Shown here: in pieces, positions 1-64,000 of the stretch
Numbering within the stretch: the stretch's first letter is position 1
Layout: the number at the start of each line of letters is the position of its first letter
Source: Desulfogranum japonicum DSM 18378
Lineage (GTDB): Bacteria > Desulfobacterota > Desulfobulbia > Desulfobulbales > Desulfobulbaceae
Length of the DNA stretch: 64,000 nt
NCBI RefSeq assembly: GCF_000429945.1
Contig: NZ_AUCV01000035.1
Coordinates: 1 to 64,000 of the forward strand
Direction: 5' to 3'
Position numbers and translations under genes: made by a program
The notes under the pieces: model-generated
Told to the model about the DNA's origin: nothing
The model's input: the letters and a program-made list of their open reading frames with translations, nothing else
Database searches by the model: none

Positions 1-98
1 AGCAAGGGTGGTATGTCATCACGAGATTTGAAATCAATTTTGACTTCAGCGATAGGAGTTTCACCTATTCTTAATTGAGGATGTTTTGTTTGTCTCAT
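1..98 (-). pseudogene. Transposase, N-terminal part (cut by window edge)
   Basis: Reverse-strand frame beginning at the ATG whose complement is 96-98 and running off the left edge. The 32 visible residues include IGETPIAEVKIDF followed by KSRDDIPPL, which resembles the start of ISNCY-type transposases (a conserved basic/acidic stretch before DIPxLL). Only the start is visible, so family and intactness cannot be judged. Its 5' flank (99-303) has no other gene and probably contains the left end of the insertion sequence, because the neighbouring methyltransferase gene is interrupted at about 304-318. Family assignment is from memory of the motif. Confidence 0.5.
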
Positions 99-303
99 GC
101 TATGATTCAGATTGAAGATTTTGGTACACAGCCTGCTTTTTGGCGCAGACAATCGAAATGAATTCCACACAAATTCCATATTTTCGGCATGTTAACGTAG
201 TCCGTCGGCATTTGTCAAAATGAATATAGCTTGTAATACAAAAATCTTCGCCTACTCACATATGAGTTATTTGGCTGTATTTACTGTGTAAATTGGTTTT
301 CGG

Positions 304-450
304 TCAGGCACTACTTAAGAGTTCAAAAAGGCCAAGCTCAAAAGCGGCTTTAAAGGCTTGATGTGCTCTGAAGCCATTCAGGATATTTTCAAGTTGTGCT
401 GCTTTTTTTGGCAGACTAAGGTTGTGAAGAAGTGGGTGAAGGGGCATCAT
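304..450 (-). pseudogene. Truncated SAM-dependent methyltransferase (dimerisation domain only)
   Basis: A 48-residue frame starts at ATG 450 and stops at TGA 304-306. It carries the pattern LNGFRAHQAFKAAFELGLFE, typical of the N-terminal dimerisation helices of plant/bacterial O-methyltransferases (acetylserotonin-methyltransferase-like, normally about 330-370 aa). The SAM-binding domain is missing. The frame breaks just where the insertion sequence at the left edge would end, so it is read as a gene cut by that element. It lies 66 bp downstream of the substrate-binding protein in the same direction, so it was probably the last gene of the transporter operon. GAGGAAG upstream may be its ribosome site. 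Confidence 0.6.
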
Positions 451-516
451 AATAGGGTCTTCCTCTCTCTGTATAGAGTTAAAATATCATTGATATATCG
501 GCTAAACGTATCAGCA

Positions 517-1557
517 TCATTTTTTCACGTTGATGAATGCATTGTATTCAGTGTCACTCAATTCATAATCAAAGAATGTCTTAAAGAAATATTTGGTTTC
601 CTTTTTCATATCAATGTCAACCATGAGCTTGGGGTAGAGTGTTTTTGTCAGCCAGAGAAAACCCAAGGGCGCTTCTGGCGACGGCCTGTTCCACCAGAAG
701 GCCCCGATGGGAAATTCATAGACACGTTTATTTTTTACAGCTTTAATGTCAGTAAGTTGCGGGTTGTTCAGGATATCTTGCACTCTGTTCTTTTTGCCTC
801 TGAGCCGACTGACGACAATGACATCAGGGTCCCATTGCAAGACTTTTTCCAGGGTAGTCTCACGCGCCTGGTCAAGTTCTTCCGCAACATTTACAGCCCC
901 GGTCAGATTCAACAGGTCCTGGGTCCACCAGGTTCTTCCTTCAGTATGTAAAAAGTCAGACCCTGCATAGTAGACTCTGAGTCGTTTATCGGGATGGATT
1001 ACCTGAACGCGTTTGTGTATCAGTGCAAGTTTTTCATCCCAATAGTCTACAAGAGCTTTGGCTCTGTCCTGTTTGCCGAGAATTTTTCCTGTCCGGAGAA
1101 ATTCTTCTTTCATGACATCAATCCGCGCTTTGCCTATGAACATCGTGACCAGTGGGAACCTCATGTCCTCAATGTGTTTATTGCCCTTCCTGGATATGAT
1201 GCCTGCAAAAACTACTTCAGGTTCAAGGGCGAAAATTTTTTCTATATTAATATTGTCGAAGGAGCCTGCATCAGGAATTGTAGCGAGTTGTGGCCGCATT
1301 TTTAAAAGTTGGGGGAATCGTTTCATGGAGGGTTGTCCGACGATTTTACCCTCAGCTCCAAGAACCACCATTTGGTGGGTAACGCCTCCGTAACAGGTGA
1401 TTAGGATCTTATTTACCTTTCCTGGGACGCTTACCGACCTGTTGGCGGCATCCCGAACAGTAAGGGGACCAGATGCCAATGCAAATACAGGTACAAGAAA
1501 AAGCAATGCTGATACCAGGCATATGAAAATGTTTTGTTGGCTTGTCTTATGATACAT
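517..1557 (-). CDS. Periplasmic metal-chelate/corrinoid binding protein of FecCD-type ABC transporter
   Basis: 346 aa from the ATG at 1557, chosen because GGAG lies 6 nt upstream and the next residues form a signal peptide (hydrophobic core FICLVSALLFLVPVFALA). An upstream in-frame ATG would overlap the ATPase gene by 86 nt. The mature protein has the class III binding-protein (TroA/BtuF/FepB superfamily) pattern: two lobes, a VVFAG strand after LEPE, WDPDVIVV in the second lobe and a long linking helix. It should capture a ferric siderophore, cobalamin, haem or similar chelate and pass it to the permease encoded upstream. The ligand cannot be told from sequence. The gene overlaps the ATPase gene end by 11 nt. 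Confidence 0.8.
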   Translation of the reverse strand: MYHKTSQQNIFICLVSALLFLVPVFALASGPLTVRDAANRSVSVPGKVNKILITCYGGVTHQMVVLGAEGKIVGQPSMKRFPQLLKMRPQLATIPDAGSFDNINIEKIFALEPEVVFAGIISRKGNKHIEDMRFPLVTMFIGKARIDVMKEEFLRTGKILGKQDRAKALVDYWDEKLALIHKRVQVIHPDKRLRVYYAGSDFLHTEGRTWWTQDLLNLTGAVNVAEELDQARETTLEKVLQWDPDVIVVSRLRGKKNRVQDILNNPQLTDIKAVKNKRVYEFPIGAFWWNRPSPEAPLGFLWLTKTLYPKLMVDIDMKKETKYFFKTFFDYELSDTEYNAFINVKK

Positions 1558-2386
1558 AGGATACTCCGTGCTGCATGCGTGCATATGATGATAAGGGGAC
1601 TTTAGCGGCTGGAACGCATACTTTGACTGCATTTTTGCTGTCTTTTATATATGCGGTCGCTATGTGGATTGGTATATCGTAGAGGTTGTTCAATACCGTC
1701 TCCGTAGCAGTATGTTCGGGAGTTCCTGAACCTATAATTTTTCCTTTTTTTATAAGAATAACCTTGGTGGCATATTGAAAAGCATGGTCAGGATAATGAG
1801 AGGCCATAATTACTCCGAGACCACCTTCAGCCAAGGCTTTGATCTGTTGCAGGACAAGGACCTGGTTCCCGAAGTCCAGGTTGTTGGTTGGTTCATCCAT
1901 AATGAGAAATTTAGGATTCTGCGCCAGGGACCTGGCAATCAATATGAGTTGCCGTTGCCCACCACTCAGCTCCTGATACAATGCATCTTTCAAGTGAGAG
2001 ATACAGAGCTTTTCCATAGCTTGTTCCGCCAGGTAAATGTCTTTTGCAGAAGGGGTTGCATATCGACGAAGATGCGCTGTCCTTCCCATGACAACCATGC
2101 TGATGGCTGTGAATTGAAAAGTAGGTATATGACTCTGCGGGATATAGCCGATGGTTTGCGCAATTTTGGTACGTGGCCACGAGGAAATATTTTGGCCGTT
2201 GCATAGAACTTGCCCTTTGGTCAGTGGGAGTAATCCAAGAATACTTTTGAATAATGTTGATTTCCCGCTACCGTTTGGGCCGAGAAGACACACAATTTCT
2301 CCACTTCCAAGGGAGAGAGACGCACCGTGTAATGCCTTTGTATTTCCATAACGGATCTGCGCCTCCTTGACTTCGAGGATCATCAT
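1547..2386 (-). CDS. ABC transporter ATPase, FecE/BtuD type
   Basis: 279 aa cytoplasmic ATPase powering the FecCD-type importer. Walker A GPNGSGKST at about 36-44, signature LSGGQ at 140-144 and Walker B LIMDEP at 161-166, followed by the usual switch histidine (ASHYPDH). The order permease, ATPase, binding protein and the one-base stop/start sharing at 2386-2388 indicate one translationally coupled operon read leftwards. The last 40 residues, after the usual family end, are a poorly conserved tail. Confidence 0.88.
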   Translation of the reverse strand: MMILEVKEAQIRYGNTKALHGASLSLGSGEIVCLLGPNGSGKSTLFKSILGLLPLTKGQVLCNGQNISSWPRTKIAQTIGYIPQSHIPTFQFTAISMVVMGRTAHLRRYATPSAKDIYLAEQAMEKLCISHLKDALYQELSGGQRQLILIARSLAQNPKFLIMDEPTNNLDFGNQVLVLQQIKALAEGGLGVIMASHYPDHAFQYATKVILIKKGKIIGSGTPEHTATETVLNNLYDIPIHIATAYIKDSKNAVKVCVPAAKVPLSSYARMQHGVSYVS

Positions 2387-3435
2387 CAGCCTCCTTTTTG
2401 ACGGCAGAGAAGTAAAAGAAAAAATGGAGCCCCAATTATCGAGGTCAAGACTCCTAGAGGAATTTCAACAGAAGCCGCGCATCGTGCAATATCGTCGACC
2501 AATACCAGATACGATGCTCCGAGAAGAGCGGAAATAGGAAGTAGCGTGGGAAAATCCGGTCCTGCAAGCATTCTTGCGAGATGTGGAATAAGGAGCCCAA
2601 CCCAGCCTACCATTCCGCTGATTGAAACCGAGGCGGATGTCACCAAGGTCGAACTCACAATGGCTACAAAACGGAGTTTCCCCGTCTCTACCCCAAGAGA
2701 CTTGGCTTCGTCTTCACTGAGAGACATCACATTGATCTGCCATCTGGAAATGGACAACATGATCGTGCCAACCAGAATTGGAAACAAGACGATAAAGACA
2801 TCGTGGGATGATGTCGTCGACAGGCTTCCCATAAGCCAGAAAGTAATGGTTGGCAGTTCATCATAAGGATCAGAGAGATATTTCAGTAATGAAGTGCCTG
2901 AAGAAAAAAGGGTCCCAACGATTATCCCCGTTAAAACAAGCGCTAATGCCCTGTCTTTTGGGATTTTTATACTAATTCCATAGGCGAGCATAACAGCCGC
3001 AAGCCCCAATGTGAAGGACATGACCTGAATTCCCACAATGCCAAAAGAAAGAAAAATAGCAAGAGCTGCCCCCGTGCCGGCACCTGAGGATGCGCCAAGG
3101 ATATCCGGAGAGACTAGGGGGTTTTTAAACATGGCCTGGTAGGCTGTCCCTGCCATTGCTAGAGCTGATCCAACAAGTGACGCTCCGAGTATGCGAGGCA
3201 TTCGGACCTTGAAAATGACGGTTTCCATAGAATTGGGCCAATCTTGTTGAATAGGGAAGATTTTTGCTGCGAATATTTTTACTACCTGGGTGATTGAAAT
3301 GTCATAATTTCCAATGCAAAAGGAAGACGTAAAGATTACGAAAAAGATGCTCAAAAAAACAAAAAATACAAAATTTCCTGTAACCCCTTGAATCATCCAT
3401 TGAGGGATATGGATATGTTGCATTTTTAAATCCAT
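2386..3435 (-). CDS. ABC transporter permease, FecCD/BtuC family
   Basis: 349 aa, about 9-10 hydrophobic segments, with the family landmarks RMPRILGASLVGSALAMAG in the second/third helix region, NPLVSPDILGASSGAGTGAA and, near the C-terminus, the coupling-helix region GMVGWVGLLIPHLARMLAGP. This is the inner-membrane channel for a metal chelate. The start at 3435 is preferred over ATG 3540: GGAAG lies 6 nt upstream and the extra 35 residues of the longer frame are polar and unlike the family. An inverted repeat (3517-3527/3569-3579) lies in the leader. First gene of the operon. Confidence 0.87.
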   Translation of the reverse strand: MDLKMQHIHIPQWMIQGVTGNFVFFVFLSIFFVIFTSSFCIGNYDISITQVVKIFAAKIFPIQQDWPNSMETVIFKVRMPRILGASLVGSALAMAGTAYQAMFKNPLVSPDILGASSGAGTGAALAIFLSFGIVGIQVMSFTLGLAAVMLAYGISIKIPKDRALALVLTGIIVGTLFSSGTSLLKYLSDPYDELPTITFWLMGSLSTTSSHDVFIVLFPILVGTIMLSISRWQINVMSLSEDEAKSLGVETGKLRFVAIVSSTLVTSASVSISGMVGWVGLLIPHLARMLAGPDFPTLLPISALLGASYLVLVDDIARCAASVEIPLGVLTSIIGAPFFLLLLCRQKGG

Positions 3436-3516
3436 ATCGTTCTTCCGGAAGGCCACTGTAAGATGCTGCTGAGATGATACATATAGATAACTGTAAAAAG
3501 ATCGTTGTTCAAATTG

Positions 3517-3579
3517 CGAATAACGCTGGGCGATACCCACGTACTTCTTGGTAGATTACTTGTTGCAAAGCGTTATTCG
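3517..3579. repeat. Inverted repeat in leader of FecCD-type operon
   Basis: CGAATAACGCT at 3517-3527 is repeated exactly in inverted form (AGCGTTATTCG) at 3569-3579, with a 41-bp spacer. It lies 80-145 bp upstream of the permease start. It could be a transcriptional operator, a leader hairpin or the remnant end of a mobile element. No function can be assigned. Confidence 0.4.
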
Positions 3580-3697
3580 TGAAAGGGATAACGAGAGGCA
3601 AAAAATAATCAGCGCATATACAAATTTTTTATGGCTGATTTTACTATTCAAAACTGACAATTTGATTCTCTTTATTGAAAAATATCGAAATTTGCAA

Positions 3698-3719
3698 GGC
3701 CAAATTTTTTAATTTGGCC
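3698..3719. terminator. 22-bp palindrome, possible terminator or operator
   Basis: GGCCAAAT, a 6-base A/T loop, then ATTTGGCC: an 8-bp perfect arm palindrome between the ABC operon and the resolvase gene. There is no clear run of T after it on either strand, so it may equally be a protein-binding site. Confidence 0.3.
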
Positions 3720-3846
3720 AGTATGTGATGGGGGGTAAAGCCCAATGGAACAGGTATGCAAAACTTTACATAATCGTTCTATTAGACTTCCCCCCTGTTT
3801 CTGTTCAAATGTCCCCGCTACATCAATTAATTTCAGTTTAATTATT

Positions 3847-3962
3847 TGTCGCAATAAACGACCGTTTTTCGAGACATGTCAAATTTTATCGAAAAATGTA
3901 TCAAAAACCCGTCTCGTTTATTTAATCCTAGATTTGTTCCATAAAATACGTTTAATGAGACA
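3847..3962. promoter_or_regulatory. res-like resolvase recombination/operator region
   Basis: Just upstream of the resolvase gene are several copies of a half-site TGTCnCnAwwAAACG. One pair forms a 30-bp inverted site at 3847-3876 (TGTCGCAATAAACGA facing TGTCTCGAAAAACGG). A second wide pair runs from CGTCTCGTTTATT (3910) to TGTCTCATTAAACG, inverted, ending at 3962. A further TGTC half-site starts at 3877. Multiple dyad subsites beginning TGTC next to a serine resolvase are the layout of Tn3-type res sites, where the resolvase recombines and represses its own promoter. Confidence 0.6.
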
Positions 3963-3975
3963 AGGAGGAAATTTT

Positions 3976-4545
3976 ATGGGAACAGTCTTTGGATATGCTC
4001 GTGTGAGCACGAAAGATCAAAATTCTGATTCACAGGAAGAAGCTCTCAGACGAGCCGGTTGTGCACGGATATATAGAGACATTGCAAGTGGAGCTTTATC
4101 AGAACGGTCAGGTTTGAAACAGTGCCTCGATGATCTCTCAGAAGGTGATACTCTTATAGTGTGGAAGTTGGATCGTTTAGGACGATCCCTGCCACACCTT
4201 GTTCAAGTCGTGACTTTATTGGCAGAGAAAGGAGTTGGCTTCAAGTCCCTGACAGAGGGGGTAGTTGACACTACTAATCCTGCTTGTGAACTAATTTTTT
4301 CGATTTTTGCAGTATTGGCTCAATTTGAGCGAGGGTTGATTCTGGAAAGAACTCATGCTGGTCTTGCTGCAGCCAGAGAGAAAGGGAGAATTGGGGGCCG
4401 CCCATCTTTATCCAAATATGATCGAAAAGTTCAACTCTCTCATGAGATGACAGAAAAGGGGATGAAGATTAAAGATATTTGCCTAGCCTTGGGGATCAGC
4501 CGATCCACCTATTATCGATATTTGAAGCTGAACGAGCCAATTTAA
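3976..4545 (+). CDS. Serine recombinase / Tn3-type resolvase
   Basis: 189 aa from the ATG at 3976, preceded at 8 nt by AAGGAGG; the longer frame from 3745 would run through the res-like sites. Catalytic domain: nucleophile Ser11 in YARVSTKDQN, then WKLDRLGRS (63-71) and the helix region AVLAQFERGLILERT. A short C-terminal helix-turn-helix (KDICLALGISRSTYYRYL) binds the half-sites upstream. The length is normal for a resolvase/invertase. No transposase is visible beside it, so it is a remnant of a transposon or plasmid element or a solitary resolvase. It faces the truncated nitroreductase gene. Confidence 0.88.
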   Translation: MGTVFGYARVSTKDQNSDSQEEALRRAGCARIYRDIASGALSERSGLKQCLDDLSEGDTLIVWKLDRLGRSLPHLVQVVTLLAEKGVGFKSLTEGVVDTTNPACELIFSIFAVLAQFERGLILERTHAGLAAAREKGRIGGRPSLSKYDRKVQLSHEMTEKGMKIKDICLALGISRSTYYRYLKLNEPI

Positions 4546-4566
4546 AAAAGTTGGCACTTATCGCAG

Positions 4567-4896
4567 CTACCCGGTCACTGGGCCAAGCAGCATATTTTCC
4601 ATAGATGCGGAGCAATCCTGAGGCCAGTAGCCATTAAATTTTTCCTTTGTTAAATCGCCGCAGACCAAAATTGCCAGCGGTGCAGTTCTCACCATGTTCA
4701 CATAGGGATGTGCTGTTGCCATCTTCTCTTTTTGGCTCTCATCAGTTATGACGATAAACTGCCAAGGTTGTTGATTACCGGCACTTGGTGCCATCATTGC
4801 TGCAGCGAGTATTTTCTCAACAAGCTCATCAGGCACATCCTGGTTCTTGTATTTTCGGATACTCCTTCTTGTATGCAGTGCTTCAAAGATATCCAT
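4567..4896 (-). pseudogene. Nitroreductase-family protein, 3'-truncated
   Basis: 109 residues starting MDIFEALHTRRSIRKYKN, with the FMN-binding arginines, AAMMAPSAGNQQPWQFIVI and YWPQDCSASMENMLL. Family members (FMN-dependent NAD(P)H nitroreductases) run to about 165-185 aa; the second FMN-binding half (normally GLGAVWxG onward) is missing and the frame ends in GPVTG. The break is at about 4580, next to the resolvase gene, so a mobile element or deletion probably removed the 3' part. The start at 4896 is chosen because family members begin there; GGAGG lies 13 nt upstream. A longer start at 4935 is possible. Confidence 0.7.
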
Positions 4897-5008
4897 AACA
4901 GTCTCTATTCCCTCCAACGGAGCTAAATAGTACATGAAACCATCCAGGCTCGATGGCCTGTTTGATCATAAAAGTGATGCAATCAGCAGGTCACCCTGTG
5001 CTATCTGG

Positions 5009-5572
5009 TCATTTTTTGCCAACTGAAAAAGCATCTCCGGCAACGTTGCCCACACTGTAATATTTTCGATTATCAGGCGCAAATGCCAGTGGACTGAGCT
5101 TTTTCATATCCGGCTGCCCGTTTTCACCGAGGATCTGCTCCTCAGCTTTTACATCCACCACTTCACCGATAAACATGGTGTGCAGTCCGAGCTCAATGGT
5201 TTCTATCAGCTTGCATTCCACCACAAAAGGAATCTCTGCCGCATAAGGTGCGTCCACCAGATCGCTTTTAACAGCTGTCCAACCTACCTCGACAAATTTG
5301 TCTACTTTGCTTCCGGTGGCAATACCCATGTAATCTGCCTCTTTCACCTGTGAGTCAGATGGTACGCCTAAGGTAAAAGCCTTACGGGCAACGATGGCCC
5401 TGTGTGAGTAGGTTGCCGCCCGTAGTGAAACATTGACGCAGACCGGTTTAGAGCAACAGATCCCTCCCCAGGCTGCGCACATCAAATTCGCTTTATCGTG
5501 CTCATCGTAGGTGCCAACCAAAAGTACGGGGGTGGGATAAAGCAGAGTCTTTGACCCGAGTGAAATTTTCAT
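5009..5572 (-). CDS. Flavoredoxin / flavin reductase-like FMN-binding protein
   Basis: 187 aa from the ATG at 5572, with GGAGG 5 nt before it; the longer frame from 5644 overlaps the preceding gene. The protein has the flavin reductase-like split-barrel pattern: MKISLGSKTLLYPTPVLLVG, then ANLMCAAWGGICCSKPVCV, then VVECKLIETIELGLHTMFIG. In sulfate reducers such proteins (flavoredoxins) carry FMN and act in electron transfer or as NAD(P)H:flavin reductases. It starts 41 nt inside the end of the Old Yellow Enzyme gene and is probably co-transcribed with it, so it may be its redox partner. Confidence 0.82.
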   Translation of the reverse strand: MKISLGSKTLLYPTPVLLVGTYDEHDKANLMCAAWGGICCSKPVCVNVSLRAATYSHRAIVARKAFTLGVPSDSQVKEADYMGIATGSKVDKFVEVGWTAVKSDLVDAPYAAEIPFVVECKLIETIELGLHTMFIGEVVDVKAEEQILGENGQPDMKKLSPLAFAPDNRKYYSVGNVAGDAFSVGKK

Positions 5573-5612
5573 CAATTCCTCCATTTTAAGTGATATGGGT
5601 ATTTTCTGCCCT

Positions 5613-6707
5613 TTACAGGGTATAGCGTTCAAGCCAGTGTGCATAAGGTGCTGGCAGTACCCATGATGGCTTATTTACATCTAAAGTTTTAGCTGCATGG
5701 TAAGTCCAATGGGGATTTTCCAGATGTGCACGACCAATCATGACCAAATCGAGCTGCCCGTTGTGGATGGCTTCTTCAGCTAAATCCGGCCTTCCAAAGC
5801 CCCATGCTGAAGCGACAGGTAGTCCAGCTTCTTCGCGAACGCGTTTTGCGATGGGAGCCAAAAAGGCCGGTCCCCATGGAATGACGGCTTCAGGAGTTGT
5901 AAATCCCATGCTCACGCTCATGAAATCGAGTCCACCTTGTTTAAATTGCTTGCTTAAGTCTATGGCTTCTGCAAGGGTCTCTTCATCACGCCCATCAAAT
6001 TCGAGCACCCCGAATCGCATAGTAAATGGTAATTTTTCCGGCCATACCTTTCGTACCGCAGCCATTGTTTCGAGCAAAAATCGACCACGTCTGTCTGCAT
6101 CTCCACCGTAAGCGTCAGTTCGTTTATTGGAGTGAACACTGAAAAAACTTTGTGCCAGGTAACCATGGGCAAAATGTAACTCAAGCCACTCATACCCTGC
6201 GTCCAGTGCCCGTTTAGCTGCAGCAACAAAATCTCCTTTCACCCGCTCTATATCTTGGAGACTCATTTCTTTGGGGATTTTCGGCAGGTTCGTTCCAAAA
6301 GCGATTGAGGAGGGAGAAATCGTCTCCCAACCTCGCGGATCTTCCTCTGGAATATGATCATCCCCTTCCCATGGAATATTTGCACTTGCTTTACGTCCTG
6401 CATGAGCGATCTGGATTCCAGGGACAGCTCCAGCCTGTTTTATGGCTTTGGCAATACGGGCATGTTCAACAGCCTGTTTGACATTCCATAAACCAAGACA
6501 GGCAGGAGTAATTCGACCTTCAGGACTGATTGCAGTAGCCTCAACAATAACCAGTCCCGCTCCACCTCGTGCAAGCTCTGTGTAATGGGCGATATGCCAA
6601 TCATTGGGCACACCGTCGTTGGCTGAATACTGGCACATGGGGGGAACCGCGATTCGATTTCGTAATTTTACACCCTTCAATGTATATGGCGTGAATAGTT
6701 GTGACAT
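5613..6707 (-). CDS. NADH:flavin oxidoreductase, Old Yellow Enzyme family (YqjM-like)
   Basis: 364 aa TIM-barrel flavoenzyme. Visible: PPMCQYSANDGVPNDWHIAHY (FMN/substrate region with the Cys typical of thermophilic-like OYEs), QIAHAGRKAS, the catalytic His pair in LELHFAHGYLAQSF, and the FMN phosphate region GFGRPD...MIGRAHLENPHW. It would reduce activated alkenes, quinones or nitro compounds with NAD(P)H. GGAG precedes the ATG. A GACCGGTC operator lies 82-97 bp upstream and the TetR gene lies divergently in order but in the same direction upstream, suggesting induction by electrophiles. Confidence 0.9.
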   Translation of the reverse strand: MSQLFTPYTLKGVKLRNRIAVPPMCQYSANDGVPNDWHIAHYTELARGGAGLVIVEATAISPEGRITPACLGLWNVKQAVEHARIAKAIKQAGAVPGIQIAHAGRKASANIPWEGDDHIPEEDPRGWETISPSSIAFGTNLPKIPKEMSLQDIERVKGDFVAAAKRALDAGYEWLELHFAHGYLAQSFFSVHSNKRTDAYGGDADRRGRFLLETMAAVRKVWPEKLPFTMRFGVLEFDGRDEETLAEAIDLSKQFKQGGLDFMSVSMGFTTPEAVIPWGPAFLAPIAKRVREEAGLPVASAWGFGRPDLAEEAIHNGQLDLVMIGRAHLENPHWTYHAAKTLDVNKPSWVLPAPYAHWLERYTL

Positions 6708-6788
6708 AATAGATACTCCAGATGACTGTAATTAGTCTTCGCCCGGCCCTGTTGAAAAATTCAAATATAATTTTCGACTTTAGTCCTC

Positions 6789-6804
6789 AGTAGACCGGTC
6801 AACT
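6789..6804. promoter_or_regulatory. TetR operator upstream of the Old Yellow Enzyme gene
   Basis: AGTAGACCGGTCAACT is a 16-bp near-perfect palindrome (AGTnGACCGGTCnACT) between the TetR gene and the flavoenzyme gene. The same core, TAGACCGGTC, occurs again at 7423-7432 before the TetR start. Two matching sites in front of regulator and target fit autoregulated TetR control. TTGACC in the site could be the -35 of the flavoenzyme promoter. Confidence 0.65.
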
Positions 6805-6823
6805 AATAATTCTAAAAAAAAGA

Positions 6824-7411
6824 CTACACGGTTCGCAAAATAGTTACAAACAATGTGTCTACGAAGTTTCGTATCGGTTCCGGTGACTTATTAACCTTTG
6901 ACCGTAAAATCGCTCCCTCCCAACCAGCAAGTATGAAATCCGCAACCACATCTGGTTCCAGAGTGACAGGAAACTCTCCGCGTTCTTGAGCTTCCTGCAG
7001 GCAGGAGCCAAAACGCTTTTTCCAGGAAGAAAAAATGGTTGCCAGTCTCTCACGAAAACGCTCGTTCTGATCGGCCAGTTCCTGGCCTAAATTGCCAATA
7101 AGGCATCCCTTTGTGAATTGTTTCTCACTCATATGAGCGAGACTATGCTCGAAATAATTACGAATACGCTCCAGTGGTGGAACTGTGTGATCATTAAAAA
7201 ATGAATCCAGTTTTTCGTCATACTGTGCAGCAAAATTATCAATTACCGCCATCCCGAACTCTTCTTTGTTTCTAAAATAATGATAAAATGAGCCTTTGGG
7301 GACACCGGCCTGGCGCAGTACAGCTTCTATTCCAGTTGCATTAAAACCGTTCACAGATATAAGGTCGGTCCCTACAGCTATAATTTCAGATTTTTTATCA
7401 CTTTTTTTCAT
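6824..7411 (-). CDS. TetR/AcrR family repressor
   Basis: 195 aa. N-terminal helix-turn-helix at about 25-53 (TGIEAVLRQAGVPKGSFYHYF then NKEEF), followed by an all-helical ligand domain with CLIGNLGQELAD, as in the YxaF/AcuR/NemR-like group with a C-terminal TetR_C domain. It probably represses itself and the OYE/flavoredoxin genes through the two GACCGGTC sites and is released by an electrophilic compound. A Cys at about 103 (KGCLIGN) could be a sensing residue; that is inference. Confidence 0.88.
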   Translation of the reverse strand: MKKSDKKSEIIAVGTDLISVNGFNATGIEAVLRQAGVPKGSFYHYFRNKEEFGMAVIDNFAAQYDEKLDSFFNDHTVPPLERIRNYFEHSLAHMSEKQFTKGCLIGNLGQELADQNERFRERLATIFSSWKKRFGSCLQEAQERGEFPVTLEPDVVADFILAGWEGAILRSKVNKSPEPIRNFVDTLFVTILRTV

Positions 7412-7420
7412 GCGTATAAA

Positions 7421-7436
7421 ATTAGACCGGTCGTCT
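7421..7436. promoter_or_regulatory. TetR operator at its own promoter
   Basis: ATTAGACCGGTCGTCT, 10 nt upstream of the TetR start codon, shares the ten-base core TAGACCGGTC with the site at 6791-6800. The position fits negative autoregulation. Confidence 0.6.
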
Positions 7437-7615
7437 CTTGTGTCAATGACAAATTATTGTATTTCATTTTCAAACCCACCTGATGTGGAAGGAGGCTTTC
7501 CTGCGGCTATGACTTTTTACATGTAATTTCAAGAAGTAAAACTAGTAAACCTACAATTTCAAAAAATTGCTCACTCCGTTGAGCTCCTGGAAGAAAAACA
7601 ATATTGCCATATAAT

Positions 7616-8545
7616 TTACTCACAATGACATCCCTGTTTCAGCCCACGTTCCTGCAGATATGTACGCAGTGTAACGCTAAGTTCAGCTGTTCGAATATTC
7701 CAGCGTGGAGCCACGAGAATGCGGGGATGGGCTGTGGCCCAGAGGCGGTGAATGGTAATGTGGGGGGGAATATGTGGAATGAGCGTACACAGGAGTTCCA
7801 TGAAAGACTCCAGGGAATATACAGAAACTTTGCCCGCTTCATACAGGGGGTGAAGGGGGGTGTTACGGATGACCTGCAGGTGGTGCAGTTTCAGGGCAGA
7901 AACACCTGCGCCAACAGCCACATCAATACTGGCTCGCATGTGTTGTCTATCTTCCCCTGGGATTCCCAGGATAAGGTGGGCTCCAGAGGCAAGATGAGAA
8001 AATTGCCCGATCAGCTCAGTAGCCTGGAGAAAATCATCCAGGGTATGATTACGCTGGAGAAACTGTAACGACCGATCGTGGGCTGTTTGTAATCCCAGTT
8101 CCAACAGACATTGTTTCCCTTTACGGGCAACAAGATCATTCAACCGTTCAAGCAATGGTCTTCTGACATAATCAGGACGTGTGGAAATAATGAGGCCCAG
8201 GCAGTCGGGCTGCTGCAGCACCAAATCAGCATGTTGCATGAACAGGTCTGGTTTCAGAGCGGTAGGCGTTTCCTGTTGAAAATAGCCGTAAAAAAACCTG
8301 TGCCGTCCCTGCAGGTGCACGGTTCTGCCACGATGCAGCTGTTCTTCCAGGGACGTGGATTGCTCCAGGCTGGCCGGTGTGTAGCTCTCAGCTGAACAAA
8401 AAATACAGCCTCCAAGCCTGCGATTGGGGCACGGAACGCCTAAATCCAGGGGAATTTTTCCCACTGCGCAACCATGTAACTCCCGACAATGCTGGCTGAA
8501 GGTTCGAATGAGAGGAGAAGCAGAAGTCACAACCTTCTCCGACAT
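7616..8545 (-). CDS. Radical SAM protein, YhcC/TIGR01212 family
   Basis: 309 aa. The cluster-binding motif is CPNRRLGGCIFC (Cys39, Cys47, Cys50, spacing CX7CX2C), characteristic of the YhcC/TIGR01212 group, which resembles the radical SAM core of Elp3. Other landmarks: LIISTRPDYV, LELGLQTAHDRSLQFLQRNHT and HLILGIPGEDRQHM. The substrate is not known for the family; RNA modification is often supposed. It stands alone, 38 nt upstream of the cupin gene in the same direction. Confidence 0.87.
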   Translation of the reverse strand: MSEKVVTSASPLIRTFSQHCRELHGCAVGKIPLDLGVPCPNRRLGGCIFCSAESYTPASLEQSTSLEEQLHRGRTVHLQGRHRFFYGYFQQETPTALKPDLFMQHADLVLQQPDCLGLIISTRPDYVRRPLLERLNDLVARKGKQCLLELGLQTAHDRSLQFLQRNHTLDDFLQATELIGQFSHLASGAHLILGIPGEDRQHMRASIDVAVGAGVSALKLHHLQVIRNTPLHPLYEAGKVSVYSLESFMELLCTLIPHIPPHITIHRLWATAHPRILVAPRWNIRTAELSVTLRTYLQERGLKQGCHCE

Positions 8546-8583
8546 ACTTCCAGGCGGTTGTTCAACGTAGACAGAGCAACTGA

Positions 8584-8943
8584 TTAAGGCTGATCGATAA
8601 TTTCTACAATATCTTCTTCATTGGGGATAAGACAGAGAAAAACAAAAGGTTCACTGCCGTTGTTGGTATAACAATGGGGAACTCCTTTGGGGATCAACAC
8701 CGCATCATCCTTACTAACCTGGAATTTTTCCTCTCCAACAACAACATCAGCGGTCCCACCGAGAATAAACTGTTCATGCTCCACGCTGTTGGTATGCATA
8801 GGCATGAAACCACCTGGAGCTATTGTGAAACAGCGCATTGCAAAATTTGGTGCTTCCTGGTCACTGAGCAGCACCTTACGGCTGACGCCCTCCCCTACCG
8901 GTACAGCATCGGTATCCACAGCCTCTAATTTTCGAACAATCAT
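8584..8943 (-). CDS. Cupin-domain protein
   Basis: 119 aa single beta-barrel cupin. Metal-binding motif one is PMHTNSVEHEQFILGG (His/His/Glu pattern) and motif two is GVPHCYTNNGSEPFVFLCLIP. The start is the ATG at 8943 (AAAGGA 6 nt upstream) rather than the TTG two codons before it. It overlaps the TGA of the FmdE-like gene region by a few bases, so the two are translated together. The function is unknown; small cupins often bind a metal and act as sensors or isomerases. Confidence 0.8.
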   Translation of the reverse strand: MIVRKLEAVDTDAVPVGEGVSRKVLLSDQEAPNFAMRCFTIAPGGFMPMHTNSVEHEQFILGGTADVVVGEEKFQVSKDDAVLIPKGVPHCYTNNGSEPFVFLCLIPNEEDIVEIIDQP

Positions 8944-8945
8944 GC

Positions 8946-9533
8946 TCAATCCTTTAATTCCTTATAATATCTTTTCCCATCACAGGCCCGACAGATGGGT
9001 CTGCCATTGCGAATAATATCCCGGCAATCCTGGACCCAGTCACCACACTTAGAACACTGAACCCTTCGCGTTGGCCTGCCCGGCATATCGCAGGCCTCAA
9101 GATCTACAGCCACCTCCTGGAATGTAAACAACTCGTCCAAGGGCATGATACGATATGCCTCCAGCTGACGTTTGTATTTATCATCCATCTCCGGACAATA
9201 GCGTTCAGAAAGTTGCCTTGACTCCTCCCGGGCGGTAATGCGAACAGCCTTATTGGTTTCCAGGTTAACAAAAGTGGCAGCCATTATGCCAAAATCCATC
9301 CAGCGCAAAGAGCGTTTTCCCAGACTGCAACCGGTAACCGACTGAATAGCATCGGTGGCACAACGGTCTATTTCTACCAGAACATACAGCTTTTTTCTGT
9401 CTTTTCCTTTTGGGTCATCTATGCCGATACGCTCCAGCCCAGCCATGGCCATACGAACGCCAATAACCTGGCCGGCGCATATATGACCATGTATTCTGGT
9501 TGAAACTTCAAGAAGTTGCTCAAATGATTCCAT
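8946..9533 (-). CDS. FmdE-family protein with C-terminal zinc ribbon
   Basis: 195 aa. The N-terminal domain is FmdE-like: HGHICAGQVIGVRMA, then VEIDRCATDAIQSVTGCSLGKRSL, found in methanogen formylmethanofuran dehydrogenase subunit E and in many anaerobic bacteria lacking that enzyme. The C-terminus is a four-cysteine ribbon (CSKCGDWV ... CRACDGKRYY). The domain's conserved Cys/His suggest metal binding; in bacteria it is linked to molybdenum/tungsten enzyme or metal handling, but this protein's role is not known. The adjacent cupin is co-translated. Confidence 0.85.
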   Translation of the reverse strand: MESFEQLLEVSTRIHGHICAGQVIGVRMAMAGLERIGIDDPKGKDRKKLYVLVEIDRCATDAIQSVTGCSLGKRSLRWMDFGIMAATFVNLETNKAVRITAREESRQLSERYCPEMDDKYKRQLEAYRIMPLDELFTFQEVAVDLEACDMPGRPTRRVQCSKCGDWVQDCRDIIRNGRPICRACDGKRYYKELKD

Positions 9534-9624
9534 GATCTCCCCTGGTTACCGAACCTCTGTGGTCTCTTTCCCTGCCCATAACTCACTCAACAGGATAAGA
9601 TAGTAACCCTCAAGGGATACCCTG

Positions 9625-10698
9625 TCAATCCGCTGCTGCTCGCCGATCCTGAATTGCCAGAGGTAATGGTTGAGCGATGGCCTCAAAAAGCTCTTTGCAA
9701 AAACCACATTTCTCGCAATGCCCGTCACACATTGAAAGCATGTTGGCAAAATCAAATGATAACGAAGAATTATCTACAAAAAGCTTTTCTGTCAACCAGT
9801 TGGTGGAATCAAGCAGGTCTAACAAATTACCATCGTATTTGCGTTCCCGGTATGCCGTAATCACTCGTTTGAGAAACTGAGACCCCAATGTGCGACCACA
9901 TAATTTGATGGTATCGATGTGGTAAAAATACAGATCAATATCTTCGGGACGAACAAAAGGTGAAAATAAAATTCGGTGTGGCTGCTCATCGAACAAACGA
10001 ACACAACCAAGGTTACAATTGAGATCAAAGGTATTATCGCAGCCATGAATGTTGGCAAGTGCAATATACGAATCATGTGACAATTTAAACGGACAATAGG
10101 GAAGACACCCCTCATTAGCCAGCACTTCCACATGGATCTGCGGAAATTGGGTATGCAGATTCAGGGCTACTTTTGACAACCTGTCCAGGTCACGATTCAG
10201 AGATCTGTCCAGAATAATTTTGCTTGGACACTTAAATTTGGTTTCCCTGATGTAGGAAAGCTGAGCCTCGACTTTTTTAAACGAATCAAGCATGGTATTG
10301 ACACCAGGCACAGCCTCCAGAGATGAGGCGATTTCCGGTGATTCATCTGAAAGTCGCTGCAACAGATAGTGATCACAGTATACGATGCCATCAATCTGAC
10401 CGTGTTCGAGATACTCGGCAAGTGTCTCAAGTATTGGTCGCATATTCCCTGTATTGGTAAGCAGGGCCGGCATGTAAAAACGACTGTTCATCAAGGCATA
10501 CTTACGCGGAGTTTTCAGTCTTTTTAACTGACTGATCATCGCTTCGGTATTTTCTTCTACGTGCAATTGGATGCGGCTATCCAGCTTCTGACTCTTCATG
10601 AGGCTGAAGTGCACACTATCAAGTTCCTCTTCACAATCTACCAGATAATCCACATAGGATTTCTCTACTAAAAATGGTACGTCGAATTGCGGTTTCAT
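9625..10698 (-). CDS. U32-like protein with C-terminal cysteine cluster
   Basis: 357 aa. The central LANEGCLPYCPFKLSHDSYIA matches the region of U32 'peptidase' relatives such as UbiV that carries cluster-ligating Cys, and the end has CDGHCEKCGFC, giving a candidate 4Fe-4S set. The N-terminal 100 residues are unlike classical U32 proteins. It overlaps the TrhP-like gene by 4 nt, so it is made together with it. I infer an iron-sulfur protein acting in RNA or cofactor hydroxylation or a related reaction; it is not a protease by motif. Confidence 0.65.
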   Translation of the reverse strand: MKPQFDVPFLVEKSYVDYLVDCEEELDSVHFSLMKSQKLDSRIQLHVEENTEAMISQLKRLKTPRKYALMNSRFYMPALLTNTGNMRPILETLAEYLEHGQIDGIVYCDHYLLQRLSDESPEIASSLEAVPGVNTMLDSFKKVEAQLSYIRETKFKCPSKIILDRSLNRDLDRLSKVALNLHTQFPQIHVEVLANEGCLPYCPFKLSHDSYIALANIHGCDNTFDLNCNLGCVRLFDEQPHRILFSPFVRPEDIDLYFYHIDTIKLCGRTLGSQFLKRVITAYRERKYDGNLLDLLDSTNWLTEKLFVDNSSLSFDFANMLSMCDGHCEKCGFCKELFEAIAQPLPLAIQDRRAAAD

Positions 10699-11945
10699 TG
10701 TTCTGCCATCTTTTTCCGAAAAATACTATTTACTTCAACGAAGTCAAGCATAGGTTCGGTTTCAATTTGTACTCCTGTCCCCGGATGCGCTAACGCAACC
10801 TCTTCCCCACCCTGTACATACATTTTTGTAACTCGCGCAGATACAGGTTCTATCCCACGACCAAGATATTCAATCTGATCACCACATTGAAGCCTGTTTC
10901 GGGTTTCAATGAATAGCGGTTCAGTGTTTCGTACGATGCCAACTGGCGCGTACTCTTGATCTACACGCATTGTAGCATAAAGCATATCAACAGATGAAGG
11001 GGGAGACGTAAAAAAATTTTCAGATCTTCCACGTGTGCCGATTTTCTCTAATTCTTTAAAGAACATATCAGGAATAATTATTTCACTGATAGGTGTTGTT
11101 AATATCTTAGCAGCGATATAATCCAATGCACATCGATATAAACGCACCACGCTGCCCACATACCCGACCGATTTCATCCTTCCTTCTATTTTCAGGGAGT
11201 CAGCCCCTATCTCCACCAGTTGAGGAAGCTTCCCTAAAAGACATAAGTCCTGGGAATTAAAAATATAAGTTCCCCTTTCGTCCTCTTCAACCGGAAAATA
11301 TTCATTGGGTCGTTTTTCCTCAACCAGCTTATAGGAGTATCTACACGGATGTGCACAATCGCCCTTATTCGCATCCCGGCCGGTCATATAATTGCTCAGC
11401 ATGCAGCGCCCTGAATAGGATATGCACAATGCCCCATGGATAAAAATTTCCAATTCAGCATCTGTAGCCTGCCTGATCTGCTGGATTTCTTCGTGCCCCA
11501 GTTCGCGTGCAAGGTTCAAACGCCGGACATGTTGTGATTTCCAGAAACGAGCACTGGCACTGTTGGTTACATTGGCTTGGGTGGATAAATGCAGCGGCAT
11601 TTCCGGAACAACCTCACGGGCAATGCTCAAGACTCCAGGATCAGCGACAATAATGGCATCTACCCCGCAATTATGCAGTTCAAGCAGATAGTTATCCAGG
11701 CCTTCGAGATCACGATTGTGTGCAAAAATATTTACCGTTACATACACCTTCACGCCGCGTTGATGTGCATATTCAACAGCCTGGGCAATGGTTGGCATAT
11801 CAAAGTTGGTTGCCCTGGCACGTAAGCTGAATTGCTTTCCTCCCAGGTAAACGGCGTCAGCTCCATAGTGGATGGCTGTTATCAGCTTGTCCATGCTTCC
11901 GGCAGGCGCAAGTAACTCTGGTTTTTTCGGTGTATTGTTCTGCAT
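10695..11945 (-). CDS. U32-family protein, TrhP/YegQ-like tRNA hydroxylation protein
   Basis: 416 aa from the ATG at 11945 (a GTG three codons earlier is the alternative; no clear ribosome site). Starts PELLAPAGSMDKLITAIHYGADAVYLGG, the U32 hallmark. Cluster ligands are in GALCISYSGRCMLS and GDCAHPCRYSYKL. C-terminal beta-barrel extension (about 330-400) as in TrhP rather than in RlhA. In E. coli TrhP makes 5-hydroxyuridine at tRNA position 34 under anaerobic conditions using prephenate. Assignment to tRNA is by family; RlhA-type 23S rRNA activity is less likely. Confidence 0.82.
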   Translation of the reverse strand: MQNNTPKKPELLAPAGSMDKLITAIHYGADAVYLGGKQFSLRARATNFDMPTIAQAVEYAHQRGVKVYVTVNIFAHNRDLEGLDNYLLELHNCGVDAIIVADPGVLSIAREVVPEMPLHLSTQANVTNSASARFWKSQHVRRLNLARELGHEEIQQIRQATDAELEIFIHGALCISYSGRCMLSNYMTGRDANKGDCAHPCRYSYKLVEEKRPNEYFPVEEDERGTYIFNSQDLCLLGKLPQLVEIGADSLKIEGRMKSVGYVGSVVRLYRCALDYIAAKILTTPISEIIIPDMFFKELEKIGTRGRSENFFTSPPSSVDMLYATMRVDQEYAPVGIVRNTEPLFIETRNRLQCGDQIEYLGRGIEPVSARVTKMYVQGGEEVALAHPGTGVQIETEPMLDFVEVNSIFRKKMAEQ

Positions 11946-12169
11946 ATGGTACACGTTGGAAGGGTTATATTTTATGGTATTTCAAACTGGATGGTGCAAC
12001 GCATTTGGGTGAGGTGTTAGCTGCGGCGATAAATGCACGGTTAACTACTTTAAATGCTTTTTTTTCATTCTCCAATTGACCTGACCGGGAACTTATTCTA
12101 CAGTTTTAATGATGTTGTTTACAGATGGTAGCAGTCTCTTCCAACCACATCATAATCAAGGAGAATGGT

Positions 12170-12466
12170 ATGCTGAAGAAAAGCTATTCAAAAACAGGTA
12201 AAATTTGCCGGGTAACCTTTAAGTATGTTAATGAAGAAGGTGCTGAATCAGTTGCATTAGCCGGCGATTTCAATGCCTGGTCAACTGATTCAACGCCCAT
12301 GAAAAAGCTCAAGGACAGCAGCTTTTCAGTCACACTTTCGCTGGATGCCGGATCTTCCTATGCGTTCCGATATGTTATTGATGGTCAAAGTTGGGTCAAT
12401 GATGACATGGCTGACAGCTACAACCCCAATGAATTTGGAGAGAACAACAGCATAGTTACAGTCTAG
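12170..12466 (+). CDS. Stand-alone CBM48/AMPK-type glycogen-binding domain protein
   Basis: 98 aa from the ATG at 12170 with AAGGAG 6 nt upstream; the longer frame from 12125 has none. Nearly the whole chain is one early-set carbohydrate-binding module: VALAGDFNAWSTDSTPMKKL, then YAFRYVIDGQSWVNDDMAD, with the Trp residues that stack on alpha-glucan. Such modules normally precede a catalytic domain (GlgB, GlgX); the isolated form is common in Desulfobacterota. It probably binds glycogen or tethers a partner. It is the only rightward gene in this part of the window. Confidence 0.82.
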   Translation: MLKKSYSKTGKICRVTFKYVNEEGAESVALAGDFNAWSTDSTPMKKLKDSSFSVTLSLDAGSSYAFRYVIDGQSWVNDDMADSYNPNEFGENNSIVTV

Positions 12467-12562
12467 ACGCTCTACAGCAAAGACGAAACACCTCCGACGT
12501 GATTCCGGCTAAAGGTACGGGATTCAGGGTATCACCTACTGAACATCGCAGGATTGTTGCAA

Positions 12563-13117
12563 TTAAAAACAATCTCCGACCTGTGCCTGATAGTACTCAT
12601 TTTTCAAGGCAACATATCTTTTCCAGGACTCCCGTAGTCCGATTACCTGATTATCACTGATTTCACGCACAACCTTTGCCGGAGAACCAAGTATCAATGA
12701 ACGGGGCGGAAACACCTTTCCACCTGTGACCACTGCTCCTGCGCCCACAATGGATTCTCGTCCGATTACGGCTCCATCCAGTATGATGGCTCCCATGCCT
12801 ATCAAACATAAATCCTCCACTGTGCAGCCATGCAGGATGACGTTGTGCCCTACAGTCACCTCAGAACCGATGATGGCAGGATGCCCATCATCCAGACTTC
12901 GTTCCGGGTTTTCATGATGGGTGGTATGCACCATGCAATTATCCTGGATGTTGGTTCTTGCGCCGATTTTAATACTGTGCACATCTCCACGAACCACCGT
13001 ACCAAACCAAAGTGACACATCCTCCCCAAGCTCTGCATCGCCTATCAATGTTGCAGTGGGTGCTACCCATCCCCCTTTACCCACAACTGGAAAATAGTCT
13101 CTATACTGTAATATCAT
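12563..13117 (-). CDS. Gamma-carbonic anhydrase-like hexapeptide-repeat protein (YrdA/CaiE type)
   Basis: 184 aa left-handed beta-helix. Successive hexapeptide turns are visible (VAPTATLIGDAELGEDVSLWFG, then IGARTNIQDNCMVH). The zinc ligands of the gamma class are conserved: His in MVHTTHH and in VGHNVILHGC. Such proteins form trimers with zinc between subunits; catalytic carbonic anhydrase activity is demonstrated only for some. GGGGGA precedes the ATG. It follows the BMP ABC ATPase by 41 nt, so it may be the last gene of that operon. Confidence 0.83.
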   Translation of the reverse strand: MILQYRDYFPVVGKGGWVAPTATLIGDAELGEDVSLWFGTVVRGDVHSIKIGARTNIQDNCMVHTTHHENPERSLDDGHPAIIGSEVTVGHNVILHGCTVEDLCLIGMGAIILDGAVIGRESIVGAGAVVTGGKVFPPRSLILGSPAKVVREISDNQVIGLRESWKRYVALKNEYYQAQVGDCF

Positions 13118-13157
13118 ACTGATTCCCCCTCGCTCTTGAATAAAAACACCTTACATG

Positions 13158-14654
13158 TCAGATATCCACAGACATACCGGCCATCATTTCCGGTATTTTT
13201 GCTACCTGCTCAGCATCACCGGCATCGACAATGCCTAGAATTTTTCCGGCAAACATAACCCCTATACGGTCGGAAAGTGCCAATGCCTCACCAAGATCGC
13301 CGGTGACGAGCAAAACACCAGCCTGTTCACGGGCATGCATGAGTAATCGCCAAACATCCTCGGCAGCTGCAATATCAAGCCCCTGTGTGGGTTGTTCTGC
13401 AACAATAAGGTGCGGACGGCGATAAAATTCCCTGGCCAGCACCATTTTCTGAAGGTTTCCTCCGGACAACTGCCAGGCCAGAGCGTGCGCATCAGGAGGG
13501 CGGATATCAAATTTTTCAATAAGAGATTCAACCTTGAATTTTGCCTGTTGGCGCTGAATCCACGGCCCTCTGCAAAATCCTCCCCTGGTTGTTAAAAGAA
13601 AATTATCTACCAGGTCTAATCCCCTGCAGGTTGCCAGCCCCAGGCGATCCTCCGGTATATAACTCAGACTTTGCTCCCAGTTGTTTCGGCTGTAAAATTT
13701 TCTCCAGTCCTGGCCGAGAATACGGACAGCTCCCTGCTCCGGAATTCGCAGGCCGCAGATAGTCTCCACCAGCGCCCGTTGGCCATTGCCGGCAACACCG
13801 ACCAGCCCGAGGACTTCTCCCTGCTGGAGTTCAAAGGAAACATCTTCCAGCCCCATACCATTCAATTGTGCCACCTTTAACACGGTCTGACGCAACTCAA
13901 CAGGCTCTTTATCCACCTCGAGCAACACTGTCCTTCCCACCATGCGCCTCGCCAGTTCAGCAGCACCGCTGACTGCAGACCGAGGCATGGAATCCACCAC
14001 GCGCCCGCGTTTCAGTATGGCGATATAATCAGCAACTGCCAGCACTTCTTCAAGCTTGTGACTGATAAACACCACAGCCTTTCCCAGGCCGATCATCTGC
14101 TGCATGGTGGCAAACAGACGTTCTGCCTCTGTTGGCGTCAGGACGGCGGTGGGCTCATCAAAAATCAGTATCGAACTGTTGCGATACAACAACTTGAGAA
14201 TTTCAACCTGTTGTTTTTCACCCATGGAAAGGTCGTGAACAACAGCATCTGGATCCACACTCATGCCATACTGTTCGACCAGTTCCCGGACCTCCCTGTT
14301 CATGGCTTTTTTACGAATAAAAAGCGTATCCGGTATGCCCAGAAAAACATTTTCAGCAACCGTCATTGCCTCTACCAGCTTAAAATGCTGGTAGACCATG
14401 CCAATACCGCTTTTAATCGCCCGGTCCGTACCTGTAAAAGCTACAGGATCTCCATCCAGATATATGGTGCCGCTGTCCGGTTGCAGTTGACCGGCTAAAA
14501 TGGACATCAGGGTGGACTTGCCGGCACCGTTTTCGCCTAACAGTGCCAGAATCTGTCCGGAATGGATTTCCAGGTTGATATCGGCATTTGCCTGTACCTT
14601 ACCAAAATTCTTTGAAATGTTTTCCAGCCGTATGCGTGGCGTCTGCGTACTCAA
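13158..14654 (-). CDS. BMP-family ABC importer, duplicated ATPase
   Basis: 498 aa with two fused ATPase domains. Domain one has Walker A GENGAGKST, signature LSMGEKQQ and Walker B ILIFDEPTAV. Domain two has the usual degenerate Walker A of this family (GVAGNGQRALVE) but an intact LSGGNLQK signature. This belongs to the YufO/RbsA-type purine nucleoside importers and pairs with the two permeases and the binding protein encoded upstream. It starts at TTG 14654 with GAGG 5 nt before it, 17 nt after gpt. The order is binding protein, permease, permease, gpt, ATPase. Confidence 0.87.
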   Translation of the reverse strand: MSTQTPRIRLENISKNFGKVQANADINLEIHSGQILALLGENGAGKSTLMSILAGQLQPDSGTIYLDGDPVAFTGTDRAIKSGIGMVYQHFKLVEAMTVAENVFLGIPDTLFIRKKAMNREVRELVEQYGMSVDPDAVVHDLSMGEKQQVEILKLLYRNSSILIFDEPTAVLTPTEAERLFATMQQMIGLGKAVVFISHKLEEVLAVADYIAILKRGRVVDSMPRSAVSGAAELARRMVGRTVLLEVDKEPVELRQTVLKVAQLNGMGLEDVSFELQQGEVLGLVGVAGNGQRALVETICGLRIPEQGAVRILGQDWRKFYSRNNWEQSLSYIPEDRLGLATCRGLDLVDNFLLTTRGGFCRGPWIQRQQAKFKVESLIEKFDIRPPDAHALAWQLSGGNLQKMVLAREFYRRPHLIVAEQPTQGLDIAAAEDVWRLLMHAREQAGVLLVTGDLGEALALSDRIGVMFAGKILGIVDAGDAEQVAKIPEMMAGMSVDI

Positions 14655-14671
14655 AGGATACCTCTACCTGG

Positions 14672-15154
14672 TCACCGGTGTGTGGCCATGGGTTGAACAA
14701 ACTGCGACTCTGAATCCCAGGGAAAGAGAATCCAGGTATCCTGACTGACCTCAGTGATGTAGGTTTCCACCAGCGGTCTGCCAGCAGGCTTGGCATACAC
14801 CGTGGCAAAATGGGCTTTTGGTATCATTTTTTTCACGATCTGCGCAGTTCGACCGGTATCAACCAGGTCGTCAATCAACAGATACCCCTCACCGTCACCA
14901 ACAAAGGGCTTCAGGATATCAGGCTCACCTTTTTTATCTTTCCAGTCATAGCTCGATATACAGACAGTGTCCACAAGATGAATGTCCAGTTCCCTGGCAA
15001 CGATGGCAGCCGGAACCAGTCCTCCCCTGGTGATGGCGATAATACCTTTGAAATAGTCAAGGCTCAAAAGTCTCCAGGCAAGGGCTTTGGAATCTCTATG
15101 AAGTTGTTCCCAGGATATGGGATATGTTTTTTTATACCCGCTTTTTTCTGCCAT
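14672..15154 (-). CDS. gpt: Xanthine-guanine phosphoribosyltransferase
   Basis: 160 aa, close to E. coli Gpt in length and order of motifs: FKGIIAITRGGLVPAAIVAREL, HLVDTVCISSYDWKD, the PRPP-binding loop LLIDDLVDTGRTAQI, and AKPAGRPLVETYI near the end. It converts xanthine/guanine (and hypoxanthine) with PRPP to the nucleotide. GAGGAG precedes the ATG. Its place between the permease and ATPase genes of a BMP-type transporter suggests the imported ligand is a purine base or nucleoside that is salvaged at once; that link is inference. Confidence 0.88.
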   Translation of the reverse strand: MAEKSGYKKTYPISWEQLHRDSKALAWRLLSLDYFKGIIAITRGGLVPAAIVARELDIHLVDTVCISSYDWKDKKGEPDILKPFVGDGEGYLLIDDLVDTGRTAQIVKKMIPKAHFATVYAKPAGRPLVETYITEVSQDTWILFPWDSESQFVQPMATHR

Positions 15155-15311
15155 AATATAACACTCCTCTCGTACAAATCTTAACAGACGCTAACAACTC
15201 ACGGGGAAGCACTTGATCATACATTCTCCCTTGTATTTTAACTGATTACAGAGAATACACCACAGGCATATTCCCTCTCTCAAACTCTATACGTATCTTC
15301 CATCAAAGGCC

Positions 15312-16232
15312 TTAGTCAACCGGTTCAATGTTTACCCCAAGGGCTGCAGGCGCGCCTGTCCGTTCGCGTTTCAGGGAAGACAACACCAGCACGATAATTG
15401 TCAGCCCATAGGGCAACATGAGCAGAAGAGATGAAGGCAAATGCGTACCGGTTGCCTGCATCCTGAGTTGCAGAGCCATAATTCCACCAAAGAGGTAAGC
15501 GCCGAAAACAGCCCTGCCTGGACGCCAGAAAGCAAAGATAACCAGGGCCACGGCGATCCACCCCCTGCCTCCGGTCAGGGAATTGGTCCACAGGTGTGTA
15601 TAGGCTAACGAAAGATACGCCCCACCAAGACCAATGCAGAACCCACCAGCAAGTATGCCCAGCCACCGGTAGTTCTGCACATTCACCCCTGCGGCAGATG
15701 CAGCTTCAGGATATTCGCCAACAGCCCGCATTCCCAGACCAAAACGGGTGTTATGAAAAAAAATCCACAGGCAGACAGGCAGCAGATAACTGACATATAC
15801 CAGAGGATCATGCTGAAAAAAAATCGGTCCAATCACAGGAATTTCAGCTAAACCGGGAATTGGTACAGCAGAAAAACCCGGTGCGGAAATGCCCACAAAT
15901 GAGGTCCCCAGATAGTTGGCAAGGCCTGTCCCGAAAATAGTCAAAGCCAGGCCTGAGACGACCTGATTTCCCTGGAAAAAAAGACAGACAACGCCATGCA
16001 GTGAAGCGATGCAGAGCCCGGCCAAACCGGCTGCAACAAAACCCAATACCGGGCTCCCTGTGAATTTTGCCACCAGAAAGGCCGCCAGACTCCCCACTAT
16101 CATTATACCTTCCACGCCAAGATTAAGAACCCCGGATTTCTCGGTTATCATCTCTCCAAGGGTGGCATAAAGTATGGGGGTTCCAGAGACGATTGCCGCT
16201 GCCAGCAGTGGTATAATCATTTCCTGGTTCAT
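15312..16232 (-). CDS. BMP-family ABC importer, second permease
   Basis: 306 aa, 8 or more membrane segments, starting MNQEMIIPLLAAAIVSGTPI; family features GEMITEKSGVLNLGVEGIM, GNQVVSGLALTIFGTGLANY and GLGMRAVGEYPEAASAAGV (coupling helix). The ATG at 16232 overlaps the TGA of the first permease by 4 nt; the longer frame to 16520 is out of register with the family. It forms the channel together with the first permease, imports nucleoside or base, and corresponds to NupQ/YufQ. Confidence 0.88.
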   Translation of the reverse strand: MNQEMIIPLLAAAIVSGTPILYATLGEMITEKSGVLNLGVEGIMIVGSLAAFLVAKFTGSPVLGFVAAGLAGLCIASLHGVVCLFFQGNQVVSGLALTIFGTGLANYLGTSFVGISAPGFSAVPIPGLAEIPVIGPIFFQHDPLVYVSYLLPVCLWIFFHNTRFGLGMRAVGEYPEAASAAGVNVQNYRWLGILAGGFCIGLGGAYLSLAYTHLWTNSLTGGRGWIAVALVIFAFWRPGRAVFGAYLFGGIMALQLRMQATGTHLPSSLLLMLPYGLTIIVLVLSSLKRERTGAPAALGVNIEPVD

Positions 16233-17293
16233 GCTGATTTCACCATCACAATTCTGTAGTGTATGAAAAAGCCGCCAGCAAGCACTGTCAACAGAATCAA
16301 CCCTTCCATGATATTCCCGTATGCTGCTGGCACCTGCAAATCGAGCTGCATGTTTTCCACCCCGACCCTGAGTCCGGCCAGCAGAAAAGAAGTAATGCCG
16401 ATCTGCAGAGGGTTGAGCCGGGCAAGCCATGCCACGACAATGGCCGTATAACCGTAGCCGACCATGATGGAAGGTTGCAGGCGATTGATGGTAGCTGAAG
16501 CTTCGAGAAAGCCTGCCCACCCTGCCAGAGCTCCACTGAGCACCATAACCAGGATAACCAGTCTGTCATAGGGTATCCCCGCGTAACGCGAAGCCCGAAC
16601 ACTATCGCCACAGGCCTTCAACTCAAAGCCTGTTCGGGTGAAGGTGAAAAAAATCCAGAACAATATTCCCAGCACCAGGCAGTGGACAATGCCCCAATGG
16701 ATAGATGAAGTTCCCATGCGGCCAAGTATTGCCTGGTCAGAAAAAGTCTGAGTCATGGGAAACCCGAAGCTGGTAGGATCTTTCCACACCCCGTAGACCA
16801 GATAATCCAGTAACTGTATGGCAATATAATTCATCATCAGGGTTACAATAATTTCATTGGTCCCCAATTTTTGCCGCAACAGTGCGGGGATAAATCCCCA
16901 GGCTCCTCCAGCTGCGCATGCCATGGCAATCATCAACGGCAATAGTATAAAGGCTGGAAGATCGGGAAAACTTAACGCCATCCAGGTTGCGCCCACGGCA
17001 CCCAGGGCAAATTGCCCCTCTGCCCCTATGTTCCATATCTGCAAACGGAATGCAATGGAGACGCCCAGGGAGCAGAGAAAAAGAGGAATAGCTTTGAGCA
17101 GGCAGTCCTCCAGTGCCCAACGGGTACCAAAGCCGCCTTTGAACAATACCAGGATACCCTCCAGGGGAGAAGTTCCCCGAAGCGCAAGAAGTAAGGCGCT
17201 CAGCAACAGTGATAATCCAATTGCCACTAAAAATACAAAACAGGAGCGCCAACCAAGACGCTCCTGCCTTTTTACAACACGGTAACGTTGCAT
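16229..17293 (-). CDS. BMP-family ABC importer, first permease
   Basis: 354 aa membrane protein starting at ATG 17293 (a TTG lies one codon before). Features of YufP/NupP: IWNIGAEGQFALGAVGATW, LRQKLGTNEIIVTLMMNYIA, FELKACGDSVRASRYAGI. It forms the membrane pore with the second permease. The gene overlaps the next by 4 nt and follows the binding protein gene by 25 nt. No strong ribosome site is visible, so translation may be coupled. Confidence 0.86.
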   Translation of the reverse strand: MQRYRVVKRQERLGWRSCFVFLVAIGLSLLLSALLLALRGTSPLEGILVLFKGGFGTRWALEDCLLKAIPLFLCSLGVSIAFRLQIWNIGAEGQFALGAVGATWMALSFPDLPAFILLPLMIAMACAAGGAWGFIPALLRQKLGTNEIIVTLMMNYIAIQLLDYLVYGVWKDPTSFGFPMTQTFSDQAILGRMGTSSIHWGIVHCLVLGILFWIFFTFTRTGFELKACGDSVRASRYAGIPYDRLVILVMVLSGALAGWAGFLEASATINRLQPSIMVGYGYTAIVVAWLARLNPLQIGITSFLLAGLRVGVENMQLDLQVPAAYGNIMEGLILLTVLAGGFFIHYRIVMVKSA

Positions 17294-17318
17294 CAAATCA
17301 ACATATATAGCTGTTTTT

Positions 17319-18380
17319 TTATTTTGTCGTCCCTACCACACCTTGAATAAACCAGGTCATACCGAGCATTTCCTCATCTGTGGCAGTGACGCCTTCAGCC
17401 AGTTTTACGGTTCCTGCCTGATCTTTAATGGGACCGGTAAATACTTTTTCCGTTCCTGCAATAATTTCAGCTTTTTTAGCCGCAACTTTCTGTTTCACGT
17501 CTTCAGGGACCATGGGACCAAACGGTGACAGCCCAACAATATCTTCATCCATACCAGGCCAAGCGGATTCCGCTTTCCAGGTACCGTTCTTTACAGCATT
17601 AACCACCTTGGTGTAATACGGCCCCCAGTTCCATACAGCCGATGTCAGGTGCGCTTTAGGCGCAAAGGTACTCATGTCCGAATTATACCCGATGGAATAC
17701 ACGCCTTTTTCCTCGGCAGCTTCCTGGGGACCGGGAGAGTCCTGATGCTGGGCAATGACATCTGCTCCGGCATCGAGCAGTGATTTTGCAGCCTCTTTTT
17801 CCGTAGCCGGATCATACCAGGTTTTTGTCCATACCACCCGGACAGAGACATCGGGGTTGACCTCCTGGGCACCCAGCGTGAATGCATTGATACCACGTAT
17901 TACTTCTGGAATAGGGAAAGCTGCCACGTACCCAAGAATCTTGGATTTGCTCATGGAACCGGCAACCATACCGGCAAGATATCTGGCCTGGTACATGCGG
18001 CCAAAGTAGTTGCCCATATTGTCGGATTGCTTAAAACCTGAACAATGCATGAACACTGTTTTGGGAAACTGTTTAGATACCTTGAGCATGGGATCCATAT
18101 AACCGAAGCTGGTTCCAAAAATGACATCATACCCTTTACGTGCCATATTCAGGATAACCCGCTCGGAATCAGGCCCTTCCTTGACAGCCTCCACGTAAGA
18201 TGTCTTTACCCCATCCATTGCATCGACAACCAGGCGGCCCTGTTCATGGGCGTATGAGTAACCGGCATCTCCTATGGGAGAAACATATATAAAACCGACA
18301 TTCAGTTCTTTGTCCGCTGCGTGGGCAGTTGTCACTGCCATGGCAGCCAGAAACAGAGCAAACATCTTCATAAATCGCAT
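17319..18380 (-). CDS. BMP-family substrate-binding protein (nucleoside/purine)
   Basis: 353 aa from the ATG at 18380, with AGGAGG 6 nt upstream; signal peptide (MFALFLAAMAVTTAHAAD). The mature part has the BMP family start VGFIYVSPIGDAGYSYAHEQGR, FGTSFGYMDP and YNSDMSTFAPKAHLTSAVW. Bmp proteins such as PnrA/Med bind purine nucleosides. The aromatic and Asp positions here fit a purine-like ligand, supported by the neighbouring gpt gene. The longer frame to 18476 reads into a leader without family similarity. Confidence 0.87.
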   Translation of the reverse strand: MRFMKMFALFLAAMAVTTAHAADKELNVGFIYVSPIGDAGYSYAHEQGRLVVDAMDGVKTSYVEAVKEGPDSERVILNMARKGYDVIFGTSFGYMDPMLKVSKQFPKTVFMHCSGFKQSDNMGNYFGRMYQARYLAGMVAGSMSKSKILGYVAAFPIPEVIRGINAFTLGAQEVNPDVSVRVVWTKTWYDPATEKEAAKSLLDAGADVIAQHQDSPGPQEAAEEKGVYSIGYNSDMSTFAPKAHLTSAVWNWGPYYTKVVNAVKNGTWKAESAWPGMDEDIVGLSPFGPMVPEDVKQKVAAKKAEIIAGTEKVFTGPIKDQAGTVKLAEGVTATDEEMLGMTWFIQGVVGTTK

Positions 18381-18938
18381 GAATAACCTCCTGTTATGGA
18401 ACGTCTGGGGCAATGGGTTTTCTTTATAGTAAATACTTCTTGCAGAAGATATGTACGTACCATGTTTTTTTGTCATGAGAAATGCGTATTAAACGCTCAC
18501 AGCCTCAGTTTATACGTAATCGACATACTGCTGTCAAACGAAAACAGGGTGCTGCTTCTCCAGGGTTGGCTGCCGCAACCTCATCTTACAACCATTCATT
18601 TTTCTGAAAATAATACCAAACTGGAAAAAAACATTTTCGGCCACACTCCCAGGCTGCATGCGGTTTATCCGCCTTTCTCGGAGCAGTTGCCAGAGCCTTA
18701 TATTTTTTTGGCGATAATTATACTGTCATCTCGATGACATACTCCATGGGGTCAGCTCACCAGCAACCCATTTTTCCAGGTGTATCAATTCCAGTTACCA
18801 ACGTGCCAGTGGTCACGCCTAGACATTCTGACAATTCTATGATACGCAAATCATCGTTTTACCCAATCACGTCTATGGTATGCAGCTTTATGGGCAGAAC
18901 AGACATTATTCTAGCTTGAAAGCCAATCATTTTGACAA
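18381..18938. other. Intergenic 558 bp without a convincing gene
   Basis: Between the BMP operon promoter side and the 3' end of the signalling operon. The open frames seen here (18396-18737, 18734-18919) have no ribosome site or protein-like composition. No purine riboswitch core was found upstream of the binding-protein gene when searched by eye, and no tRNA or repeat was seen. Confidence 0.5.
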
Positions 18939-19637
18939 TCAAATATTTTTTGTGGCTTCAACGTCCGGAAACTGGAGAGAGGGAATAGTCAGCACGACCC
19001 TAGCCTCCGCCTGCTTGACAGCGTATTCTGCCTGCAGCAGGGAAAGGGGAAGTTGCAGGATGTCAGGTATAGAAAGTTCGGGAATGCTCTTGCACTCAAG
19101 TTCAAAGGAAATCTCAGCTCCCTGCTCCGTTACAGAGGTATGTATTACTATTGTGTCATCTGCGTTCATTAGATGTAAACAGTGCATGAAAAGGCGATAT
19201 ACAACATGTTGCAGAAGAGACGGGTCATTATAGACGGAACAAGGCTGCTCTGATTGACTAATAACCAATGTCACCTGACTCAGGCGGGCAAAACGTTCCA
19301 GAAAAAGCCCCACCTCTTCAATTACTGTGTGCGGGGAAAAGGATGAAAGAGGTTGATCTGAACGATGTGCGAAACCACTCAACAGGTGCAGTGTACCGGC
19401 TGCGACAACGATTCTCTGCTCTATCATTGCCACGGCCTTCTGCATGCGTGCCTGCACCTGCTCATCCAGGGAATGTCCATGCATGGCGAGTAAGTCTGCT
19501 ATCAATCCACCCGATTCTCTGATTATGCCAAAGTGATTTTTCATTTCATGGGAAAAACCGGCCATCAGCCGACCCAAAGATTCCACCTGCTCTCCTCGAA
19601 GGGTATTCACTGCTTGGGCATCCATATTCAGCCTCAT
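18939..19637 (-). CDS. Degenerate histidine kinase-like protein
   Basis: 232 aa. It has a DHp-type H-box (GRLMAGFSHEMKNHFGIIRE, His at about 30) but the rest is a poor ATPase domain: the N-box Asn is replaced (LFMHCLHLMNA), and no DxGxG or GxGLGL motifs are present. It cannot be expected to phosphorylate itself; it may be a phosphatase, a dimerisation partner or a scaffold for the receiver whose gene overlaps it by 3 nt (TGA/ATG). Last gene of a five-gene signalling operon. Confidence 0.72.
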   Translation of the reverse strand: MRLNMDAQAVNTLRGEQVESLGRLMAGFSHEMKNHFGIIRESGGLIADLLAMHGHSLDEQVQARMQKAVAMIEQRIVVAAGTLHLLSGFAHRSDQPLSSFSPHTVIEEVGLFLERFARLSQVTLVISQSEQPCSVYNDPSLLQHVVYRLFMHCLHLMNADDTIVIHTSVTEQGAEISFELECKSIPELSIPDILQLPLSLLQAEYAVKQAEARVVLTIPSLQFPDVEATKNI

Positions 19638-20011
19638 TCTTTTTTTCGTTGTTCGTGAGCCTGCTCAATTTTTTTCAGCAACTCCCCAAGGTCAACAGGC
19701 TTCATAATATAATCAAATGCTCCTTTTTCCATGGCCTCGATGCCGGCAGCTACCGAACCATGGCCTGTAAGCATGATTACGCCAATATCAGGTCGACTCT
19801 GTTTAATCCTTGATAAGATATCCAGCCCACTCATATCAGGCATTTTCAGATCAAGAATGACAATGTCAGGAGTAAATTCTTCTATCTGCTCCAGACCTTC
19901 CGTTCCGCTATGCGCATCCCGTACATCAATGCCTCTCAGTGCCAGTCTCTGACAGAGAGTGGACGCAAATTCGACTTCATCGTCGATAATCAAAATTTTT
20001 CCATCAATCAT
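19634..20011 (-). CDS. Response regulator, receiver domain only
   Basis: 125 aa from the ATG at 20011 (GAGGTG 6 nt upstream); the longer frame to 20107 overlaps the kinase gene. CheY-like receiver: IIDDE acidic pair, phospho-Asp in DIVILDLKMPDMSGLD, Thr in VIMLTGHGS, Lys in YIMKPVDL. No output domain, so it probably relays phosphate or acts by protein contact. It lies 10 nt after the dCache kinase and overlaps the degenerate kinase gene. Confidence 0.87.
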   Translation of the reverse strand: MIDGKILIIDDEVEFASTLCQRLALRGIDVRDAHSGTEGLEQIEEFTPDIVILDLKMPDMSGLDILSRIKQSRPDIGVIMLTGHGSVAAGIEAMEKGAFDYIMKPVDLGELLKKIEQAHEQRKKE

Positions 20012-20021
20012 ACTGCACACC

Positions 20022-21800
20022 TCACTCCAGCTTATTTCGAATGGGCAAAATAATTTCAAATGCGGTTCCTTTGCCTGGTTCAGAATCCACAGCAATACGT
20101 CCCCCAAGTTTTCTTAAAATGCCATAGGTAATGGACAAGCCCAGCCCTGTTCCCTTTCCAGTTTCCTTTGTGGTGAAAAAGGGATCAAAAATACGGCGGA
20201 CAACTTCCCGGGACATTCCCGGGCCATTGTCCTCCACCTTAATCCAAATCTCCTTCTCCTGGATCATTCCGGTTTTCAAAACAATTTTCCCTCCGGAACC
20301 AATGGCGTCAATGGCATTGTTCACAATATTAAGAAATACCTGCTGTAACTGACCGCGATCACTGTGGATATGTTCTACACTCTCATCGAGCTCAAAAACA
20401 ATATCAATCTGATTATATGTCGCCTCTTTGGCCAGAAAGGCGACCACCTCCTGAAGGAGAAGATTCATATCAAGTTCTTCAATGACGACATCGGTGTGAC
20501 GTGCAAAACCAAGCAGCCTGTGGGTGATGGCTTTACACCGGTCAACACTTTGCTGTACACCTTTCAGTGCCTGCTGCATATCCTGTTTATGTTCAAAATC
20601 TCCTGTCAGGGAAAAATAATCCATAACCAGACCGGTCTTTTGATTAATAATTGACAACGGATTATTTATTTCATGGGCGACACCTGCTGCCAGACGCCCG
20701 ATTGAAGCCAGTTTATTGGCATTTTCAGCCTCAACAAAAAAATGCTGCCGCCGCTTGTCAGATATTCTGATGTGCTCGGTAATACCATTGCTGATATTTA
20801 AAATAACAAACACCATGAGCACAACACATATCAGGATAATGCCGAACAAACGCAACTGAAAAAACAGCCAGTCATCACCATGGAGATAAAGGTCTTTCAC
20901 CAGAACCAGACGCCATGGCGTTGACTGGAGATCAATAGCTGCATGCAGTAACTCCTGCCCATCCGGGGCTTTTACCACAGAGACATCTGTATTTTTCGCC
21001 AGCAGTTCCTGATAATCAACCAGGTTCTCGCTGATATTGTATCTGGTAGCTGCAGCATGCGATGCAAAGATATTTTTCTCACCAATATGACCGTACTTTC
21101 TCGGCTGGGTCTGTATAACTCCTTCTGCATCAATCAGATACACGTCACTCAGGAAACTGGCTGCACCTGTTTCCACATATCGCTGGAGGGTTTTGCCGTC
21201 AATTGTTACCCGCAAGACCCATAATCCCTTATCTCCAGGAAGATTACGGCTTACAGCAAGAACAAAATGGGGTACCTGGCGGAACCCGGAAAAAACATTG
21301 CTGATATATACGCCACGTTGCAGCACCTCCTGGTACCAGGTCTGCCCGGTGTAATCGTTGTTACTCAATTCATAGGGGCCTATATATGATTTTTGACGAC
21401 CACTTGCATCAATCACCTCAATATCTGCAAAATCAGGATATTCGCGCTGCAATCTACTGAACAGGGTTTCCAGATTTTCAGGATCTAACAGTTCCTGATA
21501 GCGATCGTCCGGAGCCACAAATTTAATAACAGACTGAAGTTTGGATACAAAACGTTCTATGGTATTTTGGGACTGCTCAAGATTAAGAATAAGCTGGGTG
21601 AGTTCATTTTTCTGTAACAGATTCTGGTACTGATAATGGGACAGGACAGAGATAATGATCAACGGAATCATCGCCACCCCAAGCAAAATAATGAACAATC
21701 CCTTTGAAAAATACCTGTAGCTCGTTTCAAGATCAGCGCTATTTTCTATTTGTTCGTTTGTTGAAGGCAATAATTTGGAAATCCACCGGGATTGTTTCAT
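20022..21800 (-). CDS. Membrane sensor histidine kinase (dCache-HisKA-HATPase)
   Basis: 592 aa. Two membrane helices (about 32-55 and 313-338) flank a large extracytoplasmic dCache-type sensor domain (about 56-310; WYQEVLQRGVYISNVFSG, then LRVTIDG). Cytoplasmic HisKA has phospho-His in LAAGVAHEINNPLSIINQ; the catalytic domain has the N-box NIVNNAIDAIG, G1 DNGPGM and G2 GTGLGLSIT. It senses a small molecule outside the cytoplasm. It overlaps the NifX-like gene by 4 nt and is followed by its likely receiver. Confidence 0.9.
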   Translation of the reverse strand: MKQSRWISKLLPSTNEQIENSADLETSYRYFSKGLFIILLGVAMIPLIIISVLSHYQYQNLLQKNELTQLILNLEQSQNTIERFVSKLQSVIKFVAPDDRYQELLDPENLETLFSRLQREYPDFADIEVIDASGRQKSYIGPYELSNNDYTGQTWYQEVLQRGVYISNVFSGFRQVPHFVLAVSRNLPGDKGLWVLRVTIDGKTLQRYVETGAASFLSDVYLIDAEGVIQTQPRKYGHIGEKNIFASHAAATRYNISENLVDYQELLAKNTDVSVVKAPDGQELLHAAIDLQSTPWRLVLVKDLYLHGDDWLFFQLRLFGIILICVVLMVFVILNISNGITEHIRISDKRRQHFFVEAENANKLASIGRLAAGVAHEINNPLSIINQKTGLVMDYFSLTGDFEHKQDMQQALKGVQQSVDRCKAITHRLLGFARHTDVVIEELDMNLLLQEVVAFLAKEATYNQIDIVFELDESVEHIHSDRGQLQQVFLNIVNNAIDAIGSGGKIVLKTGMIQEKEIWIKVEDNGPGMSREVVRRIFDPFFTTKETGKGTGLGLSITYGILRKLGGRIAVDSEPGKGTAFEIILPIRNKLE

Positions 21801-22150
21801 GTCGTCTCCCTCCGGCTCTGTCCTTCTTCAAAAACCGTATGCGAGGACAATGTTCCATCAACAGCCTCCTGCAACACCTTATCATGGGGCCCTATTATAC
21901 CGTCAATGACCAGGATTCCCTTCCAGGTCAGGAATTGGTAATGCTGCTCTTCGATCCCTCCACAAACAAGAATGGATACATTTTCCTTTAAAGCCAGGTC
22001 ACAGATTACCTCGGCAGACATGTGGTCAAGGATAATCGAGCGCGGTTCATCGAGCAGTTGCCGATCATAACACGTGGCAATGATTGCTTCTGCACACAGG
22101 TCAAACCTTGGAGACACATAATCTCCACGTATGGTTATCAGAATCTTCAT
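21797..22150 (-). CDS. NifX/NifB-type dinitrogenase iron-molybdenum cofactor domain protein
   Basis: 117 aa. Begins MKILITIRGDYVSPRFDLC and has LALKENVSILVCGGIEEQHYQFL, matching the small Nif-FeMo-Co domain seen in NifX, NifY and stand-alone proteins of anaerobes. In nitrogen fixation it carries iron-sulfur or FeMo precursors; stand-alone relatives have no settled function. Here it sits inside a signalling operon, sharing 4 nt with the sensor kinase gene, which points to a regulatory or metal-sensing role rather than nitrogenase assembly. Confidence 0.82.
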   Translation of the reverse strand: MKILITIRGDYVSPRFDLCAEAIIATCYDRQLLDEPRSIILDHMSAEVICDLALKENVSILVCGGIEEQHYQFLTWKGILVIDGIIGPHDKVLQEAVDGTLSSHTVFEEGQSRRETT

Positions 22151-22166
22151 AGCAGACTGTATCCTG

Positions 22167-23549
22167 TCAGATCAGATTGTATTTTTTCATTTTTCTCCAC
22201 AGGGTCGTTCTTCCCCAGCCAAGAGCACTTGCAGCTTTGCTCCGATTTCCGCTGGTTTCCTGCATAACCTCGAGAATACGATTTCGTTCCATTTCCGCCC
22301 ACCCTTTATGAGCCTGAGTTTCGGTGACATCAACGGGTTGTGCAGATTGCTTAACGCCCTCAGATGCAGAACGCATCGTTTCAACAGGATGAAGTACATA
22401 GGGAGGTAGGTCCTTCACGCTGACCTTTTCTTTGCGACAGACATTCACTGCATACTCTGTAATATTGCGCAGTTCCCGCACATTTCCGGGAAAAGGATAT
22501 GTCCCCAGAACATCCAGAGTTTTTTTCGTAAACCCATTAATTTGTTTGCCCAACCCGGAAGCAAACAATCTCAGGAAATAATCAAATAACAGCCCGACAT
22601 CACCTTCCCTTTCTCTGAGTGGCGGGATATGCAGATGCAGCACGTTGAGTCGGTAAAAAAGGTCTTCACGAAACCTTCCAACCCGTACTTCTTCGCGCAA
22701 CGATCTGTGAGTAGCAGCTATGACGCGCACATCTACCCGTACTTTCTTACCGCTCCCCACCGGATAAAACTCATGATCATCCAGCACGGAGAGCAGTTTT
22801 ACCTGCAGAGGCAACGACAGATCGCCAATTTCCGTCAAAAAGATCGTCCCCCGATCGGCCAGTCGAAACATGCCAAGATTATCTTTTACTGCGCCGGTAA
22901 ATGCCCCTTTCACATGTCCAAAAAGTTCTGATTCCAACAAAGCCTCTGGCAAGGCTCCGCAATTCACCTTGATAAATGCCTGCCGAGCCCGGGGAGACGA
23001 CTTGTGTAACTGTTCTGCAATCTTATCCTTACCGGTTCCTGTTTCTCCGGTAATCAATACCGAAGCATCTGTTCTGGCCAGCACGGACATCATCTGGAAA
23101 ACCTCATCCATCTGCGGACTATGTCCAAGGATCTCCCCCCTGTAATCATCACCATCATAGGCAGCTCTCGCCTCATGCAGGGCAGACATATCCTCTACAA
23201 CAAATACAAGCCCCATGACAGATCCACTTTCATCATGAAGACGGGATATCGTGCAATGGATTGGAATTTTAGACCTGTTGTTGTTGATCAGGTTGCCATC
23301 CATGGAAACCGATTCACCGGTCTCCAGAACAGAGCGGCAAACCTGGTCATTGGCTGCAAGATTGGTCCGGAGAACGAAATCAGCTAATACCCCACGGACC
23401 TCATGGGTTGAATAGCCTGTCATGGCCTCAAGAAATCGATTCATTCCAACAATACGCAGATTTATGTCAAGCAGAGCAATACCGTGCGGAATCGCGCTAA
23501 GCAGTTCCGCTACGATAGCATGATTATGAAGCAGGGAAGCTTGTTTCAT
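22167..23549 (-). CDS. Sigma-54-dependent activator, PAS-AAA+-Fis
   Basis: 460 aa. PAS domain at about 10-115 (LLDINLRIVGMNRFLEAMTG), sigma-54 interaction AAA+ domain with Walker A GETGTGKD, the GAFTGA loop (KGAFTGAVKD) and NVRELRN, and a C-terminal Fis helix-turn-helix (GNRSKAASALGWGRTTLWRK). It has no receiver domain, so its control is by the PAS ligand or a protein partner. AGGAG precedes the ATG. First gene of the operon. A candidate for the GTTTC sites upstream of the fusion gene at 28479-29696, but that is inference. Confidence 0.9.
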   Translation of the reverse strand: MKQASLLHNHAIVAELLSAIPHGIALLDINLRIVGMNRFLEAMTGYSTHEVRGVLADFVLRTNLAANDQVCRSVLETGESVSMDGNLINNNRSKIPIHCTISRLHDESGSVMGLVFVVEDMSALHEARAAYDGDDYRGEILGHSPQMDEVFQMMSVLARTDASVLITGETGTGKDKIAEQLHKSSPRARQAFIKVNCGALPEALLESELFGHVKGAFTGAVKDNLGMFRLADRGTIFLTEIGDLSLPLQVKLLSVLDDHEFYPVGSGKKVRVDVRVIAATHRSLREEVRVGRFREDLFYRLNVLHLHIPPLREREGDVGLLFDYFLRLFASGLGKQINGFTKKTLDVLGTYPFPGNVRELRNITEYAVNVCRKEKVSVKDLPPYVLHPVETMRSASEGVKQSAQPVDVTETQAHKGWAEMERNRILEVMQETSGNRSKAASALGWGRTTLWRKMKKYNLI

Positions 23550-23607
23550 GGGAAGAATCTCCTGATGGTCTACTGGGGATGCTTTTTTAAAGTGAATAGA
23601 AACACTT

Positions 23608-23782
23608 CCTTATTTGTAACGACTCATAAAGGAAAAGGATAAAATTGAAACTTCCCTGTATTTATAACTGGTTACAGGGTGCCTGAAATTTTTGCAATCA
23701 GGCTGGAGCAGCGTATTGGATCATACGTAAGCCAGGCTGATCGCGGAAAGATCAGGTGCACTGTGAGCAGTTACCCTTATTT
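23608..23782. mobile_element. MITE family A, copy 1, with perfect 8-bp target duplication
   Basis: Element body 23616-23774 (159 bp). Left end GTAACGACTCATAAAG; right end CTGTGAGCAGTTAC, the inverse of GTAACTGCTCACAG. The flanking octamer CCTTATTT is duplicated exactly (23608-23615 and 23775-23782). The interior holds an imperfect palindrome (CATACGTAAGCCAGGCTGAT region). No coding content. Other copies lie at 44318, 46050, 53723 and 60165. GTAA ends with an 8-bp duplication fit the IS66 family. It sits upstream of the sigma-54 activator gene. Confidence 0.85.
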
Positions 23783-23880
23783 CTCCATATCCGTTCCGCA
23801 GGTTTCCGGCAAGCACTCTTTCCCCTGAGCACCTTGAAAAATCAGTATGTTGTCCATCTTCATTCATATCGAAAGTACGG

Positions 23881-23911
23881 ATTGGATAGTTTATTTTTTC
23901 CGTGACCCTCA
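23881..23911. repeat. Family B terminal motif, fragment
   Basis: ATTGGATAGTTTATTTTTTC followed by CGTGACCCTCA closely matches the 30-bp terminal repeat of the complete family B element at 50371-50538 and the copy at 60138-60166. Only the end is present. It directly precedes the hairpin 23915-23954 downstream of the NhaD gene. Confidence 0.55.
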
Positions 23912-23914
23912 GTA

Positions 23915-23954
23915 ATGATACCGGACATAGAGAACCGCTTATGCCCGGTATCAT
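23915..23954 (-). terminator. Hairpin downstream of nhaD
   Basis: ATGATACCGG and CCGGTATCAT form a perfect 10-bp stem (23915-23924 with 23945-23954), 33 bp after the NhaD stop codon. A run of T follows only after the family B motif, so it may be a terminator or an RNA 3' end-stabilising hairpin. Confidence 0.5.
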
Positions 23955-23987
23955 GAAGCTGCAGCTGGATATGGTCGAGACAATCCC

Positions 23988-25433
23988 TTACAGGGCAACG
24001 CCATCAAAAAAATGACGGTTAACCAGCAGATGCACTCCAATACTTGCAGCATACCCCAACGCAATGGCAGGCAACCAGCGAAGATGACCAAAAAAAGTAT
24101 ACATGCCCCTGGCCTGTCCCATAAGCGCCACACCAGCCGCGGAACCAATAGATAACAGGCTCCCGCCAACCCCCGCTGTCAGGGTAACCAGCAGCCAGTG
24201 TCCCATGGACATATCCGGATTCATGGTCAAGACAGCAAACATAACCGGTATATTGTCCACCAGGGCCGAAAGTATTCCCACCATGACATTGGCAGCCGTT
24301 GGACCCCAATCCACATACATTACCTGGGAAACTATGGCCAGGTAGCCGATGAAGCCCAAACCACCGACACAAAGAATAACACCATAAAAGAACATCAGGG
24401 TGTCCCATTCAGCCCGGGCAACTTTTTTAAATACGTCAAATGCGACTGTATCGCCGATACGCTCATCTGCTTTTTCCGGATCATAATCCGGAGCACTGGG
24501 AGAATTCTTGTGGGTTTTTTTCAGGTAAAAACCATAAAATTTAAGATAGGCAAGCCCTGTCATCATTCCCATCATTGGCGGCAAATGTAAAAAATTATGG
24601 AAACTTACAGCTGTCGCAATGGTCAGAAGAAAGAGGATCATTATCGCCACTGCACCCCGTTTCATAGCCTGCGCAGTCTCACAGGCTGCAGGCTTGAGAT
24701 TCGGGATGGCAAAATGCATGATTGCAGCCGGCACAATCCAGTTTACCAAAGAAGGAATAAACAGGTGAAAAAACGTCCAGAAATCAACAACACCCTTTTG
24801 CCAGACCATCAGGGTTGTGATATCTCCGAATGGACTGAAAGCTCCACCGGCGTTAGCCGCAACAACGATATTGATACAAGAGAGGCTGACGAACCGGGCA
24901 TTATCACGACCTATGGCCATCACGACCGCACACATGAGCAGAGCGGTTGTCAGATTATCTGCTATTGGAGAAATACAAAAGGCAAGTCCGCCAGTCACCC
25001 AGAACAATTTTCGAAATGAAAATCCTGCGCACACGAGCCTGTCTCTGAGGGCAGAAAATACCTGTCGCTCTTCCATGGCATTGATATAGGTCATCGCTAC
25101 AAGCAAAAAGAGAAACAACTCTGCATACTCTAAAATGTTATGCCTGACCGCCGTTTCCGCCGCATGGGAAAACCCGTTGCTTGCGTATACCCAGGCAATT
25201 ATCCCCCATATCAGGCCTGCGGCGAGCAATACGGGCTTTGATTTTCGCATATGGGTATATTCTTCTGCGATAACAAAGCCATAGGCTGCTATAAAAATAA
25301 ACAAACAGGTGTAACCAACCCACCCGGAAGTAAGATTAATATGGGCTTCCGTTGATGCGGCCCAGAGATTTGAACATCCGAAAATCAGCACGTTAACTAA
25401 CAACAAGGGCATTGCCCTAAAAACAGCAGTCAC
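23988..25433 (-). CDS. nhaD: Na+/H+ antiporter, NhaD family
   Basis: 481 aa. The start GTG at 25433 is chosen because GGAGG lies 7 nt before it; upstream ATGs give non-family leaders. The N-terminus looks like a signal-type helix. About 12 membrane segments. NhaD features: LEYAELFLFLLVAMTYINAMEER, SPIADNLTTALLMCAVV, NAGGAFSPFGDITTLMVW, LSALVDNIPVMFAVLTM and SIGSAAGVALMG. It exports Na+ (or Li+) for protons. It probably belongs with the SLC13 symporter upstream, together cycling sodium; the hairpin 25560-25591 separates them. Confidence 0.9.
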   Translation of the reverse strand: MTAVFRAMPLLLVNVLIFGCSNLWAASTEAHINLTSGWVGYTCLFIFIAAYGFVIAEEYTHMRKSKPVLLAAGLIWGIIAWVYASNGFSHAAETAVRHNILEYAELFLFLLVAMTYINAMEERQVFSALRDRLVCAGFSFRKLFWVTGGLAFCISPIADNLTTALLMCAVVMAIGRDNARFVSLSCINIVVAANAGGAFSPFGDITTLMVWQKGVVDFWTFFHLFIPSLVNWIVPAAIMHFAIPNLKPAACETAQAMKRGAVAIMILFLLTIATAVSFHNFLHLPPMMGMMTGLAYLKFYGFYLKKTHKNSPSAPDYDPEKADERIGDTVAFDVFKKVARAEWDTLMFFYGVILCVGGLGFIGYLAIVSQVMYVDWGPTAANVMVGILSALVDNIPVMFAVLTMNPDMSMGHWLLVTLTAGVGGSLLSIGSAAGVALMGQARGMYTFFGHLRWLPAIALGYAASIGVHLLVNRHFFDGVAL

Positions 25434-25559
25434 AGGAAAACCTCCTTTTATCATCAGGTTATATCTTAAATTCAGGCCATTGCAGTAGATATGAGGCACC
25501 GGACATGCTACTTGTTCCAGGTAATCTCAAAAAACAGGTTCCACACTCCAGTGCATTCA

Positions 25560-25591
25560 ACAAGAGGACAGGTTAGCACCTGTCCTCTTGT
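25560..25591 (-). terminator. Strong hairpin after the DASS gene
   Basis: ACAAGAGGACAGGT and its exact inverse flank the four-base loop TAGC: a 14-bp perfect stem starting 10 bp after the stop codon of the SLC13 gene. There is no proper U-run, so it may attenuate rather than stop transcription into nhaD. Confidence 0.6.
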
Positions 25592-25601
25592 CCACGAGCA
25601 A

Positions 25602-27092
25602 TCACATTATTTTGGGTACATACACTTCCATGCCCATTAAAGGCCAGATGACCGTGACAGCCAGCCAGGTAATAGCAATGAGCATTATGCTTGCAGGTAC
25701 ACCCCACAAAAAGAACTCACCTGGAGTGAACTGTTTGGAACTGTAGGCGATGGCATTAGGTGCAGCGCCGACCAGTAAAAGGAACGGCATACCGGCTACG
25801 ATGAGTGATGAAAAGAGAATTACTTCACCGGCAACCCCAAGATAAGGCGCGATGACAAGGGCTACAGGTAAGGAAATGGCTATGGCTGCCACATTCATGA
25901 TGAAGTTGGTCATTATCATTACAAAGAAAGCCATACCCAGGATAAACACGATGGGGGGTGAATTCTGAAACAGAACCAGCCAATTCACAGCCAGCCATTT
26001 TGCTGCCCCGGTTTCCCAGAGACAAAAACCAATGGACATGGCACCGGCAAAAAGCAGGATAATATTCCAGGGGATTTCCTCCAAGTCATCCAGGCTGAGA
26101 ATATTGAAGACAAAGAAGGCGATGGTGGACAGCAAAAGAACCCCTGTCTTGTCCAGGCCACCTAGTGCAGGGATAAAGTTTTTCAGTGCAATAACCAGAA
26201 TGGTTAGCACAACAATAGTTGCCGTTAGAATTTCCTGTCTACTCCAGGCACCAAGCTCTTTGTACATCCGTTTTGATTTTTCTTTTAACCCCGGAATACT
26301 GGCTTGTTCAGGCTTGAGAAACACCATCATGAATCCCCACAGTAAAAAGGTCATCAGCCAACCAATGGGGAACATATAGGCAGTGAGTTGAAAAAAGCTT
26401 ATATCCACATGCATAATGTCTTTGTAAAAGCCGAGTGCAACTGCACCACGGGCAGCACCAAGCAAGGTGATAATGGAGCCTGCACCTGCTACATAGGCCA
26501 TACCTATAAACAATGCCTTGCCAAATTTGGTGGGCTGATCTTCATCACTATACAGGGCGTGGATCGCCATGAGCAGGGGAAACATGGTGGCAGCCACGGC
26601 AGTATGCGCCATGACATGTGTCAGGGCCGCGGTCATGACAAAACAGCCCAAAAGAATCATGCTGGTTTTTTCACCGACAATGGAAAGCATTTTATAGGCA
26701 ATGCGTTTAGTCAGGCCGGTTTTTGTAAACACCATACCTATGACAATGGATCCAAAAATAAACAGAACAGAGGGATCCATGAAATCCTTGAATGCCACCT
26801 TGGGAGACCTGATCAGAAAAAGTGCCTGCAGGGCTCCTATGGTCAGACTGGTTATGCCGATTGGAACCACCTCAAATACCCACCAGACTGCTGCAAGGCA
26901 GAAGACTGCAAGGGCTCCCTTGGCCTCTTTACTCAGGACAAAATGTTCTCCCATGGGATCCACTGCATCGGGCCAGGGGGGACAATAATAGACAAAGAAA
27001 AAAGCTCCTATTCCAAGTAACAAAAAGAAGAGTCGCTTCCAATCAAACTTCTTTTTCGCCTCCGGGAGGCTGATGGTTTCTGATGCTGTCAT
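25602..27092 (-). CDS. SLC13/DASS sodium:anion symporter
   Basis: 496 aa from the ATG at 27092 (GGAAGG upstream; a GTG three codons earlier is possible). About 12-13 membrane segments; SLC13 features: VVPIGITSLTIGALQALFL, TALTHVMAHTAVAATMFPLL, AGAGSIITLLGAARG (the SNT-like hairpin region is altered, GSIITLLGAAR) and the second site TNFIMNVAAIAISLP. It imports a dicarboxylate or sulfate with Na+. In sulfate reducers some DASS members carry sulfate, but the anion cannot be read from sequence. It lies 14 nt after the CBS gene. Confidence 0.87.
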   Translation of the reverse strand: MTASETISLPEAKKKFDWKRLFFLLLGIGAFFFVYYCPPWPDAVDPMGEHFVLSKEAKGALAVFCLAAVWWVFEVVPIGITSLTIGALQALFLIRSPKVAFKDFMDPSVLFIFGSIVIGMVFTKTGLTKRIAYKMLSIVGEKTSMILLGCFVMTAALTHVMAHTAVAATMFPLLMAIHALYSDEDQPTKFGKALFIGMAYVAGAGSIITLLGAARGAVALGFYKDIMHVDISFFQLTAYMFPIGWLMTFLLWGFMMVFLKPEQASIPGLKEKSKRMYKELGAWSRQEILTATIVVLTILVIALKNFIPALGGLDKTGVLLLSTIAFFVFNILSLDDLEEIPWNIILLFAGAMSIGFCLWETGAAKWLAVNWLVLFQNSPPIVFILGMAFFVMIMTNFIMNVAAIAISLPVALVIAPYLGVAGEVILFSSLIVAGMPFLLLVGAAPNAIAYSSKQFTPGEFFLWGVPASIMLIAITWLAVTVIWPLMGMEVYVPKIM

Positions 27093-27106
27093 TTCTCTCA
27101 CCTTCC

Positions 27107-27646
27107 TTATTCAACACCTGGCAATTTGCAGTATGTGTTGCACATTGCCAGGAATATTTCTTCACATCGTAGGACACCGAGAACAGTGCCGTTTTCCTTT
27201 ACCGGAACGATAGACTCCTTGTGCTTGGACATCAGCACCAGCGCATTAAGTAGATGTGTATCAGGAGTCAGGACAAGATCAATTGGGTGCAGCAATGGTT
27301 TGACGATTCTGTTTCTATTTTTACCGCACTCTAAAAAAGTGGATTCTTCTAGCAGGAAAGCCAGATCTGTGAAATCAGCCGTTTTCCCGTCAAATTTTTC
27401 CACCTTGGTTTCACTGAGAAGATGAGGGGCAAGGCCCTTCATAATATCCACAATGGATAATTTGCCGACCAGCTGGTCAGCATCATTGACCACCAGTAAC
27501 ACCTTCTGGCGCACTTTTTCGCTACCGTCAGCCTGGATCTCTTTACAAGATGCAATTGCCTCATCCAATGTTGCGTTTTCATTGATATGGGGATACTTCT
27601 CCAGGGCGATTACAAGCTCCCTTATTGTTGCGGGTTCCTGATCCAT
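27107..27646 (-). CDS. Tandem CBS-domain protein
   Basis: 179 aa with two CBS motifs (about 10-80, QKVLLVVNDADQLVGKLSIVDIM; and 110-172, SIVPVKENGTVLGVLRCEEIF). CBS pairs bind adenine nucleotides and regulate channels, transporters or kinases. AGGAGG precedes the ATG. It is translated just upstream of the SLC13 gene, so it probably gates or regulates that transporter according to energy charge. A candidate sigma-54 promoter lies 38-54 nt upstream of the start. Confidence 0.85.
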   Translation of the reverse strand: MDQEPATIRELVIALEKYPHINENATLDEAIASCKEIQADGSEKVRQKVLLVVNDADQLVGKLSIVDIMKGLAPHLLSETKVEKFDGKTADFTDLAFLLEESTFLECGKNRNRIVKPLLHPIDLVLTPDTHLLNALVLMSKHKESIVPVKENGTVLGVLRCEEIFLAMCNTYCKLPGVE

Positions 27647-27683
27647 ACGTTTCTCCTCCTAACCTTGTTATGCACCCTTTCAT

Positions 27684-27700
27684 GAGCAAACAGTTCACCT
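27684..27700 (-). promoter_or_regulatory. Candidate sigma-54 promoter for CBS-DASS operon
   Basis: On the reverse strand AGGTGAACTGTTTGCTC keeps the GG-N10-GC spacing of sigma-54 promoters, with a good -12 half (TTTGCT) and a weaker -24 half (AGGTGA for TGGCAC). It lies 38 nt upstream of the start codon, leaving a short leader with the ribosome site. Confidence 0.4.
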
Positions 27701-27780
27701 GTCCGGGTTCTGGAAACAGACCCGTTTACGTATTTTCAATATGTTAGAGACAGGGAATTGTCAGTAAAAGGGTATGTTTT

Positions 27781-28221
27781 TTACCAGCTTTTACTTTTAA
27801 GAATGTGCTTTACCTCTTCAGCGGATTTCTCTTCCAAAGCTGTCATTCTGTCTTGCTTTGCTTTGCGAATTTTTTCCATGAGCACATTGAGATCAACAGG
27901 TTTCTCCAGATAATCACTTGCCCCATGCTTCATGGCCTCAATGCCACTGTGCACAGTGGCATGGCCGGTCAGCATAATGACCTCTATATCTGGACGGATC
28001 TTTTTCATCTGGATAAGGGTTTGTAAGCCATCTATACCGGGCATGGCCAGATCAACAACCGCAACATCGATGTTTTTATCATCAATCGATGCCAGGGCCT
28101 CTTCGCCGCTGGTCACTGCAGTAACCTTCAACCCTCTTGTTTCAAGCCTCTGGGACATGAGTTCGATAAAATCAGTTTCATCATCCACCAGCATGACCTT
28201 CGTTGCTAATTGACACTCCAT
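27781..28221 (-). CDS. Response regulator, receiver domain only
   Basis: 146 aa from the ATG at 28221 (GGAG 10 nt upstream). Receiver features: MLVDDETDF, phospho-Asp in DVAVVDLAMPGIDGLQT, VIMLTGHAT, SDYLEKPVDLN, then a 25-residue charged tail (EEKSAEEVKHILKS). No DNA-binding domain. It is very like the receiver of the fusion protein encoded just upstream and the one at 19634-20011, pointing to duplication within one signalling family. Confidence 0.86.
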   Translation of the reverse strand: MECQLATKVMLVDDETDFIELMSQRLETRGLKVTAVTSGEEALASIDDKNIDVAVVDLAMPGIDGLQTLIQMKKIRPDIEVIMLTGHATVHSGIEAMKHGASDYLEKPVDLNVLMEKIRKAKQDRMTALEEKSAEEVKHILKSKSW

Positions 28222-28478
28222 TGTATGTCTTCTCCATGTAAGGGTTAGCCCGTGTTTCCCACGTCTGTTTTTACTGCAGCAGCGAGACACCGGAATACAA
28301 ACAGCATGAGGCTACTGTTAAAGTCCGGCGCAAAGCTGATGGAGTAAACTCCGTCCGACATTACCATAACCAGTCACAGGGGTATGATGTATACGGTATG
28401 GTATACTTTCATACTATAATTCATCGCACTCCCTGGATACAGAGTACATCAGAACATGAGCAAACCGGATTACTCTCT

Positions 28479-29696
28479 TCAAAGATTTGCGACTTTCATG
28501 GCCGCTACCTTTTTATACGCTTCATCAATGACTGCTGTTAACTCAACAATATCTACAGGCTTCTGCAGATAGGCAAAGGCACCGAGTTCCATACAGGTCT
28601 TTCGATCATCCTCGGACCCATGTCCGGTTAGAATAATAACTTCAACCTCTGGTTTAATTTCCTTGGTTTTCTGCAGCACCTCAACCCCATGCATGCCTGG
28701 CATTTTTAAATCCAGTACCATCACATCCGGTGTCTCGGAATCAAGTAAATCAACAGCCTGTTCCCCATCAAAAACAGGGTAACTGCCATAATTTCTCGTG
28801 TTAAGACGCTCTGAAAGAGTCTGGACAAATTCCTGCTCATCATCCACCAGTAAAACCTTGGGGGGCAGTTTAAAATCGTGGTCGCGATATATGGAAGAGT
28901 GATAGTCTTTCCCTGCAACCACATCCACATTCGCCACACCGCTTACATTTTTTGCCGCCTGGCTCAGCTGCTTTGCTGCATGTTCAAAGCTGTGCACACT
29001 TTTATTGATTGTGATCGTCACGCGAGAATTAATGCACCGAACATCATTGGTATAGCCTTTTTCCAGTAAGTTGAGCTCTACGCGGGCAGCAAGTTGCATA
29101 TCTGTTACAGCTTGCATTGACTCAGCACTTTCAAGGACTGCCGGCTTGCGATAATTTTCCACTATCAGCTGTACTGCCTCAGCGGTACTGGTGGATCCCA
29201 TGGGAATAAAGATATCGTACTGTGAACGGTCATTGACCGGGTTTAGATGAAGAAAAGCTACCAGGTCACAGACACTGGCATCACTCTTTTTTATTGCTTT
29301 TACAGCTTTTTTTTCAATGAGTCCTTCTTGCATGGCTCGCTGGATGCGACCCTTATGGTCATCAAACAGGCCCACTCGAAGAATATGAGTCACGCTTTGA
29401 GGGATAAGCAGGGAAATTGCGCCTGAAAAGATAGTTCCATTCTCGGCGAGCATTTCCGCTAGGGTGAGTTTTAACCTGGAGAGATTGTTCTCCCGTTCCT
29501 GGGTAAAGCTATTGAATACCGAAGTCGGCCCATACAGGGCTCTCTCTACCTTTTCCTGCTCCAGTTGATATATTTCCGCTGTTTTCCGGATCACATCTCT
29601 ATCCTGAACGATTCGGTACCCTGTTACTGCTGCGAGTTGCTCACGCACATCTTTTTCCAGGGAAAAAAGATTGTAAAACAATGCAATCGAGGACAT
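28479..29696 (-). CDS. Degenerate cytidylate-kinase-like / BON-like / receiver fusion protein
   Basis: 405 aa from the ATG at 29696 (AGGAGG 5 nt before). Residues 1-190 follow the cytidylate-kinase-like fold (LAAVTGYRIVQDRDVI, then ILRVGLFDDHKGRIQRAMQE, KAIKKSDASVCDLVAFLH) but the usual P-loop GSGG is replaced by YNLFSLEK. Residues about 195-275 resemble a BON domain (DMQLAARVELNLLEKGYTND, VTITINKSVHSFEHA, GVANVDVVAG). Residues 285-400 are a receiver (LLVDDEQEF, DVMVLDLKMPG, YLQKPVD). The kinase part is probably a non-catalytic sensor. It lies behind a sigma-54 promoter and phased upstream sites. Confidence 0.75.
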   Translation of the reverse strand: MSSIALFYNLFSLEKDVREQLAAVTGYRIVQDRDVIRKTAEIYQLEQEKVERALYGPTSVFNSFTQERENNLSRLKLTLAEMLAENGTIFSGAISLLIPQSVTHILRVGLFDDHKGRIQRAMQEGLIEKKAVKAIKKSDASVCDLVAFLHLNPVNDRSQYDIFIPMGSTSTAEAVQLIVENYRKPAVLESAESMQAVTDMQLAARVELNLLEKGYTNDVRCINSRVTITINKSVHSFEHAAKQLSQAAKNVSGVANVDVVAGKDYHSSIYRDHDFKLPPKVLLVDDEQEFVQTLSERLNTRNYGSYPVFDGEQAVDLLDSETPDVMVLDLKMPGMHGVEVLQKTKEIKPEVEVIILTGHGSEDDRKTCMELGAFAYLQKPVDIVELTAVIDEAYKKVAAMKVANL

Positions 29697-29750
29697 AGCC
29701 ACCTCCTGTTATTATATTATCCGTCAGGGTGTTTCTTTTGCCCTCCCATT

Positions 29751-29766
29751 TGCATGTCTTATGCCA
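29751..29766 (-). promoter_or_regulatory. Sigma-54 promoter of the fusion gene
   Basis: Reverse strand TGGCATAAGACATGCA: GG and GC ten bases apart, one mismatch in the -24 block (TGGCAT) and ATGC at -12. The predicted start at about 29739 leaves a 43-nt leader carrying AGGAGG. The phased sites at 29866-29922 lie 100-155 bp upstream of this promoter, the normal distance for a sigma-54 enhancer. Confidence 0.65.
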
Positions 29767-29865
29767 ATACACTTATTGCAAAAATAAAGTTCATAATTTC
29801 AAACATTTAATTAAAAAATTAAAATGAATTGATATTCATTATATTATTCACACCGCCCAACAGAT

Positions 29866-29922
29866 GAAACACAAAGAAACCTTTAGTTTCCATATGTTTC
29901 AACATGTTTCAAAAAGTGAAAC
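29866..29922. promoter_or_regulatory. Helically phased GAAAC/GTTTC upstream activator array
   Basis: GAAAC at 29866 and 29876, then GTTTC at 29886, 29896 and 29906 are spaced exactly 10 bp apart, and a further GAAAC is at 29918. The first four form a nested dyad: TGAAAC, GAAAC, centre, GTTTC, GTTTCA. Half-sites on one face of the helix upstream of a sigma-54 promoter are what a Fis-type activator would bind. The binding protein is unknown. Confidence 0.6.
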
Positions 29923-29938
29923 AACTTTCAAAGCAGAA

Positions 29939-31348
29939 TTATGCTGAAATAGCAGCAAGTTGTAAGTGCTGCTGAAAAAAGGAGCGATATTCATCTTCCC
30001 GATGACTGACATAAATCACTGTGCACAACTTTTCAGCAGCAGCCTGCTCGAGAAAATTAAGAATAGCCATTCGATTGGCGTGATCCAGCCCCAAAGTGGG
30101 CTCATCGAGAACCAGCAATCGGGGGCTTTTTATCAGGGCCCGGCCTATGAGAAGCAGACGCTGTTCACCATAGCTGAGCTGACGGAAAGGAGTTCTCACA
30201 TGGTCGGTCATACCAACTTTATTCAGCCAGAAATGTGCCATGGAAAGTTGCTCCCTGGTTGGATGCCTATACATACCAATGCTATCGAACAGGCCGGAAA
30301 TTATAACCTGCAGGGCACTGCCTGGAATGCGGTGATTCCTGTGTAATTCTGAGCTGACGATGCCCATGTCTTTTTTAATATCCCAAATGGATTCCCCAGT
30401 ACCCCGCTTTCTGCCAAATATATGCAGATTATTTTGATAACACATGGGGTGGTCACCGGTTATCAGCTGTATCAGTGTTGATTTACCGCAGCCATTGGGA
30501 CCAGTGATCAGGGTATGCTCCAACCTGTGGATCGTCAGGTTAATATCTTGAAAAATGGTTTTGCCGCCATAGGAAGCAAATCCGTGACGCAGTTCCACCA
30601 GGGGAACGGCCTGTGTATGAACCGGATCTGTTTCCCTGTTGTTGAAAATATCCTTTGTGGTGGCTGTGAACAGTCTTTCGGCCTGTAGCTGTTTTGCAAT
30701 ATCTGGCAGAACCTGCGCTATTTTTCCCTGCAGGCGCAAGGTTGCATTTTGGATAAGACCACAGTGCGTTGCCCATGCAGGCACATCTTCTAGGGTGTTT
30801 ACAGTAATAATGATGAGTTTTCCCTGGCTAAGCAGTAAAGAAAACAATTTATCAAACTCAGCCCTCGTCTGCCTATCAATGCCTTCGTAAGGATTTTGCA
30901 TGACAAGGCAGTCAACCCCTTTAGAAAGTTCACTCAGCAGGCATAATTTACGAGATTGTCCTGAACTCAATTGTTTGTAACCAGTATCCATGGCTTCAGC
31001 CATGTTGCAGGCAACTATCAGCTCAGTATGCTGCTCCCAATCTTGAATAAAATCCTTTGCCAGGCGGCCGGGGTCCAGTTTATTCATGAAATCAGTATCA
31101 TCATTGCGCAGTTCTTCTTCATAGAGTCTCTGCTGGCTGAAAAAAGAGATATACCCCACGGTTCCTTTTCTTTTTTTTATCGCCCAGGTCCCATCACTTT
31201 TCTGATCACCAACCAGGTCTGCAAAGGCATCTATCCCAGATCCATTGGCACCAACGATGCACCACCCCTGACCTCCCTGCGCATGAAAAGATGTCACTTC
31301 ACACCCGTGTATTTTACATTTTTCTACTGTTATATTTGCTTTTTCCAT
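29939..31348 (-). CDS. ModF-like double ABC ATPase with dead first domain
   Basis: 469 aa from the ATG at 31348; longer frames overlap the divergent gene at 31452. Two nucleotide-binding domains in the ModF/PhrA style. In domain one the Walker A reads GANGSGIDAF (no Lys) and the Walker B CLVMQNPYEG (no Asp-Glu), while its LSSGQSRK signature remains. Domain two is intact: GPNGCGKST, LSYGEQR, LLVLDEP, and the His switch VSHREDE. No transmembrane partner is encoded nearby. ModF's own role in molybdenum metabolism is not settled. Divergent from the small membrane-anchored protein gene. Confidence 0.8.
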   Translation of the reverse strand: MEKANITVEKCKIHGCEVTSFHAQGGQGWCIVGANGSGIDAFADLVGDQKSDGTWAIKKRKGTVGYISFFSQQRLYEEELRNDDTDFMNKLDPGRLAKDFIQDWEQHTELIVACNMAEAMDTGYKQLSSGQSRKLCLLSELSKGVDCLVMQNPYEGIDRQTRAEFDKLFSLLLSQGKLIIITVNTLEDVPAWATHCGLIQNATLRLQGKIAQVLPDIAKQLQAERLFTATTKDIFNNRETDPVHTQAVPLVELRHGFASYGGKTIFQDINLTIHRLEHTLITGPNGCGKSTLIQLITGDHPMCYQNNLHIFGRKRGTGESIWDIKKDMGIVSSELHRNHRIPGSALQVIISGLFDSIGMYRHPTREQLSMAHFWLNKVGMTDHVRTPFRQLSYGEQRLLLIGRALIKSPRLLVLDEPTLGLDHANRMAILNFLEQAAAEKLCTVIYVSHREDEYRSFFQQHLQLAAISA

Positions 31349-31451
31349 TATTTTTATCTCTGCTAACTGGATTTTCCAATACGTCCTATGCCAATATATA
31401 CTAAGCTGATAAGGCCATAAACAATACAGACTCAAACCACGAGCCCAATCC

Positions 31452-31946
31452 ATGAAACAACATGCCAGAAAAATTATTATTCTGCTCCTTTGCACAGGTA
31501 TCGGTACAGGCCTGTTTTTTTACTGGAACAGTGACAGCAGCATAATTGCCAAAAACATCAAAACTATGGCGGAAATCGCCAGCAAAGAAGGAGAGGAAAA
31601 CGGCATTGCCATGCTAGCTGCAGCGTCAAAAATCAGCGCCTATTTTGACACCTACTGTGATATCGATGCCAGCCCATACGACCTGCCCAGAAGATATCAC
31701 AAAAAGGATGTTTCAGATCAGATTTTTATAATTCGTCAGTCAACGCCTGTCATGTTGGTGCGTGTGGACAATCTTGCCATCAGTGTACAGGACAAACAAG
31801 CCGTAGCCACAGGAACACTGCGAGTGGAGGATTTGCAGGGAGAAGCACAACTGGTGAATGAGCAGGCACTACAGCTTGGTATGAAAAAACGTGATGGTGA
31901 CTGGCTCATTGATGAGGTCACTTTTTTGGAGGGTAGTGTCCAGTAA
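31452..31946 (+). CDS. Membrane-anchored small periplasmic protein, unknown function
   Basis: 164 aa. One N-terminal membrane helix (IIILLLCTGIGTGLFFYW), then a mostly helical and strand region ending DGDWLIDEVTFLEG, which looks like the last strand of a nuclear-transport-factor-2/SnoaL-like fold (mean role: small ligand-binding or scaffold domain). I do not recognise the family. Promoter region shared with the divergent ModF-like gene; a strong hairpin follows the stop codon. Confidence 0.65.
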   Translation: MKQHARKIIILLLCTGIGTGLFFYWNSDSSIIAKNIKTMAEIASKEGEENGIAMLAAASKISAYFDTYCDIDASPYDLPRRYHKKDVSDQIFIIRQSTPVMLVRVDNLAISVQDKQAVATGTLRVEDLQGEAQLVNEQALQLGMKKRDGDWLIDEVTFLEGSVQ

Positions 31947-31961
31947 CAAGTGCAGGCTGAA

Positions 31962-31995
31962 ACAAGGGCCTTTTGGGCTCCTTAAAAGCCCTTGT
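31962..31995. terminator. Hairpin between convergent genes
   Basis: ACAAGGGC...AAAAG pairs with CTTTT...GCCCTTGT: ACAAGGGCCTTTT, a 9-base loop, AAAAGCCCTTGT, about 12 base pairs. It lies between the convergent 31452-31946 and 32032-32988 genes and could end transcription from both sides, though no U-run is obvious. Confidence 0.55.
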
Positions 31996-32031
31996 CAACA
32001 TGCCGATTCATAACATTACTTCCATATCGAG

Positions 32032-32988
32032 TTACTTTTCATCCCAAAGATTTTCCATGGTATAAGGTGATCCCGGTGGCTGCCAGAACGAACCGGTTAC
32101 ATAACGAAAATGGCGATCAAGCGAAGCTATCTGCTCCATATCTTCCTGGTCAAGATCTATGGAAAGGGATTCGATATTTTCTTTGATGCGCTTGGGATTG
32201 ACCGATTTGGGGATAACCACGGTTCCCCTGGTGACGGCCCATTTAATGAGGATCTGCCCAGGTGTGGCTCCATGTTTTGCTGCAACATCTGCAATTACCG
32301 GATGCTTGAGCAGAGACGGTTCATCCGCCCCTTTCATTCTGTCCGGCCTGTCTCCGGAGCCCAAAGGAGCGTAGGCTGTCAGCCGCACATTTTTGTCTGC
32401 ACAATAGGCAAGCATATCCTTTTGCTGCAGAAAAGGATGGAGTTCAATCTGATTCACCGCCGGAGCAATTACGGCTGTTCTCAGTAACTGATCAAGCTTC
32501 TTGATGCTGAAGTTGGAAACTCCGATCGCTCTGACCAGGCCTTTCTTCACACACTCTTCCATGGCCTTCCAGGTTTCACTGATCGGCAGAGCCTCCAGCG
32601 GGAGAAACTCATCTCCACTCTGCGGATAGCCTACTCCAGGTGCAAAAACTACCGGCCAATGGATAAGGAAAAGGTCAAGATATTCGAGGTGCAGATCAGA
32701 CAACGTCTTTTGCAAAGCCGGCAGAACATTTTCAGGGGCATGGGCATCGTTCCAGAGCTTGGAGGTAACCCAGAGGTCTTTACGTGCTATCTGGCCACTA
32801 CGCAATACTTCAGACAGGGCTTCACCAACCTCTGGCTCATTTCCATAGATAGGTGCGCAATCGACATGATTGTACCCCTGTTGTACAGATTCACATACGG
32901 CCCGATACACTTCGCCTTTTTCAGACTTCCAGGTACCAAGCCCGAATACAGGCATTTCCTGCCCGCCGGAAAGTTTGAAGTATTGCAT
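32032..32988 (-). CDS. Aldo/keto reductase
   Basis: 318 aa TIM barrel NAD(P)H oxidoreductase. The catalytic tetrad is in place: Asp44 and Tyr49 in GYNHVDCAPIYGNE, Lys78 in VTSKLWND, His112 in DLFLIHWPV. Signature GLVRAIGVSNFS is present and the C-terminal cofactor motif is VVIPKSVNPKRIKENI. It reduces aldehydes or ketones; substrate not predictable. Length is typical (about 315 aa). It stands alone. Confidence 0.92.
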   Translation of the reverse strand: MQYFKLSGGQEMPVFGLGTWKSEKGEVYRAVCESVQQGYNHVDCAPIYGNEPEVGEALSEVLRSGQIARKDLWVTSKLWNDAHAPENVLPALQKTLSDLHLEYLDLFLIHWPVVFAPGVGYPQSGDEFLPLEALPISETWKAMEECVKKGLVRAIGVSNFSIKKLDQLLRTAVIAPAVNQIELHPFLQQKDMLAYCADKNVRLTAYAPLGSGDRPDRMKGADEPSLLKHPVIADVAAKHGATPGQILIKWAVTRGTVVIPKSVNPKRIKENIESLSIDLDQEDMEQIASLDRHFRYVTGSFWQPPGSPYTMENLWDEK

Positions 32989-33268
32989 GATATCTCCTTA
33001 TGTTAGGGACTATGAGCATGGCCAGAAAAACTTCCACTGACCCTGAAGGGAAAAGCTGAATTGGCAGGGTTTGTCAAAACCTTATTACCTAGGAGAAATA
33101 GGGATATATTTCTTACATGTCAATGGCTGGAAAAGGGGTTTAACCTAAATCAAACACAAGACATATTCAGCTCAGGCAAAGTTTTTTGTCATAACCGTCA
33201 TAGACGAAGCTTTTACGTTTGGCAACGCCTCTTTTATTGATACGGGTTACTACAACCACTTGAAATTT

Positions 33269-33299
33269 TTTTGATAATTATTAATTTCCGCGCCCCTTA
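33269..33299. repeat. Family B terminal motif abutting a stop codon
   Basis: TTTTGATAATTATTAATTTC then CGCGCCCCTTA matches the family B end (TTGGATAATTTATTTTTTCC, GCGCCCTTAA). The final TTA is the TAA stop of the gene 33297-33911 on the reverse strand. The rest of the 308-bp gap (32989-33296) has no gene or other repeat I can support. Confidence 0.5.
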
Positions 33300-33911
33300 C
33301 TTGAACACTGCATCAACGCTCTGCTGCTGAAGAACTGTGTTTATCTCTTTAATTCGATAAATAGTGGCCTGCAGATCATTCTGATCCCCGGGCAGGGTCG
33401 GCAACAAAGCCTGAAGGTACTCTTGCTCGAGGCGGGAGAGTTGACGCAGGGTCAGTTGGAAATTGGACCTGGTGCGGTAGTGATTTCGAATAAGATCCTC
33501 AATGGTTTCTCCCTCTGCGTCGAGAAGTTGGGAAAAGTGTTCGACCAATCCTTCCACCCATTGCCGATAAAGGGGGAGAACTTCCTGTTTGAGTTCCTTC
33601 GCCTCTGAAAGTAATGCATCAATCTGAGGTGCCCCCCCTCCATCCACAGCATCATAAGCAGCATCCAGCGCCAGATCACGGGTGATCATCCAGTTTCTGG
33701 CAAAATTTTTTACCCCTGTCTTATACTCCTTCATCTTCATGGCAAAAAAGACGAAAAAGACCGGAACCAGAATCATCCACAAAGGAGGTTTAGGCTTATC
33801 GATAACCTGACGGGCCAGCTGATTCGCCAGCATCTGCTCATGGGTAAACAGCAGGTCACGTTTTTCAGCAATGGTGGGTGCAACCACCTCTTTCCCTGTA
33901 CGTTTGCTCAT
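33297..33911 (-). CDS. Single-pass membrane protein with helical cytoplasmic domain, unknown
   Basis: 204 aa. A soluble start, one membrane helix (PLWMILVPVFFVFFAM, about 43-58), then about 140 charged, largely helical residues likely to form a coiled coil (KELKQEVLPLYRQWVEGLVE). I do not recognise the fold. It overlaps the following small membrane protein gene by 4 nt and lies downstream of the YeiH-type exporter in the same direction, so an accessory role in that transport system is possible. Confidence 0.6.
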   Translation of the reverse strand: MSKRTGKEVVAPTIAEKRDLLFTHEQMLANQLARQVIDKPKPPLWMILVPVFFVFFAMKMKEYKTGVKNFARNWMITRDLALDAAYDAVDGGGAPQIDALLSEAKELKQEVLPLYRQWVEGLVEHFSQLLDAEGETIEDLIRNHYRTRSNFQLTLRQLSRLEQEYLQALLPTLPGDQNDLQATIYRIKEINTVLQQQSVDAVFK

Positions 33912-34147
33912 CTGTCCAGGGCAATCTCAAGATAGTGCTCACCCTCTGCCACCTGCTCAACATCGGTGTAATAGTAACGGGATGGATCAATGCCGTTTTG
34001 GTCGAGATAGCTGTGCATTTGAGCAAGAATAGGTACCTGGCTGGTAACCACAGGCAGCAATCCGTATACAAACAGTAACACCCCGCTCAGTATCACTATC
34101 ATGCGTATAATTCTGTTGGGCAATGAAGCTTGATTAATGGATTCCAT
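33908..34147 (-). CDS. Small membrane protein, unknown
   Basis: 79 aa from the ATG at 34147; a TTG 16 codons earlier is less likely. One hydrophobic segment (IIRMIVILSGVLLFVYGLLPVV) followed by a short acidic exported or cytoplasmic tail. Overlaps the gene 33297-33911 by 4 nt. I do not recognise it. It lies 199 nt after the YeiH gene and may belong to its operon. Confidence 0.5.
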   Translation of the reverse strand: MESINQASLPNRIIRMIVILSGVLLFVYGLLPVVTSQVPILAQMHSYLDQNGIDPSRYYYTDVEQVAEGEHYLEIALDR

Positions 34148-34345
34148 AATATTTGAGTAGAAAAAATGTCTGCTGAATATAACCAGTGAGCGCAATCCCC
34201 CTTGAAGAATAAAATTTTTCGTTCAAGATCAAGGATGCGAAAAAAAGTACCCAAGGCATATGAATTCGAGGGTAATTTTTTTCGCATAACAAAGAGATGA
34301 GACGCTAAAACAAGTATTCAAAAAGTTCTTTACAGCGTAACCCGG

Positions 34346-36094
34346 TCAGATATTTGCAGTTATCTCCGGGAAGACCAGGTAGAACATGATATAGGCCATG
34401 GTCAGAGTCAGCACCAGGTTAAGGCTCTGGCCGCAAGCATACAGGATGAGTGGCTTGCCGCCTTTGAAATACTTGGATAACTCACGAAAATTGGTAGAGA
34501 GTCCGATTGCCGCAAAAGAAAGGGTAAAAAACCATCCGCGCAACAGCCGGGTGCCGCCACGAATTGCCCCCTGATCAAGCAGCGCGTGGCTCATTTTGTG
34601 GCCAAGTTGTGAATCAATATATGAAAAGAGTATGGATACAGCCAGGAAGCCGAGAACGAATTTCGGAAAACGGTTCCAGATTTCGATGGCACCAACGGTA
34701 CGTCTATTCTCGCCCACACACTCTACAACTGTGCACCAGTAGAGAGCCACACAAAAAGCGGTGACACCGATCATGACGTTCTGAATCATTTTTATGGTGG
34801 CAGCAACGTGCAGGGCTTTGTCACCCAGGAAGGCTCCGGCAGCAGCAACCGCACCGGTGGAGTCGATGGTACCGCCCATCCAGGCGCCGCCGAGAATCTC
34901 GGGCATGCCGACCCCTTTGATAATAGCTGGCATTACGATCATCATGATGGAGGTGAAGACAAGAGAAAGGCCTATGGAGAGGGTCAGTTCTTCTTTCTTG
35001 GCGCGACAGGCGGCTGCAGTAGCGATGGCTGCCGAGGTCCCACACACGGACATATCAGCGGAGATGGTTATGTTCAGTGTCTTGGACGGCATCTTGATCA
35101 CCTTCTGACCAAAGATGTATGTCGAAACGAGGACGACCGGGGTAACCACCCAGGCCACAAAGATACCAGGAATACCAATGGCCATAATTTTACTGAAAAG
35201 TACTTCAGCCCCGAGTAGCACAAGTCCGGTTTTGATAAAAAATTCTACCTGGCAGGCAGGCAACACCCATCTCGGGGTGCCGACGGTATTGGCCAGAATC
35301 ATACCCAGAACAATTGCCCAGGCCTCTGCACCCACACCATACTGTTTGGCTGTTGCCTGTCCACCAAGCATATAGGCAAGCACTGAAAACAAAAAGACGA
35401 CTATAAAGCCAACGGCAAACCCGCCCACACTGGCTCCCATCATTCTCATGCCGAAACCAAAAAAGATGATCAGGAAGATACAAAGACCAACCAAGGTTAT
35501 AATGTAATTATACGGTTTATTGGTAGTTTTGGCCTTTGCCTTGCTAGCTTTGTTCTTGGCACTGCGCCAGGCTGCAATCGTATCTTTGGCTGTATCATTC
35601 AGGGTCTGATTTTTAAAAGCTGCTGCTGCTGCTGCACTCTCTGCCACAGTTGCAGCCTCCAGAGCAGCGGCGGCTTTTGCTTTGGCTTCTTCATAGGCAG
35701 GCATGGCTTTCTCGTTCTTTGCCTTAGCCTGCTCTTCAGTCTGGATAAAAGAATCCATTGGGCTGGATTTCCAGCTGCCTGGTTTTTTGGTCCAATGGGA
35801 GAGAAATTTGCCAAAACCTGAACTTTTCGAAGCCTTAAACGTGGATGCATCCTCAGCGTTATACCAAGCTATGGTCTTGAAGGGTGCCTTTGCCTCTTCC
35901 GTTGCCTGTATCTGTTTAGCCTCTTCAATCTTTTGAGCAAACTCTGCCTTTGGTCCCAAGACCAGATAGGCAAAAAGGCATAACGCAACCACAAGGAAAC
36001 CAAGCCATATTGCCAGGTAGTCTTCCTTTGTCCATAAATCCGACCACCGACTTTTGGCCTGATCTACAACAACATTTCCATTGTTTTCTTCCAT
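34346..36094 (-). CDS. YeiH-family putative sulfate/sulfite exporter with long N-terminal insertion
   Basis: 582 aa. The C-terminal 370 residues are a YeiH/UPF0324 transporter ([83 protein letters not shown]). The N-terminus adds one membrane helix and about 150 residues, alanine- and lysine-rich ([20 protein letters not shown]), probably a coiled coil, not found in E. coli YeiH (about 349 aa). The family is proposed to export sulfate/sulfite-type anions (TauZ in taurine degraders). GGAGG precedes the ATG. A role in sulfur oxyanion traffic is inference. Confidence 0.82.
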
Positions 36095-36742
36095 CCCAAC
36101 ACCTCCAAGTTGTAAAAACTATTTTACAGATTCCTTGTACATACGACACACCGTTAACACGTTTGCGGCACGTCCTTGAAACCTGTCCCTTTGTCTCTAC
36201 TTTCCCTGTCACATCCTTAAAAAGTGAACTTCCGGTTACACACAGAATTCTAGTATTAAAGGCATATCAGGCCTCCGGTATCGGCTCTATGCCTGCATTA
36301 TGCCCCTCGAATGTGAACAAATACATCACATTTTCAAGGCTCTTTTATCTGACAAGATGGTGTGGCAGTTTTGGTAGTTGTTCACGTTATTATAGTATAT
36401 AAGATCAGGTATATATAGATTTCATATAACAGCAAAAAGAATCCCCCCTCAATAAAAAACACGAGATTTTTACCCTTCGTTTACTTTTTACCCGGATTAT
36501 TGATGACAACTGCTACCCCAGGGTAAAATACAATACCAAAACTTTCCAACTCAAACTAAGCCTTCGCACCTTAAAAAACGAGAAACTCTTGGGATGGACA
36601 GTATATCCCATTTAAGTTATGTTGATATTGATCAGCAAAAACAATTTACCCTTTATATAAGCTCAGGATCTAGGTGATAATGTTATACAAGGTGCATTGT
36701 TACTGATCACAGACACTCCACGCATAGAAGAAAAATGAAACG
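36095..36742. other. Intergenic 648 bp, no convincing gene
   Basis: Divergent gap between the YeiH and MscS genes, AT-rich. TTTACCC or its complement recurs (about 36468, 36486, 36522, 36646), and GTTACTGATCACA at 36699 resembles a single family A repeat end, but no partner end or gene is seen. It holds the promoters of both operons; no clear site can be placed. Confidence 0.4.
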
Positions 36743-37801
36743 ATGAACCTGATATCGCCATATCTGCCACTGCTGCTTCTGACTTTCGCGCTGGGTTTTT
36801 GTCTTTGGGGCCTCCATTGGTTTTTGATCAGACGTCACAAAGATTTGAAAAATGAACGTAAATTCCCACGACAGCTGCTCATTCTAGCACTGAGCCTTAT
36901 CGCGGTTTTAGCTCTTATACTTGTTTTGCCTATCCAGGAAAGTTCCCGAAATCGACTCTTCGGGCTCATCAGCCTTGTTGTATCGGGAACAATCGCATTT
37001 TCTTCAACCAATCTCCTTGCAAATCTTATGGGTGGAATTTTATTAAGAGCCACCAAGCCATTCAGTATCGGAGATTTCATCCGAGTAGAGCAGCATTTCG
37101 GACGAGTCACTGAACGCGGCCTGTTTGATACCGAAATACAGACGGAAAGCAGGGAGCTTATATCACTCCCCAATGCATACCTTATTAAATATCCCATATC
37201 AACGACTCGAAACTCCGGTGCTATTGTCTCTGCCAAGCTCTCACTTGGCTATGATATACATCATTCACAGGTTGACGCCCTTCTTCTGAATGCTGCCGAA
37301 TCGAGCGGACTGAAAGAACCTTGGGTTCACGTCCTTGAGTTGGGAAACTTTGCAGTCACATACCGTGTGTCTGGTCTCCTTGAGGATTCCGAGCGGCTTA
37401 TAACAGCTCATTCCAATCTGTGTCGCACAGTCCTGGATACACTTCATGGCCATGGCGTTGAAATTATGTCACCTACGTATATGAATCAACGCCGTTTGAA
37501 TGAAAATCAGACAACGATTCCAAAATCAATTGTTGCATCCTCTCTTACAGAAACCAATGGAGGGGAACACGTGGTTTTTGACAAGGCCGAGGAGGCAGCC
37601 AAAAAAGAAAAGAACAAGCAACAACTTACAAACCAAATTCAAAAGCTGGAAACAGCTCTGAAAGAACAAGAAAATCAAGAAGAAAAGACGATAATAAAAA
37701 GACGTCTTGAATCAGCTCGCAAACGTCTGGAAGCACTTGAGGAGTCCGAAAATCAATCTGATTCGGATAATGATAAGGAACTCAATGAGTCCAACAAATA
37801 A
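36743..37801 (+). CDS. Mechanosensitive ion channel, MscS family
   Basis: 352 aa. Two or three N-terminal membrane helices, then the pore helix and beta domain: IAFSSTNLLANLMGGILLRATKPFSIGDFIRV, GRVTERGLFDTEIQTES, LISLPNAYLIKYPI. The C-terminal 90 residues are a charged coiled coil (QIQKLETALKEQENQEEKT), unusual for MscS. It opens under membrane tension to release solutes during osmotic down-shift. It overlaps the start of the CDP-alcohol phosphatidyltransferase gene by 17 nt, linking it with the lipid genes that follow. Confidence 0.88.
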   Translation: MNLISPYLPLLLLTFALGFCLWGLHWFLIRRHKDLKNERKFPRQLLILALSLIAVLALILVLPIQESSRNRLFGLISLVVSGTIAFSSTNLLANLMGGILLRATKPFSIGDFIRVEQHFGRVTERGLFDTEIQTESRELISLPNAYLIKYPISTTRNSGAIVSAKLSLGYDIHHSQVDALLLNAAESSGLKEPWVHVLELGNFAVTYRVSGLLEDSERLITAHSNLCRTVLDTLHGHGVEIMSPTYMNQRRLNENQTTIPKSIVASSLTETNGGEHVVFDKAEEAAKKEKNKQQLTNQIQKLETALKEQENQEEKTIIKRRLESARKRLEALEESENQSDSDNDKELNESNK

Positions 37802-38366
37802 CACCTTAATAAATACAGTGAAGTATTATTTAAAAAAAATACTCCCCACTCTATGTTCAAGCTTCAGGCTGTTTGCAGCCTGTTTATTTCCTTTCTGCAA
37901 CGAGGGTATATGGCCTTGGCTGATCATCGGTGCGGGATTGAGCGATCTGGTGGATGGATGGCTTGCACGGAGGTGGCAGGTCGTCAGTTGGCAGGGTGGC
38001 TTGGTAGATGCCATAGCTGATAAATGTTTCGTCCTGACTGTTCTTATCGTATTTATCGTGAGGGGCAAATTTTCACCAGTCTGGTTTCCACTTGTTATTG
38101 CCCGTGATATTGTCGTTCTTGTCACGGCCCTGTACATTACGGCGCTACGGCTCTGGAGTGCGTTCAAGAAGATGGACCCCAGGGTTACGGGCAAAATAGC
38201 CACAGGTGGACAATTTACACTCTATCTCCTTGTCGCCCTTTACCAAGAAGCAACGTTGCCGGCACTTTTATTTGCCTCCGCCTGCAGCCTTATCGCTGCA
38301 GTAGACTATGCTCGTGTCTTTTACCTCGCCTTGGAAGAGCGAGCACGTGAGGGTAATGCCCGGTAA
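37785..38366 (+). CDS. CDP-alcohol phosphatidyltransferase
   Basis: 193 aa from the ATG at 37785 (AAGGA 5 nt upstream; the longer frame is inside the MscS gene). The catalytic signature DGx2ARx8Gx3Dx3D is complete: DLVDGWLARRWQ ... GGLVDAIADK. Four to six membrane helices. It transfers a CDP-activated lipid or polyol phosphate to an alcohol acceptor, as in phosphatidylglycerol-phosphate or cardiolipin-type synthesis. The next gene encodes a CDP-lipid synthase-like domain, so the two may make and use a CDP-lipid. Confidence 0.88.
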   Translation: MSPTNNTLINTVKYYLKKILPTLCSSFRLFAACLFPFCNEGIWPWLIIGAGLSDLVDGWLARRWQVVSWQGGLVDAIADKCFVLTVLIVFIVRGKFSPVWFPLVIARDIVVLVTALYITALRLWSAFKKMDPRVTGKIATGGQFTLYLLVALYQEATLPALLFASACSLIAAVDYARVFYLALEERAREGNAR

Positions 38367-38407
38367 TTTTTTCAAACGATTCAAAATGAAGGATCCCAAA
38401 AACGAGA

Positions 38408-39820
38408 ATGACCGATATCCTTTTCATTGTTCTGTTCCTCCTCTGGGTTAACGGCCTGCCGCCACTGATGGCGGTACTCTGCAAAAACCGGTGGTCCTGG
38501 CCTGTTGATGGAGGATGGTTGTGGTTCGATGGACAACGGATTTTCGGCAGGAACAAAACCGTCCGTGGTGTGCTGGCCAGTATCCTATTCGGCTCTCTTG
38601 CCTACCCGCTTCTCGGGCTTTCTCCTTGGCATGCCGCACTCACCGCTGCGCTTGCCATGCTTGGTGACCTGCTCACCAGTTTTACCAAGAGGCGGTTTCC
38701 GTTACAAAGCGGTGCCGAAGCTGTTGTCCTTGATCAATTTCTTGAAGCGCTGCTACCGGTCATATTTCTTTATTATCAAAAAAGTTTTCCCACGCTGTAC
38801 ATTCCTGTAATTATGCTGCTTTTTATTTCCATTGCCTATTGTAGCTCACAGCTCTGGCAGCATATAACAATGCGACCGCCTCCTCCCAAATATCCTCGCG
38901 TTGTCAAATCCAGTGTCAGGTATCGCGAATGGAAAGCCTGCCACACCCCGCTCGCCAAATGGCATGTCTGGTTCAACCTGACAACTTTTCTCTCAGACCA
39001 GATTCTACTTACCCTGCTGTTCAAGGTCACCGGGCTGTACAAAATAGGTATGCGTAACGCCCTGCAAATCAATGTTGAAGAAAAAACCTGGTACTTTTCC
39101 ACCCTTCCAAAAGAATTCGACGGATTCAGAATACTGTTACTGACCGATCTCCACATGGATGGCCAGGAGGAAATCACCGAAAAAATCATTGAAATAGTGG
39201 GAAATATCGAAGCGGACCTTTGCCTCGTCGGAGGCGATATACGGATGAAGACCTATGGTGACAGCAGTCTGTGCATTCAGTATGCAGAAAAGCTTATGCA
39301 GAATGTAAACACCGTTCATGGTACGTTTGGCGTACTGGGAAACCATGACTGTATCGAAATGCTTCCCGAACTGGAAGATGCAGGAATAATCATGTTGGTA
39401 AACGATTCTGTTCCGATCACCATCAATGATACCCATATCTGGATTATGGGGGTTGACGACCCCCATTATTACCAACTTGCTGATGCCCAAAAAGCAGCTG
39501 AGCATGTGCCGGAAAACGCGTTCTCTATTTTTCTTGCCCATTCTCCGGAAGCATTTAAAAGCGCGGCAGACATCAATACAAACCTGTACCTCTGCGGGCA
39601 CACCCATGGAGGCCAAATATGTCTGAATGACGGCACCCCGATCATCACCAACAGCAGAGCCCCAAGATACACGGCCTCCGGATGCTGGAACTATAAAACC
39701 ATGCAGGGCTACACCAGCAGGGGAGTTGCTCCTTCATCAATTCCAGTACGATTCAATTGTCCAGGCGAGATCACTCTAATTACTCTGAAATATGCGGATA
39801 TAATCAACACAGGAACGTGA
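38408..39820 (+). CDS. CarS-like (CDP-archaeol synthase family) / metallophosphoesterase fusion
   Basis: 470 aa. Residues 1-160: membrane domain of the CDP-archaeol synthase/DUF46 family (DGQRIFGRNKTVRGVLASIL, then GDLLTSFTKRRFPLQSGA, VLDQFLEALLP). Residues about 240-465: a calcineurin-like phosphoesterase with every metal motif: LLLTDLHMDG, LVGGDI, LGNHDC, LAHSPE and CGHTHGGQ, in the YkuE/LpxH-like group. The two activities in one chain suggest a CTP-dependent lipid activation linked to removal of a phosphate. Its last 45 nt overlap, convergently, the DUF3047 gene. Confidence 0.83.
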   Translation: MTDILFIVLFLLWVNGLPPLMAVLCKNRWSWPVDGGWLWFDGQRIFGRNKTVRGVLASILFGSLAYPLLGLSPWHAALTAALAMLGDLLTSFTKRRFPLQSGAEAVVLDQFLEALLPVIFLYYQKSFPTLYIPVIMLLFISIAYCSSQLWQHITMRPPPPKYPRVVKSSVRYREWKACHTPLAKWHVWFNLTTFLSDQILLTLLFKVTGLYKIGMRNALQINVEEKTWYFSTLPKEFDGFRILLLTDLHMDGQEEITEKIIEIVGNIEADLCLVGGDIRMKTYGDSSLCIQYAEKLMQNVNTVHGTFGVLGNHDCIEMLPELEDAGIIMLVNDSVPITINDTHIWIMGVDDPHYYQLADAQKAAEHVPENAFSIFLAHSPEAFKSAADINTNLYLCGHTHGGQICLNDGTPIITNSRAPRYTASGCWNYKTMQGYTSRGVAPSSIPVRFNCPGEITLITLKYADIINTGT

Positions 39821-40513
39821 TGCTTCTTTCGTGTTATCACCGTCAATCATAACGGCCAGGCTGGCTGTCCGAGGCGGATCACTGCCAAACGCTTTTCTGT
39901 AGTCTGCAACCATATTGACCTGATATTCCCGCCACTGGTTCAGGTTTTCTGTACCCTTGTCCACGGGAATCATTTTGGCCCTGTCTACATAGGCATTGGT
40001 TATAATTTCAGGTGAATCAGGGCGATTGGCCCATATATAATTGAGGGAACTATCCGGTGGATATTCTCCATAGAATAATTTTGCTGTTCCATATTGCAGC
40101 TGTTTTGTCCAACTGGCTGAATCCGGATCATAGGCAAACATTACATAGAGCCGTGCGGGGTAATCATCCCCTTTCTTTGTGCTGTAATCACCTTTACTGA
40201 AAATGCGTTCCACCTTCCAGCGCCATTGCAAGAGCGGATACTCGTACACATCAAACTGTTGCTTGAGAAGCATGGCGGAAGCGCCGCCAGTGGTGGTCAT
40301 TTCCAGGCAGGTTCCCTCCCCTTCCCGGACAATATTGTACAAAGAATGCTGCTCAATCTTTGGAAAAAGAAATGGTTGCCATCTGTCCAGGGTCTGAAAA
40401 TCTTCAAAAATGAAATCCCCTTGCTCTGAAGATGCCGGCAAAGTGAAAAAAAACAGCAGAAGAAGCGTATACAGTGAACAAGAGAACACAAATCCGCACA
40501 GATCACGTATCAT
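39776..40513 (-). CDS. DUF3047 exported protein
   Basis: 245 aa. Signal peptide (FVFSCSLYTLLLLFFFTLPASS), then the DUF3047 landmarks: YPLLQWRWKVERI near 95-105, DYPARLYVMFAYDP and AKLFYGEYPPDSSLNYIWAN. The start at 40513 gives the usual 4-nt overlap with the lipoprotein gene before it; a GTG three codons earlier is in the frame. The family's function is unknown; beta-sandwich, periplasmic. Paired with the lipoprotein gene, so likely an envelope function. Confidence 0.82.
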   Translation of the reverse strand: MIRDLCGFVFSCSLYTLLLLFFFTLPASSEQGDFIFEDFQTLDRWQPFLFPKIEQHSLYNIVREGEGTCLEMTTTGGASAMLLKQQFDVYEYPLLQWRWKVERIFSKGDYSTKKGDDYPARLYVMFAYDPDSASWTKQLQYGTAKLFYGEYPPDSSLNYIWANRPDSPEIITNAYVDRAKMIPVDKGTENLNQWREYQVNMVADYRKAFGSDPPRTASLAVMIDGDNTKEASRSCVDYIRIFQSN

Positions 40514-41463
40514 AAATTCCACCCATGAAAGCTCAGAAACATGGCAAAATCATTCATATCAGAAGATGATCTGTACCACGGCTGCAGGCTGGTATAAAAA
40601 GGATTACCGGTTTCTTCTGTACTCCCGAAATCTTTATCCATTCCCACAAAAAGATCCAGGCTGGGGAGGGATAATAAAAGCATTTCCCACCATTTAACCG
40701 CCCCTTTTACATGCCCTGTCAATGGCCAATCCTGATAGTAGAAACTTGTCTCGTTTCCCTGTTCGGTTTGTAAATGGCGAAGGCTCTTATGGCCGTACAC
40801 CGATGCGGTCACAAGACTGCGTCCGTTAAGCTGCTGCTGCTCAATAACATGTATTCCCATGATTCTATGCACTCCTGGTCGAATGATTATCTCAATAATC
40901 TGTCCAGGTATCAAGGCAGGCAAACGAGCCGGCAAGGTCTCTCCATACACCTGAATTTCCTTTTCAGGCCAGTCCGGAGGATAACTGTCCGCTGGAAGCC
41001 AGCCTGTGGGAATACTTACAGCGTAGCATCCGCAGGTATGGACAGTTGTTACCAGGACCACATGTCCCTGTCTGTCCCTTGTCATAACAATAAGCAGGCC
41101 AGGATGTTTTCCGGCTGTGAGATAAAACGGAATCAGACTGAAAGGTGTTTTTTCAAAATGAACTCTATAGACGGTATTGGTATAGACACCTTTGTCGGTC
41201 TGAAAGCTTGAAGAAGCCACATAGATGGCCGGCTGTGCTGAATTGACCTGGACAACGATGTCTCCATCATCTTCCAAAGCTTCCACAACACCTATTCGGT
41301 TATATGCATGTTCACTCTGCAGGGTTGTAAAAACAGGTACCACCTTGCCCTGAAAAGACATTTCGTCCGATTCCAATTGCACGGTCTCATTCAGTACACC
41401 TCTTCCGGAAAATGGCGCACAACCGAACATGGACACGGTCAACAACAGGATAAAAACCTGCAT
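40510..41463 (-). CDS. Lipoprotein, unknown function
   Basis: 317 aa from the ATG at 41463. A lipobox is seen in the first 20 residues (LLLTVSMFGCAP). The longer open frame to 41598 reads through a family B repeat and is rejected. The mature protein has TVHTCGCYAVSIPTGWLP (two Cys spaced one residue), and hydrophobic strands, but I recognise no family. Its TGA overlaps the DUF3047 start by 4 nt, so the two are co-translated and probably work together in the envelope. Confidence 0.7.
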   Translation of the reverse strand: MQVFILLLTVSMFGCAPFSGRGVLNETVQLESDEMSFQGKVVPVFTTLQSEHAYNRIGVVEALEDDGDIVVQVNSAQPAIYVASSSFQTDKGVYTNTVYRVHFEKTPFSLIPFYLTAGKHPGLLIVMTRDRQGHVVLVTTVHTCGCYAVSIPTGWLPADSYPPDWPEKEIQVYGETLPARLPALIPGQIIEIIIRPGVHRIMGIHVIEQQQLNGRSLVTASVYGHKSLRHLQTEQGNETSFYYQDWPLTGHVKGAVKWWEMLLLSLPSLDLFVGMDKDFGSTEETGNPFYTSLQPWYRSSSDMNDFAMFLSFHGWNL

Positions 41464-41515
41464 GAGATCTGTAAGCTTTCCCACAGTTCTTCTCCCAAGA
41501 AAAAGGTGACTGTTC

Positions 41516-41632
41516 AGTGACAGGGCTGCGTCAAAGGCTCCATATTGTCTGTATTGAGCCATCGGCGCAACGCTGTCACTGAGCTGAGAGACAAGCAAAA
41601 GATTGGCTAATTTATTTTTTCCGCGCCCTTAA
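41516..41632. repeat. Family B element, right half, at a stop codon
   Basis: A 65-bp palindrome (41516-41580, AGTGACAG ... CTGTCACT) followed by GAGAGACAAGCAAAAGATTG, then a terminal TTATTTTTTCCGCGCCCTTAA. The layout equals the complete copy at 50371-50538. The final TTA is the TAA stop of the ABC ATPase gene. It also extends the lipoprotein frame upstream by 45 spurious codons. Confidence 0.7.
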
Positions 41633-42423
41633 GCAAGCAGCATAGAGTCCAAAGCCAGTTCCTCTTTCTGTAAAAGATAAAAGCGATCCAGTAAATCTTC
41701 TACTGTCAGGCGCTGTTTTTCTTTCCCGGAAACGTCAAATAGTATTTTTCCCTGGTGGAGCATGATTAGCCGATTACCAAAATGCAGGGCATGTTTCATG
41801 TTATGGGTTATCATCAGGGTAGTCAAATTCTGTTCCCGGATAATAGTATCAGTGAGGTGAAGTATTTGATTTGCTGTTTTTGGATCAAGTGCAGCTATAT
41901 GTTCATCAAGAAGCAGTACCGAAGGCTTGAGCATGGTGGCCATGAGCATAGTCAGCGCCTGACGCTGTCCACCCGACAGGAGACCGACTTTGTCCAACAG
42001 GCGATTTTCAAGACCTAGATCCAGGTGGAGCAGTTGTTCTCTGAAGAAATCCCTGTCCCGCTTTTTTACTCCTTTCCCAAGTCCTCTGAATTTGCCTCTT
42101 CTCAAAGCAAGTGCCATGTTCTGTTCAATGGTTGCAGAAGGACAGGTTCCCAGCAACGGATCCTGAAAAACCCGGGCAATGTATTTTGCCCGCTTATATT
42201 CTGGCCATCTGGTTACCTCCTGTCCCTGAATGCTGACAGTTCCCTGGTCAGGAAAAAAACAGCCGGCCATACAGTTAAGTAAGGTAGATTTGCCTGCACC
42301 ATTGGACCCAATCACGGTAGTAAAATCGCCCTCTTCCAGGTGCAGGTTAATATCATTGAGGGCATGTACCTGGTTCACAGAGTTTTTATGAAAATACAGG
42401 TGACAATGCGTGAGACGAATCAT
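41629..42423 (-). CDS. ABC transporter ATPase (TrpXYZ-like system)
   Basis: 264 aa. Walker A GSNGAGKST at about 40-48, signature LLSGGQRQ, Walker B VLLLDEHIAAL (His in place of Pro after the Glu, as in this family) and switch MITHNM. Member of the ABC type uncharacterised family cited as COG1101, which works with a TrpX-like binding protein and a permease. Start overlaps the permease stop by 4 nt. Stop codon TAA is provided at the edge of a family B repeat. Confidence 0.85.
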   Translation of the reverse strand: MIRLTHCHLYFHKNSVNQVHALNDINLHLEEGDFTTVIGSNGAGKSTLLNCMAGCFFPDQGTVSIQGQEVTRWPEYKRAKYIARVFQDPLLGTCPSATIEQNMALALRRGKFRGLGKGVKKRDRDFFREQLLHLDLGLENRLLDKVGLLSGGQRQALTMLMATMLKPSVLLLDEHIAALDPKTANQILHLTDTIIREQNLTTLMITHNMKHALHFGNRLIMLHQGKILFDVSGKEKQRLTVEDLLDRFYLLQKEELALDSMLLA

Positions 42424-43307
42424 CGCTGAATCAACCCCCTTTTAAGATTGGGCGCGATCAGTGCCGAAACCACAAGAAGTGACGTTATCAGATTGAGATC
42501 ACTTGGATTAAACGAAAAACCACCGATATTGGCAGAAAGGGCAAAAGCTATGGCCAGCCGATATACAACGGAACCAAGAATGGCAGCAAAAAATGCCCGG
42601 AAAATGGTCGCTGCCCCGAAAAGAGTCTCACCTATGATGACAGATGCCAGGCCAGCTACAATGGTACCAATCCCCATACCAACATCTGCCGCCCCCTGAT
42701 TCTGCGCAACCAGTGCACCACACAGGGCAACCAATCCATTGGACAGCCCAACACCCAGAAGAATGATCGAATGGGTATTGACGCCAAGACTTATTATCAT
42801 TTGCGGATTGTCGCCAGTTGCCAGCATGGCTTGCCCAAGTTCAGTTGACAGAAACCAGATAATGCAGATTGCAATCACACATGCAAACAAACCGAAAGTT
42901 ACCAGTCCGGAAAGGTGAGCTGGAACCCCGACTTTTGTCAGGCTGTCAAAAACAGTTGGCGTACCCAAAAGAGCTATATTTGGCCCCCCCATGATCCGAA
43001 TATTCACCGAATACAGGGCAATCATTGTCAAGATGGAGGCGAGAAGATGAAGTATTTTACATTTCGTATTCAGTAACGCCGTCACCATTCCAGCAAGAAA
43101 TCCTGCGCCTGTTGCCAGAAGAACTGATACAAATGGATTAATTCCATGAGTTATTGCCACGGCAGAAACTGCTGCCCCCAGGGGCAGACTTCCATCCACT
43201 GTCAAATCTGGAAAGTCCAGAATACGGAAAGTCAGGTACACGCCCATGACCATGATTCCAAAAACCAGGCCCTGCTCAACGGCACCAATTGCAGCGTATA
43301 GAGTCAT
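42420..43307 (-). CDS. ABC transporter permease (TrpXYZ-like system)
   Basis: 295 aa, eight or so membrane segments, with LTVDGSLPLGAAVSAVAI, TALLNTKCKILHLLASILTMIALY and SLGVNTHSIILLGVGLSNGLVALCGALVAQNQG, typical of the LivH-like permease of TrpX/ABC_sub_bind systems. It moves an amino acid or aromatic compound. Overlaps the ATPase gene by 4 nt and follows the binding protein gene by 6 nt. Confidence 0.85.
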   Translation of the reverse strand: MTLYAAIGAVEQGLVFGIMVMGVYLTFRILDFPDLTVDGSLPLGAAVSAVAITHGINPFVSVLLATGAGFLAGMVTALLNTKCKILHLLASILTMIALYSVNIRIMGGPNIALLGTPTVFDSLTKVGVPAHLSGLVTFGLFACVIAICIIWFLSTELGQAMLATGDNPQMIISLGVNTHSIILLGVGLSNGLVALCGALVAQNQGAADVGMGIGTIVAGLASVIIGETLFGAATIFRAFFAAILGSVVYRLAIAFALSANIGGFSFNPSDLNLITSLLVVSALIAPNLKRGLIQR

Positions 43308-43313
43308 ATCTGT

Positions 43314-44276
43314 TTATTCATATACCTTTGCAGCTTTTTGGATCAATACTTCAGGCGGAGTTATTCCCATTTTGATCGCATATTGTTTGTTGATATGCAA
43401 CTGCAAATCCTTTTGAAATTCCACGGGGGTAGTTGCGGGATCAGCTCCCTGTAAAATGCGCAGGGCAAGAGCCCCTGTCTGGTACCCGTGCTTATAATAA
43501 TCAAATCCCATGGCAGCCACCGCGCCCCGCTCGACGGAATCAACATCTGCAGCAAAAATAGGCAACGTATTTTCAATGCCAATCTTAAGCACAGATTCCA
43601 GGGCTGAAATAATGGTATTGTCAGTTGGGATAAAAACTGCATCCACTTTTCCCACCAGACTCTGTGCAGCCTGATACACATCGGCTGTTTTTGATGCCGT
43701 GGCCTTAACAAGAGTAAATCCCATGCTTGAACTGAGTTCCTGAATGGAAGCGACTGTGGATTTGGAATTTGCCTCTCCTGCGTTATAGAGTATACCTAAT
43801 TTCTTTATACCCGGTTTAAATTCCATGATCATGGCTATATGTTCCCTGATGGGCAAGAGATCAGATACCCCTGTTATTTTTCCTCCTGGTTTCTGCAGAT
43901 CCCTGACCAATCCTGCGGCAATGGGATCTGTTACCGCTGTGAATAAAAAAGGCCGCTGCATATTGCGAGGCGCCCTGGACAGCGCCTGAGCACATGCCTG
44001 AGCTGAGGGCGTAGCTATGGCCACCAGCAAATCTGATTCTTCTCCTATCATCTGCTGAGCGATCTGCAGGGCTGTACCCATATTTGCCTGGGCATTGTGC
44101 AACTTAAAATCTACCTTGATATCATTATCCCTAAAATAGTCCTCCAACCCTTTCTCCACGGCATCCAATGCAGGATGTTGCACGAACTGATTCACGGAAA
44201 TGGTGTACGATTCCGCATAAACAGTCTGAACAACTGTGAACAGGCATGTAATAATTAAATACACTATATAGCGCAT
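43314..44276 (-). CDS. ABC substrate-binding protein (ABC_sub_bind/TrpX family)
   Basis: 320 aa with a signal peptide (YLIITCLFTVVQTVYAES). The family pattern is visible: VNQFVQHPALDAVEKGLEDY, LVAIATPSAQACAQAL, FTAVTDPIAAGLV, LGILYNAGEANSKSTV, IPTDNTIISALESVL, AAMGFDYYKHGYQTG. Relatives bind tryptophan or tyrosine or are uncharacterised. GGAGG lies 4 nt before the ATG. First gene of its operon; a family A element lies 42 bp upstream. Confidence 0.87.
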   Translation of the reverse strand: MRYIVYLIITCLFTVVQTVYAESYTISVNQFVQHPALDAVEKGLEDYFRDNDIKVDFKLHNAQANMGTALQIAQQMIGEESDLLVAIATPSAQACAQALSRAPRNMQRPFLFTAVTDPIAAGLVRDLQKPGGKITGVSDLLPIREHIAMIMEFKPGIKKLGILYNAGEANSKSTVASIQELSSSMGFTLVKATASKTADVYQAAQSLVGKVDAVFIPTDNTIISALESVLKIGIENTLPIFAADVDSVERGAVAAMGFDYYKHGYQTGALALRILQGADPATTPVEFQKDLQLHINKQYAIKMGITPPEVLIQKAAKVYE

Positions 44277-44317
44277 ATATCCTCCATTTTATAAGTAACG
44301 GCATATTTTACCCCCAG

Positions 44318-44476
44318 GTAACTACTCACAGAGGAGACGAATAAGCTTGAAAGTCTCCCATATATATAACGTGTTACAGGGTGCCTGAAATTTTCGCAAG
44401 CAGACTGGTGCAGCGTATTGGGTCATACGTAATCCAGGCTGATCACCGAGAGATCGGGGGCACTGTGAGCAGTAAC
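44318..44476. mobile_element. MITE family A, copy 2
   Basis: 159 bp, same length and layout as copy 1: left end GTAACTACTCACAG, right end CTGTGAGCAGTAAC. The flanking octamers (ACCCCCAG, GAAAAAGC) do not match, so the site may have recombined or decayed. It lies in the divergent gap between the ABC binding-protein gene and fumC. Confidence 0.75.
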
Positions 44477-44571
44477 GAAAAAGCAATTTTTCAAGGTGGT
44501 CTGAAAGTAAAAAGATTCTTACCAGTATCTATACCAATTTCTTTCATTTTTTCACAGCAGAGAGGGACAAG

Positions 44572-45972
44572 ATGGATTTCCGCACAGAAAAGGATACCAT
44601 GGGTAAGGTTATGGTACAGGCCGATAAACTCTGGGGAGCCCAGACCCAAAGAAGCCTGGAAAATTTCAGAATCGGTTCAGAAACTATGCCCTCACTTTTT
44701 ATACACAGTTATGCCCAGCTTAAAAAAGCATGTGCTGTTGTCAATCATTCCATGGGATTACTGGACAAGACAATTACAGCGTATATTGTCCAGGCATGTG
44801 ATGAAATTATCGAGGGACTCCATGATGATCAGTTTCCTCTTTCTATCTGGCAGACAGGAAGCGGTACCCAGACAAACATGAACCTGAATGAGGTGATTGC
44901 CAACAGGGCTTCGCTTCTGGCTGGTGGCCAACTGGATGGAGACAAGCCTGTCCATCCCAATGACCACGTCAACAGGTCACAAAGCTCAAACGATACCTTT
45001 CCCACAGTCATGCATATGGCGGCTGTATCAGCCATAGAGCAACAACTCATACCTGTACTGGAAAAGATCCGCTCAACCCTGAAAGAACAGTCTGTACGCT
45101 ATCAGGATCTGGTTAAAATAGGAAGAACTCATCTCCAGGACGCGACACCGCTCACACTGGGCCAGGAGATCAGTGGTTGGGAGGCCATGATCAAGAGTAG
45201 CAGACAGCAGTTGCGGGAGGCTCTGAACCACTTGCAGAATCTAACCATAGGCGGGACAGCCGTGGGCACGGGACTCAATGCTCCTGATGGATTTGGCCTG
45301 GCTGTTGTTACCGAACTCAACAGGCAAATGGAAACTTCCTTTTCTACTACTGAAAACACCTTTCATGGCTTGACCAGTCATGACCAGATGGTTTTTGCCC
45401 ACGGCGCACTGAAAGGGCTGGCTGCAAACATGATGAAAATAGCCAATGATATTCGCTGGCTTGCCAGCGGCCCGCGATGCGGCATAGGCGAGCTTGCCAT
45501 CCCGGCCAATGAACCAGGAAGCTCCATCATGCCTGGCAAGGTTAACCCGACACAGGCAGAAGCCATGACCATGGTTGCCTGCCAGGTCATGGGTAACGAT
45601 GCTGCCATAGGTTTTGCCGCCAGCCAGGGAAACTTTCAACTTAATGTGTTCAAGCCGGTTATTCTGTACAACTTCCTGCAGAGCGTTGGGCTGCTGGCTG
45701 ATGCCATCTCTTCATTTCACGACCATTGCCTGTGGGAAATGGAACCTGTTCCTGAAAAAATAGCGCTAAACCTGAATAATTCACTCATGTTGGTCACAGC
45801 CCTCAACCCTTATATCGGCTATGAAAATTCTGCAAAAATTGCCAAACTGGCCTTTGCGAAAAATATATCACTGAAACAGGCAGCCATTGAGCTGGACCTT
45901 CTGACAGAAGAACAATTTGAACAATATGTGGATCCACAGAAAATGATGGGCAAAATACGGGATAATACTTAG
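44572..45972 (+). CDS. fumC: Class II fumarate hydratase
   Basis: 466 aa, normal length. Fumarase/aspartase superfamily motifs: TGSGTQTNMNLNEVIAN, PNDHVNRSQSSNDTFPTVMH, IGRTHLQDATPLTLGQE, and the signature GSSIMPGKVNPTQAEA with the catalytic serine. Converts fumarate and malate, oxygen-stable and iron-free. GAGAGG precedes the ATG. Monocistronic. Its stop codon TAG (45970-45972) lies within the family B element that begins at 45969. Confidence 0.94.
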   Translation: MDFRTEKDTMGKVMVQADKLWGAQTQRSLENFRIGSETMPSLFIHSYAQLKKACAVVNHSMGLLDKTITAYIVQACDEIIEGLHDDQFPLSIWQTGSGTQTNMNLNEVIANRASLLAGGQLDGDKPVHPNDHVNRSQSSNDTFPTVMHMAAVSAIEQQLIPVLEKIRSTLKEQSVRYQDLVKIGRTHLQDATPLTLGQEISGWEAMIKSSRQQLREALNHLQNLTIGGTAVGTGLNAPDGFGLAVVTELNRQMETSFSTTENTFHGLTSHDQMVFAHGALKGLAANMMKIANDIRWLASGPRCGIGELAIPANEPGSSIMPGKVNPTQAEAMTMVACQVMGNDAAIGFAASQGNFQLNVFKPVILYNFLQSVGLLADAISSFHDHCLWEMEPVPEKIALNLNNSLMLVTALNPYIGYENSAKIAKLAFAKNISLKQAAIELDLLTEEQFEQYVDPQKMMGKIRDNT

Positions 45973-46049
45973 GATCGCGGAAAATAATAAATATCCAAAA
46001 ATTGCGCAGGATATGGTTTTGCTAACGTCGTCGCGTCAATGGTTCCATA
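45969..46049. repeat. Family B element, left half, containing the fumC stop codon
   Basis: TTAGGATCGCGGAAAATAAT then AAATATCCAA, followed by GCTAACGTCGTCGCGTCAAT, the first arm of the 65-bp core palindrome. The element is cut at about 46049, where family A copy 3 begins. The TAG that ends fumC is its bases 2-4. Confidence 0.6.
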
Positions 46050-46189
46050 ACGGATAAACTTAAAACTCACCTGTATTTGTAACTGGTTGCAGGGTGCCTG
46101 AAATTTTCGAAATCAGGCTGGCACAGCGTATTGGATCATACGTAAGCCAGACTGATCGCGGAAAAAACAGTTACACTGTGAGCAGTTAC
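46050..46189. mobile_element. MITE family A, copy 3, left end missing
   Basis: Right end CTGTGAGCAGTTAC intact at 46189; the interior matches copies 1, 2 and 4 from GGATAAACTTAAAACTCACC onward, including GTAACTGGTTGCAGGGTGCC. The first 20 or so bases are replaced by the broken family B half, so one element interrupted or fused with the other. Lies between the convergent fumC and LysE genes. Confidence 0.65.
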
Positions 46190-46354
46190 GATAAAATAAT
46201 GGTTTTCGATGCTGCGTGGTAAACTCATGTTAGAAACTCTTATTTTGATAAAAGACCGTCTATATACAGACACAAATGAAAGGACCTCTGCCCCTTTCCT
46301 TGACTCTATTCATTCTGCCAGTGAGATCTTCAACCTGTTCCAAATCAGTAACAG

Positions 46355-46966
46355 TTAATCTGTGAGTGCCAATTTGGCTCCTATTCCTGCAAAAAGGACA
46401 GCAAAAGCACGTTGGCATCGTTTTATAATTTTAGGCGAATTAACGACATAATACCGAACACTGTTGGCAGAAAAACCGTATAGGATAAAAACGCCTAGTG
46501 TCATTCCCATAAATACCAGGCTGAGATATGCCAGTTGTAGCGTAGGGGAACTTGCTGCGGGTGAAACAAAAAGTGGTAAGAATGCAAGAAAAAATATCGA
46601 TAGCTTGGGGTTTAGGATGTTTATAAGAAAGCCTCTGCAGACGATTTGTCGATATTTTCTTTTAGCGCAGGAGGTATCGAGTTGTAGTACTCCTTTATCC
46701 TTCCACATACCCCAGGCAAGATATAAGAGATATAATGCACCTGCAAACTTGATCGCTTGATATGCCAGAGCACTCATATGTAGTATTGTGGATAGTCCAA
46801 GTATACTTGCTGATAAGTGCGGGATAATACCCAACGTACATCCTATGGCTGCAGCAATACTCGCTCGCCATCCAAGAAAAAGACCGTTCGATACAGTATA
46901 AATCACACCGGTTCCCGGCACCAGAACGACAACCAGTGAAGTTAAGAGGAATTCAGTTGTAATCAT
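46355..46966 (-). CDS. LysE-family amino acid/homoserine exporter
   Basis: 203 aa, six membrane segments. RhtB/LysE features: LVPGTGVIYTVSNGLFLGWR (the usual PGP is PGTG), AAAIGCTLGIIPHL, FLINILNPKLSIFFLAFLP and a C-terminal helix with FAGIGAKLAL. It expels amino acids such as threonine, homoserine or lysine, or related metabolites. AGGTAAGC precedes the ATG. Monocistronic, convergent to fumC. Confidence 0.87.
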   Translation of the reverse strand: MITTEFLLTSLVVVLVPGTGVIYTVSNGLFLGWRASIAAAIGCTLGIIPHLSASILGLSTILHMSALAYQAIKFAGALYLLYLAWGMWKDKGVLQLDTSCAKRKYRQIVCRGFLINILNPKLSIFFLAFLPLFVSPAASSPTLQLAYLSLVFMGMTLGVFILYGFSANSVRYYVVNSPKIIKRCQRAFAVLFAGIGAKLALTD

Positions 46967-47083
46967 TTTGCTTACCTGATGAATGTGTTACTATTATTGA
47001 ATAATACAGATGTATACTTATACTATTCTGATGCAATCAAACCGAAAGAGTAATTTTGCAACGTTATTATTTTACTTCAAGCC

Positions 47084-47866
47084 TTATTTTGTGAATTTTG
47101 CTGGTCGTTTTTCCAGAAAAGCTGTCATCCCTTCCACCTGGTCTGCACTGGCAAAACACTGACCAAATTGGACCGCTTCATACTGGTTTGCCCTGGCAAT
47201 ATCCATCTGACAACCATTATGTATTGTAGATTTACATATTTTTATTGCCCTGGGGCTTTTACTGTTGATCTTTTGGGCTATGCTTTTGCACGTTAGCATC
47301 AATTCATCCAGCGGCACAACACGGTTAACAAGTCCAATACGAAAAGCCTCGGTCGAATCAATGATATCACCTGTATATAATAGTTCACTAGCTATTCCTT
47401 TCCCCACCAATCGTGGCAGGCGCTGGGTTCCGCCGAAACCAGGGATTATCCCAAGATTGACCTCGGGTTGCCCGAATTTTGCGTTGGTGGATGCTATTCG
47501 GATATCGCAAGCTAATGCGAGCTCACATCCACCGCCTAAAGCAAAACCATTTACCCCTGCAATAACAGGTTGGGATGCGTTTTCTATGGACATCATTACG
47601 CTATGCCCTAGATGAGCGAACTCAGCCCCTTCAACAGCATTCATATCTCGCATATATGAAATATCAGCCCCGGCAACAAAAGCTTTTTCTCCGGCCCCTG
47701 TTAAAACGACAACCCCTAAGGTATGGTCATAACTAATTTGTTCAAAACATACTTTCAATTCTTGCAAAGTTTCATAATTTAGAGCATTCAGAGATTCTGG
47801 GCGATCTATAGTAACCACAGCAATGGCATCGTCTCTCTCAAATCGAATATTTTCATACTCTGTCAT
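47084..47866 (-). CDS. Enoyl-CoA hydratase/isomerase (crotonase)
   Basis: 260 aa. Crotonase family: FVAGADISYMRDMNAVEGAE, the oxyanion-hole region GVNGFALGGGCELALACDIR, catalytic Glu region FGQPEVNLGIIPGFGGTQRL and a Glu in TEAFRIGLVNRVVP. Both Glu expected for 3-hydroxybutyryl/enoyl-CoA hydratase (Crt) are present. Hydrates trans-2-enoyl-CoA in fatty or amino acid breakdown or butyrate metabolism. Alone, no other beta-oxidation gene nearby. Confidence 0.9.
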   Translation of the reverse strand: MTEYENIRFERDDAIAVVTIDRPESLNALNYETLQELKVCFEQISYDHTLGVVVLTGAGEKAFVAGADISYMRDMNAVEGAEFAHLGHSVMMSIENASQPVIAGVNGFALGGGCELALACDIRIASTNAKFGQPEVNLGIIPGFGGTQRLPRLVGKGIASELLYTGDIIDSTEAFRIGLVNRVVPLDELMLTCKSIAQKINSKSPRAIKICKSTIHNGCQMDIARANQYEAVQFGQCFASADQVEGMTAFLEKRPAKFTK

Positions 47867-48076
47867 GTTTGCACCATCTTTTATTTTTAGAACACAGTTG
47901 CTTTGAATCTTTTCAAGTTGTTAACAGGCATAAACGTGATACTGGACAGCGCCACAGGGTATGGTTTCTCCTCATAGCTGTAAACTCAGTTACTCTTGTG
48001 ATGACAGGAACATAAATGCCAAATAAGATCAAGAAAGATTCTTCGCGCCCCCGGAAGCGCTACTATGGATGCAGCC

Positions 48077-48223
48077 ATAAGCCGGTCGGAGAATTGCCAT
48101 TTTTTCTCAGGTTACGGCATTATCAGGAAATCAAACATAACCATATAGTTGATATTGTGAGCATTGATTTCCTGAAAATAATACAAATATGGGGAAAAAA
48201 AGAGCTTTCCCCGAGAGATTCCC
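48077..48223. mobile_element. MITE family C, copy 1 (diverged)
   Basis: About 147 bp from GCCGGTCGGAGAATTGCC to CTTTCCCCGAGAGATTCCC, with the shared interior ATATAGTTGATATTGTGAGC. Copies at 51725 and 53122 are closer to each other. The open frame 48016-48276 here is a translation of the element, not a gene. Confidence 0.65.
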
Positions 48224-48400
48224 AGGGGGAGATCATCTTAGGACTGCGGAATAAATACATTATTCAGCCAGTATAAAAGCATTGAAACCGTGGATACATG
48301 CTGATTAAGTACAATGAGTCAGGAGGGTGAATAACATCATAATCGCCCCTGATACAGTGGAGGTATCCAATAGTTATAGATTTGCTTACATCATGCTACA

Positions 48401-48590
48401 GGCGATACGTAACTGGTCACAGACTTCATCTTCGTGCGATCGCGATTTCCCGCATAGATAGCCTACCGGAGTCTTCGCTTACCTGCGAAAAAACCGCGTT
48501 TGCCCCAATCTAAAGCACCTGCGACCAGCTACAACCCGGAAATAACTGAAATATCATTATTGTTAACCAGGTGATCAGTTACGGCGATAC
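48401..48590. mobile_element. MITE family D with perfect 8-bp target duplication
   Basis: Body 48409-48582 (174 bp). Left end GTAACTGGTCACAG; right end inverse GTAACTGATCAC. The octamer GGCGATAC is repeated exactly on both sides (48401-48408, 48583-48590). The ends resemble family A but the interior differs (CGCTTACCTGCGAAAAAACC). A partial inverted copy is at 59963-60064. The same transposase group (8-bp duplication, GTAA end) probably moved both families. Confidence 0.85.
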
Positions 48591-48665
48591 ATGCAAAAAA
48601 TGTCACATCATATGGTCACACCTATCGCTTTTTTCATAATCGTCGGATCCCCCCTTTCCAACCTG

Positions 48666-48941
48666 CTATTTCCAGTTTTCTTTGATCCACTGAATTGCCT
48701 GATCCTGACGGACAAGATCTTCTGGCAAATGGTCATGAATCAACAGCTCGATTTTTTTACCAAAGCTCCTTACGTCCCAAGCTAAGTGAGCTGCTAACCA
48801 GTTAATAATAAACAAAACCTCCCAGCCTTCTTTTCTGTTGAAAACAGTAGAATCAGGCTCTCCAGAAACTCGAGGATCATCAGGCTGGTATTCAGACCAT
48901 TGGTAATGGTAGACAAGATCAGATTGAGTAAAAGTTTCCAT
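48666..48941 (-). CDS. Hypothetical small protein
   Basis: 91 aa with a clear AGGAGG 6 nt before the ATG. Soluble, tryptophan-rich (8 Trp), acidic, with LLIHDHLPEDLVRQDQAI near the end. No domain is recognised and no operon partner is evident; it lies alone between the element-rich gap and the MFS gene. Start and ribosome site make it a probable real gene. Confidence 0.6.
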   Translation of the reverse strand: METFTQSDLVYHYQWSEYQPDDPRVSGEPDSTVFNRKEGWEVLFIINWLAAHLAWDVRSFGKKIELLIHDHLPEDLVRQDQAIQWIKENWK

Positions 48942-49084
48942 ATAAACCTCCTGTTGAGATGCATAATAGAAAATCTACTTCTCTTGTATAGGATAAGTAC
49001 AAAATGAGCATTGTCCTTACAGAGTCAATTTCAATTCAGATAAATACAAAGACGAACCTCGATCTTTCACATGAAAAATTTGGA

Positions 49085-50296
49085 TTAGCTGTTGCGACTT
49101 GCTCTTTTATCACTCTTGAGTAACAACATCAGGATAAGACTCGCCCCAATGGAAAGCGAACAGGCAACAACAGTTCCGTGCCATCCATACACAGTCCAAA
49201 CAGGCCCCAAAATCATGGATGATAGACTGCCGCCTCCGATACAGAAGAAAATATAAAAAGAAGAGGCACTTCCCACAAACTCAGCGGAAACGCTCCTACC
49301 TACCAGAAGGAAGATGAGAGGCTGGCAGGTATAAACCGATAAAAACAAAAGAAACAGACCGAGAATAATGAATGGAACATTACTCGCCCAGCCGAGAAGC
49401 AGACTGGAAGCAAGGGCAAAACACAAACCAGCAAAAATTATTTTTTCAGAAGGATATTTATGGGATAGATGTCCGGAAAAAGGGGCTACCAATGCGGTGA
49501 TTCCTGCAAAGCTAATGCAGCCGATTTCGCCAGAGCTGAAAAAAAATGGAGAAAGATTGAGTCGGTAGCTTAAAAAGGTAACCATCCCCAGAAAACCGAA
49601 AAAAAGCGTACTGCCAACCAGCATTAATCCCATCGACCTTTTTTGAAAAACCAGCCGGTAGGCCTTTGTATATGCCGTAATGAGAGAGGTTTCTGTTGTG
49701 GCTTTCCTGGATCCACTGGGCAAATATACTGCTGCTAGCACCGTGCATATCAGCACAACAATGGCAATAACCTGGTAAGCCCCACTCCAGCCGATCAACG
49801 ATGTCAACACTCCGCACAGCACTCTCCCCCAGATGACGCCAAGGGTTGCAGCAGCCACAACCGAACCTACGTAAAACCCTTTATTCTTTTCAGGAGCTAT
49901 CAGTGCCATGCAAGGAAACATAGATGCCGGGATCAGCGCGGCACATATCCCCAGGGGAAACATGCACAGTAAAAAACCGGGATAAGTTCCTACATACGGG
50001 GTCATGAAAAGTGTCCCGGCAAGAAGAAGTGCACTATAAAGCGCAATGTACCTTAGATTTCCTTGATCCATAATTGGACCTGCAAGTAAAAACGTTATGG
50101 AATAACTCAAGGAAACATAACTAAAAGACAAACGGGCCTCAGGCAGGCTGACGCTAAAAAACTGTGACAGCTCCAAAAGAATTGCCTGGTTCATAAACAC
50201 TGTTGACACCGCCATCATGACCAATGAACAAATAACGAAAGCTGTCTTTTGTTGTGAAGATTGCATTTTTTCAGGTGTTGGACGTTCGACCGGCAT
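49085..50296 (-). CDS. MFS transporter (probable exporter)
   Basis: 403 aa, twelve membrane segments. Features of the drug/sugar efflux group: the loop 2-3 motif is weak (YSITFLLAGPIMDQGNLRYI) and CMALIAPEKNKGFYVGSVVAAATLGVIWGRV and SHKYPSEKIIFAGL are present. It lies directly downstream of a PchR-like AraC gene in the same direction, a usual pairing for siderophore export or uptake loci, though no siderophore biosynthesis gene is in view. Substrate unknown. Confidence 0.82.
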   Translation of the reverse strand: MPVERPTPEKMQSSQQKTAFVICSLVMMAVSTVFMNQAILLELSQFFSVSLPEARLSFSYVSLSYSITFLLAGPIMDQGNLRYIALYSALLLAGTLFMTPYVGTYPGFLLCMFPLGICAALIPASMFPCMALIAPEKNKGFYVGSVVAAATLGVIWGRVLCGVLTSLIGWSGAYQVIAIVVLICTVLAAVYLPSGSRKATTETSLITAYTKAYRLVFQKRSMGLMLVGSTLFFGFLGMVTFLSYRLNLSPFFFSSGEIGCISFAGITALVAPFSGHLSHKYPSEKIIFAGLCFALASSLLLGWASNVPFIILGLFLLFLSVYTCQPLIFLLVGRSVSAEFVGSASSFYIFFCIGGGSLSSMILGPVWTVYGWHGTVVACSLSIGASLILMLLLKSDKRASRNS

Positions 50297-50370
50297 AAAA
50301 AAAGGTCAGCCTCTGTGTTGTTTGCCACATAAACAAACAAGTGACGTGGATTGAGAAGGAGTCAGAAGAC

Positions 50371-50538
50371 TTAGGGCCACGGAAAAAATACATTATCCAA
50401 TCTTGCTAGCCTCTCAACTCGGTAACGTCGTCTCGTCAATGACTCAATACGGCCAGTATGGAATCATTGACGCGACAACGTTACCAGACCGATATCCTAC
50501 GCAATTTTTGGATATTTATTATTTTCCGCGACCCTTAA
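50371..50538. mobile_element. Family B element, complete copy
   Basis: 168 bp. Terminal inverted repeat of about 30 bp: left TTAGGGCCACGGAAAAAATA, right inverse TTAAGGGTCGCGGAAAATAA. A perfect-looking 65-bp core palindrome is at 50421-50485 (GGTAACGTCGTCTCGTCAAT ... inverse). No coding content. Partial copies: 23881, 33269, 41516, 45969, 60068. The ends differ from the GTAA families, so a different transposase is expected. Confidence 0.75.
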
Positions 50539-50606
50539 TTTCTTTTTACAAGCAAAAGATAAAGAAAAATAAAGAGAAAGTATTTTGTCGGATGCACGTT
50601 TTTTTG

Positions 50607-51599
50607 TTAATCCGGCATAATTCCTTTACGGCGAAAGGCTAATGGTGTCTTGCCAAACTGTCGACGAAAGGCTGTTGTGAAATTCGCCTGATCACTGTAA
50701 CCAACTGTGAGCGCGATATCAGCAAGGCTTTTTTCTGAGAAGACCAGAAGATCACATGCCTGGTGAAGACGGAGTTTACGCAACACGTTGAAAACGGTAT
50801 TCCCATAGAGTCGCTTAAACCCATCATTGAGTTTGTTGCGGTTTATCCCAACTTTTCGACTCAATTCACAAAGAGAGGGCGGTTCTTCCAAATTATTACG
50901 CAATAGGTGGTATGCTTCTCTTACCCGTTCTTCTTCCCGGTGGCTCAGGGAGGACGAAAACGTCTTCTTTTCAAAATCGGAAAGAGCGACTGCTGCAAGT
51001 TCCAATGCTTTTGCTTCAAGAAAAACCTGGCGAATCGCACCGTCGTAAGGACAGGCAAGAATCTGCTGCAATATGCCAGAGGTGGTACTGTTAATGTGTG
51101 CTTTCCTGTAAAAGCTACTACTGTCTTTTGGCCCGGAATAAAAAGATTGGAAGGACCGAGGAAGCTCCTGGAAGATTTCTCTAAAGACCTTGACTGAAAA
51201 ATGAACAGATACACCAAGTACCCGCTCTTTTTGGAGCGTTTCAACGATGCAGCGACTCTTTGGAAGGTAGCAGAAGGCATAATCTCCTGGAGACCGTTCG
51301 AAGACTTCCGCCCGTTTTCCCGCAGAATATACCGTACTTTTGACGTGATGATTCAGATTAAAACCAAGACTGATTGCCGCATTCTCAGTTTCATGGACCG
51401 TTTGTGCATTAATAGAGGGGGGCCTGTCAGAAAAGGACAGTACGAACCCGGGGCGTAATTTGATATCCTTAAATATAAGAGGCTGTTTCGTATCATGGTA
51501 GGTGACCGATAAATCCCTTCCAAAGACATTCCGCATTGTTCCGAGACCTGTTTGTGCTAGATCACCAGGTTTCTCCTGCTGGCTGATTTTTCTGATCAT
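50607..51599 (-). CDS. AraC-family regulator, PchR-like
   Basis: 330 aa from ATG 51599 (AAGGGG 6 nt upstream). The longer frame to 51725 reads through a palindromic repeat and is rejected. N-terminal ligand domain (VLSFSDRPPSINAQTVHET, VHFSVKVFREIFQELPRSFQ) matches PchR-type siderophore-sensing regulators; C-terminal double helix-turn-helix (CELSRKVGINRNKLNDGFKR, IALTVGYSDQANFTTAFRRQ) is canonical. It should activate the downstream MFS gene or iron-acquisition genes. Ligand unknown. Confidence 0.87.
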   Translation of the reverse strand: MIRKISQQEKPGDLAQTGLGTMRNVFGRDLSVTYHDTKQPLIFKDIKLRPGFVLSFSDRPPSINAQTVHETENAAISLGFNLNHHVKSTVYSAGKRAEVFERSPGDYAFCYLPKSRCIVETLQKERVLGVSVHFSVKVFREIFQELPRSFQSFYSGPKDSSSFYRKAHINSTTSGILQQILACPYDGAIRQVFLEAKALELAAVALSDFEKKTFSSSLSHREEERVREAYHLLRNNLEEPPSLCELSRKVGINRNKLNDGFKRLYGNTVFNVLRKLRLHQACDLLVFSEKSLADIALTVGYSDQANFTTAFRRQFGKTPLAFRRKGIMPD

Positions 51600-51621
51600 G
51601 TGGAACCCCTTGTAATAGAAT

Positions 51622-51708
51622 CTCGTTCCTCGATTACATTCGAGGATAAAATTTTGAGCATAACCAAAAAATTGGGCAGCTAAGCGAGGAACGAGACTCC
51701 GAAGAGTC
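51622..51708. repeat. Palindromic repeat family E at the 5' side of the AraC gene
   Basis: TCTCGTTCCTCG at the left and its inverse CGAGGAACGAGA at the right bound an 87-bp dyad; the interior TTATGCTCAAAATT is shared with 52929-53121. It is transcribed as the AraC leader and creates a false 42-codon N-terminal extension. Family C copy 2 follows immediately. Confidence 0.6.
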
Positions 51709-51724
51709 CGTTTATGGGCATGCA

Positions 51725-51873
51725 CCAGGAGCCTGTCGGAGAATTGCTATTTTTTCTCAGATTAAGGCATGTTCAAAAAATCAAACACAGCCATATAGTT
51801 GATATTGCGAGCATTGATTTTCTAAAAACAACATAAATATGGGGAAAAAGAGCTTTCTCCGACAAACTCCTAG
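51725..51873. mobile_element. MITE family C, copy 2
   Basis: About 148 bp. Left end CCAGGAGCCTGTCGGAGAAT, right inverse CTAGGAGTTTGTCGGAGAAA. Interior CATATAGTTGATATTGCGAG is shared with copy 1. No coding capacity. Placed directly beside family E repeat copy 1, as copy 3 is beside copy 2 of E. Confidence 0.75.
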
Positions 51874-51986
51874 CTGGCTTCCTTTGTGCAAGTTATACCA
51901 GACAAAATAAACAAGAAGCAACTCCTCAGGCAATGACCGCCAATCTATGCGTTCCCATAAGCGTGTCGAGTCCAGTATGGAAAGTG

Positions 51987-52856
51987 TTACCTCCTGCGGG
52001 ATTGTTCGGCATTACCGAATAGGAGATAACCTAGCACTGCCGATAGCAAGGTCATGAATATCAGGTTCATTATAAGTGACCGGGACGGAATCAAATGGAA
52101 TGCGGTATTCCGGGTGTTTGCGAGCTTTTGTGCTCCTGTGGATATACGCTTAAGAGATCCGTTAGACGTAGATGATGCCAATCCGTTTGAACTTACTGTA
52201 ATATTAGCATATCCCTTAATAGGTGTATTTCTGAATGATTTTTTTGTTATTGTCGCACCGTTAGCTCCATAGTCATCTTCTACCTGTAAAGTTACGGTAT
52301 ATGTTGCTGCAGTTGTATAGGTATGGTTGACCGTTCTTCCAGTACCTGTACTGCCATCTCCAAAGTCCCAATAATAGTGCTTTAGGGGTCTTTCAGAATC
52401 CGCTGGTTCTTTTACATTAAAGATTACGGTATGAGGTGAAGCTCCCTGATTTGGAGACGCGGTGAAGGAAGCTGTGGGAATTTTTTCTTTAGTTGCTGAT
52501 GCAGCTACAAGAACATCTGACGACACAATTACTGTTTTTGACATGGTCTTACTATTGGCGCTCAGGTCTCCTTTTACCTGTAAAGTTGCAGTGTATGTTG
52601 CCGCAGTTGTATAGGTATGTTTGACCGTTCTTCCAGTACCAGTACTGCCGTCTCCAAAGTTCCAGTAATAGTGTTTTGAAGATTCATCACTCTCAGAGGA
52701 TGTTGTTACCCTGAAAATTACTGTGGGAGATCCTTGAGTTGTAATGGCTGTAAAAGAGATATCATCCTCTGAGCTGCTTCCTGTAGCTGCAAAAGTAGAA
52801 AAAGGTAGTAGGCAAACTATCAGTAATAAAATGTACGTATATCTACAATAGACCAT
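51987..52856 (-). CDS. Surface/exported protein with two near-identical PKD repeats
   Basis: 289 aa. Signal peptide (ILLLIVCLLPFSTFAAT), then two PKD domains: HYYWNFGDGSTGTGRTVKHT and HYYWDFGDGSTGTGRTVNHT, each followed by YTTAATYTATLQV or YTTAATYTVTLQV. The C-terminus has a hydrophobic helix (LIFMTLLSAVLGYLLFG) and an Arg-rich tail (EQSRRR), like proteins processed by rhombosortase or exosortase-type enzymes but with no recognisable PEP motif. PKD domains serve adhesion or carbohydrate/protein binding. Alone, flanked by repeats. Confidence 0.82.
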   Translation of the reverse strand: MVYCRYTYILLLIVCLLPFSTFAATGSSSEDDISFTAITTQGSPTVIFRVTTSSESDESSKHYYWNFGDGSTGTGRTVKHTYTTAATYTATLQVKGDLSANSKTMSKTVIVSSDVLVAASATKEKIPTASFTASPNQGASPHTVIFNVKEPADSERPLKHYYWDFGDGSTGTGRTVNHTYTTAATYTVTLQVEDDYGANGATITKKSFRNTPIKGYANITVSSNGLASSTSNGSLKRISTGAQKLANTRNTAFHLIPSRSLIMNLIFMTLLSAVLGYLLFGNAEQSRRR

Positions 52857-52928
52857 GGTGATCTCCAGTATGGGTTACAGCCTCTATTGATGTGTCGTTC
52901 TCGGCCGGCTGTTTACCTGTCTAGTTAG

Positions 52929-53121
52929 TGCCTGTCCATACATGGTGTTTGCGTCGTCTCGTTCCTCGCTTACCTGCCGACTTTTACGTTATGCTCAAAA
53001 TGCTATCTTCGAAGGTAAGCGTAACCTCCGATATCAACTATATATTCGGTAAAATTTATCGCATGCTTCGGAGACTACGCGTACCTAAACTTGAGCAAAA
53101 ATCATCATTTCTGGACAGACA
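52929..53121. mobile_element. Repeat family E, copy 2, with inverted ends
   Basis: About 193 bp bounded by TGCCTGTCCATACATGGTG and the inverse TGTCTGTCCAGAAATGATG. It holds the shared core TCTCGTTCCTCGCTTACCTG and TTATGCTCAAAATGCTATC. Immediately followed by family C copy 3. Confidence 0.5.
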
Positions 53122-53269
53122 CCAGGAGCCAGTCGGAGAATTGCTATTTTTTCTCAGATTAAGGCATGTTCAAGAAATCAAGCGCGGATATACATTTGAT
53201 ATTACTAGTATTATTTTTCTAAAAATAACACAGCATGGGAAAAAGAGATTTCTCCGACAGACTCCTAGT
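53122..53269. mobile_element. MITE family C, copy 3
   Basis: About 148 bp with ends ACCAGGAGCCAGTCGGAGAA and inverse AACTAGGAGTCTGTCGGAGA. Differs in the interior (TACATTTGATATTACTAGT). The open frame 52928-53275 is a translation of this and the E repeat, not a gene. Confidence 0.75.
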
Positions 53270-53289
53270 TATTGAATTTTTGTACCTGC

Positions 53290-53679
53290 TTACACCCTTA
53301 AAGCAAATTGTTTGCCTGTTAAGAAAAAAAGCCCTTGAAGCACAAGGGATTCACGATAATTTTCTTTTATTATAAATTGATAGCCTGCCAAAAAAGTGTG
53401 CACCGCTTCGCCCGCCACGTATTCGACATTCACCATTACTCCACAATCTGTTGAATCTACCGTAGCAATTTCAAAAGTGATGTCGTCTTTGAGTAACAAT
53501 GGTACAATCGACACTTTGGCTAAATAGTCAGGCTGCACCAAAGTCTGACGGAGCGCTGCCGGCAGGTACCACTGAAAGTGGTGTTTGAGAGAGACATACC
53601 AATGGGAATGATAGAATTGTTTATTGCCGTTCTTTTTCACCGACCTTTTAAATAACCGGGTTCTCAATTTCCTTTCCAA
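53290..53679 (-). CDS. Hypothetical protein, uncertain
   Basis: 129-residue frame beginning at TTG with no ATG and no clear ribosome site. Residues 45-105 look protein-like (DYLAKVSIVPLLLKDDITFE, VEYVAGEAVHTFLAGYQ), rather acidic with strands. The basic N-terminus may be non-coding. No domain recognised. Possibly real, with an internal start; its stop lies 21 bp from family C copy 3. Confidence 0.35.
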   Translation of the reverse strand: MERKLRTRLFKRSVKKNGNKQFYHSHWYVSLKHHFQWYLPAALRQTLVQPDYLAKVSIVPLLLKDDITFEIATVDSTDCGVMVNVEYVAGEAVHTFLAGYQFIIKENYRESLVLQGLFFLTGKQFALRV

Positions 53680-53714
53680 AATATTTTGGAGTATACTACC
53701 AAATAATTACCCAG

Positions 53715-53890
53715 ACTTTCTTGTAACTACTCATAAGAGAAGTGACTGAAAATAACAACTTCAATGTATTTACAACTACTTACAAAGATCCAGAGGTTTC
53801 CGCAAGCAGACTGGCGTAGCCTATTGGGCCATACGTAAATCAGACTGATCGCGGAAAGGTCAGGTCCGTTGTGAGCAGTTACACTTTCTT
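53715..53890. mobile_element. MITE family A, copy 4, with perfect 8-bp target duplication
   Basis: Body 53723-53882 (160 bp). Left end GTAACTACTCATAAGAG, right end GTGAGCAGTTAC. The octamer ACTTTCTT is duplicated exactly on both sides (53715-53722 and 53883-53890). It ends 28 bp upstream of the start codon of the secretion ATPase, so it must contribute the leader or promoter of that gene. Confidence 0.85.
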
Positions 53891-53910
53891 GAACATTGAC
53901 CCGGTTAAAT

Positions 53911-55785
53911 ATGGGAACGAATTCTTCACAAAATCAGATTGTCAGGCTGCTCATTGAACAGGGAACCATCACAGAAAAACAATATGAGCATGCACAGCGC
54001 GTGCAGAAAAAACTCAGTGTATATCAACCATTACTCAAAGTACTGAAAGAACTGAAATTTATTTCTGATGCTGAAATAAAAGCTACCATCCAGAGTTCAT
54101 CCAACTCCATCCGTATCGGTGACCTTCTTACAGAACTTGGCTATATATCGGAAGATGACTTGCAAGCCGCTTGTCGAATTCAGGCGGAAAGCAAAGAAAA
54201 GCAAAGGCTTGGAACAATTCTGGTAAAGCAGAATTATATAGATGAGCAACTGCTCATAGAAATTCTTTCCATTCAAATGGGCTTTCCCCTTCTGGACCCA
54301 TCATTGACGGAAATCGACCGGGAACTTTGCCAAAAAATACCAAGCAAAATTTTACGGAGTCACTGCTTCCTGCCGTTAAAAAAGGAAGACAAACATGTTC
54401 TTGTTGCTCTTGCCGACCCCCTTGATCAGGACGCCAAAGATGTTGCGAGTCGTTTTCTCGGAGCACCAATAAAACCTGCCTTGAGCCCGAGAATTACCCT
54501 GGAAAACCTGATCAACCAGATATGCAAACATCCATCCAGCAGAACAAGGTATTCCGGCATAAAAGCCGGACCTCAATCTGCCGTTGGTATTGTGAACGAA
54601 ATTATCCTTCAGGCGGTTGCAAACGATGCCAGCGATATCCACATAGAACCCTTACCAGACCGCCTCCAGGTACGTTTCAGGGAGGATGGTGTTCTCGCCC
54701 ATTACAAAGATTTTCCGCATAATCTAATCCCGCAGATTTCAAGCAGAATCAAAATTATGTGCCAGGCGGATATAGCTGAAAAAAGACGCCATCAGGGAGG
54801 CAGAATACTTTTTGAACATGAAGAAGGACAACTGGATCTGCGTGTATCCATATACATAACTGTTCATGGAGAAAAAATTGTTCTTCGTCTCCTGAACAGA
54901 AAACAACAGCTTTTTGATATTCAATCCATAGGGCTCTCTCCGAAAATGCTCTCCAGATTCCTTGAAAATGCCGTGTACCAACCCAGTGGTGTTCTTTTGG
55001 TGACCGGCCCAACCGGATCTGGTAAGACCTCCACCATCTACAGCTGCATCAATACCCTTAAAAGTCCCAAAGTGAGTATTATTACCGCTGAAGAGCCAGT
55101 TGAGTATGTTATTGACGGTATTGCTCAATGCTCCATCGATCCTAAAATTGATCTCACTTTTGAAGAAACCCTACGCCATATCGTCAGACAAGACCCTGAT
55201 ATTATTGTTATTGGTGAAATACGGGATACATACTCAGCTGAAGTGGCTGTCCAGGCTGCTCTCACCGGTCACAAGGTTCTATCCACCTTTCACACGGAAG
55301 ACAGCATCGGCGGGTTAATCCGGCTGTTGAATATGAACATCGCCCCTTTCCTTGTCTCTTCAACAGTTGTCAGTGTACTGGCCCAGCGCCTTCTGAGAAG
55401 AGTCTGCCCGTTTTGTGCAACAGACACCAAGCCCACTCCAGTCCAGTTGCAACGGCTTCGCTGTACACCCGCAGACTTGGAGGGTGCGCATTTTAAAAAA
55501 GGAAGAGGCTGTTCAAAATGTAAGCAGACCGGTTACAAAGGAAGAATTGGTGTTTTTGAACTCTTAGTCTTGGACGAACTTGTTCGAAATGCTATCCTTG
55601 AACAGAAAACCAGTTACGATATCCGTAACATCAGTATCAAACATTCAGGGTTAATAACATTACTTGAAGACGGCCTCCTCAAAGCAGCTCAGGGAACAAC
55701 CACCATTGATGAAGTACTGCGCTGTTTACCCAACTTAAGTAATCCCCGATCACTGGGGGAAATTCGTCGTCTATCCGGGTTGTAA
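53911..55785 (+). CDS. GspE/PilB-type secretion or pilus assembly ATPase
   Basis: 624 aa from the ATG at 53911 (a TTG five codons earlier is possible; no clear ribosome site). The first 200 residues hold two MshEN-type modules (GDLLTELGYISEDDLQAAC; GTILVKQNYIDEQLLIEIL; QMGFPLLDP). ATPase core: GVLLVTGPTGSGKTSTIYSC Walker A, ITAEEPVEYVIDG, RQDPDIIVIGEIRDTYSAEV Walker B, and a four-Cys zinc site (CPFC ... CSKC). MshEN modules often bind c-di-GMP. No other pilus or secretion gene lies nearby. The HDOD gene follows 3 nt after. Confidence 0.9.
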   Translation: MGTNSSQNQIVRLLIEQGTITEKQYEHAQRVQKKLSVYQPLLKVLKELKFISDAEIKATIQSSSNSIRIGDLLTELGYISEDDLQAACRIQAESKEKQRLGTILVKQNYIDEQLLIEILSIQMGFPLLDPSLTEIDRELCQKIPSKILRSHCFLPLKKEDKHVLVALADPLDQDAKDVASRFLGAPIKPALSPRITLENLINQICKHPSSRTRYSGIKAGPQSAVGIVNEIILQAVANDASDIHIEPLPDRLQVRFREDGVLAHYKDFPHNLIPQISSRIKIMCQADIAEKRRHQGGRILFEHEEGQLDLRVSIYITVHGEKIVLRLLNRKQQLFDIQSIGLSPKMLSRFLENAVYQPSGVLLVTGPTGSGKTSTIYSCINTLKSPKVSIITAEEPVEYVIDGIAQCSIDPKIDLTFEETLRHIVRQDPDIIVIGEIRDTYSAEVAVQAALTGHKVLSTFHTEDSIGGLIRLLNMNIAPFLVSSTVVSVLAQRLLRRVCPFCATDTKPTPVQLQRLRCTPADLEGAHFKKGRGCSKCKQTGYKGRIGVFELLVLDELVRNAILEQKTSYDIRNISIKHSGLITLLEDGLLKAAQGTTTIDEVLRCLPNLSNPRSLGEIRRLSGL

Positions 55786-55788
55786 AAT

Positions 55789-56628
55789 ATGGCAGAAAAC
55801 TCTTCTTTTATAGACATTCTTAACAAATGTATTGAATCAGATTCGGTGCAACTCCCTGTATTCAATCCAACAGCACTGCGCATACGTGAAGAACTGGCAA
55901 AAAAAGAACCTGAAATAAAGGTCATAGAAAAGGTTATAAATTCCGATCAGTCCTTATCCAGTCAGGTTCTTAAGATAGCCAACTCATCTTTTTATAGAGG
56001 TCTGGCAGAAATATCCTCCATACGAGGCGCCATCATGCGTCTTGGTATGAGGGAAATTGGCAAAATCGTTCTCATAGCTTCCATCCAGAATACCTTCAAA
56101 AGCAAAGATAAATCGTTACACATTATCATGAAGCGGCTGTGGCAGCACTCTGTGGGTTGCGCCTATGGTGCCATGTGGATTACCAGACGCCATGAATACA
56201 ATATCGCATCTGACCAGGTGTTTTTTGCAGCCCTCTTTCATGATGTTGGAAAGCTATTTATTCTGATGGTTATTGAACACATCAAAAAGAAAAACCCAAA
56301 AATACAAATAACTCCTTCACTGCTTAAGGAGTCCATGAAAAGACTGCATAGCTCTGAAGGATTCAAGCTTCTCACGCACTGGAATGTTCCTGAGCAGTTT
56401 GCCGTCGTAGCCAGGGATCATCATGATCTCGATGTTCAACAAGACAATGTTCTCTTGCTTATTGTTCGTATGGCCAACATGGTGTGCAACAATCTTGGTA
56501 TCAGTGTCGACCAGAATGAGTCAATCATGTTGCCTGCAACTCTGGAAGCAAACATACTGAACCTTAGCGAAATTGACATTGCAGAATTGGAGATTTACCT
56601 TGAGGATTCCAAAGTCCTTACAGCCTGA
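55789..56628 (+). CDS. HDOD-domain protein
   Basis: 279 aa. HDOD fold: LSSQVLKIANSSFYRGL, SIRGAIMRLGMREIGKIVL, FHDVGKLFILMV (HD pair kept, as in HD-GYP-like relatives), HWNVPEQFAVVARDHH. HDOD proteins act in signalling, often with c-di-GMP and motility systems; true phosphodiesterase activity is not expected without GYP. Three nucleotides after the GspE-type gene, so translated with it; together they suggest c-di-GMP-linked control of a pilus or secretion motor. Confidence 0.88.
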   Translation: MAENSSFIDILNKCIESDSVQLPVFNPTALRIREELAKKEPEIKVIEKVINSDQSLSSQVLKIANSSFYRGLAEISSIRGAIMRLGMREIGKIVLIASIQNTFKSKDKSLHIIMKRLWQHSVGCAYGAMWITRRHEYNIASDQVFFAALFHDVGKLFILMVIEHIKKKNPKIQITPSLLKESMKRLHSSEGFKLLTHWNVPEQFAVVARDHHDLDVQQDNVLLLIVRMANMVCNNLGISVDQNESIMLPATLEANILNLSEIDIAELEIYLEDSKVLTA

Positions 56629-57084
56629 TGTTTCTTATAGCCGCACAACAATTAACCAACCGTAATAATAAAGCTTTTCAGAAAAAATCCCAAAAAACTC
56701 TCTACGGAACCCAGCATATTTTACAGGATGTACTTTGTTGCCGGACAGTTGCAGTTGAACGTAGAGCCTGAGAGACAATGTATAGATGAGTTGGTCAAGT
56801 ATACCAATGGACACTTTATCTAGCCGAACCATTAGATTTTTCATATATTTTCCATAATAAACAGGGTGTAGACATGGTAATCTACAGTTCCAAAACTGAA
56901 CAATCCTGGCAAGACGTCATGGCGCGTTCGCCGGAGAAATAAAGAAATGCCCTACAGCATGATCTCCTCCACCCCACCCCCCAACCAACTCTGTTCGCTT
57001 CCCTTTGCGCGATTTCAAGCTTTCCTGTATAGTGCGTGTTGCTGAACATATTTAATCCATAGAAAAATACTTTTGGGGGAAACT
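56629..57084 (+). promoter_or_regulatory. Gap with sigma-70 promoter of the selenoprotein-bioFG unit
   Basis: No gene in this 456-bp gap. A well-spaced promoter lies at 57005-57033: TTGCGC, 17-bp spacer, TATAGT, with GTGCGTG after it. It is 52 bp upstream of the ATG of the selenoprotein gene and nothing else lies between, so it should drive that gene and bioF, bioG. Confidence 0.55.
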
Positions 57085-57423
57085 ATGACCATAGATTGGG
57101 CCTATCTCAGAAAAGGTTGAGCATCCTGCAAAAAAGCACAGGCTGTGTTTGAGGAGAACAATATTTCCATTACTACCTCGGTAGAAGCACGTAAAGAAAA
57201 GATAGAGAGTGAAGCTGCCTGGAAAATACTCAGTGCAGCCAATGAAATAATCATTGGTCGGGGAAAAAAATTCTCATTCTTTCATCCCTCTTCCGATAGC
57301 CAGGAAGAAATACTCAAGCAATCCCTGGGCAGGAGCGGCACGCTGCGTGCGCCAACTCTGGTCATTGGCAATATGGTTATAGTCGGGTTTAACGATGAAA
57401 TGTACAGACAATATGTCAAATAA
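57085..57423 (+). CDS. ArsC/Spx-like selenoprotein, UGA-encoded Sec12
   Basis: 112 aa if the in-frame TGA at 57118-57120 is read as selenocysteine. From ATG 57085 (GGGGGA before it) the frame reads MTIDWAYLRKG, Sec, ASCKKAQAVFEENNIS and continues unbroken to TAA 57421. Sec12-x-x-Cys15-Lys-Lys-Ala replaces the CxxCKKA redox motif of ArsC/Spx-like thioredoxin-fold proteins; later DIS-like and LRAPTLVIGN (cis-Pro) regions are present. Read as a normal stop it leaves only the false start at 57145. Likely a redox or arsenate-reductase-like enzyme. Overlaps bioF by 11 nt. Confidence 0.82.
57121..57150 (+). promoter_or_regulatory. Candidate bacterial SECIS element
   Basis: Right after the UGA, AAGCAC (57134-57139) pairs with GTGTTT (57145-57150) across the loop AGGCT: six pairs, G at loop position 2 and 3, loop start 20 nt after the UGA. 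Bacterial SECIS hairpins have a small apical loop with a G near its start, 16-37 nt downstream of the UGA, so both position and loop fit SelB binding. Confidence 0.6.
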
Positions 57424-58627
57424 ACAGGAAGAGGAGCGCTCTCCTCTTCAGGAAAATCTTATTACCAGACTGCATGCAATAAAAGAACAGGGACAGTTCC
57501 GACAGGTTATACCTCTCAGCCATACAGACAAAGGTTGTATAACCATTGACGATAAACAGTTCCTTAACCTTGCTGGCAACGATTACCTGGGACTTGCCAC
57601 CAACCGGAATCTGCATCATGAATTTTTTACCGGTTTAAACGAGGATACCATTCTTTCTTCATATGGTATGGGGAGCACTGCCTCCAGGCTGATGACCGGC
57701 AACACCAATCCCTATGCCACCCTTGAAAAGCATCTCAAAGAATTATACGCCACTGAATCAGCCCTTGTCTTCAACTCCGGATACCATATCAACATAGGTA
57801 TATTACCGGCCCTTGCTGAAAAAAAAGATCTTATTTTAGCGGACAAACTCTGCCATGCCAGTCTTATTGACGGTATGCGCCTTTCACGAGCCAAAGTTAT
57901 CCGCTATCCCCACCTGGATTATGAAGCAATTGAACGTATTCTGCGTACAGAGCGATCAGCGTACAGGCACGTATACATAGTGACAGAATCTATTTTCAGC
58001 ATGGATGGCGATGAAGCTGACCTGGTTAAACTGGTTGATCTGAAAAATCGCTATACATGCACCCTGTATGTTGACGAGGCTCATGGTGTTGGAATTAGAG
58101 GTGCCAGAGGATGCGGTCTTGCAGAGGAACAGGGAATTCAAAACGAAATAGAGCTTCTTACAGGCACTTTTGGTAAAGCCTATGGTGGGCAGGGAGCTTT
58201 TGTCGTCTGCACGAAACAGATGGCGGATTTCCTGCTTAATACAGCCCGTTCCCAGATATTCACCACCGGCCTGCCACCGATTTCCGTCCACTGGCTTTGC
58301 TTTATTATTGAAAAGATTCCACACCTGCAGGAGCAACGCCGTACTGTTGCCTGTCTCGCTGAACAGCTGCGACAGGAACTTGCGCAGCAGGATCTTCGCA
58401 CCCATGGGACCAGCAATATTGTCCCTGTCATGATAGGTGACAGCAACCTGGCCATGAACATTGCTGAAAACATGGCTGCTTACGGATTCTGGGTGAAAGC
58501 AGTCAGACCGCCAACAGTCCCTGCCAACACATCCAGATTGCGACTCAGCATCAATGCAGCCATGGAGTGGTCGCAACTAGCTCCACTCCCCCAGCATATA
58601 GCAAAAGCGTTAAGGGAACATGCGTAG
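57413..58627 (+). CDS. bioF: 8-amino-7-oxononanoate synthase
   Basis: 404 aa from the ATG at 57413 (upstream ATG 57395 also in frame). Alpha-oxoamine synthase: LAGNDYLGLATN, GSTASRLMTGN, ESALVFNSGYHINIG, the PLP site TLYVDEAHGVGIRG with Lys in GTFGKAYGGQGAF, and FTTGLPPIS. Condenses pimeloyl-ACP/CoA with alanine, the first committed step of biotin ring synthesis. The start lies inside the end of the selenoprotein gene and bioG follows with an 8-nt overlap. Confidence 0.88.
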   Translation: MSNKQEEERSPLQENLITRLHAIKEQGQFRQVIPLSHTDKGCITIDDKQFLNLAGNDYLGLATNRNLHHEFFTGLNEDTILSSYGMGSTASRLMTGNTNPYATLEKHLKELYATESALVFNSGYHINIGILPALAEKKDLILADKLCHASLIDGMRLSRAKVIRYPHLDYEAIERILRTERSAYRHVYIVTESIFSMDGDEADLVKLVDLKNRYTCTLYVDEAHGVGIRGARGCGLAEEQGIQNEIELLTGTFGKAYGGQGAFVVCTKQMADFLLNTARSQIFTTGLPPISVHWLCFIIEKIPHLQEQRRTVACLAEQLRQELAQQDLRTHGTSNIVPVMIGDSNLAMNIAENMAAYGFWVKAVRPPTVPANTSRLRLSINAAMEWSQLAPLPQHIAKALREHA

Positions 58628-59273
58628 TCAATGGCTCCATAGACACGGTCATGGAGAATGTATTCTCTTCATGACCGGCTGGGGAATGGACCAGCACCCC
58701 TTTGCAAGCATACCAACCCAAAAATATGATATCTTTCTGGTGTATGATTACAGGGATATCGACTCATACTTATTACCAGACAAGAAAAACTACGATAAAA
58801 TCCATCTCATTGCATGGTCCATGGGTGTGTGGGTAGCGGCCCACTGTCTCCATTCGGTGCAGGATATTTTTACCACCCGCATGGCCATAGGGGGCACCTT
58901 GGATCCTATTCACAATGAACTGGGAATTCCTCATTCAAGCTACGATTCCATACTCCACAACCTATCCCCAGAAGAATTGGAAAAGTTCTACGGTTCCATG
59001 TTTACGGATCAAACTGAGACTCAACGGTTCTTGTCTTCCAGGCCACAACGCGATTTTAAGGATATTTACCAGGAACTACAGGCTTTCAAAGATCACTACC
59101 AGGCTGCGGGGACTGCCCTGGATATGTATACCCACAAAATCATAACCAGTCGTGATCGTATTTTTCCCCTGAAAAATCAGATTCGATCCTGGGGAAAACA
59201 GGTTGCCCAAAAGGAGAAGGTTCCTCATTTTCCTTTTTTTACCTATGGCTCATGGGATTTTTTGCCCAAATAA
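58620..59273 (+). CDS. bioG: Pimeloyl-ACP methyl ester esterase, BioG/DUF452 family
   Basis: 217 aa. Alpha/beta-hydrolase: GWGMDQHPFAS, YDYRD, nucleophile Ser in LIAWSMGVWVAAH, AIGGTLDPIHNELGI. This DUF452 pattern is BioG, which frees pimeloyl-ACP from its methyl ester at the end of the BioC pathway. No bioC, bioA, bioD or bioB is in the window after it. Overlaps bioF by 8 nt. A convincing pair with bioF. Confidence 0.84.
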   Translation: MRSQWLHRHGHGECILFMTGWGMDQHPFASIPTQKYDIFLVYDYRDIDSYLLPDKKNYDKIHLIAWSMGVWVAAHCLHSVQDIFTTRMAIGGTLDPIHNELGIPHSSYDSILHNLSPEELEKFYGSMFTDQTETQRFLSSRPQRDFKDIYQELQAFKDHYQAAGTALDMYTHKIITSRDRIFPLKNQIRSWGKQVAQKEKVPHFPFFTYGSWDFLPK

Positions 59274-59518
59274 CTGCCCAGAAACTCAGCGCTTCATTCA
59301 TTTCATTTTTTCCCACACTACAAGTCAGAAAGAACTACATGTAAAAATAATCATTGCAGGACAAGGATTATTTTAGACCTGTACGAAAGAAAGTAGACAG
59401 CAACAAAAAAGTTTGTAATATAATAAATACTTGTGCATATCGATATTTTGAGGGCATGTATACGTTTATACGTATGACGTGTACAATACATTTTTTATAC
59501 ATCCATAAAGAGAAATAT

Positions 59519-59947
59519 ATGAAATATTCTATTATATCATTAATATGTCTATTATTTTTAACAAGTACTTGCCTGGCATCAAAAACAGTTATTCAGGCAC
59601 CAGGGGTAAATATACAATCAGATGGTTCAATTACTGCACCTGGAGTTCAGATAGATCCTGATGGAAAAATATCAGCTCCAGGCGTTACAATCAATACAGA
59701 TTCTGAACAAGTAGAGACAGCAAATTTAAGCAATTTTACCATCACCAGTGATAATAATGATCAAAAGATTCCGATGGATAAAGGAAATCTCATTATTTCA
59801 GGAAGTAATAATGATGTAAAGATTGAGGGAACCGTTGTTAGTATAACTATCACAGGAGATAACAACGATATTCAATATCCAGAGTTGGATAATGATGAAG
59901 TACAAATCATTAATACCGGATCAAATAACGATCTGACAAAATATTAA
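59519..59947 (+). CDS. Small exported DUF3060-like protein with APGV repeats
   Basis: 142 aa from the ATG at 59519. Signal peptide (MKYSIISLICLLFLTSTCLA). Then three short repeats (APGVNIQSDGSI, APGVQIDPDGKI, APGVTINTDS) and a second set of strands with NNDV, NNDIQ, NNDL. The last part resembles DUF3060, a beta-repeat domain of unknown role. Probably a secreted or surface protein. Upstream leader of 245 bp is AT-rich. Confidence 0.65.
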   Translation: MKYSIISLICLLFLTSTCLASKTVIQAPGVNIQSDGSITAPGVQIDPDGKISAPGVTINTDSEQVETANLSNFTITSDNNDQKIPMDKGNLIISGSNNDVKIEGTVVSITITGDNNDIQYPELDNDEVQIINTGSNNDLTKY

Positions 59948-59962
59948 AAACATCGTAATTAC

Positions 59963-60064
59963 GTAACTGATCACGAGGTTAACACCACTGATATTTCAAT
60001 TAGTTCTGAGTCGTAACTGGTCACAAGTGCTTCAAATTTGTGCAAGCGCGGTTTTTCGCAGGTA
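59963..60064. repeat. Family D element, partial inverted copy
   Basis: From GTAACTGATCACGAGGTTAA to TTTTTCGCAGGTAAGCG the sequence matches, in inverted orientation, the left 110 bp of the complete D element (48401-48590). It stops at a junction with the family B half at 60065. Confidence 0.65.
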
Positions 60065-60166
60065 AGCGTCAATGATTCCATACTGGCCGTATTGAACCAT
60101 TGACGCTACGACGTTACCGAGTTGAGAGACAAGCAAGATTGGATAATTTATTTTTTCCGCACCCCT
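60065..60166. repeat. Family B element, right half
   Basis: TCAATGATTCCATACTGGCC followed by the second palindrome arm GTAACGTCGTAGCGTCAATG (inverse), GAGAGACAAGCAAGATTGG and the terminal ATTTATTTTTTCCGCACCCC. It joins the D fragment to family A copy 5, giving a composite of three element families. Confidence 0.65.
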
Positions 60167-60332
60167 AACTACTCCTAGGCCAAGTGACTAAACCTGACAA
60201 ACGTCTCGTCTTTGTAACTGTTTACAAGGTGCCTGAGTTTTTTATACGCAAGTTGGCTTACGTTACGTATAGAACCATACGTAACGTAAGCCAGACTTAC
60301 CATGAAAAGATCAGGCCACTGTAAGCAGTTCC
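60165..60332. mobile_element. MITE family A, copy 5 (diverged)
   Basis: About 168 bp. Left end CTAACTACTC, right end CTGTAAGCAGTTCC. The interior palindrome is improved here: TTGGCTTACGTTACGTATAG and TACGTAACGTAAGCCAG. No flanking duplication found; it abuts the family B half. Confidence 0.7.
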
Positions 60333-60908
60333 GAAACATTAGCCCAAGTACAGGAGAGTCTCTTCTCCTGTCTTAAGAAAACGGATCTACATGTATTCAG
60401 CTCAATTTTTAGAATAATTACTCTTTTCCGCTCTTCCTATATTTGTTCCTCATCTTCGCTACCCCCATCTTACCAACACACAAGACACTAAATATAGTAC
60501 ATCCATCAGTTTACAAAAACTCAATGACTGCCTGGCAGGGTCGATTTACAGTGCAGAGGCATGTTACAATATTGAATTATATCGCCTGCGACCAATAATC
60601 TAAACACTCTCGTAAAGAGTTGGAGTACAAGGTGTTTTTTCTTGATATATTAATAAGTTATCACCATTGTCCACAAACAGACAAAAAGGTCTCTAACAAC
60701 ACATCTTGCTACATCCTTACATTTCTGAAAAAATACACACTCTAACCATTGTAGATATTACAGGAATGTGCTAAAAGGGAAAAGTTATCTTGTTATTGGG
60801 AGGAATGATGAGATAACGTGTTCAACTTCATCACGAAAAAAACATCAACACCCTGAAATTCGGGGTATTACTTTATGCAGAGAAAAGGAAAACCGGACAT
60901 AAAAAAAT
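60333..60908. other. Intergenic 576 bp, no gene seen
   Basis: AT-rich, between the composite repeats and the tRNA terminator. No protein-like frame, repeat, tRNA or riboswitch was noticed. Confidence 0.5.
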
Positions 60909-60930
60909 GCCGGTCGAAAAATCGACCGGC
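60909..60930 (-). terminator. Rho-independent terminator of the tRNA-Ser transcript
   Basis: GCCGGTCGA pairs perfectly with TCGACCGGC across AAAA; on the reverse strand it is followed by seven T. It lies 15 bp beyond the 3' end of the tRNA-Ser(GCU) gene. Confidence 0.85.
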
Positions 60931-60944
60931 AAAAACAGAATTTG

Positions 60945-61037
60945 TGGCGGAGAGAGAGGGATTCGAACCCTCGGTGGAGTATAAGCCCCACACTCGCTTA
61001 GCAGGCGAGCACCATCGGCCAACTCGGTCATCTCTCC
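60945..61037 (-). tRNA. tRNA-Ser (anticodon GCU)
   Basis: 93 nt on the reverse strand, from GGAGAGATGACCGAG to the encoded CCA. The acceptor, D arm, anticodon loop CTGCTAA (GCU), long variable arm and GGTTCGAATCC T-loop region are all present; the long variable arm is the class II mark of serine tRNA. Reads AGC/AGU codons. Confidence 0.93.
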
Positions 61038-61061
61038 ACAACTGGTCTGATACATTTATTA

Positions 61062-61147
61062 TGGCGGAGGGAGTAGGATTCGAACCCACGGTACTTTCGT
61101 ACAACGGTTTTCAAGACCGCCGCCTTAAACCACTCGGCCATCCCTCC
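61062..61147 (-). tRNA. tRNA-Ser (anticodon UGA)
   Basis: 86 nt on the reverse strand, from GGAGGGATGGCCGAG to CCA. Anticodon loop CTTGAAA (UGA); class II variable arm GTACGAAAGTACC; GGTTCGAATCC T loop. 24 bp upstream of the other serine tRNA, so one transcript. Reads UCN codons. It is not tRNA-Sec. Confidence 0.93.
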
Positions 61148-61212
61148 AATGTGAACGAGTAAATAACATTTCAGGAAAGCACTGTCAACACTCTCCTCAC
61201 ACTAAATAATAC

Positions 61213-62784
61213 ATGAAACAAAAAAATACACAAAATACTGAGCAGCAGGATCTTGAATTACTCAATATGACCTGCCTGTATGAAATTACCAAGCATCTGG
61301 CATCGGCAACCAATCTTCAAGATTGCCTGGAAAAGGTGATGTCAGCGCTTGCCAAGAGAAAAAACATGGATAATGGTACGGTATCCATTATCAACCCTAA
61401 TACCGGAGAGCTTGAAATTGAAGTGGCTCACGGGATTACCGCTGAGGCGAGAAAGCGAGGTCGCTACAAACTCGGAGAAGGTATTACCGGTAAAGTTGTA
61501 GCCACCGGTGAACCTATCATCGTACCCCAAATTGGAGACGAGCCATTATTTCTTAACCGAACAAGAACACGAGGGGATGAACGTAAAAAGAAAAGTTCTT
61601 TTCTCTGTGTGCCTATTTTAACCAGGAATCAATCCATTGGTGCTTTATCCATAGACAGGGTTTATGAAGACAATTTTGGAAATGAAGCTGAACAGGATCT
61701 TCGTTTTTTGACAATTACCTCAGGTTTGATTTCCCAGACCGTAGAACGCATCCAAAAAGTTAATGAAGAACAGGAAGCCTTACGTCAGGAAAACACCAGA
61801 TTAAAAAGAGAACTGTCAGCAAAAAACCGTATTGAAGAAATAGTTGGTAATTCCTCACGCATGCAGGAAGTCTTCGATATGGTTCACAGAGTAGCGGATT
61901 CCAATGCAACCGTACTGCTGAGAGGCGAGTCAGGTACAGGGAAAACTCTTGTTGCAAAAGCTTTGCACCACAATTCCAGCCGTGCTTCAGGTCCATTTGT
62001 GGTGGTTAACTGCTCTGCACTTCCTGAAACACTCCTTGAAAGCGAACTTTTTGGTCATGAAAAAGGTGCATTTACAGGTGCCACAGAAACAAAACAAGGC
62101 CGTTTTGAATTAGCCACCGGTGGAACACTGTTTCTTGATGAAATAGGTGAAATAAGTCCCAGTGTACAGGTTAAACTACTCAACGTTATTCAGGAACGTA
62201 CCTTTCAACGACTGGGTTCCAGTAAAACCCTGACCTCTGATATCCGGCTGGTTGCTGCGACAAATCGAAATCTTGAAACAGCTGTAAAAGAAGGTAATTT
62301 TCGGGAGGATCTCTACTATCGACTTAATGTTTTTCCAATTTATCTTCCACCTCTTCGAGAAAGACGGACTGACATTCTCTTGTTGGCAGAATATTTTCTG
62401 GAAAAATATTCTCTTGAAAACGGAAAACAGATCAAACGAATATCCACCCCGGCCATAGACATGATTGTACAATATCATTGGCCAGGTAATGTCCGGGAGT
62501 TACAGAACTGTATTGAACGCGCTGTCCTTATTTGCGACGGTTCTGCCATCAAGTCCATACACTTGCCACCTTCACTGCAAAGTTCGGACGGCGATCAAAT
62601 CGATAAACCACTCTCGCTGGCAACTGCAGTTGAAAATTTTGAGAGAGAACTTATCATTGATGCGTTGAAAAAAAATAACGGCAACCAGACAAAAGCCGCT
62701 AAAAGTCTTGATACCAGTTTGCGTATCATCAACTATAAAATTCATGGATACAGCATAGATCCAAAACAATTCAAGGTCAGATAA
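61213..62784 (+). CDS. NifA-like sigma-54-dependent activator (GAF-AAA+-HTH)
   Basis: 523 aa. GAF domain about 25-185 ([19 protein letters not shown]), AAA+ domain with Walker [15 protein letters not shown] ([11 protein letters not shown]), [15 protein letters not shown], and C-terminal Fis-type helix-turn-helix ([20 protein letters not shown]). Order and GAF are those of NifA, but no nif gene is in view, so its regulon may be different. It starts 66 bp after the tRNA genes, divergent from them; its TAA overlaps the queH ATG by one base. Confidence 0.85.
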
Positions 62785-63347
62785 TGCATATCCTTCTTCA
62801 TGTATGCTGTGGACCTTGCACAGTTTATCCTCTGGAGCAATTGCGGCAAGATGGTCACACTGTAACTGGATATTTTTTCAACCCAAACATCCATCCCTAC
62901 AGGGAATTTAAACGGCGCATAGCTGCCCTGCGGCAGTTTGCAGAGCTCACTGATTTTAATGTTGAAATTGATACCCGCTATGGACTGAGCGAATTTTTAC
63001 GGCAAGTAGTTTTTAAGGAGCAGGCTAGATGTTCGATCTGCTATGACATGCGACTTTCCCATGTTGCTATGAAAGCAGCAGAACATCAAGCAGATGCTTT
63101 TACAACAACACTACTGTATTCAAAATACCAGCAACATTCCCTGCTTAAAAAAAAGGGGAAAGAATATGCTGACGCCAATAACACATCTTTTTATTATCAA
63201 GATTTCAGAGAAGGCTGGCAACAAGGAATAGAGCAATCCATTGCCATGGATTTGTATAGACAGCCTTACTGTGGCTGCATATATTCCGAGCAGGAACGAT
63301 ATGATAAAAAACTCAGAAAATCAAACCATAGTGCACTGTCAAAATAA
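62784..63347 (+). CDS. queH: Epoxyqueuosine reductase QueH
   Basis: 187 aa. QueH/DUF208 motifs: LHVCCGPCTVY (Cys pair), FNPNIHPYREF, RCSICYDMRL, FTTTLLYSKYQQH and YCGCIYSEQER. QueH replaces the cobalamin-dependent QueG in the last step of queuosine synthesis, reducing epoxyqueuosine in tRNA with an iron-sulfur/iron cofactor. It shares one base with the stop of the activator gene. The rdgB gene follows 12 nt after. Confidence 0.9.
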   Translation: MHILLHVCCGPCTVYPLEQLRQDGHTVTGYFFNPNIHPYREFKRRIAALRQFAELTDFNVEIDTRYGLSEFLRQVVFKEQARCSICYDMRLSHVAMKAAEHQADAFTTTLLYSKYQQHSLLKKKGKEYADANNTSFYYQDFREGWQQGIEQSIAMDLYRQPYCGCIYSEQERYDKKLRKSNHSALSK

Positions 63348-63359
63348 AAGGAAAATGAC

Positions 63360-64000
63360 ATGGAAAATATAATTGTTCTGGCAACCGGTAATAAAAATAA
63401 ACTTGAAGAGATTCGCAATCTACTCAAAGATACTCCTGTTGCCATTCGTTCCCTTGCTGATTTCGGCCCCATGCCTGAAGCAATTGAAGATGGGGAAACC
63501 TTTGATGACAATGCATATAAAAAAGCGATTCACTATTCAAAAATGCTTGGTCTCCCCTGTCTTGCGGATGACTCAGGCCTTGTAGTGGAAGCTTTGGATG
63601 GCCGACCAGGAGTGTATTCTGCAAGGTATGCCGGAGAAAAAGCCTCTGACTGGGATAATTGTGAAAAACTTTTAAAGGAAATGGAAGGAGTCACAGACAG
63701 AAAAGCCTCTTTTGTCTGCGTTCTTTCCCTGGCCACTCCAAAAGGCCCTGCCCTTACCTGGGAGGGGAAGTGTAATGGTGAAATTATTACCGAAAGAAAA
63801 GGCGAATCAGGATTTGGATATGACCCTATCTTTTTTTCACCTGAAGCAGGGAAAACCTTTGCTGAACTTAGTATGGAAGAGAAGGCTTCACTGAGCCACA
63901 GAGGTAAAGCTCTGGAAGAATTTGTCTCTGAAATAGATAAAATACAGATATGGCTAAAACAGCGCATGGATGAAATAAAACCACCAAAACCAGATCACAC
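63360..64000 (+). CDS. rdgB: Non-canonical purine NTP pyrophosphatase (RdgB/HAM1), 3' end outside window
   Basis: 213 codons visible from ATG 63360 (AAGGA 7 nt before) to the window edge; probably slightly beyond full length (about 197-205 aa), so only a C-terminal tail is missing. RdgB motifs: VLATGNKNKLEEIRNLL at the start, FDDNAYKKA, LADDSGLVVEALDGRPGVYS, GFGYDPIFF and LSHRGKAL. It hydrolyses ITP, dITP and XTP to the monophosphate. Its C-terminal extension with PKPPKPDH-type residues is unusual. Confidence 0.9.
   Translation, partial: MENIIVLATGNKNKLEEIRNLLKDTPVAIRSLADFGPMPEAIEDGETFDDNAYKKAIHYSKMLGLPCLADDSGLVVEALDGRPGVYSARYAGEKASDWDNCEKLLKEMEGVTDRKASFVCVLSLATPKGPALTWEGKCNGEIITERKGESGFGYDPIFFSPEAGKTFAELSMEEKASLSHRGKALEEFVSEIDKIQIWLKQRMDEIKPPKPDH

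Follow-up and report, generated by a model that had tools for sequence, protein, structure and literature searches.

The window analysed here, a stretch of 64,000 nucleotides from Desulfogranum japonicum DSM 18378 (contig NZ_AUCV01000035.1), contains a short gene of the ArsC/Spx-like family with an in-frame TGA codon in its redox motif, followed directly by bioF and bioG. The features of this gene row are the following.

57075..57079, plus strand, GGGGG, possible ribosome-binding site of the selenoprotein gene (from the sequence)
57085..57423, plus strand, ArsC/Spx-like selenoprotein gene of the NF041106 family, 112 aa with Sec12
57118..57120, plus strand, in-frame TGA read as selenocysteine, the U of UxxC (from codon conservation in homologues)
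57127..57129, plus strand, TGC, encoding Cys15, which presumably serves as the resolving residue of the UxxC motif (27 of 28 alignment rows have Cys here, L044 has Ser)
57134..57150, plus strand, SECIS-like hairpin with loop GGC at 57141-57143 and a UGA-to-loop distance of 20 nt (from folding, a SECIS-model search and the published model)
57395..58627, plus strand, bioF, 8-amino-7-oxononanoate synthase (TIGR00858, 412.0 bits, slightly below the curated cut-off of 426.45)
58620..59273, plus strand, bioG, pimeloyl-ACP methyl esterase (PF04301, 101.3 bits, cut-off 27)

The selenoprotein frame opens at ATG 57085-57087 and closes at TAA 57421-57423, a stop that overlaps the bioF start (ATG 57413, or the in-frame ATG 57395); the 3' end of bioF overlaps the start of bioG (58620). 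With its single in-frame TGA, at 57118-57120, read as Sec, the frame yields a 112-residue product containing U12-A-S-C15-K-K-A. Start, TGA and a TAA within the bioF start all lie where the original prediction had placed them, and the translation bears out its motif, Sec-x-x-Cys-Lys-Lys-Ala with the UGA at the first redox Cys. It also anticipated that standard gene calling would begin at 57145 and lose the active site, which is what the mechanical open reading frame list does, starting at GTG 57145. The sigma-70 promoter described 52 bp upstream was not recovered: a sigma-70-like scan of 56500-59500 returned seven sites, near the shuffled mean of 5.9, and none on the plus strand upstream of 57085.

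The TGA codon is conserved among relatives. Searching the NF041106 profile against 395 genomes sampled from the phylum gave matches in 36 at E <= 0.001, 28 of them above the cut-off; in all 28 the codon flanked by R-x-G and x-(S/T)-(C/S) is TGA. Five of the eight weaker matches contain one internal TGA, not always at the redox site, and the weak match in genome G114 spans profile positions 44-106 only. A scan of a larger genome collection found at least 562 relatives among the 590 candidate stretches listed; in the best 80 of these, which are nearest relatives and not a random sample and partly overlap the set of 28 (e.g. L031 and L061, whose positions overlap on contigs of equal length), the redox codon is TGA in 77 (two from the printed translation) and a Cys codon, TGT or TGC, in three. 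At position 12, where a sense codon other than Cys or Sec would have counted against the original prediction, the homologues have Sec (28/28 and 77/80) or Cys (3/80). A sequencing error at 57118, named in advance as a way in which the prediction could fail, is very unlikely because so many homologues have the same TGA. A tblastn search of a plasmid collection yielded no relative, and among 33 candidate stretches in viral contigs no relative was confirmed.

The three Cys forms (L083, L097, and L106) are nested among Sec forms: in a midpoint-rooted tree of 81 rows they group together (100/93) within a 13-row branch (97/90), the other ten rows of which are Sec. One homologue, L044, reads UASS and keeps Sec but has no second Cys; the family may therefore not depend strictly on a resolving residue. 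Two distant ArsC/Spx-like genes (L050:1501-1803 and L049:1498-1785), with NF041106 scores of 32.0 and 32.9 bits, likewise show TGA where the first redox residue is encoded (UTTC) and keep the RRP motif; PMC1794560 names a "distant ArsC homolog" for Desulfuromonas, to which they may correspond.

The original prediction pointed to selA, selB, selC, and selD as genes to look for, and profile searches of the genome found selA (611.7 bits), selB (359.6 bits), selD (366.8 bits), and a tRNA-Sec (75 bits; anticodon tca, UCA, by ARAGORN), each as one match above its curated cut-off. The selD gene of this genome (L010:1501-2442, G000:C27) itself carries an in-frame UGA (U61) and is a second such decoding case. 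Among relatives, selA is present in all ten Sec-form genomes searched (ten of the genomes behind 12 loci picked from the 77 Sec loci) and in two of the three Cys-form genomes, with none shown in the genome of L106. Sec is therefore not compulsory where the machinery exists.

According to the SECIS model described in PMC13188914, the loop measures 3-9 nt, the stem 4-16 bp, and the UGA-to-loop distance 16-37 nt; one of the first two loop nucleotides is a G, and the minimum free energy does not exceed -7.5 kcal/mol. The hairpin predicted 20 nt after the UGA does lie there, at 57134-57150, with 7 bp and the loop GGC, all within the geometry of this model, although the 17 nt folded alone reach a weak -4.0 kcal/mol. 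Stretches of 34-54 nt from the UGA reach -7.0 to -11.0 kcal/mol via different folds, and the hairpin competes with rival folds (pair probabilities 0.14-0.32). Compared with codon-resampled copies, the simple folding energy of the 45-nt stretch from the UGA onward gives a z of only -0.64 in the window and a modest mean z of -0.98 over 28 genes, 24 of them below zero.

When the search is restricted to hairpins of the SECIS model, the best one in the window has a z of -2.14 against codon-resampled copies. Over 96 distinct Sec genes, whose z values are not independent because the sequences are related, the mean is -1.96, with 91 of the 96 below zero and 42 below -2. A control stretch 30 codons further on has a mean z of -0.05 (31/96 below zero), and the three Cys genes have a mean of +0.59, none below zero. 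In 84/96 genes the best model hairpin has a UGA-to-loop distance of 20, 22, or 23 nt, and two of the 96 have no hairpin. An RNAalifold consensus for eight homologues (group f1, seven of the window's family and L034 of another) scores -5.65, matched by none of 200 resampled alignments; those of two further groups, "order" (13 sequences) and f45 (12 sequences), are reached by 0/200 and 2/200 resampled sets, respectively. Over all 28 sequences RNAalifold finds no common structure (200/200 resampled sets reach the same). Here too the sequences are related and do not amount to independent trials.

The product matches the NCBIfam model NF041106 (ArsC_rel_Se_1, "ArsC family (seleno)protein") with 128.7 bits (cut-off 85) over the full profile, 1-107 of 107, and does not differ from the members of that family in the features tested. 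Its AlphaFold2 model (mean pLDDT 96.4) has a Spx/ArsC-like fold. Foldseek returns five matches at E <= 0.001; each is a chain of Spx or of the ArsC family, and their TM-scores are moderate (0.51-0.55 by query length). The top VIA-align match is Spx (3ihq_A; Z 8.8, rmsd 2.8, 87 aligned); the arsenate reductases 3rdw_A (Z 7.5) and 3f0i_B (Z 7.4) are also among the neighbours, at a level, under about Z 8, that may reflect a common arrangement only. Sequence and predicted fold together support the ArsC/Spx-like assignment made in the original prediction. The glutaredoxin-like (seleno)proteins of the Uxx-star model NF041212 match at residues 7-41, around the Uxx motif, but score 19.4 bits, under the cut-off of 66.

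Several explanations can be weighed against these data. If UGA 57118 were a true stop or an error, in a frame that is a decayed gene or arose by chance, this would fit the mechanical list, which halts at the UGA and restarts at GTG 57145. However, the same TGA recurs in the homologues and the genome has complete Sec machinery, and divergence after the UGA is of the coding type: in comparison with six relatives, the third codon positions downstream of it diverge most (0.56-0.63 vs 0.29-0.34 and 0.19-0.23). We regard this explanation as extremely unlikely, and hold with high confidence that this is a real selenoprotein gene of the ArsC/Spx branch, with UGA 57118 decoded as Sec and a product that is likely an oxidoreductase of the thiol-disulfide type.

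The nearest solved structures being Spx, the protein could instead be a redox-sensing transcription factor of the Spx type, contacting RNA polymerase and using its Sec-Cys pair as the sensor. The (U/C)xxC pair is retained, and the product has the fold and the active-site stretch in common with Spx regulators (e.g. 1z3e, 3ihq, and 6ghb), CTSCRKA of Spx aligning with U/C-x-S-C-K-K-A. Nevertheless, it differs from them in having Sec for the first Cys and Ala for the second Arg of LRRP, and scores far below the Spx cut-offs (34.8 bits vs 75.05 for Spx/MgsR TIGR01617; 28.6 vs 159 for SpxA NF009210); moreover, Spx is a regulator of Firmicutes. We consider such a role improbable. A true arsenate reductase with a Sec nucleophile, as the family name and the two reductases among the structural neighbours might suggest, seems less probable again. 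The Pfam ArsC score (PF03960) is 15.2 bits, below the gathering score of 24, and none of the four neighbouring genes that received a profile annotation is an ars gene. In addition, all 28 rows have Ala immediately ahead of the conserved Pro (Ala89-Pro90), where Spx has Arg; in ArsC this Arg contributes to oxyanion binding, so its replacement speaks against arsenate reduction.

We therefore return to a small thioredoxin-fold selenoprotein of the ArsC/Spx branch. Its synthesis would involve SelB bringing Sec-tRNA to UGA 57118, aided by the hairpin just downstream, a step strongly supported by the sequence comparisons. Motif and fold suggest that Sec12 would act as the attacking nucleophile and that Cys15 probably closes a Se-S bond with it, so a thiol-disulfide type oxidoreductase is the most likely function.

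Desulfotalea psychrophila belongs to the same broad group (Desulfobulbales) as D. japonicum. An ArsC-like selenoprotein was reported from it in 2006 (Zhang et al. 2006, PMC1794560), and is likened to ours here by name and description. A 2008 list includes a UxxC "Arsenate reductase 2" (PMC2398784) and an ArsC UxxC selenoprotein entry appears in 2022 (PMC9312934); a 2026 catalogue crediting the 2008 paper lists NF041106 as a UxxC "Arsenate reductase-like protein" (PMC13188914). A text search for "ArsC" or "arsenate" gave no hit in PMC8318568 or PMC12013277, and the relevant parts of the cited literature name no substrate for the NF041106 family. As NCBIfam and published lists of selenoproteins already include its family, the D. 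japonicum gene is a genuine, ordinary addition to a catalogued family, and the selenoprotein carries less surprise than the original prediction gave it.

The adjacency to biotin genes noted in the original prediction is real and recurs in relatives. Within the 395-genome phylum set, bioF lies directly downstream in all seven gene-carrying genomes of the window's own family and was not found beside the other 21 above-cut-off loci, in flanks of up to 1.5 kb, some cut by a contig end. By homology, 27 of the 80 best genome-collection loci have bioF no more than about 200 bases downstream (26 by clustering of open reading frames; no downstream frame was called in 4/80). These 27 loci and the window all fall within one 34-row branch (99/85) of the 81-row tree, six rows of which show no bioF (L052, L062, L063, L067, L069, and L090, the last with fewer than 100 bases of downstream sequence). 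Because the tree group test set the bioF rows against the three Cys rows only, the lineage statement rests on the branch as drawn; as neighbours differ outside it, the bioF link characterises a single lineage, not the NF041106 family as a whole.

Reportedly, selenoprotein gene neighbourhoods were treated by Haft and Tolstoy in 2025, and the bioF link may already be described there. In a search at the level of titles we found none naming a selenoprotein-bioF link; PMC11643466 concerns selenium supplementation and biotin in yeasts.

The bioF start often lies within or close behind the selenoprotein stop, and many rows have no clear ribosome site for bioF itself, a judgement that leaves out the six of 27 rows that gave no bioF motif. 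Neither bioF start in the window (57395 or 57413) has a listed ribosome-site motif; AGGA occurs in the last selenoprotein codons of L051, L057, L071, L073, and L077, and GAGG behind the selenoprotein stop of L053. A strong hairpin (57428-57449, GAAGAGGAG/CTCCTCTTC; -14.0 kcal/mol for 57426-57450) occupies the first bioF codons just past the selenoprotein stop and could affect bioF translation.

In this lineage the selenoprotein gene, bioF, and bioG form a tight row that we read as probable co-expression, in preference to a direct role of the selenoprotein in biotin synthesis. Translational coupling, and hence selenium-dependent BioF synthesis, is possible: with bioF starting at the selenoprotein stop, often without a ribosome site of its own, its translation would depend on UGA readthrough. 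It is nonetheless unlikely that the selenoprotein serves biotin synthesis in the bioF lineage as a dedicated partner or as a selenium-dependent gate. In D. japonicum, reading the raw sequence proved correct where a plain list of open reading frames cuts away the active site of a selenoprotein. The bioF adjacency, retained across most of one branch, provides a testable lead to the role of this selenoprotein, and if the selenium gate were true, bioF translation would be tied to UGA readthrough and hence to selenium supply.
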